Shown piece after piece: positions 1-32,502 of a stretch of DNA of 32,502 nt. This DNA is from Burkholderiaceae bacterium. Its GTDB lineage: Bacteria; Pseudomonadota; Gammaproteobacteria; Burkholderiales; Burkholderiaceae_F. The notes beneath the pieces were generated by a model. The model ran no database searches and was not told where the DNA came from. It saw only the letters and a list, made by a program, of their open reading frames with translations. The translations under genes were made by a program, and so were the position numbers. The stretch is from positions 1 through 32,502 of the forward strand of contig JACCZX010000092.1 in assembly GCA_013695705.1 (NCBI GenBank), in the 5' to 3' direction. Every line of letters starts with the position of its first letter. Position 1 is the stretch's first letter.

Positions 1-1167
1 CATCAACGGCAGCGTCAGACCTTTGGTAGGCAACAGGCCGGTGGCCACGCCGATGTTGATGAATGTTTGCACGCCGATCCAGAGACCAACGCCTTGCGCA
101 ACCAGGCCAGCGAAGGTGCGCTCGAGCGCGATTGCCTGCCGCCCGATTTCAAATGCGCGCTTTATCAACCAATAGAAAAGCACGACGACGGTGACCACAC
201 CGACCATGCCCAACTCCTCGCCAAGCACCGCCAGAATGAAATCGGTATGGGCTTCCGGCAGATAGTGCAATTTCTCGACGCTCCCGCCGAGTCCGACACC
301 AAACCACTCACCCCGCCCAAAGGCAATCAAGGAATGCGACAACTGGTACGCCTTGCCGAGCGCATTGCTTTCCGACCACGGATCGAGATACGCAAAGATT
401 CGTTCGCGTCGCCACGGCGAGAGCCAGATAACCAGCATGAACACGGATGCCAGCGCGGCGGTAATGCCGGCGAACAACCGTCCATTGACACCGCCCAGGA
501 ACAGGATGCCCATGCTGATCGCAACGATTACCCCGAACGCGCCCAAGTCGGGCTGCAGCAGCAGCGCGACGCCGATCGCGCCCATGACCAGCGCCATCGG
601 CAGAAATCCTTTGGCGAAGTGATTCATGTAGTCCTGTTTGCGAACCGTAAAGTTGGCGGCGTAGAGAACGCAAGCGATCTTCATCAACTCAGACGGCTGC
701 AGGTTCAACAAGCCGAGCGGTATCCACCGCTTGGCGCCGTTGACGCCTTTTCCCACACCCGGGATCAGCACCACGACCAGCAAAGCGAAGGCGCCGACAA
801 ACAAGAGCGGCGCCAGCCGCTGCCACATAGCGATCGGAATTTGCAATGCGATCGCCCCCGCACAGAATGCAATGCCGAGTGACAACAAATGCCGCATCAG
901 AAAATGTGTCGGCGCGACGCTGTAGCGTGGAGAATCCGCCAGCGAAATCGAGGCCGAGTAGACCATCACGGTACCGATCAATATCAAAGCCAAAGCCACC
1001 GCGATCAGCGAGCGGTCGATCGCCGGCAGCGCAGCGGGGCGGGCATCGGAAAGCGGCAGGCTACTGAGGCCGGTGACAGAGCCGGCGAAAGCAAACGCTG
1101 CGTTGTTTCGCAGGCCGCGTCGAGACGATCGTTTGCTTTTAAACGCAGCGAACAACGCGCTCAGCAT
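1..1167 (-). CDS. ftsW: Lipid II flippase/SEDS protein FtsW (partial, C-terminus beyond window start)
   Basis: Open minus frame from ATG at 1167 (overlaps murD stop as ATGCTGA) to the window edge; [19 protein letters not shown]...MVYSASISLADSPRYSVAPTHFLMRHLLSLGIAFCAG...GVNGAKRWIPLGLLNLQPSELMK...DFILAVLGEELGMVGV is typical FtsW. Missing from the ORF track because no stop lies in the window. Confidence 0.95.
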   Translation of the reverse strand, partial: MLSALFAAFKSKRSSRRGLRNNAAFAFAGSVTGLSSLPLSDARPAALPAIDRSLIAVALALILIGTVMVYSASISLADSPRYSVAPTHFLMRHLLSLGIAFCAGAIALQIPIAMWQRLAPLLFVGAFALLVVVLIPGVGKGVNGAKRWIPLGLLNLQPSELMKIACVLYAANFTVRKQDYMNHFAKGFLPMALVMGAIGVALLLQPDLGAFGVIVAISMGILFLGGVNGRLFAGITAALASVFMLVIWLSPWRRERIFAYLDPWSESNALGKAYQLSHSLIAFGRGEWFGVGLGGSVEKLHYLPEAHTDFILAVLGEELGMVGVVTVVVLFYWLIKRAFEIGRQAIALERTFAGLVAQGVGLWIGVQTFINIGVATGLLPTKGLTLPLM

Positions 1168-2672
1168 GGGTGTCCCGCTTCAAGGGTCAACTCGCGCACC
1201 GCCATGGCAAATATTTCGCCGCGATGCACGTAGTTGCGGAACATGTCGAAGCTCGCGCACGCGGGCGAGAGCACTACTGCGTCGCCATGGCGCGCGTGTT
1301 CCGCCGCGATTGCGACTGCTTGCTCGAGCGTTTGCGCGTCGACCAAGGGGACACCGAAAACGCAATGCTCGATGGCGTCGCGAATCAGCGGGGCATCGCG
1401 GCCAATCAATATTGCCGCCCGCGCGTGGCGCGCAATCGGCTGCGCCAGAGGCGAAAAATTCTGGCCTTTGCCGTCGCCGCCCAGAATAACGACTACTTTT
1501 TTGCCCTCAGCGCCCAGGCCCTCGAGCGCAGCTACGCTGGCGCCGACGTTCGTGCCTTTACTGTCATCGTAGTAATCGACGCCGTCGCGGTTCGCAATTA
1601 GCTGCAACCGATGCGGTTCACCAGCGTAACGGCGCAGCGCGTGCATCATCGGCGCCAACTGGCAGCCGATGGCGCGTGCCAGCGCCACGGCGGCCAGCGC
1701 ATTTAATGCGTTGTGTCGCCCGCGTACGGCGAGCGCATCGGCGGGCATCAATTTATGAATTAGCAACTGCTGCTGCGGGTCAGATATTGGCGCCGCCGGC
1801 TCCGACGCCTTTCTTCTGCGCGACAGCACACTGACGTCTTCGGCCCACGCCAGCCACGCAATGCCCTGGTCAACGATGATTCCGTACGCGTCGCCCGCCG
1901 CTGGCGCATCGCCGCCGAACGTGATGACCTCTGAGTTTTTTTTCGCCAGCGCCGCGGTACGCGCGTCGTCGCGATTGAGCACTTGCACCGTCTTCGCCGC
2001 AAAGATGCGCGCTTTGTCTGCTACGTACTGACCCATGGATTCGTGCCAGTCGAGATGATCATCGGTAACGTTGAGTACCGCCGCCGCGTCACAGACCAGC
2101 GAGCGCGTAGTAGCCAGCTGGAAGCTCGAAAGCTCGAGCAGCCATATGTCGGGCAAATCATCTTCGGCTGATCGCGACCGCAGCGCATCGAGCGCGGCAG
2201 GAGAAATGTTGCCGGCAAGTTCAACCCTCTTGCCACTTGCCCGCATCATCAACCCGGCAAGGTGGGTGGTCGTCGTCTTGCCGTTGGTGCCGGTGATGCC
2301 GACTATCTGTGGAGCGTACCCACACTCGATCTTCAACCGCGCGAGTTCACGCGCAAACAGTTCGATCTCCCCGACCACTTCAATTTTTCGTCTGAACGCT
2401 GCCTTGACCAGCGGCGCTGCTGCCGATTTCGTCGGCGACAGCCCGGGGCTGAGTGCAAGCATCTGAATGTCTTCGAGCAGCGACAGCGAAAAATCCCCGG
2501 CGATGAATTCGACGTTTGCTTCATCGCAGAGCGCAGCGAGGTGAGGCGGTGCTGGCCGGGTATCGGCCACGCGCACCGCGCAGCCACGCGCCGTCAAATG
2601 GCGGGTCATCGCCAGTCCGCTGTCGCCGAGCCCGAGCACCAGAGCGCGCGACCCAATTGTCGAATCGATCAT
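1161..2672 (-). CDS. murD: UDP-N-acetylmuramoyl-L-alanine--D-glutamate ligase
   Basis: [20 protein letters not shown]-loop, [12 protein letters not shown] motif, [12 protein letters not shown]-terminus; dcw position. Confidence 0.96.
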
Positions 2673-3823
2673 CGAATCTTCAACGTCGACAGGCCGACCA
2701 GCACCAGCATCATCGTGATGATCCAGAAGCGCACTACGACCTGCGTCTCCTTCCAGCCGGAGAGCTCGAAATGATGGTGCAGCGGCGCCATTCGAAAAAT
2801 GCGGCGGCCGCCGGTCGATTTGAAGTACGTGACCTGCAGCATCACTGAGATCGTTTCGATGACGAACACGCCGCCCATGATGAACAACACGATTTCCTGC
2901 CGGGCGATCACCGCGATGGTTCCGAGTGCGCCGCCGAGCGCCAGCGCACCGACATCGCCCATGAAGACCTCTGCCGGGTAGGCGTTGAACCAGAGGAACG
3001 CGAGGCCGGCGCCGGCGATCGCCGCGCAGATGATCACCAGCTCACCCGCGCCAGGAATGTATGGAAACAGTAGATAGCGCGCAAAGTCCGCGCGGCCGAC
3101 AACGTAGGCAAATACGCCGAGCGCCGAGCCAACCATCACGGTCGGCATGATTGCGAGCCCGTCCAGGCCATCGGTCAGGTTCACCGCATTACTGGTGCCA
3201 ACGATCACCAGATACGACAGCACGATGAAGCCAAAGACACCGAGCGGATAAGCGATGTTCTTGAAAAACGGCACCAGCAGATCCGAGCGGGCCGGTAGAT
3301 CGATGGTGAATCCCTGCATCACCCATTGCACCATCAGCTCGCCGATGCGGTCGGTTGACGGCGCAGCAATAGCGAACGCGAGATAGAACGATGCGGCCAG
3401 ACCGATCGCCGACTGCCACGCGTATTTTTCGCGCGCACTCATGCCTTTCGGATTGCCATTCACGACTTTTCGATAGTCGTCGATCCAGCCGATCATGCCG
3501 AAGCCGAGCGTGACGATCAGCGTGACCCAGATGAATCGGTTCGACAGATCGGCCCACAGTAATGTTGTGATGACGATCGAGATCAGGATCAGCGCACCGC
3601 CCATTGTCGGAGTACCGGTCTTGGTCAAGTGCGATTGCGGCCCGTCCTGCCGCACCGCCTGCCCGATCTTCAGCGCAGCCAGACGCCGTATAACCCACGG
3701 GCCAGCCGCCAGCCCGATCAGCATCGCGGTAGCGGCTGCGAGCACCGCGCGCAAGGTCAGGTATGAAAAGACATTGAACGAGCGAATGTCGCGCGCCAGC
3801 CATTCGAACAATTCGTACAACAT
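2669..3823 (-). CDS. mraY: Phospho-N-acetylmuramoyl-pentapeptide-transferase
   Basis: [53 protein letters not shown] motifs. Confidence 0.97.
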
Positions 3824-5211
3824 CAGTGTGCTTTTTCCAACGATTGCGCCCCTTCAAGGTGCTGCGATGTCAGCGCCTGCACCACCCGCTCCATCTGCAT
3901 GAAGCGCGAGCCTTTCACCAGCAATGTTGCGTTGGTCAGCAAGCTCGAACGCAATGCTGCAACCAGCGAATCAACGTCGGTAAAGTGCATCGCATCCGCG
4001 CCAAATGCCTGCACTGCGTCGCGCATTAGCGGGCCGATTGCAAACAGCGCGTTGACGTCACGCGCGCGCGCATGCGCAACCACCTCGTGATGAAACTCGG
4101 GCCCGCGCGCCCCGACTTCGCCCATATCACCGAGCACCAGCACCCGTGGCGACGGTGACGCCGCCAGTAAGTCGATTGCAGCGAGTACCGAATCCGGATT
4201 GGCGTTGTAGCTGTCGTCGATCAGCCAGCCGTCGGCCGTTCTTAATCTGACGCCGCGGCCGGTCACCGGCCGCCATGCGTTCAATCCAACAACTATCGCA
4301 TCGACGCTCACGCCAGCGGCGATTGAACACGCCGCTGCAGCGAGCGCGTTGCGAACGTTGTGCAGACCACCGGCCGCCAGCCGCACGTCGAGCACGCCGG
4401 CCGGCGTGGCCATAGAAATCGACACGCCGTTTTCTTCGTGACGACACGTAGCGGTGACAACGGCCGAGTGATCGAGTGCGAAATCGATGACGCGCCGCGT
4501 GCCCGACGCTTGGCGCCAGACCGCGGCCCACGCATCATCAGCCGGAAACACGGCGACTCCGTCGTCGGACAGCGCTGCGATCGACTCGCCATTTTCATAC
4601 GCAGTCGCTTCGATCGACTGCAAGAACTCCTGATGCTCGCGCTGCGCGTTGTTGACCAATGCAACCGTCGGCTGCGCAAGTTCGGCGAGGTAAGCGATCT
4701 CCCCGGCGTGATTCATTCCCAACTCGAACACCGCTGCGCGATGTTGTTTCGATAGTTGCCATAACATCAGCGGTACGCCAATGTCGTTGTTTAAATTGCC
4801 GCGCGTTGCCAGCCGTGCTTTTTCACCGTACTCGGCGGCGAGGATCGCACCAATCATCTGCGTCACCGTGGTCTTGCCGTTGCTGCCGGTCACCGCAATG
4901 ACCGGCAATGCAAATCGTGCTCGCCACGCAGCCGCAGCGAGGCCGAACGCGCGCTTGCTGTCGCTGACGATCACTTGCGGCATGTCGACGTCGACCGCCC
5001 GCTCGACCAACGCAGCGGCGGCGCCAGCGGCGCGCGCTCGTGCCACGTATTCATGGCCATCGAATCGCTCGCCGGTAAGCGCGACAAACAACGCGCCGGC
5101 AGCGAGCGTTCGTGAGTCGGTTGACACGCTGGAGAATCCGATGCGGCCATCACCACGAAATTCGGCTGACACCGTGCGCGCCAATTCGCTGACGGTCATC
5201 AACGCGCTCAT
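3823..5211 (-). CDS. murF: UDP-N-acetylmuramoyl-tripeptide--D-alanyl-D-alanine ligase
   Basis: [39 protein letters not shown] motifs; overlaps mraY start (TGATG). Confidence 0.96.
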
Positions 5212-6776
5212 TTGTGTCCCAACGACAGCGCGCGCCCGGACAACGCGGCGCGCGCTTCCAAGACATCGGAAAACGGCAGCTTCATGGCGCCGACGATCTG
5301 ATAAGCCTCGTGACCCTTGCCGGCGATCAGCACAACGTCGGCGGGCGCGGCGGCGGAAATTGCGTAGCTGATCGCCTGGGCTCGATCAGTGATCGCTGTC
5401 AGGTTGCGGGCAGCGGCAGCGCCGGCCGCTATCTGCGCAACGATCACATCAGCATTTTCGGTGCGCGGATTGTCGCTGGTTACTACCACGACGTCTGCGC
5501 CATGTGCCGCTGCCGCACCCATCAACGCGCGCTTGCCGGCGTCACGGTCACCACCAGCACCGAACACGACCCATAATTTTCCGCCGCCAGTTAATTCGCC
5601 GCGCGCCTCGACCAGCGGCCGCAACGCTGACAGCGCTTGCGTCAGAGCATCCGGGGTGTGCGCGTAATCGATGACCGCGAGCGGAGCGTCGGGCAGCGCC
5701 ACCTGTTGCATGCGACCCGGCGGCGCATCGAGTTGCGGCAGCGCCGCCACGGCACGCGCAAACTCGATGCCGCACGCGTGCATCACGCCGAGCACGCCCA
5801 ATAGATTTTCGACGTTGAAGTTACCCACCAACGGTACTTCGACCGGAATAGCTTCGCCGTCGAACACGGCCTCGAACGCAAGCCCGCGCGCAGTGGCACG
5901 GATCGCGCGCGCGCTTAAACGATGCGTGACAGCGAGTGCGCTGGTCTCGCCGGTCGCTTCGGTGGCACTGTAGCCGATCACTGCGACGCCGCGCTTCATA
6001 AGCTTCGAAATAAGCCGGCGGCCGGCCGCGTCGTCAAGGTTGATGACCGCGTGCGCCAGCGTCGGCCAATCGAACAACAACGCTTTAGCGGCCTCGTAGT
6101 GCTGCATCGTGCCGTGATAATCGAGATGGTCGCGCGTCAGGTTGGTGAACAGCGCGACCTCAACCTTCATCCCATCCAACCTGCCCTGCTCGATCCCGAT
6201 TGACGACATCTCCATGGCAATCGCCTGCGCGCCGGCGTCGAGTAGAGCGCGCACCTCGCGCTGCAGCGACACCGCGTCCGGCGTGGTTAAAGCGACTTCG
6301 GTCAGGGCTTGGTCAGGAAAGCCGGCACCGAGCGTGCCGATGACCGCGCAGCGCCGACCGGCTCGCGTCAGCAACTGCGCGATCCATTGTGTCGACGATG
6401 TCTTGCCGTTGGTGCCTGTCACGCCAATCGACAACAGATGTTCGCTTGGGTGACGATAGAAATTCGCGGCCAGCGGGCCGATCACGCGATCCAGATTTGT
6501 CACTGCGTGGACCGGAAGCGGCGAAGCAAATGCCCGCTCGTCCCAGCCCTCGCCCTCGACCAGCGCCGCGGCTGCGCCAGCGAGGGCGGCCTCGGGCAAA
6601 AAGTTGCGCCCGTCGGCGCGACTGCCGCGCAGCGCGATGAAAACGTCGCCGCGTTGCAGTCGCCGACTATCGAGATGCAGGTCTCGACGATCCGCGAAAA
6701 CCGACGGTGCCACTTGGCGCAGCCAGCTCATTGCTTCGGTCGTTTTAGCGCGAGGTTCAACTGCGGATGCAATCAC
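5208..6776 (-). CDS. murE: UDP-N-acetylmuramoyl-L-alanyl-D-glutamate--2,6-diaminopimelate ligase
   Basis: GVTGTNGKTSSTQW P-loop, VIDYAHTPDAL, SDNPRTENAD (DNPR meso-DAP motif). Confidence 0.96.
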   Translation of the reverse strand: MIASAVEPRAKTTEAMSWLRQVAPSVFADRRDLHLDSRRLQRGDVFIALRGSRADGRNFLPEAALAGAAAALVEGEGWDERAFASPLPVHAVTNLDRVIGPLAANFYRHPSEHLLSIGVTGTNGKTSSTQWIAQLLTRAGRRCAVIGTLGAGFPDQALTEVALTTPDAVSLQREVRALLDAGAQAIAMEMSSIGIEQGRLDGMKVEVALFTNLTRDHLDYHGTMQHYEAAKALLFDWPTLAHAVINLDDAAGRRLISKLMKRGVAVIGYSATEATGETSALAVTHRLSARAIRATARGLAFEAVFDGEAIPVEVPLVGNFNVENLLGVLGVMHACGIEFARAVAALPQLDAPPGRMQQVALPDAPLAVIDYAHTPDALTQALSALRPLVEARGELTGGGKLWVVFGAGGDRDAGKRALMGAAAAHGADVVVVTSDNPRTENADVIVAQIAAGAAAARNLTAITDRAQAISYAISAAAPADVVLIAGKGHEAYQIVGAMKLPFSDVLEARAALSGRALSLGHK

Positions 6777-8563
6777 GGTGCTTTCCGCAATGCAACCATT
6801 TCTCTGGCTGACTCAGGCGGCGCATCGGGTGCAACCTGCAATGTGCGCAGCGCGCTGGCCGTGATTTGCGCAAACACCGGCGCTGCGACCTGGCCCCCGT
6901 AGTGCGCGCCGATCGGCTCGTCGATCATCACCGCAACGACGATGCGCGGATCCGATATCGGCGCGAAGCCGACGAACGACGCAACGTATTCGCGCACGTA
7001 CTGGCCGTTTTTGATCTTGTACGCAGTACCCGTCTTGCCGCCTACGCGATACCCGGCGATGCGCGCTGCAGGCGCGGTGCCTTCAGGACCCACCGCCATT
7101 TCAAGCATCTTGCGCATCGCAAGTGCGGTTGTCGACGATATGGCGCGTACCGGAGTGGCCGTGGTGTCTGACTTCAGCAACGTCAGCGGCACCAACAACC
7201 CGTCGCTGGCAAACACTGAATACGCGCGGGCGAGTTGCACCAGCGTGACCGACACGCCGTGTCCATACGAAATGGTCGCCTGCTCGATCGGCCGCCACGT
7301 TTTCGCCGGCCGCAAGCGGCCCGCTACTGCTCCCGGAAAATCGAGGCGCGGCGCCTGACCAAAACCCACTTCGGTGTACGTTTCCCACAGCGTTTGCGCC
7401 GGCAAATCGAGCGCGATCTTGGCGGTGCCGACATTGCTCGACTGTGCAACCACTTCTTCGACCGTCAGCACGCCGTGCGGCTTCGAATCGCCGATGGTGC
7501 GATTGCCGATCGTCAGGCGTCCGGGGGCGGTCTGAATGCGTGTGTCCGGTTTTATCTTTCCCGCCTCGAGTGCAGCCGCGATCGAGAACGGCTTCATCGT
7601 CGAGCCCGGCTCGAACGTGTCGGTCAGCACGCGATTGCGAATAGCATCGCCGGCCAATCGTCCGCGCAGGTTGGGATCGAAGCTCGGCAGATTGGCCAGC
7701 GCCAGTATTTCGCCGGTCTTGACGTCGAACACGATCGCCGCCCCGGCTTTGGCACGATGTTTATCGAGCGCGGTTTTCAACGCCGCATGCGCGATGTACT
7801 GGACGCGGTTGTCGATCGACAGCGCGAGATCTTTGCCATCGAGCGGCTCGCGCAGCCAGGCGTCTTCGACCACGCGACCGAGACGATCCTTGATCACGCG
7901 CCGGCTGCCCGCACGACCGGCAAGCTGGCGTTCGTGCGCGAGCTCGATACCTTCCTGCCCGCGATCTTCAACGTTGGTAAACCCGATCACGTGGGCGTTG
8001 GTCGCGCCCTCTGGATAGTGACGCTTGAATTCGCGCGTCGAATGAATGCCCGCGATCTTGAGCGCCGCGATGCGGTCTGCGTCATCGGCGTCGACCTGGC
8101 GGCGCAGATAAACGAAAGTGCGATCTTCATCGGCCAACCGTCGCTTCAGTTCGCTGACGTTCATCTGCAGCAACCGCGCAAGCGTGTTCAACTGCTCGGG
8201 TACGGCATCGACGTCTTCGGGAATTGCCCAGATTGCGCGTGCAGGCACTGACGAAGCGAGCACAACCCCATTGCGGTCGGTGATCCGGCCGCGCGTCGCA
8301 GGGATCTCGAGTGTGCGTGCATAACGTGCCTCGCCCTGGCGCTGCAGAAAGTCGGTCGATGCGCCGCCCATCAAATAAAACGTGCGACCTGCGAGAGCGA
8401 CGAAGCAGACGAACAATACGAACAGCATCAGCTTCGAGCGCCACGCGGGCAATGCGACTGTGAGCAGCGGATTGGCGCTGAAGCTAAGGCGGTCGGAACG
8501 CTCGCGCCTCGATTTGCGCGCGCGCCTCGAATCCGCGGCCCAAGCGGTCGATGACTTTTTCAT
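6773..8563 (-). CDS. ftsI: Peptidoglycan D,D-transpeptidase FtsI (PBP3)
   Basis: Single N-terminal TM; SxxK (EPGSTMKPF), SxN (QSSNVGTAKI) and KTG (GGKTGTAYKI) motifs. Confidence 0.96.
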   Translation of the reverse strand: MKKSSTAWAADSRRARKSRRERSDRLSFSANPLLTVALPAWRSKLMLFVLFVCFVALAGRTFYLMGGASTDFLQRQGEARYARTLEIPATRGRITDRNGVVLASSVPARAIWAIPEDVDAVPEQLNTLARLLQMNVSELKRRLADEDRTFVYLRRQVDADDADRIAALKIAGIHSTREFKRHYPEGATNAHVIGFTNVEDRGQEGIELAHERQLAGRAGSRRVIKDRLGRVVEDAWLREPLDGKDLALSIDNRVQYIAHAALKTALDKHRAKAGAAIVFDVKTGEILALANLPSFDPNLRGRLAGDAIRNRVLTDTFEPGSTMKPFSIAAALEAGKIKPDTRIQTAPGRLTIGNRTIGDSKPHGVLTVEEVVAQSSNVGTAKIALDLPAQTLWETYTEVGFGQAPRLDFPGAVAGRLRPAKTWRPIEQATISYGHGVSVTLVQLARAYSVFASDGLLVPLTLLKSDTTATPVRAISSTTALAMRKMLEMAVGPEGTAPAARIAGYRVGGKTGTAYKIKNGQYVREYVASFVGFAPISDPRIVVAVMIDEPIGAHYGGQVAAPVFAQITASALRTLQVAPDAPPESAREMVALRKAP

Positions 8564-8844
8564 TTCAACGTCTGCATCGGCGGTAAGTTAAGAAAGATCG
8601 TGCGGCTGGCGTCGACTGGTTTCAAACCAATCTTGCGCGCCGCTGCCTCAACGTGCGCCGGCTGCGAGAGACGCGCCTGTTCGATCCGCAGGCGGTCGTA
8701 ATCGACGTCGAGCCGCTTCGCATCGAGCTGCGCTCGCTCAAGGTCGATGAACATCGAACGCGATCGATGCTGCGCAGTGACCAGCGACAACGCCGAAGCG
8801 AACAGCAGGAAGCCAAGCAGCATTAAAAAGCCGCGCCGAATCAT
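8560..8844 (-). CDS. ftsL: Cell division protein FtsL
   Basis: Short bitopic protein with N-terminal TM and heptad region, between rsmH and ftsI, 4-bp overlaps on both sides. Confidence 0.9.
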
Positions 8845-9860
8845 CGAGCCGACTCCAGCCCCTGCTTAAAACCTGCTGGGGCAAGCCATGGTTCAGCAGT
8901 GCGCTCTGCCACCCGCATCACCGCGCTGCGCGCGCGTGCGTTGGCGGCGACTTCTGCGTCATCAGGCAGCACACGCGCGATCGCAGCGAGCCGTGCGCGC
9001 GGCAACTGATCGGCACGCAGCGGCAAGCGACGCTCGAGCACCGACAGGCGCTCCGGACGGCTATGCGCTTCGATGAAACGCTTGACGATCCGATCCTCGA
9101 GCGAATGAAAACTTAGGACCACCAGCCGCCCGCCGGTCGACAACAACGAAGCTGCTTGTTCCAGCACTAGCGCCAGTTCCTCAAGCTCTTGATTGATGTA
9201 AATCCGTAAAGCCTGAAAGGTTCGCGTGGCCGGATGCTGACCCGCATCCTTTTTGCTCCTGACGACCGCGTGCATGACCAGCCGCGCAAGCTCGGCGGTC
9301 GTCGATAGCGGCCCGTACCCGCTCGGTCCGCCATCCGCGCGGCGAGCAACAATCGCCTTTGCAATCGATGCAGCAAACCGTTCTTCCCCATAGTCACGAA
9401 TCACTCGCGTCAGTTCTTCGACCGACGCGTACGCCAGCCACTGTGCAGCGGTTTGGCCGCGTGATGGATCCATGCGCATATCGAGCGGTCCGTCGGCACG
9501 CCAGGAAAACCCGCGCGTGTAATCGTCGATCTGCGGCGAGGAAACGCCGAGATCGAGCAGCACTCCATGCACGTGCGTGATCGACATTGCTTCGAGCGTG
9601 CCGCGCAGGCGTGAAAAAGCTGTGTGTTCGATGTGAAACCGCGAATCGTCGATCGACTTTGCCGCGTCGACCGCCTGCGGGTCGCGATCGAGCGCCACCA
9701 ACCTGCCGCGCGGCCCCAGTCTGTCGAGAATCAATCGTGAGTGGCCACCGCGGCCGAAGGTCGCATCGACGTAGATGCCGTTGACGTCGCTCAGCAGATA
9801 GTCGGCAGCTCGAATCCCAAGAACCGCAATGTGCGCGTGAGCGCTCGACGAAGACAACAA
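8841..9860 (-). CDS. rsmH: 16S rRNA (cytosine(1402)-N(4))-methyltransferase
   Basis: [80 protein letters not shown]. Confidence 0.96.
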
Positions 9861-9925
9861 CGCTCGCCCTCATCCCGTGCAACAAAACCGCGACTGCGTG
9901 TACGTCAGTTGCGTGCCGTTGTCCG

Positions 9926-9959
9926 CGCGAAATCGTCTGGCTCCGCCAGCGATTTCACG
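9926..9959 (-). other. Second strong hairpin in mraZ-rsmH intergenic region
   Basis: gcgcgaaatcg-t-ctggc-tcc-gccag-cgatttcacgc: about 16 paired positions with one mismatch and one bulge. Confidence 0.65.
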
Positions 9960-9969
9960 CTCACTAACC

Positions 9970-9997
9970 AGACAAAAGTAGGTGTGCACTTTTGTCT
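9970..9997 (-). other. Perfect 10-bp stem-loop just after mraZ stop
   Basis: AGACAAAAGT-N8-ACTTTTGTCT; begins a few nt after the mraZ TAG in the mraZ-rsmH gap. Confidence 0.75.
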
Positions 9998-10001
9998 GCT
10001 C

Positions 10002-10430
10002 CTAAAACGTAAAGCCCGCGGCTGATTCGGGCAGGCCGTTGGCTAGCGCAGCGCGCTCATGCTCGGAGAGCCGCGCCGCATCCCATAACTCGAAGTGCGC
10101 GCCCATGCCCAACAACATCAAGTCACGCTCGAGTTGCGCAGCCGCTCGCAGCTCGGTCGGCACCAGCACGCGACCGGCGCTATCGAGATCGACATCGGTG
10201 GCATTTCCAAGCAACAGACGCTGCAGCGCGCGCGCCGAAAAAGGCAACTGCGCAATCTGTTCGCGTCGTGCGTCCCACGCGGGGCGTGGATAAATCAGCA
10301 GGCAGCCATCAGGATGGCGCGTGACCGTAAGCCTGCCGTCGCAACTCGCGGCGAGCGAGTCTCGATGCCGGCTTGGCATCGAAAGCCGGCCTTTCCCATC
10401 GAGCGTAAGTTGCGATGCCCCTTGAAACAC
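10002..10430 (-). CDS. mraZ: Transcriptional regulator MraZ
   Basis: Proposed start is GTG at 10430 ([24 protein letters not shown]) with SD-like AGGGGA just upstream. The track's GTG at 10475 falls inside the putative MraZ operator. Second half repeats the fold ([37 protein letters not shown]). Confidence 0.92.
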
Positions 10431-10470
10431 AGCGTCCCCTGTGAGCTGGCGCATGCCGCGAAGCCCGTAG

Positions 10471-10484
10471 CCCACTATTTCCCA
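10471..10484 (-). promoter_or_regulatory. Putative MraZ operator: two TGGGN boxes at 10-bp period
   Basis: Minus strand reads TGGGAAATAGTGGGC (TGGG at 10484-10481 and 10474-10471, N6 between). A third in-phase unit at 10494-10491 is degenerate (TGTC). Matches the known MraZ direct-repeat pattern. Confidence 0.7.
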
Positions 10485-10500
10485 CTTTTTGACACCGCGG

Positions 10501-10530
10501 ACTGTACGGCGAAGCGAAACATGCGGTCAA
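10501..10530 (-). promoter_or_regulatory. Putative sigma70-type mra promoter
   Basis: Minus strand TTGACC-N18-TACAGT, just upstream of the TGGG boxes. Confidence 0.55.
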
Positions 10531-10647
10531 GTGAATTGCGGGGATTTTTTAATGTTCACAAGCACTTAGGGGATGTTTATAAAAACAGTCGCGAGGCCGA
10601 ATTGCGAGCGAAAAGAAGCACATAGCATTCGCTTTCGATGTGGACTG

Positions 10648-12015
10648 TCACGGAGTGCGCTGCGACTCACGCAATTCCGTTCGATCGGCCAGGATCAGGC
10701 GCGCATGGCGTTGATAAGTGAGGTATGCCCAGAGCCAATCAACCAAGGTGGTAATGCGATTGCGAAAACCTATCAAGAAAAAAATGTGCACGAAGAGCCA
10801 CGTCCACCACGCGGGCAAACCCGAAAGCCGCAAATCTCCGGGCAACACCGCGACCGCAGCTTTGCGACCTATCGTCGCTAGCGCTCCGCGATCGCGATAA
10901 CGAAATGGTGCAAACGTTGATGCGCGCGACCCTTTTTCACCCACTCGCTGTGCGATGGCACGCGCTGCGTACGCGCCCATTTGTTTTGCCGCATACGCAA
11001 CACCCGGCACCGCCATACCGTCTTGCTTTATCGACACCAGATCTCCGACGACAAAGATTGAATCAAATCCCTCGATCTGAAGCGTTGGTGCGACCAGTAC
11101 GCGGCCGATCTTGTCGAGCGCGCCAGGCAGAGTCCGCGCCAGCGGCGTGGCTTGTACGCCCGCCGCCCACAACACCGTGCGCGCCTCTATTCGTTTGGAT
11201 TTTGCAGAGATCTCACATGTGCCGAGGGTTCGATCGTTCATTTCGATCGAAACACCCGCTGCATCGACTGCGGTTACGCGCGCGTTGAGTTCAACTTCGA
11301 CGCCAAGCCGCTGCAATTGTTGCTCGGCTTTGAGCGACAAACTCTTGGGATACGTGTTCAAAACACGCGCGCCGCCTTCCAGCAATAACACCCTTGCATG
11401 CGATGGATCGATGGTTCGAAATTCATCGGTCAACGTATGCCGCGCGATCTCTGCCAGCGTGCCGGCGAGCTCGACGCCTGTTGGACCGCCGCCGATGACT
11501 GCGAAAGTCAGCCACGCCGCACGCTCCTGCACATCGGCCACACGCTCGGCGCGCTCGAACGCGAATAAAATGCGGCGCCGTATCTCGAGCGCGTCGTCGA
11601 GCGTCTTTAGCCCGGGCGCGTGCTGCGCCCAGTCGTCGTTGCCGAAATACCAGTGTGTCAATCCGGTGGCAACGATCAGATAGTCGAAACCGATTTCAGC
11701 ATCGACCAAAATCACTTTCTGATTTACCGCGTCGATCGAAACCGCAGCCCCGAGCAACACGCGTGCGTTCTTCTGCGAACGCAAGATGTGCCGAATCGGA
11801 GCAGCAATCTGCGGCGCTGATAAACCCGCTGTTGCGACCTGATACAGCAGCGGCTGAAAGGTGTGGTGGTTGACGCGATCGAGCACGATCACTTCAACCG
11901 CCGCGTGGCGCAAACCGCGCGCCGCCGCCAGCCCTGCAAAACCTGCGCCGATGATGACTACCGTCGGCCGCTGCGCCATGCCCGCCGGGGCAAGCTCGAG
12001 ATCGGCGCTCATCAA
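10648..12015 (-). CDS. Type II NADH dehydrogenase / NAD(P)/FAD-dependent oxidoreductase (true start may be an internal ATG)
   Basis: VVIIGAGFAGLAAARGL FAD motif, FAVIGGGPTGVELAGTLAEIARH NAD motif, LWAAGVQATPLAR, FVVGDLVSIKQDG, C-terminal hydrophobic segment typical of NDH-2. Confidence 0.92.
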   Translation of the reverse strand: MMSADLELAPAGMAQRPTVVIIGAGFAGLAAARGLRHAAVEVIVLDRVNHHTFQPLLYQVATAGLSAPQIAAPIRHILRSQKNARVLLGAAVSIDAVNQKVILVDAEIGFDYLIVATGLTHWYFGNDDWAQHAPGLKTLDDALEIRRRILFAFERAERVADVQERAAWLTFAVIGGGPTGVELAGTLAEIARHTLTDEFRTIDPSHARVLLLEGGARVLNTYPKSLSLKAEQQLQRLGVEVELNARVTAVDAAGVSIEMNDRTLGTCEISAKSKRIEARTVLWAAGVQATPLARTLPGALDKIGRVLVAPTLQIEGFDSIFVVGDLVSIKQDGMAVPGVAYAAKQMGAYAARAIAQRVGEKGSRASTFAPFRYRDRGALATIGRKAAVAVLPGDLRLSGLPAWWTWLFVHIFFLIGFRNRITTLVDWLWAYLTYQRHARLILADRTELRESQRTP

Positions 12016-12019
12016 ATTA

Positions 12020-12344
12020 GAAGCAAAGTCCGCCTGTACGCCGGATTCTGTGCAGCGCCCGTGTCTCCACGAAGCGCCGTGACGATCATTCCTCTAGGCT
12101 GGCAGTCGCCCGTCAGCTCAAGCCACCTACCCGCGACCTCACCGAGCAGGATCATCGGCCGCCTATTTGGTGTTGCTCCACGTAGAGATTGCCCGTTTCA
12201 CCCGACGATCGCTCGTCGACTCGTCTCTGTTGCTCTGATCCTCACCTCACGGTGGGCAGGTGTTACCTGCTACGTCGCTCTACGGAGTCCGGACGTTGCC
12301 TCCCGCAGCAAATGCTGCCAGCGATCGTCCAGCGAACTCTGCGC
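12020..12344 (-). ncRNA. rnpB: RNase P RNA component (bacterial, variant)
   Basis: Minus strand reads GGGAGGCAACGTCCGGACTCC...AGCAGGTAACACCTGC...CAGAGCAACAGAGA...GGGTGAAACGGGC...GTGGAGCAACACCAAATAGG...GGGTAGGTGGCTTGAGC...CAGCCTAGAGGAATGATCGTC...ACAGAATCCGGCGTAC. P1 (GCAGAGTTCGCT / GGCGGACTTTGC) and P2 (GACGATC / GATCGTC) both pair. Confidence 0.92.
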
Positions 12345-12348
12345 TGCG

Positions 12349-12354
12349 ATTTTA
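12349..12354 (-). promoter_or_regulatory. Putative -10 element of rnpB
   Basis: TAAAAT about 7 nt upstream of the predicted P1 5' end near 12342; no convincing -35 seen. Confidence 0.4.
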
Positions 12355-12399
12355 CGCGGGAGATTGCTTACTGCGGAAATTCCGCCAGAATGCGCCAGC

Positions 12400-13509
12400 A
12401 TGACGTCCGACGATTCGCTCAATCTCATTGTTGTCGAAGACTCCGAGCTCGACTACGAGCTGCTGCTTGCGATGTTGGCGCGCGAAGGGCTCAAGCCGCG
12501 CACAACGCGTGTCGAAGACGAAGCCGGCATGCGCGACGCATTCGCCAAGGCGCAAGTGGACGCGGTGATTACCGATCACAACCTGCCGCGCTTCGATTCG
12601 TTTGCATCGCTCAAGGTGGCCAAGAGCATCGACGCCGACATGCCGGTCATCGTGCTGTCGGGCGAAATGTCCGAAGACCTAGCGGTAGCGACGCTGCATG
12701 CAGGAGCGGATGATTTCGTTCTAAAAACGCGCATGTTTCGCATCGCCGCAGCGCTGCAGCACAGTTTGCAAGCTGCCGCCGCACGGCGCGAAGCACGTAC
12801 TGCTGTCTCTGCGCTGGCGCAAAGCGAAGCCAAACTGCACGCGCTAACCCAGCACCTGGAGCGGGTCAAGGAGGATGAGCGGCGCGCAATCGCGCAGGAG
12901 ATTCACGACGATATCGGCGGCGCACTGACCGCACTGAAGTTCGAGCTGGTACGACTGACGCGCGCCATGACTGACAAGCAGACGCGACCGCTTCTCGATT
13001 CGATTTCACAACTGCTCGAATCCGCGGTAGTGGCGAGTCACCGGATTCAGCATGCGTTGCGCCCTGCCGTGCTGGACGCCGGCCTGTTGGCTGCCCTTGA
13101 ATGGCTGACGCGCGACTTTGGCGAACGAAGCGGAATCAAAGTCGATCTCATTTTCAATCGCGAAGAGTTCGAGATTGCGCCGGACCGAGCAGCGGCGTTG
13201 TATCGCGTTACGCAGGAAGCGCTGACCAACGTTCAAAAACATGCACGGGCAACGCGTGTTCATGTACAGATCTTCGCGTTGACCGATGAGATTGCGCTGG
13301 AGATCGCAGACGATGGGCAGGGATTCGAGCCCGGCAGCTTGCAGGCAACACCAGGGTTCGGCGTGCGCGGCATGATTGAACGCGCGCGAGGGCTTGGCGG
13401 ATGGGCCGAAGTGTCGTCCTCGCGCCGACGCGGCACGACGGTGATGTTTTCAATTCCTCCGCAACCGGCCGACACCAGCGCCGAAGGGGCGCGCAAAAAT
13501 GGCGATTAG
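12400..13509 (+). CDS. REC-domain sensor histidine kinase (HisKA_3/HATPase, NarX/DegS-like, soluble)
   Basis: ATG at 12400, in frame with track ORF 11863..13509, whose N-terminus crosses rnpB and is rejected. REC: LIVVEDSE, VITDHNLP, VIVLSGE, DDFVLKTR; kinase: DERRAIAQEIHDDIGGALTALKFEL; ATPase: RVTQEALTNVQKHA, DDGQGFEPG, GFGVRGMIERARGLGG. Confidence 0.93.
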   Translation: MTSDDSLNLIVVEDSELDYELLLAMLAREGLKPRTTRVEDEAGMRDAFAKAQVDAVITDHNLPRFDSFASLKVAKSIDADMPVIVLSGEMSEDLAVATLHAGADDFVLKTRMFRIAAALQHSLQAAAARREARTAVSALAQSEAKLHALTQHLERVKEDERRAIAQEIHDDIGGALTALKFELVRLTRAMTDKQTRPLLDSISQLLESAVVASHRIQHALRPAVLDAGLLAALEWLTRDFGERSGIKVDLIFNREEFEIAPDRAAALYRVTQEALTNVQKHARATRVHVQIFALTDEIALEIADDGQGFEPGSLQATPGFGVRGMIERARGLGGWAEVSSSRRRGTTVMFSIPPQPADTSAEGARKNGD

Positions 13510-14140
13510 ATTATTCGTCGTCGATGATCACGCAATCGTTCGGCGCGGCATCGTGCAGGTGCTGTGCGAGAACCCGGAAGTTCAGATCATCGCCGAGGCA
13601 TCTGACTACACCGGGCTACGCAACGAGCTCAAGAAGCACGGCGAGCCCGACGTGCTGGTGATGGACGTCGGCCTGCCAGGCAAAAATGGCATCGACATTC
13701 TGAAAGCGCTGCGAGATGACCACCCAAAGTTAAAGGTGTTGATCGTCAGCATGTATCCCGAAGATCAGTACGCCGTGCGCGCTTTCCGCGCTGGCGCGTT
13801 TGGGTATCTGAATAAAGCGAGCGCACCGGAAAAGCTGCTCGAAGCCCTGGCGCAGGTGGTATCCGGCCGCAAATATGTCACGCCAGAGATCGCGCAGGCA
13901 CTGATCGAAAATCTGAATACGCCTGAAGCGGACAGTGCGCCGCACGAAAAATTATCGGACCGCGAATTTCAAACTCTAAAGTTGATCGCATCGGGTAGAC
14001 GCTTGTCCGAAATTGCGGAGGAGCTGGCGCTCAGTCCGAAGACGGTCAGCGTGTACCGGGCGCGGATTCTTGAAAAGATGGCGATGGGGAGTAATGCAGA
14101 GCTGACGCATTACGCCATCAAGAATGGGTTGGTTGAGTAG
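13499..14140 (+). CDS. NarL/FixJ-family response regulator (REC + LuxR HTH)
   Basis: FVVDDHAIVRRGI, VLVMDVGLPGKNG, GYLNKAS; LSDREFQTLKLIASGRRLSEIAEELALSPKTVSVYRARILEKM. Start overlaps kinase stop by 11 bp. Confidence 0.95.
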   Translation: MAIRLFVVDDHAIVRRGIVQVLCENPEVQIIAEASDYTGLRNELKKHGEPDVLVMDVGLPGKNGIDILKALRDDHPKLKVLIVSMYPEDQYAVRAFRAGAFGYLNKASAPEKLLEALAQVVSGRKYVTPEIAQALIENLNTPEADSAPHEKLSDREFQTLKLIASGRRLSEIAEELALSPKTVSVYRARILEKMAMGSNAELTHYAIKNGLVE

Positions 14141-14158
14141 CGCGGAAGTCGTCGTGGC

Positions 14159-14344
14159 GCGTAAGCGTTTGGCGTAGCGGCGCTGCCTGAGTCGTCGGTC
14201 GCTTCGCGACTGCTCTGCGGTACTCGCGCCAGCGGCGGGCCTGTGAACTCGCTGCGCTCAGACAACAGGCCCTTGAGGACCCGCTGGCGCTCCGTTCCTC
14301 GACGACGACTCTAAAGGCAGCGCCGCTCCGCCAAACGCTTGCGC
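14159..14344. repeat. 186-bp nested palindromic element (putative dispersed repeat / cruciform / bidirectional terminator)
   Basis: Outer arms 14159-14188 and 14315-14344 are inverted repeats, 28/30 identical. Inner pairs: gagtcgtcg(g)tcg (14189-14201)/cgacgacgactc (14300-14311), cgccagcgg (14227-14235)/ccgctggcg (14281-14289), gggcctgt (14237-14244)/acaggccc (14265-14272). Confidence 0.85.
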
Positions 14345-14454
14345 ATGGAACGTTTGCTTGGTGTGGGGTGAAAAGAGAAAAACCACCTCGTGCGTAGCGG
14401 TGTCGAGACAGCAGCAGCTGTGTCAGTTGCTGCTGCACAGCGACATCACGAGCC

Positions 14455-15627
14455 CTAGCGCGAAAATATGATGCGCTCGTTGCGTAGTAGACCTGCTTGA
14501 CCCGCCAGTGCCAGTGCCGTAATAGCGAGTGCTATTGCGCCGGGCAGCAGAATGTCGACGGCGGATACCGTCTCGCCGCGCAGCGCCCGCATCATTACGG
14601 ATTGCTGCGCCATCGCAGGCACGAACAACTGCCACGCGGCGTCGCGGATCGAGATGAACAGCGGCACGATTGGTGCAAAATTCACGAGCATCGCGAGATA
14701 GGTCGCGTAGGTTTGCGCTTCCTTGTGGCTGCGACCGTAGGTGGCCGCGAGCATGTTGAGCGACGCGATCATCGCGGAAAAAGGAAGGAGCATCACGACG
14801 AACAATGCGAATTCGTCGAGCCCGAATTGCATCAGAGCAGACAAATTCTCGCTCCGTATGAATTGCATCGCCGCCTGGAAGCCGATTAGCGTCAGAAGCA
14901 CGACAGTCGCTGAACACAGTGCGACCACACTCCACTTTCCAAGCACAAGTGCAGCGGTCGAAATAGGGTTCATCAACAGTGGCTCGAGTGAACCACGCTC
15001 GCGTTCGCCGGCGGTGACGTCGATGGCGACACTGATGGCGCCGGCCACTGAACCGAGCAATGCGAGCCACGGGATCAGGAACAAAAGCTGCGCGCCGCGC
15101 GCCTGGCTGCTTGCAAGATTGACCTCTTCGATATCGAGCGGCGCCATCACCTGCGGGCTCACGCCACGCGTCAGCAGTCGCTGCAAACCGAGTTCGCGCG
15201 TGAGGCCGCGCACAGTGGCCAGCGTTGCGCGCGTTGCGGGCTGTGCTCTGGTCGCGGTTTCATCAAACATCACTTGCAGACGGATCGTTTCGCCTGCTTC
15301 AAGTCGTGCCTCGAAGTTGGCGGGGACCACGATCACGGCGTTCTGCAGGCGGCCCGATTTTATTTGTGCTTCGTAATCCCCGGGGGCATCCTTAACCGTC
15401 GCGCCGGCGCGCTGCAGAAAATTGACCAGCGTAGGAGCCGCACTTGCGTTGGCAACGTAAACCTCGCGTTTCGCAGCGTCTTCCTCGAGGCCCGAAATAA
15501 ATTTCGATAGCAGAATCAAAGTCAGCGGCCCGACCAGGATCGAGGTCACCAATACGATCAGCCAAGTGCGGCGATCGCGCAGCGCATCTTTCAGCTCTTT
15601 GCGAAAAACCACGGCAACGGTGCTCAT
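14455..15627 (-). CDS. ABC-2 type exporter permease (NatB-like)
   Basis: MSTVAVVFRKELKDALRDRRTW, TAGERERGSLEPLLMNPISTAALVLGKW, multiple C-terminal TMs. Confidence 0.9.
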   Translation of the reverse strand: MSTVAVVFRKELKDALRDRRTWLIVLVTSILVGPLTLILLSKFISGLEEDAAKREVYVANASAAPTLVNFLQRAGATVKDAPGDYEAQIKSGRLQNAVIVVPANFEARLEAGETIRLQVMFDETATRAQPATRATLATVRGLTRELGLQRLLTRGVSPQVMAPLDIEEVNLASSQARGAQLLFLIPWLALLGSVAGAISVAIDVTAGERERGSLEPLLMNPISTAALVLGKWSVVALCSATVVLLTLIGFQAAMQFIRSENLSALMQFGLDEFALFVVMLLPFSAMIASLNMLAATYGRSHKEAQTYATYLAMLVNFAPIVPLFISIRDAAWQLFVPAMAQQSVMMRALRGETVSAVDILLPGAIALAITALALAGQAGLLRNERIIFSR

Positions 15628-16382
15628 GGGCTCACCGACTCGGTGCCGTAAGCGAGCTTCACGAACGCGTCTTCCAGCGAAGCGGTGCCGGATTCATCGC
15701 GAATCGATTGCGCCGAGCCGTGCGCCACGGTGCGGCCGCGCGCCACGATCACGATTTCGTCAGCCAGCTGCTCGACTTCCTGCATGATGTGGGACGAGAT
15801 CACGATGCACTTGCCCGCGTTTCGCTGATGCTGCAGCAAGCGCCGCAGCGCGCGTGTCGATACGACGTCGAGCCCGTTGGTCGGCTCGTCCAGTATTAAG
15901 TGGGGCGGGTCATGGATCAACGCTCGCGACAGTGCCACCTTGAGCCGCTCGCCAGTGGAGAACCCTTCGACGCGGCGCTCGAGCAGCGCACCCATGTCGA
16001 GTAGTTCGGCCATCATTGCGAGTCTTTGACGGGCGGCTTGCGCTGGCACCCTGCGCAATTGCGCGTAGTACTCGATGTTTTCGCGCGCCGTGAGTCGCAA
16101 ATACAGTCCGCGCGCGTCGGACAGCACCCCCAGCTGTGCGCGCACCCCGTGCGTATCGGTTTGAACGTCGACGCCGCCGACGCGCGCCTGCCCGCGGTCG
16201 GCGCGCACCAGCGTGCCGATGATCCGCAGCGTGGTGGTCTTGCCGGCGCCGTTGGGGCCCAGCAGGGCAGTGATGTGGCCGTCGCTTGCGACGAACGACA
16301 CGTCTTCGACCGCGGTCACCCGCGCGCGCTTGCCGTCGACTTTCGCAACGAATGATTTACTGACGTGCTCGACTTCGATCAC
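15624..16382 (-). CDS. ABC transporter ATP-binding protein (NatA-like)
   Basis: Proposed GTG start at 16382 (VIEVEHVSKSFVAK), overlapping upstream stop as GTGA. Walker A LLGPNGAGKTTTLR, signature GFSTGERLKVALSRAL, Walker B LILDEPTNGLD. Confidence 0.92.
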   Translation of the reverse strand: MIEVEHVSKSFVAKVDGKRARVTAVEDVSFVASDGHITALLGPNGAGKTTTLRIIGTLVRADRGQARVGGVDVQTDTHGVRAQLGVLSDARGLYLRLTARENIEYYAQLRRVPAQAARQRLAMMAELLDMGALLERRVEGFSTGERLKVALSRALIHDPPHLILDEPTNGLDVVSTRALRRLLQHQRNAGKCIVISSHIMQEVEQLADEIVIVARGRTVAHGSAQSIRDESGTASLEDAFVKLAYGTESVSP

Positions 16383-17845
16383 GGCTGCTTTGTCTTCGGC
16401 GCGACGGTCGGATCGATGGCAACGAAAAAATTCGGCGCTGGAATGCGCGCCAGACATTCACCGTCGACGCGCTCGAACGATCCCTCGCGCACGAAGCGCG
16501 ACACCAGGGCGGGTGCGCAGCCCTGTGCGCTAATGCCATGACCGAGATTCGGCGCGACGATGTGTTTGGCGTTGCCCAGGCGCTGTGCTACCGAATCACC
16601 ATGGCGCGGAGGCGTTGCGGGATCAAGGCCGCCGGAGAAAATCAGCACCGGCACCGTTGATTTCGGCACCGAGTAAAACTCTTGCGGAACGGCGCGCGAG
16701 GGTACAAGTTGACACGCCTCTTTGTACAACTCTGCAAACGCCGAGCTAAAACGCGTTGTATCGGACTGCGCGATCGCCGCCGTGTCGATGCGTGGCACGT
16801 CTTCGGCGCAGATCACGGCGAAGTGCATGCCGACCGCAAAGTTTTCAGAGGCGCCGCCACTGACTGCGGCGCTGAGTGCGACCAGCGCCGTGAAATCTCC
16901 CTGACTCGCTTCTGCCAACGCAAACGGAAGCACTGATGCCAGCTGCGGCACGTAAAGCGGTACCCGCAGCAGCGATGCCAGCATCTTGCGATCGAGCCGC
17001 AACGATTCAACCACTCCGGTCAATGGATGCGGCACGCGAATGTCGATGCCGCTTTCAGCGCGCTTCAGCAGCGCCGAGATCCGCTGTTCGAAGCCCGGAT
17101 ATCGATTGCGGCACCGTTGGTCGCGCGCACAAATTTCACTCAGCGATTTCAAAGCGGCGTCGGCGTCGAGAGCAAACGAAATCGGCAACGTCATGTCGGG
17201 CGGCGCGACGCCGTCGAGAATCGCCGTTCTCACCCGGTCCGGATACTGCCGCATGTACTCGAGCGCGTCGCGCGTGCCGTACGACCCGCCCCACAGGTTG
17301 ATCTTGTCGGCGCCCAGTTGCACACGCACGGCTTCGAAATCGCGCACGGCGATCCACGTGGCGTATTGACGCAGGTCGGCCGACAGCGCTTTTAAACACG
17401 GAGAAAGTCGTGCAATCTGCTGTGCGGGCTCGAGCGTGGAGGCGAGCGAGCCTTCATCGACGTCGCACTCGAGTGGATTTGAGCGGCCAGTGCCACGTTG
17501 ATCGATAAAGACGATATCGCGGCGCGCGTTCAGTTCGGCCAGCACCGGCATTATTTGCCGTGCAACGCGCGTCGCCGCCTGTCCCGGTCCCCCGGCAAAC
17601 ACGAAGATCGGATCGGGTTGCTTGTTGCGAGCAATCGCGGGCACCAGTGCATAGCGCACGTCGATGGCGCGGCCCGATGGCGCATCCGGATTCTCGGGTA
17701 CCCGCACGACGCCGCATTTGACCGCGCGCTCGACTCCCGGAATGCGGCACGCTTCTAGACTCGCCTGATCGGTGGTTGCGCTACGACACGACGCAAGAAT
17801 TGCAACGACAGTCACCACAAGCGCGGTCGAACGGAAAAATTTCAT
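16379..17845 (-). CDS. Alpha/beta-hydrolase, tripeptidyl aminopeptidase-like (S33/TAP-like), predicted lipoprotein
   Basis: Signal with lipobox ILASC; DIVFIDQRGTGRSNPL, GxSxG in NLWGGSYGTRDAL, C-terminal VLIFSGGLDPATPPRHG and LGHGISAQGCAP. Confidence 0.88.
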   Translation of the reverse strand: MKFFRSTALVVTVVAILASCRSATTDQASLEACRIPGVERAVKCGVVRVPENPDAPSGRAIDVRYALVPAIARNKQPDPIFVFAGGPGQAATRVARQIMPVLAELNARRDIVFIDQRGTGRSNPLECDVDEGSLASTLEPAQQIARLSPCLKALSADLRQYATWIAVRDFEAVRVQLGADKINLWGGSYGTRDALEYMRQYPDRVRTAILDGVAPPDMTLPISFALDADAALKSLSEICARDQRCRNRYPGFEQRISALLKRAESGIDIRVPHPLTGVVESLRLDRKMLASLLRVPLYVPQLASVLPFALAEASQGDFTALVALSAAVSGGASENFAVGMHFAVICAEDVPRIDTAAIAQSDTTRFSSAFAELYKEACQLVPSRAVPQEFYSVPKSTVPVLIFSGGLDPATPPRHGDSVAQRLGNAKHIVAPNLGHGISAQGCAPALVSRFVREGSFERVDGECLARIPAPNFFVAIDPTVAPKTKQP

Positions 17846-17993
17846 TTCTATTACGTTCTGGGACGAGGCGCCGCGAAGAATACAGTCCGGTGCATTTTTT
17901 CGAACGATCGGTGCTTAAAACGCCGCTTCCCCCGGCGCGACCAATGCACAGCATGGACGAAACGTAGAATTGCCACTCTCCGAAGGAGTAAAC

Positions 17994-18974
17994 ATGAAGG
18001 CCAAGTCGATTTTGATCCGCTCGCACGGCGGTCCGGAAGTGATCGAGCTCACCGAATCGGATGTGCCTGATCCGGGAACCGGTGAAGTGCGGATCCGGCA
18101 GCACGCGATCGGCCTCAACTTCATAGACATCTATTTCCGCACCGGCTTGTACCCGAACGCGCTGCCGCACGGCCTCGGCGCCGAAGGCGCGGGAGTCATC
18201 GAAGCGGTCGGTGAAAACGTGCGCGGCTTGAAGGAGGGCGACCGCATCGCGTACCCGCAGGGCCCGCTCGGCGCCTACGCCGAGCTGCGCACGATGCCGG
18301 CCGCCACAGTGGTGAAGCTGCCGAAGGAAATCAGTTTCGAGCAGGGCGCGGCGGTAATGTTGAAAGGGCTGACGGTTCAATACCTGTTCCGGCAAACATA
18401 TCGCCTGCAAGGCGGCGAGACGATCGTGTTTCACGCAGCAGCAGGCGGCGTCGGATTGATCGCGTGTCAATGGGCGCGTGCGCTGGGTGTGCGGCTGATC
18501 GGCACGGTCAGTTCACCAGAGAAAGCTGCGCTTGCCAAAAAGAGCGGCGCCTGGCAGACGATCGACTACTCGAAGGAGAATTTTGCGGAGCGTGTCGCAG
18601 CGCTGACCAACGGCGCCAAGGTGCCGGTCGTCTATGACGGTGTCGGAAAGACCACCTGGGAAGGTTCGCTCGACTGCCTGCAGCCGCGCGGCCTGATGGT
18701 CAGTTTTGGCAACGCTTCGGGAGCGGTGACCGGCGTCAACCTCGGGATACTTGCGCAGAAGGGATCGCTATTCGTGACGCGTCCGACGCTGGCGACGCAT
18801 GTCGTACCGCGAGCGCGACTTGAGGAATCCTCCGCTGAGTTGTTCGACCTGATGCGCCAAGGAAAGATCGAGGTGACGATCGAGCAGCGTTATCCGCTGG
18901 CCGAGGCCGCGCGCGCTCATCAGGATCTGGCGGCGCGCAAGACGGTCGGATCGACGGTGCTGGTGCCGGGTTAG
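17994..18974 (+). CDS. NADPH:quinone oxidoreductase (zeta-crystallin-like MDR)
   Basis: ATG at 17994 with SD-like gaaggagt; HGGPEVIELTESDVPDPGTGEV, GLNFIDIYFRTGLYP, FHAAAGGVGLIACQWARALG. Confidence 0.94.
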   Translation: MKAKSILIRSHGGPEVIELTESDVPDPGTGEVRIRQHAIGLNFIDIYFRTGLYPNALPHGLGAEGAGVIEAVGENVRGLKEGDRIAYPQGPLGAYAELRTMPAATVVKLPKEISFEQGAAVMLKGLTVQYLFRQTYRLQGGETIVFHAAAGGVGLIACQWARALGVRLIGTVSSPEKAALAKKSGAWQTIDYSKENFAERVAALTNGAKVPVVYDGVGKTTWEGSLDCLQPRGLMVSFGNASGAVTGVNLGILAQKGSLFVTRPTLATHVVPRARLEESSAELFDLMRQGKIEVTIEQRYPLAEAARAHQDLAARKTVGSTVLVPG

Positions 18975-19354
18975 CGCACAGAATTGTTTTGCGGCGACGT
19001 GTAGACGTACGCCCACATGATCAGGATGCCCTGCAAAGGCAGGCGCAGCCAGAGGAGCGTCGGCGAAAAACGCGGGTAAAGCTCGGCGTTGACGGCCATG
19101 TGCAGATTGGCTGGAAATACTGCGATCAATAACAAAATCAGTCCCCAGGCGGCGATCGTCGACCAATGCCGAACGAACAGCAGTGCGCCGAGCGCAACCT
19201 CGGCGAATCCGCTGAGGTAAACGAGCGGCACATGCCACGGCAGATACGGCGGCATGATGCCCACGTAAAAATCAGGGCTCGCGAAATGATTCAACCCGGC
19301 GGCAATGAAGAGCGCGCCGAACAGATATCTTGTCGAGTCTCTGATGCGATTCAT
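18971..19354 (-). CDS. DoxX-family small membrane protein
   Basis: 127 aa with 4 TMs: YLFGALFIAAGLNHFASPDFYVGIMPPYLPWHVPLVYLSGFAEVALGALL. Confidence 0.8.
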   Translation of the reverse strand: MNRIRDSTRYLFGALFIAAGLNHFASPDFYVGIMPPYLPWHVPLVYLSGFAEVALGALLFVRHWSTIAAWGLILLLIAVFPANLHMAVNAELYPRFSPTLLWLRLPLQGILIMWAYVYTSPQNNSVR

Positions 19355-19530
19355 CTGAAGCTACGCCACCAAAGCGGAACGAAGCGCCGGGTGCGCGCGG
19401 AATACGGGCCGTACTCGGTGGCGTAATGCGAGCCGCACCGCGCTGCAGGCAACGGTGTACTAACGACCAGCACACCGATCAAACTGAATTGCAACGCGAC
19501 CAGCAAGACGAAGGGACTCGCCGCATCGTC
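19351..19530 (-). pseudogene. C-terminal remnant of a small membrane protein, possibly isoprenylcysteine/PEMT-type methyltransferase-like (weak)
   Basis: Stop-to-stop frame DDAASPFVLLVALQFSLIGVLVVSTPLPAARCGSHYATEYGPYSARTRRFVPLWWRSFR*, no ATG, starts after fbp TAG, ends in ATGA overlap with doxX. Confidence 0.35.
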
Positions 19531-20520
19531 CTAGTGATAACTCGTTACCCGCTCGACTTCGTTGCTCGAACCAAGAAACACCGCAACGCGCTCGTGCAGC
19601 TTGGTAGGTTCAATATCCAGGATGCGCCGACGTCCGTCGGTGGCTGCGCCGCCCGCCTGCTCAATCAAAAACGCCATCGGATTGCCCTCGTACATCAGGC
19701 GTAGACGGCCAGGCTTCGCTGGATCGCGCGCGTCGCGCGGATACATGAAGATGCCGCCGCGGGTCATGATTCTATGTACATCGGCCACCATCGAAGCGAC
19801 CCAGCGCATGTTGAAATCGGTTCCACGCGGCCCGGTTTTGCCGGCCAATAATTCGTCGACGTAACGCTTGACTGGCGTCTCCCAGTGTCGCGCGTTCGAC
19901 ATATTGATCGCGAACTCGCATGTGTCCACCGGAATTTTCACATCCGACTGCGTCAGCAGAAACGAGCCGGTATCGCGGTCAAGCGTAAACACCTGCACGC
20001 CGTGCCCGACCGTCAACACAAGGGAGGTCTGCGGGCCGTACACCGTGTAGCCGGCACACACCTGCCGCGCGCCCGATTGCAGAAACGCAGCCTCGCCCGC
20101 GTCTTCGCCTGTTAACGGACTCGGCAAAACCGAAAAAATGGTGCCGATCGAAACGTTGACGTCAATGTTGCTCGAGCCGTCGAGTGGGTCAAACAGCAGC
20201 AGGTATTTTCCGCGCGGATAAGCGACCGGAATTCCCATCGGCCCATGCATTTCTTCGGATGCCATGCCGGCCAGGTGGCCACCCCAGCAATTGGCTTCGA
20301 ACAAAATCTCATTGGATAACAGATCGAGTTTTTTTTGCGCCTCGCCCTGTACGTTCGTGGTGCCCGCATTGCCGAGCACGTTGCCCAAAGCACCTTTGCC
20401 GACCGCGTGGCTGATCGTCTTGCAGGCGCGCGCCACGGTTTCCAGCAGCAGCCGCAGGTCGGAATCGAGGCCGTGCTCACGCTCGCAGCGAATCAGATAG
20501 TGCGTCAGCGACAGTTTCAT
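19531..20520 (-). CDS. fbp: Class I fructose-1,6-bisphosphatase
   Basis: Probable start [13 protein letters not shown] at 20520; [82 protein letters not shown]. Confidence 0.95.
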
Positions 20521-20531
20521 CGTCGTCGACG

Positions 20532-23201
20532 TCAGCCGGCAAGCGACTTGGTGACGATCTCGCAAACATCGCGCGACAGGCCTGGATGTATTGCGACTTG
20601 TTGCAGCGCTTTTTGCATTTCGGCCTGCCGATCGGGTGTGAACTTGCGCCAGCGATCAAGCGCACGCGCGATGCGTGCCGCGACCGTCGGATTTATCTTG
20701 TCGAGCGCGAGCACCTGATCGACCCAAAACGTGTAGCCGCCGCAATCGCGCCGGTGAAATTCGGCTTCGTTGGCCATGCAAAACGGGCGAATCAGCGCGT
20801 ACACATTGTTTGGGTTGGACAGTGAAAAACTGCGATGACGCATCAGCAAACGAACCCGCTCAACCACCGGCGGCTCACCCGGATGTGACACGGCGGTCGC
20901 CTGCAACTGAAACCACTTGTTCATCAGCAGCGGCTGATCGTTCCAGACACGCGAGAGCTGAACCAGAGCCTCAGCCTTCAGCGACGAGACACTGTTGACG
21001 ATGACCGCCAACGCAGCCTGTGCATCGGTGATATTGGTTGATGCCACCAGTTGATCGCGTGCCATCTCAAGGGCACCGTCTACCTCGCCCCCGACCAGAT
21101 AGGTCAGCGCGAGATTGCGCAGTGCGCGCTTGCCGGCCGCTGTGGCGTCCGGTGAATACTCCCCATCAACCTGCAGCGACGAGTAGATGCTTTGCCACTC
21201 AACGGCCAGGCGCCGGCCGATTTCGTGCACTGCGAAACGTCGCGCCGTACGAATCGCTTCAGGGTCGACGACAGCGCGCTGTTCGCCTATAAAGTTTTCT
21301 GCCGGCAACAGCAACGCTTGCGCTTTGAACGCGGGCGAAAGCGCATCATCGACCAGCGTTGCCCGCAACATTGCGATAAATGCATCGTCGAGTGCGAGAG
21401 GCCGACCCGTCTCGGCCGCATCCGACAGTGACATCAGCCTTGCAATCGCCACCCGCTGCCCGGCTTCCCATCGGTTAAACGGGTCGGAATCGTGCGCGGA
21501 CAAAAAAGCCAGCTCGGCGCCGGTGTAGCGGTAATCGACGATAACCGGCGCTGAAAATTTGCGCAGCAGTGAAGGAACCGGCGGTTCGCCGACGTTGATG
21601 AAGCGAAATGTTTGCTTGGCCTGCGTCAGTTCGAGCACAGCAGTTGTAGCGCCGCTTTCGGCTGCGCCTTCCAACTGCAGAGGCAGATCGCGGCCATCAC
21701 CGCCGATCAGGCCGACCGCAAACGGAATGTGAAACGGCTCCTTGGCCGACTGTCCCGGCGTCGGCGGCGTCGCCTGGCTTAGCGTCACGTCGAATGCAAA
21801 CGCGTGCGCGTCGTAGCGCGTGTCGACCGTCACGCGCGGCGTACCCGCCTGCGCGTACCAGCGCTTGAACTGAGTCAGCTCGCGCGAATTGGCGTCGGCA
21901 ATGGCGGCAACAAAATCGTCGCAGGTGACCGCATGGCCGTCGTGTCGCTTGAAATACAGATCCATGCCAAGCCGAAAACCCTCGACGCCGACCAGCGTCT
22001 GCAGCATTCGAACAACCTCGGCACCTTTCTCGTACACCGTTGCGGTGTAGAAGTTGCTGATCTCCTGATAGTTGTCGGGGCGCACCGGATGCGCCATCGG
22101 CCCGCCGTCTTCGGGAAACTGCGTCGCGCGCAGCGAACGCACGTCTTCAATGCGTTTGACTGCACGGCTGCTCGCATCGCCCAGCATGTCGGCAGAAAAT
22201 TCCTGGTCGCGAAAAACCGTCAGCCCTTCTTTAAGGCTGAGTTGAAACCAGTCTCGGCAGGTAACGCGGTTTCCGGTCCAGTTGTGGAAATACTCGTGGC
22301 CCACGATCGATTCGATGTTGACATAGTCGTCGTCGGTGGCAATCGTCGGACTGGCCAGGACATACTTGGCGTTGAAAATATTGAGCCCTTTGTTTTCCAT
22401 CGCGCCGAGGTTGAAATCGTTCGACGCCACTATCATGAAGCGGTCTAGATCGAGCTCGAGCCCATAGCGGCGTTCATCCCAGGCAATGGCGTGCTTCAGG
22501 CTTTCCATCGCGTGCTGGGTCTTGTCGAGATTGCCGGGTTCGACGTAGATCTGCAGCACGGCTTCGCGGCCGTTGGCGCGCATGAAGCGTTCTTCGTGCA
22601 ATGCAAAGTGACCGGCAACCAGCGCGAACAGATAGCTCGGCTTGGCAAACGGGTCATCCCATATTGCGTAGTGACGGCCTTCGGACAGGTCGCCTTGATC
22701 GGTCAGGTTGCCGTTGGCCAGCAGCATCGGGTAGCGCGCCTTGTCGGCACGGACCGTCACGCGATACGTCGTCATTACGTCCGGCCGGTCCGGAAAAAAC
22801 GTGATTCGGCGAAAGCCCTGCGCCTCGCATTGGCTAAAGAAGTTGCCGTTGGAAACGAACAAGCCCATCAGCTCGGTGTTGGCCGAGGGCTTGATGCGAA
22901 CGATCGTCTTCAGGGTGAAGCGATCGGTGGATGGACGCAGCGTAAGGCCGTCTTCGTGCAGCTGATAAGCGCTTGCGGGCAACGCGCGCCCGTCGATCGC
23001 GATCAAAGCGAGATCGAGATCCTCTCCGTCGAGCTGAAGTGGAATTGCACCCCCGACCACGGGATTGCGACGTACGTTGAGGGTGGCGGTGACGTACGTC
23101 ACTGCTTGATCAAGGTCGAACTCAAGCGTTACATGGTCGAGCAGAAAATCCGGCGGCCGGTAATCGGCGCGGCGAACGGTGACGAGTTGATCGTTTCGCA
23201 T
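20532..23201 (-). CDS. pepN: Aminopeptidase N (M1 family)
   Basis: [12 protein letters not shown], zinc motif [36 protein letters not shown], EcPepN-like length and C-terminus. Confidence 0.96.
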
Positions 23202-23220
23202 TGAGACGATTGTAGCGAGG

Positions 23221-24117
23221 CTAGCGAGTGCGCTCGGTCGCTAAATGAATTCCTGCCAGGATCAATGCACCGCCAACGAGGTGATATGCACCGATAGGAT
23301 CATTTAGCAAAGCCCACGAGAAAATCGCCGCGAAGACCGGAATTAGATTGACGAAATACATCGGCAAAACTGCTCCGGCGCGCAGGACTCCGCGGTCCCA
23401 GCAGTAGTACGCAGCGAGCGACGGCAACAACACGACGTAGATCAGCGCGGCGAAGTTGGTCGGCGTCGGCGCGGGAGCGTGTTGTGTGATGGACCACTCG
23501 AGCAGGTAAAACGGCAGGATCATCAACGCACCGAGCCCGAACTGCACGGCGAGAAACGCGGTCAACGGTAGAGGCGGGCGCCGTGTGCGCAGCAGCCATG
23601 TGTAAATGCTCCAAGCCAGGGTTGCAGCCAGCATGATTACATCGCCCAGGGCGAACTGCAGCCGCAGCAGATTCTCGGGCTCTCCGCGTGCGATGACCCA
23701 CAGCACACCAAGCAACGAAACCGCTGCGCCGATCCACTGCCGTCGTACTACGCGCGAAGAAAAAAATGCAGCGCCTGTGATCAGAGTGAGCGCCGGCCCT
23801 GAGGCGCCAATGAGCGTTGTATTAACCGCCGTCGATGTTTGCAGCGCCAGATATTGCAGCGAGTTATAGCAACCGACGCCCAGCAAGCTGATCCAAGCGA
23901 GCAATTGAACGTGAGCCAGGATCACGGACCGGTGCTGCCAAACCGATGCCGCCGCAAACGGAGCGAGTACTGCGAACGCCAGTGTCCAGCGCCAGAACGA
24001 CAATGCCAGAGGCGGAAACTCGCCGACCAGCGCGCGCGCGAGCACCGCGTTGCCCGCCCAGAAAAGCGGCGGTGCGATCAGCAAAGCGGTGGTGGACCCG
24101 CTTAATCGTTGCGGCAT
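23221..24117 (-). CDS. EamA/DMT-family transporter
   Basis: About 10 hydrophobic segments; FWAGNAVLARALVGEFPPLALSFWRW typical EamA start. Internal ATG at 24117 preferred over track start 24195. Confidence 0.87.
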   Translation of the reverse strand: MPQRLSGSTTALLIAPPLFWAGNAVLARALVGEFPPLALSFWRWTLAFAVLAPFAAASVWQHRSVILAHVQLLAWISLLGVGCYNSLQYLALQTSTAVNTTLIGASGPALTLITGAAFFSSRVVRRQWIGAAVSLLGVLWVIARGEPENLLRLQFALGDVIMLAATLAWSIYTWLLRTRRPPLPLTAFLAVQFGLGALMILPFYLLEWSITQHAPAPTPTNFAALIYVVLLPSLAAYYCWDRGVLRAGAVLPMYFVNLIPVFAAIFSWALLNDPIGAYHLVGGALILAGIHLATERTR

Positions 24118-24148
24118 GCGGCCAGGAGCGGCGGCGCGTTGGCGACCG

Positions 24149-24640
24149 TCAAAAGTCGATTTCGTCGCGAATAGCGGCGATGCCTGCCTTGGCACACGCC
24201 TCGTCGAGCTCGCCGGACGGTGCGCCTGAAATTCCGATTGCCCCGAGCGTTGTGCCGGCTGCCTGAATCAGCACGCCTCCGCCCACGGCGACTACGTTCG
24301 GGATCAATCTCACGCCGGAGCTCGGCATACCGGACTGCGTCTGCTTTGCCAATTCGAGGGTCTCGACGCGGAAGCTGATCGCTGTGTAACCCTTGTTGAT
24401 GGCAGTGTTCACCGTGTGCGGACCAGCAAAGCGATCGCGCAACATCGCTTGGGCAACTCCTGAGCGGTCGACCACTGCGGCGGCGACCTGATGGCCGCGC
24501 TTTCTGCAATCTTCCAGCGCGGCATGCGTTGCTTTAAGCGCCGTCTCCGGGGTCAGCAGCCGCGCTGCATAGGTGCCGCTCTGCGCGAGCGTGCCCTGTG
24601 CAGTCAAGGTCAGCAGTACTGCAGGCAGCAATCGCTTCAT
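24149..24640 (-). CDS. GlcG/HbpS-family heme-binding-like protein with signal peptide
   Basis: Signal MKRLLPAVLLTLTAQGTLAQ; GHQVAAAVVDRSGVAQAMLRDRFAGPHTVNTAINKGYTA, GGGVLIQAAGTTLGAIGISGAPSGELDEACAKAG. Confidence 0.88.
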   Translation of the reverse strand: MKRLLPAVLLTLTAQGTLAQSGTYAARLLTPETALKATHAALEDCRKRGHQVAAAVVDRSGVAQAMLRDRFAGPHTVNTAINKGYTAISFRVETLELAKQTQSGMPSSGVRLIPNVVAVGGGVLIQAAGTTLGAIGISGAPSGELDEACAKAGIAAIRDEIDF

Positions 24641-24720
24641 CGTGTCTCCCCGGCATCCCTTATTTGAGAAGGGAGGCTAGCAGTCCTACACTTTCAGCTT
24701 ACGCATTAAAAAGAGCCGCC

Positions 24721-26160
24721 ATGAATCTCGCTGACTTGAACGCATTTGTTGAACAAAAGTGGGACCACGATCTGGTGCCGCGGTTGATCGAGTATGTGCG
24801 GGTGCCGGCAAAGTCGCCTGCGTTCGATGCTAGCTGGGCTGCGCACGGACATTTACGCTCGGTGATCAAGGCGGCAGAGGCGTGGTGCCGCGAGCAATCG
24901 ATCAAAGGGATGGCGATCGAGATCATCGCGCTCGAGGGCAAGACTCCATGTCTTTTGTTCGATGTGCCGGCCACCCATGGTTTGGGTAACGATCGCACCG
25001 TGCTGTTTTACGGACATCTCGACAAGCAGCCCGAGATGACTGGTTGGCGCGACGACCTTGGTCCGTGGCACCCGGTGATTGAGGACGACAAGCTTTACGG
25101 CCGCGGCAGCGCCGACGATGGCTACGCGATTTACGCCGCACTGACGACCATTGCCGCGCTCGACGCGCAGGGCGTTGCACGCCCGCGCTGTGTCGGCATC
25201 ATTGAAACGTGCGAAGAGAGTGGCAGCCCGGATCTGCCTGCGTATTTGACGCTGCTAGCGCCGCGCTTTGGCGACGTGCAATTGGTGGTCGGTCTCGATT
25301 CGGGCTGCCGCAACTACGATCAACTGTGGGTGACGACGTCGCTGCGCGGGCTGATCGGCGGCACCTTGACGGTCGAGGTTCTGTCCGAAGGCGTGCATTC
25401 AGGGCACGCAAGCGGCATCGTGCCGTCGTCGTTTCGGGTCGCGCGCCAGTTGTTGAATCGGCTCGACGATGCAGCCACCGGCAAGGTATTGCTGCCCGAG
25501 CTGCACGCGGAGATTCCGGCTGAGCGATTGCAGCAGGCGCACACCGCCGGCGAGATTCTCGGTGATCAGGTGTGGAAGGAATTTCCATGGGTCAGTTGCA
25601 CGCACGGCGTCGGTGGCCACTTGCACGCGATGCCGGTGACTACCGACCCGGTCGAGGGAATATTGAACCGTACGTGGCGCCCGGCACTAGCAGTCACTGG
25701 CGCTGCGGGATTTCCGAGCGTCGACTCGGCCGGCAACGTGTTGCGGCCGAAAACGACTTTTAAACTGAGCATGCGCATTCCACCGACGGTCGATGGCGAA
25801 AAAGCGAGCTGGGCAATGCGCAAGGCGTTGACGGAGAACCCGCCATATAACGCCAAGGTGACGTTCGAAGCAGATTGGGGCGCCACCGGGTGGAATGCGC
25901 CCGCGACTGCAAGCTGGCTTCAAAACGCGCTGGCGGAGGCTTCGATGCAGACCTACGGGCGTGAGGTCGCATGGATCGGCGAAGGCGGCACTATTCCCTT
26001 CATGAACATGCTCGGCGAACGATTCCCGCTCGCGCAGTTCTTCATTACCGGCGTGCTGGGGCCGCATTCAAATGCGCACGGTCCCAATGAGTTTTTGCAC
26101 ATACCGTATGCGAAGAAGTTGACCGCCGCGGTAGCAAGCGTGGTGGCGGCAGTGCGCTGA
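24721..26160 (+). CDS. M20-family metallopeptidase/dipeptidase
   Basis: ATG at 24721; VLFYGHLDKQPEMTGW, LYGRGSADDGYAIYAALTTIAAL, IIETCEESGSPDLPAYL, GPHSNAHGPNEFLHI. Confidence 0.93.
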   Translation: MNLADLNAFVEQKWDHDLVPRLIEYVRVPAKSPAFDASWAAHGHLRSVIKAAEAWCREQSIKGMAIEIIALEGKTPCLLFDVPATHGLGNDRTVLFYGHLDKQPEMTGWRDDLGPWHPVIEDDKLYGRGSADDGYAIYAALTTIAALDAQGVARPRCVGIIETCEESGSPDLPAYLTLLAPRFGDVQLVVGLDSGCRNYDQLWVTTSLRGLIGGTLTVEVLSEGVHSGHASGIVPSSFRVARQLLNRLDDAATGKVLLPELHAEIPAERLQQAHTAGEILGDQVWKEFPWVSCTHGVGGHLHAMPVTTDPVEGILNRTWRPALAVTGAAGFPSVDSAGNVLRPKTTFKLSMRIPPTVDGEKASWAMRKALTENPPYNAKVTFEADWGATGWNAPATASWLQNALAEASMQTYGREVAWIGEGGTIPFMNMLGERFPLAQFFITGVLGPHSNAHGPNEFLHIPYAKKLTAAVASVVAAVR

Positions 26161-26169
26161 CGATCTGAA

Positions 26170-27048
26170 CTACGCCGCGGGCAAACGTTCTTCCCTTGCC
26201 TTCCAGCCTTCGATTGCTCGCTTGGCGAATGCTTCCACCGACGGCGCTTCGATCGCGCCAAGCCCAAGATGCTGCGCAGCGCGCTGCAGTTCCAAAAGCG
26301 GCCGTGCGATATCGAGCGGCGCAGCGCCCGTTTGTTTCGACAATTTTTCTCCCTTCGCGTTGAGCACCAGCGGAATGTGCAAGTAGCGCGGCGTTGACGT
26401 TTCCAAAGCGTGCTGCAGGAAAATTTGACGCGGCGTGTTGTCGAGCAGGTCGGCACCGCGCACGACATCGGTGATTCCCTGCGCGGCGTCATCGACGACG
26501 ACGGCAAGTTGATAAGCCCACAGATCGTCGGCGCGTTTGACGATGAAGTCACCGACGTCGCGCTGCAAGTGTTGTGCACAGCCATCAGCCGCGCGATCAA
26601 AAAAAAATATTTCTTTTTCGGGCACCCTGACCCGGTACGCGCGGATGGGCTTGCCGCAGGGTGCGCCACCTGCGCACGTGCCGGGGTACACGCTGAAGCG
26701 CCGGCCCGACTGCGCTTCGATCATGTTGTCAACGTCCTTGCGCGAGCACGCGCAACCGTAGATCAATCCTTTGCCCTGCAATCTGGCAAATGCTGCCTGG
26801 TAGTGATCGCTGCGGGTGCTCTGGAACACTATCGGCTCGTCTGATTCGAGACCGTAGCGCTTCAGCGTTTCGACGATCAGCCGGGCCGCGCCCGGCACCG
26901 TGCGAGGCGGATCGAGGTCCTCGATGCGAATGAGCCAAACGCCGTTGGCGGCGCGGGCATCAAGCCAGCTTGCGAGGGCAACCGCGAGGGACCCGGCGTG
27001 CAGCGGACCGGTGGGCGAAGGCGCGAAGCGGCCTTTATAGCGATGCAT
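26170..27048 (-). CDS. gluQ: Glutamyl-Q tRNA(Asp) synthetase
   Basis: YKGRFAPSPTGPLHAGSLAVALASWLDARAANGVWLIRIEDLDPPR; VLNAKGEKLSKQTGA (KLSKQ); about 292 aa, too short for GltX. Confidence 0.95.
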   Translation of the reverse strand: MHRYKGRFAPSPTGPLHAGSLAVALASWLDARAANGVWLIRIEDLDPPRTVPGAARLIVETLKRYGLESDEPIVFQSTRSDHYQAAFARLQGKGLIYGCACSRKDVDNMIEAQSGRRFSVYPGTCAGGAPCGKPIRAYRVRVPEKEIFFFDRAADGCAQHLQRDVGDFIVKRADDLWAYQLAVVVDDAAQGITDVVRGADLLDNTPRQIFLQHALETSTPRYLHIPLVLNAKGEKLSKQTGAAPLDIARPLLELQRAAQHLGLGAIEAPSVEAFAKRAIEGWKAREERLPAA

Positions 27049-27177
27049 CGAGCATTGCGCTTTGGCGTAGCCGATTCGGTTGAGCCGGATTCACCCCGAT
27101 CTGCCCCGCTTTTGTCACTTCAGACCGAGCGCTCATGGACCGATTATCTGTGTAGCAATTCCTGCCGTGGACACGCG

Positions 27178-29490
27178 TTGGCTAAAGCAACCATTACCGC
27201 CGAGCTTTTCAAACTGTCGATCAACCTCGGCCGCAAGACCTGGTTCGGCAATTTGGCGTTCGGGCTGCTGATTGTGCTGATTTTATGGCGTGAGCAGCGG
27301 CTGCCCGCCGCATTGATCTGGTGGTCGGGGCTGGCGGCGGTTGTCATTGCGCGCGCATGGTATTGCCAGCGCATGTCAGTCTGGATGACGGCCAACGCGA
27401 ACAGCCTGCCGCGCCTGGCGCAGGCGTATGCGGCACTCGCAGCGCTCGAAGGAACCGTATGGGCACTGGTTCTAGTGCTGCTGGCCCCAGCCAACGAGGC
27501 AGCCGCGATTCTGCAATTCGTTCTTACCGTCGCGGTACTACTCGGAACATTGCTCGCGTTTGCGCCGGCGGGCATGCCGTGGGTTGCTTGCGCGGTGCCG
27601 CTCGGTTTCGCGCAGTTGATCTTTCTGCTGTCGCGCGAACTGCCGTTGCGCGAGATCGCAATGCTGTCGTGGGCACTCACGATTATCAGTGCAGCGGCAG
27701 CATTCATCCTGTTGCGCAAGGCATTGTCGAACAACGTTGCAATGCGCACGCGCGCTAACTTTTCAGCACGCGCACAGGAGCAGGCGAATGCGGAGTTGAC
27801 CCACAGCCGTGAGCAGCTGCGCATGGCGCTCGACGCCATCGACGCCGGCGTGGCGGATACCAACGTCGTGACCGGCGAGCGATCATTTTCGGCGCGCTAC
27901 ATCGAGATCCTTGGCTATTCCGATCGCGAATCGTTCATGCAGCAGTACCAATTTACCGAATCGCTGCACCCGGAGGATCGTGATCGTGTGCGTGCCGCAC
28001 GTCGACGCCATGTCGATCACGGCGCGGCGCTGCGCGAAGAGTGCAGGATGCAGCGCGCCGACGGCGACTATGTGTGGGTGGTTTTGCGCGGCGAATCGGT
28101 GCGCGGCGCCAGCGGCCGCGCGCGGCGGCTGGTGTTTTCGATCGTCGACGACACCGAGCGCCGCGTTGCGCAGCTCAAACTAACTGACAGCGAGCGCCGC
28201 TATCGCGCGCTGGTGGAAGCGTCACCGTCGTTAATCTGGACCTGCGATCGCAATGGACGGCTGACTTTCGTTTCCGATCGCGCATGCCGTGATTTGTACG
28301 GCTACGAACCGCGCGAGATGATCGGCCGCCTTGTGTGGGACTTTAATGCTCCAGAGTTCACGCAGCGCGAGTTTCTGCGGCGATTCTCGCCCGTAATGCA
28401 TGGCCGTCCGGTGTTCGATATGGAAGCGGTTCAGTGCACCAAGCGGGCCGAGCCACTTTACGTGAACATCAGTGCGCTGCCGATGCTGTCCGACGCCGGC
28501 GACATCGAGTCAGTCACGGGGGTCTGCAGCGACATCACGGGACTAAAGCAGCGCGAGCGCGAGCTCAACATCGCTTTACGTAATCAGCAAGCCGTTTTCG
28601 ATGCTGCGGGCGAAGGCATCGCGTTTGTTCGCGGCGGGCGTATCGAAGGGCCGAATCGTGCGCTCGCTCGCATGCTTGGCGTGCCGCGCGAGGCGCTGAT
28701 CGGCCAACCCGTGGCTGAGATACTTGCTAATAGCGACGACTGGGAAACCATCGAGCACGGCACCAGCGCGGCGAGCGTGCGCGGCGACGCCGCAATACAC
28801 GAGGTGATGCTGCGCGCGCACGACGGTCGCACGATCTGGTGTCAATTGACTTCACGCCAGGCGGGCGAAACGAATTCGCGCATTCTGGTCCTGACCGACA
28901 TTTCGGCGCTGAAGAAACGCGAGGAGACGGCGTGGCATCACGCCAATCACGATGAGTTGACCGGATTGCCGAATCGTCGCCTGCTGATTGAACACGCGCG
29001 CCGGTTGTTGTCGGTGGCGTTGCGTCAGCGGCGCCTGGCGGCGGTCTTGGTGCTCGACCTCGATGGGTTCAAGGAGATCAACGACCTGTTCGGACACGCC
29101 TACGGCGATGCACTGTTGCGCAGAGTAGCGGAACGATTGTCCAACGTACTGCGCGAATACGACGTCGTTGCGCGCACCGGCGGCGACGAGTTCGTCGTGT
29201 TGCTGCCCGAGATCGACGAGCCTTCGATCTCGGCCGTAGTGGCCGAGAAGCTGATAGCGGCCGCAAGCGAGAACGTCGACGTCCCTGGCCGCACCGTAAA
29301 AATGCACGCCAGTGTTGGCATTGCGCTTTTCCCCGCCAACGGCCACGACTTTGAATCGCTACTTTCCGCGGCCGACAACGCGATGTATGCCGCGAAGGCG
29401 GCCGGCAAAAATGGCTACCAATACGCCGGCGAGCTCAAAATTACGGCCCCGACGCGTTCGGCTGCCAAAGATATTGTGCGCTTGCAATAG
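27178..29490 (+). CDS. Membrane multi-PAS diguanylate cyclase (GGDEF)
   Basis: Start uncertain (TTG 27178 proposed; track ORF from 26998 overlaps gluQ). N-terminal TMs; PAS ALVEASPSLIWTCDRNGRLTFVSDRACRDLYGYE; NHDELTGLPNRRLL...REYDVVARTGGDEFVVLLPE with RxxD I-site 5 aa before GGDEF. No EAL. Confidence 0.9.
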   Translation: MAKATITAELFKLSINLGRKTWFGNLAFGLLIVLILWREQRLPAALIWWSGLAAVVIARAWYCQRMSVWMTANANSLPRLAQAYAALAALEGTVWALVLVLLAPANEAAAILQFVLTVAVLLGTLLAFAPAGMPWVACAVPLGFAQLIFLLSRELPLREIAMLSWALTIISAAAAFILLRKALSNNVAMRTRANFSARAQEQANAELTHSREQLRMALDAIDAGVADTNVVTGERSFSARYIEILGYSDRESFMQQYQFTESLHPEDRDRVRAARRRHVDHGAALREECRMQRADGDYVWVVLRGESVRGASGRARRLVFSIVDDTERRVAQLKLTDSERRYRALVEASPSLIWTCDRNGRLTFVSDRACRDLYGYEPREMIGRLVWDFNAPEFTQREFLRRFSPVMHGRPVFDMEAVQCTKRAEPLYVNISALPMLSDAGDIESVTGVCSDITGLKQRERELNIALRNQQAVFDAAGEGIAFVRGGRIEGPNRALARMLGVPREALIGQPVAEILANSDDWETIEHGTSAASVRGDAAIHEVMLRAHDGRTIWCQLTSRQAGETNSRILVLTDISALKKREETAWHHANHDELTGLPNRRLLIEHARRLLSVALRQRRLAAVLVLDLDGFKEINDLFGHAYGDALLRRVAERLSNVLREYDVVARTGGDEFVVLLPEIDEPSISAVVAEKLIAAASENVDVPGRTVKMHASVGIALFPANGHDFESLLSAADNAMYAAKAAGKNGYQYAGELKITAPTRSAAKDIVRLQ

Positions 29491-29668
29491 CAGTCCGCGC
29501 ACCGCTGGTCGCTGGAATTTGACCCTCTGCACCCCTTCAGCCCTTTAGCCGCCACCCGTTAGTGGCAGCTTGCGCCGACAGTCGGCAATTGCTGCCCCTG
29601 CCGCAACACCGCTAGGATGACGGTCCTCCCCAAGCAATTTCTTGCGCTAGCGCAGGCACCGATCCGAT

Positions 29669-32502
29669 ATGCAATCGAGCGGCGGACTTACCGATACGCG
29701 CGGCTTGCGCAAGCCGGCACACGATCAGTTCGATCTGCGCGTCGCCTTCGCAGCTGAGCGACGGTTGTTGCCCGCGCTGCTGTTAGTTGGGGCGGTGGCA
29801 GCGTTCGCTTCGATGCGAGCCGGCGCCAATGCGCTCGCAATTGCGTGGCTGGTGCTCTACGGTGTCAACGCGGCGATCCGCTTTGTGATTGCAACGGAAT
29901 ACGTTACGGCGCGTCGCGCGCTACTGGCAAACACGCGCGGCGGCAAAATTTATCTGACCACCGCCGTCGTCGACGTCGCGCTCTGGACGCTGCTGCTCGC
30001 GTTGGTTCCAAACCCTGCAGCGTTTGTCTCCGGTCCGGGTGCTTACGCCGCCGCCGGTGCAGTGTTGCTGGCATCGTTGAGTTACGGCGGATGGCCACGA
30101 GTATGGACGATCTACGTGCTGGCATGGATCGGAGTATTCGCGATCGGTGCATGGCGCGCAGAGGGCGACATGCCGACATTTGTAATGGGTTTCCCTCTAT
30201 GGCTACTGGCCGCGTGGTGGATCGGCCGCCAGCAACCGATGGCGCGCCATGTCGAGCGCAATGTGCAGCAGACAATGGCCAGCAATCTGACGCGTTTCGG
30301 CTGGCAGGCGGCAATTCACGCAATGCCGACTCCGGTCATCGTCGTGCGCAACGATCGCGTAGTCGAAGTTAATCGCTCCGCGTGCGAATTTATCGGCCGA
30401 GGTGAGCAGGCTATCGTCGGTAACCTGGTCGCCGAGTGTTTGATCGCCGATCCGGCCGATGCGCTCGACCCCGTCAAGCATCCGTCGAAATCGAGCGTGG
30501 AGGTGGAAATGCAGCCGGCCGGCCGCACTTTCGACGGCGCCGTGTGGAGCGGCCGTGTGCGCTTCATGGAGCCAGGACGTGAATCTTCGGTCATCGTGAT
30601 CGCGTTGACCAAGGCTGCGCACGACCCGATGGGTCCCGCGCGATTGCTCGAAGACGCGCGCCGCTTCGCCCAATGGATGGGCGGCACGCAGGGACTCCCC
30701 TGGTATCGGGACGAGAGCGGAGAACTCGTGTTGCCGCGCGAGTTTCCGGCGCCGCCCGATCGTTTGCAGGCCGGCGACCCGATCGAGTTTCCGCTCGGCT
30801 ATTTACTGCCCGAATCAGAGCGTGCGCGCATCAATGGCGTCTATAAGGAATTTCTGCGCGCCGGTGCAGTGTTCGACGAGCACATGAGCTTGCGCGATAC
30901 CGGCGGCGTCGCTCGACTGGTGCGCGTCATCTGTGCGACGCGCCCGCCGGTCGGCAATGCAGTTGCGCCGGTCATCGGCACGATCGCTGCGGCGAAGGCC
31001 GTGCAAGAGCGGCCGCTCGACGCCACGGCCGATCTACTTGCGCGCTTGCCGGTGTTGGTGTGGTTGGTTGACGCGCAGGGGCGCGTAGTTCACGCCCAAA
31101 GCACCGACCCGCGTCGCTGGGGACTGCGCGTTGAAACACGCTTGCGCCCGCAGTGGGACGAGGCGTTCGAGTTCAAGAGCGAATCGCGCGCGGCAATGCT
31201 GAGCGCGCTGCAAAAGTCCCTCGCCGGCACGCCGGTATTCGATGTCGTCAATGCGCGCACTAGCCGCTCGGGTGGGCGCCTGGCTTTGCGCAGCCACTTT
31301 GTTCCTTACACCAGCAACGATCCAAGCAAGAAGCTGCAGGCGGTGCTGGTGCTCGACACTATTGCATCGCACACCGAATTGATCGAGCTTGATCGACTCA
31401 AGCGCAGCAAGTCGCAGTACAAATCGCTGGTCGAAGCGTCGGCGAATCTGATTTGGGCGTGCGACGATAAATTCATGGTCACCTTCGTCAGCCGCCGCGC
31501 AACGCGCGAGATTTACGGATACGAAATGCGCGAGCTGCTCGGCCGCTCGGTCGAAGTGCTGCTGCCCTCCGATATCGATCAGCCTGCGGTCGGCATCGCC
31601 TTCGAAGCGTTGCGCGAGGGCAAGCCGATTCGCGATCTGGAGGCGGTGCACATGACGCGGGGCGGGCGGCGGCTGATCGTGTCGATCAGCGCGGCTCCGC
31701 TGCGGAGGCCCGATGGCACGTTCGCCGGCGCGATTGGCATGAACGCCGATCTGACCGCACTCAAGTCGCGCGAGCGGCGACTCTCCGAAGCGCTGCGTGT
31801 CGAGCGTACCGTCCTTGATTCAGCGGGCCAGGCGATCGCGGTTGTAAAGCTCGGCATCGTGCAGCGTTGCAACGATGCGTTCCTGCGCCTTGTAGGCTTG
31901 CCGCCCGACGAGCTGTCACACACGCAGCTCACCGATTGCCTGCTCGAGCCCGACGACTGGCGCGACATCACCGTGGCTGCGGAGGAAGCGGGTGTGCGCG
32001 ACCAAGCCGTCGTGCGTGAACTGCGCGTGCAGCGCGGCGCCAAGCTGACGCAGGGACTAAACGAGGGCGCGGCGTGGTGCCAGATTACTGCACGCTCGAT
32101 TGCGCCCGGCGAGTTCGTGCTGGTGATTGCCGACATCGACACACTGAAGCAGCGCGAGGCCAATGCGCTTCATGAAGCGCAGCACGATGAGCTCACCGGT
32201 CTTCCAAATCGCCGCTTGCTGGCCGAGCGCGCGGCCTCGGCACTGGCGACATCTGAGTTGCGCAATGTCAGCTGCGCGGTGTTGGCGATTGATCTCGATG
32301 GATTCAAGGACATCAACGACCAGTACGGCCACGATGTTGGCGATCTGATGCTGCGCGAAATTGCTGTACGACTGGCGCGCGTGATGCGACCGCAGGACAC
32401 CGTGGCGCGGCGAGGCGGCGACGAGTTCGCGGTACTGGCGCCCGATGTTGGCTCGCGCCTCGAGGTAGAAAAAATTTCACTGCGGTTGTTGCAGGCCGTG
32501 TC
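29669..32502 (+). CDS. Membrane multi-PAS GGDEF protein, partial at window end
   Basis: Open frame from ATG 29669 to the window edge: MQSSGGLTDTRGLRKPAHDQFDLRVAFAAERRLLPALLLVG...SLVEASANLIWACDDKFMVTFVSRRATREIYGYEMRELLGR...QHDELTGLPNRRLL...RPQDTVARRGGDEFAVLAPD. Not in ORF track because no stop lies in the window. Confidence 0.92.
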   Translation, partial: MQSSGGLTDTRGLRKPAHDQFDLRVAFAAERRLLPALLLVGAVAAFASMRAGANALAIAWLVLYGVNAAIRFVIATEYVTARRALLANTRGGKIYLTTAVVDVALWTLLLALVPNPAAFVSGPGAYAAAGAVLLASLSYGGWPRVWTIYVLAWIGVFAIGAWRAEGDMPTFVMGFPLWLLAAWWIGRQQPMARHVERNVQQTMASNLTRFGWQAAIHAMPTPVIVVRNDRVVEVNRSACEFIGRGEQAIVGNLVAECLIADPADALDPVKHPSKSSVEVEMQPAGRTFDGAVWSGRVRFMEPGRESSVIVIALTKAAHDPMGPARLLEDARRFAQWMGGTQGLPWYRDESGELVLPREFPAPPDRLQAGDPIEFPLGYLLPESERARINGVYKEFLRAGAVFDEHMSLRDTGGVARLVRVICATRPPVGNAVAPVIGTIAAAKAVQERPLDATADLLARLPVLVWLVDAQGRVVHAQSTDPRRWGLRVETRLRPQWDEAFEFKSESRAAMLSALQKSLAGTPVFDVVNARTSRSGGRLALRSHFVPYTSNDPSKKLQAVLVLDTIASHTELIELDRLKRSKSQYKSLVEASANLIWACDDKFMVTFVSRRATREIYGYEMRELLGRSVEVLLPSDIDQPAVGIAFEALREGKPIRDLEAVHMTRGGRRLIVSISAAPLRRPDGTFAGAIGMNADLTALKSRERRLSEALRVERTVLDSAGQAIAVVKLGIVQRCNDAFLRLVGLPPDELSHTQLTDCLLEPDDWRDITVAAEEAGVRDQAVVRELRVQRGAKLTQGLNEGAAWCQITARSIAPGEFVLVIADIDTLKQREANALHEAQHDELTGLPNRRLLAERAASALATSELRNVSCAVLAIDLDGFKDINDQYGHDVGDLMLREIAVRLARVMRPQDTVARRGGDEFAVLAPDVGSRLEVEKISLRLLQAV

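Follow-up and report, generated by a model that had tools for sequence, protein, structure and literature searches.

The window (the whole 32,502-nt stretch analysed here) comes from an uncultured betaproteobacterium of the Burkholderiales group; the nearest named relative of a protein encoded in it is found in the MAG BroJett031 (68% identity). A LuxR-family response regulator gene (13499-14140, + strand) and an ABC-2 permease gene (14455-15627, - strand) converge in the window, and a long palindrome lies in the gap between them, where an earlier note on this DNA had placed it. The palindrome occupies 14159-14344. Its outer arms (14159-14188 and 14315-14344, 30 nt each) are complementary at 28 of 30 positions (93%), and a scan of the whole window found them to be the longest strongly complementary pair at a spacing of up to 250 bp (the sole longer pair within that distance is 71% complementary). 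The smaller palindromes listed in the earlier note are present as well: TCGCTTCGCGA at 14199-14209, CGCCAGCGG at 14227-14235 with CCGCTGGCG at 14281-14289, and the inner pair GGGCCTGT (14237-14244) and ACAGGCCC (14265-14272). Nearly all of the 186 nt does fold as one hairpin, with an MFE of -121.5 kcal/mol against -80 +/- 4.4 kcal/mol for dinucleotide shuffles (z -9.5; none of 200 shuffles was as good).

Judged by its homology to other copies, which starts at ~14148, crosses a linker and extends as far as what is left of a second hairpin (~14410-14440), the 186-nt interval is one part of a longer feature. We distinguish an A-type hairpin unit (14148-14347, + strand; covariance model match at 14157-14347, 165 bits), a linker (14345-14409) and a collapsed B unit (14410-14440, - strand). 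The A unit begins 7 bp after the stop codon of the response regulator gene with a conserved outer end (GTCGTCG..), followed by the outer arms. Inside it, on the + strand, are a small side hairpin, GTCGC-TTC-GCGAC (14198-14210, defined from the unit alignment); an unpaired motif, CTGCGGTACTC (14215-14225), near-invariant across 38 units; an inner stem, CGCCAGCGG/CCGCTGGCG, that encloses the inner hairpin GGGCCTGT/ACAGGCCC (14227-14289, from fold and covariation); and a second constant unpaired motif, CTCCGTTCCTC (14290-14300), which resembles the first. Because the two motifs are similar in sequence and have the same orientation, base-pairing between them is impossible within the hairpin. The collapsed B unit, recognized by comparison with other copies, retains the outer arms only (GCAGCAGC...GCTGCTGC) and gives a weak covariance model match (14405-14438); the ABC-2 permease gene reads into this end.

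The palindrome belongs to a previously undescribed element family that is spread through one genus of uncultured betaproteobacteria. We found ~17 distinct sites in the window's own draft genome (G000; 2.96 Mb in 483 contigs, 97.7% complete), and 2 and ~38 in two other genomes of the same genus (G001 and G002; drafts 82% and 84% complete, respectively). These copy numbers are lower bounds, because many contigs start or finish inside a copy; that so many contigs end in copies also partly explains the fragmentation of the draft genomes. The dispersed REP/MITE-like element suspected in the earlier note is thus supported, by the many copies in its own genome and in two congeners and by element-free orthologous sites. 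By blastn, 64 further genomes of the family gave no copy, a covariance model run with strict filters on 300 sampled genomes of the order matched nothing beyond the genus, an exact pattern search found no match in named genomes, and 80 named loci, mostly betaproteobacterial, gave covariance model matches at chance level only. Carriage by phages or plasmids was also considered and rejected (no match in phage records, plasmid records or viral contigs). With laxer filters and 39 relatives, the covariance model gave one match in another family of the same order (G050:C67:58103-58238; 40 bits, E 2e-4). This match resembles the family in having the side hairpin CCCCTTCGGGG, then CTGCGTTGCTCG, the inner stem, GGAACTCGC..GCGCTCAGACAA and CTGCGCTACTCGG in the same order, and in standing in an inverted pair, as the family units do, but it reaches just 40 bits to the model and its outer ends differ. 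This distant hairpin relative (L240:1501-1636, L244:18021-18641) lies within an element of ~620 bp that has 32-nt inverted ends and GGTTACTTTCTTTGG-type hairpins, with a second, inverted copy ~200-350 bp away.

A complete element is ~420-470 bp long and consists of unit B (outer end GCAGCAGCGGCTGGCGCAGC), a linker of ~65 nt and unit A in reverse (outer end ..CGCTTGCGCRCYGCGAC). B and A are homologous hairpin units in opposite orientation: turned the same way, they align over ~190 nt. Units are ~185-200 nt long (full B units in other copies, ~190 nt), and each has an outer stem, a GTCG stem, the small side hairpin, unpaired CTGCGGTACTC, an inner stem that bears a further hairpin, and CTCCGTTCCTC opposite. 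The B-linker-A arrangement, i.e. paired units in opposite orientation with a conserved spacer as in REPs and BIMEs, is found in most copies of G002 and several of G000; the collapsed-B form of the window recurs in G000 (C320) and in G002 (C42, C14). In one G000 locus (L012, 1496-1847, contig C121), a full A unit comes directly after a truncated one and points the same way, both starting with AACTTCATCGC, which suggests a local duplication. In another (L017, ~1415-1445, contig C137), TGTCATTCCCGCGCACGCGGGAACCCA, a dRS3-type CGTC-1 REP in appearance, adjoins a degenerate copy of the element.

The structure of the units is under constraint. In the alignment of 38 units, 94% of the cells are paired and 27 of the 48 pairs show two-sided changes; the covariation score is 0.40, compared with 0.13 for shuffles and 0.05-0.08 when the partners are slid. 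For example, the side hairpin occurs among the copies as GTCGC-TTC-GCGAC, GGCAC-TAAA-GTGCC, GCCAC-TAAA-GTGGC and GTCCC-TTC-GGGAC. Some of the covariation could come from copying of one arm to the other rather than from selection on structure. Against this, the unpaired motifs, which such copying would erase, stay constant across the 38 units while the stems show compensatory changes, and the other arm holds no partner for the side hairpin. The two constant motifs (14215-14225 and 14290-14300 in the window) are possibly a binding site for a protein. A coding function was rejected, as every frame is open in 23 of the 38 units at most and the lengths of the units span all three classes modulo 3; so was a known RNA family (no Rfam match at gathering score for five loci, including that of the window).

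The linkers contain, reading from B to A, a stem (e.g. GCCTCG-CA-CGAGGT) followed by T-runs; a run of at least four T is found in 17 out of 21 linkers, and the other four have none. In the window, this intrinsic terminator-like site (14372-14401, - strand) has a GC stem at 14401-14382 followed by a T-tract, reads from the side of the ABC permease, and is predicted to serve the minus-strand ABC operon. The earlier note had offered a bidirectional terminator as an alternative: a single terminator-like site does exist, but it is outside 14159-14344, in the linker on the minus strand, and reads in one direction only. Placement was tallied by hand for each unique site, with neighbouring genes called from ORFs and codon usage. 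Gene 3' ends face the B end in 32 out of 35 sites (binomial p 4e-7) and the A end in 17 out of 27 (Fisher p 0.011 for the difference), in a tally whose sites are not strictly independent and which includes a few judgement calls. Stop codons are mostly 2-30 nt from the element, the closeness to gene 3' ends that is typical of REPs and BIMEs. This placement fits a terminator used from B to A. Termination is not the sole reason for it, since genes on the A side run in both directions and 4 of the 21 linkers lack a T-run.

Five sites that are filled in G000 are element-free in a congener, a presence/absence polymorphism between relatives such as MITEs show: the window site, C320, C132 and C260b-C215 (empty in G001) and C463-C112 (empty in G002). 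General insertion into a pre-existing stem-loop was rejected, as only one of the five empty sites, that of the window in G001 (z -2.9), has a fold clearly better than that of shuffled sequence. G000 and G002 have nine filled sites in common, and these shared insertions could be old rather than new. At most of them the internal modules differ between the species and the copies are closer to paralogs in their own genome than to the ortholog, which means either recurrent insertion at one position or gene conversion. Gene neighbours across the element differ from those in the congeners at G000:C101 (the contig of the window), C39, C463 and C112. In G001 a convergent EAL gene comes immediately after the response regulator gene; in G000 this EAL gene lies at the end of contig C39, by a B unit, and the response regulator gene adjoins the ABC permease gene across the element. 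The window junction is either a rearrangement by recombination between copies or an assembly that joined two copies wrongly, and the same applies to C463/C112.

As for how copies move, the association with a TnpA-REP transposase raised in the earlier note found no backing: there is no PF01797 (Y1/RAYT transposase) match in G000, G001 or G002 (drafts 98, 82 and 84% complete), and mobilization as a RAYT-dependent REP was rejected accordingly. A retro-element moved by a resident reverse transcriptase was rejected too (no PF00078 match in the three drafts). The family could instead be a strict MITE, derived by internal deletion from a DDE-type insertion sequence whose terminal inverted repeats would be the A and B ends; the inverted pair with similar outer ends, the several tens of copies and the empty sites in congeners all suit this explanation, which we nevertheless hold to be unlikely. 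The target-site duplications that the earlier note proposed to look for did not emerge, the longest word shared by a copy's own flanks averaging 4.8 nt versus 5.1 nt for mismatched flanks (exact ends are uncertain); no copy enclosing an ORF, as a parent insertion sequence would, was seen among ~57 sites, in genomes that are fragmented at these repeats; and each 'end' forms a separate hairpin of 190 nt that has covariation of its own. That the palindrome is an integron attC site is hardly credible. It is long and imperfect, close to stop codons, and the A arms of many copies carry GTTGGGC and GCCCAAC, which fit GTTRRRY and RYYYAAC, but the two cores come in the order opposite to that of attC (RYYYAAC...GTTRRRY), B units have no cores, copies are scattered instead of standing in cassette arrays, and the search for an integron integrase returned none above the curated cut-off (general tyrosine recombinases were found below it). 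With the core order wrong and no IntI above the cut-off, we rejected this candidate.

Two further explanations need no mobility. The copies may be a vertically inherited structured terminator or 3' RNA, alike through gene conversion, as the nine orthologous sites filled in two species, the homogenization of copies within each genome and the strong compensatory evolution would allow. We regard this as quite improbable, because five sites that carry the element in the window's genome lack it in a congener, copy number ranges from 2 to ~38 between congeners, and some copies are located between gene starts or upstream of them (C246/C38, C288). A one-off intrinsic terminator of the ordinary sort between convergent operons, to which the convergent stop codons and the terminator-like 14401-14382 (-) would point, is very improbable: the hairpin at 14159-14344 has no T-tract of its own, and a single-copy terminator is refuted by the copy number of the dispersed family.

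The explanation that we consider probable is a dispersed, non-autonomous family of structured repeats of one genus, built as B-linker-A with a terminator reading from B to A, that supplies 3' ends to genes. Copies would insert, or be kept, directly after stop codons, and the transcript from upstream would have its 3' end in the element: RNA polymerase would pass the B hairpin, stop in the linker and leave a strongly structured 3' end, so that in vivo the element may both terminate transcription and protect the RNA. Mobility would depend on a trans-acting enzyme, whose target is perhaps the single-stranded hairpin or the constant unpaired motifs, and gene conversion would homogenize the copies. 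A bolder version, which we consider unlikely, is that the family is mobile with no dedicated transposase, is spread by a structure-specific process that reads the constant unpaired motifs of a folded single strand, and by now serves dozens of operons of the one genus as a common 3' terminator that evolves in concert, its older relatives being found in other parts of the order. How palindromic repeats that lack a transposase (CGTC REPs, YPAL and others) are moved, and whether they are tolerated or used, is a long-standing puzzle. The present family has abundant two-sided covariation among paralogs, unpaired motifs that stay constant, sites that are filled in one congener and empty in another, and a directional terminator oriented in agreement with the genes beside it; this makes both its mover and its role in ending transcripts directly testable.

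REP units are 20-40 bp long with one stem and a GTAG or CGTC tag; in the CGTC type, for which no transposase is known, the unpaired tag is beside a stem of 8-9 bp whose first pairs are A-T (Di Nocera 2013, PMC3733652). REP dimers and BIMEs are dispersed and intergenic, between convergent or co-directional genes, at most ~20 bp from stop codons, and mainly head-to-head pairs with a structured spacer (PMC3733652). Our family is similar in its dispersed intergenic palindromes, its pair layout, its proximity to stop codons and the lack of a detected transposase (cf. CGTC REPs), and differs in its nested units of ~190 nt, its side hairpin, its two constant unpaired motifs and its linker terminator. 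Among larger elements, the nearest palindromic repeat is YPAL/RU-2 of Yersinia, a single unit of ~168 bp that is not A+T-rich, is mobile between related species with target duplications of 3-26 bp, targets sites beside dyad symmetries and is presumed to influence upstream transcripts (PMC2229807). Unlike YPAL, our family has two units paired, and target duplications were not seen. ERIC/IRU and Correia/NEMIS are non-autonomous elements of ~100-160 bp whose transcripts fold into long hairpins and affect mRNA processing; they have target duplications, and their terminal inverted repeats are TA-ended (PMC2229807). Neither such TA-ended repeats nor target duplications were seen in our family. The EFAR repeats of Enterococcus faecalis are modular palindromic elements of variable length with two stem-loops, which insert into a pre-existing stem-loop; our family, in an unrelated host, is like them by description in being modular and in having two stem-loops. 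We keep the family apart from REPs and BIMEs because its units (~185-200 nt) exceed the REP size of 20-40 bp, because the (C)GTCG that precedes the side hairpin stands before a stem of 5 bp without A-T pairs, and because the three drafts have no PF01797 match for the RAYT (Y1) transposase that accompanies GTAG-type REPs. We class it as a family of the REP/MITE kind, several times larger than the known repeats of that kind, and assign it to none of the named families.
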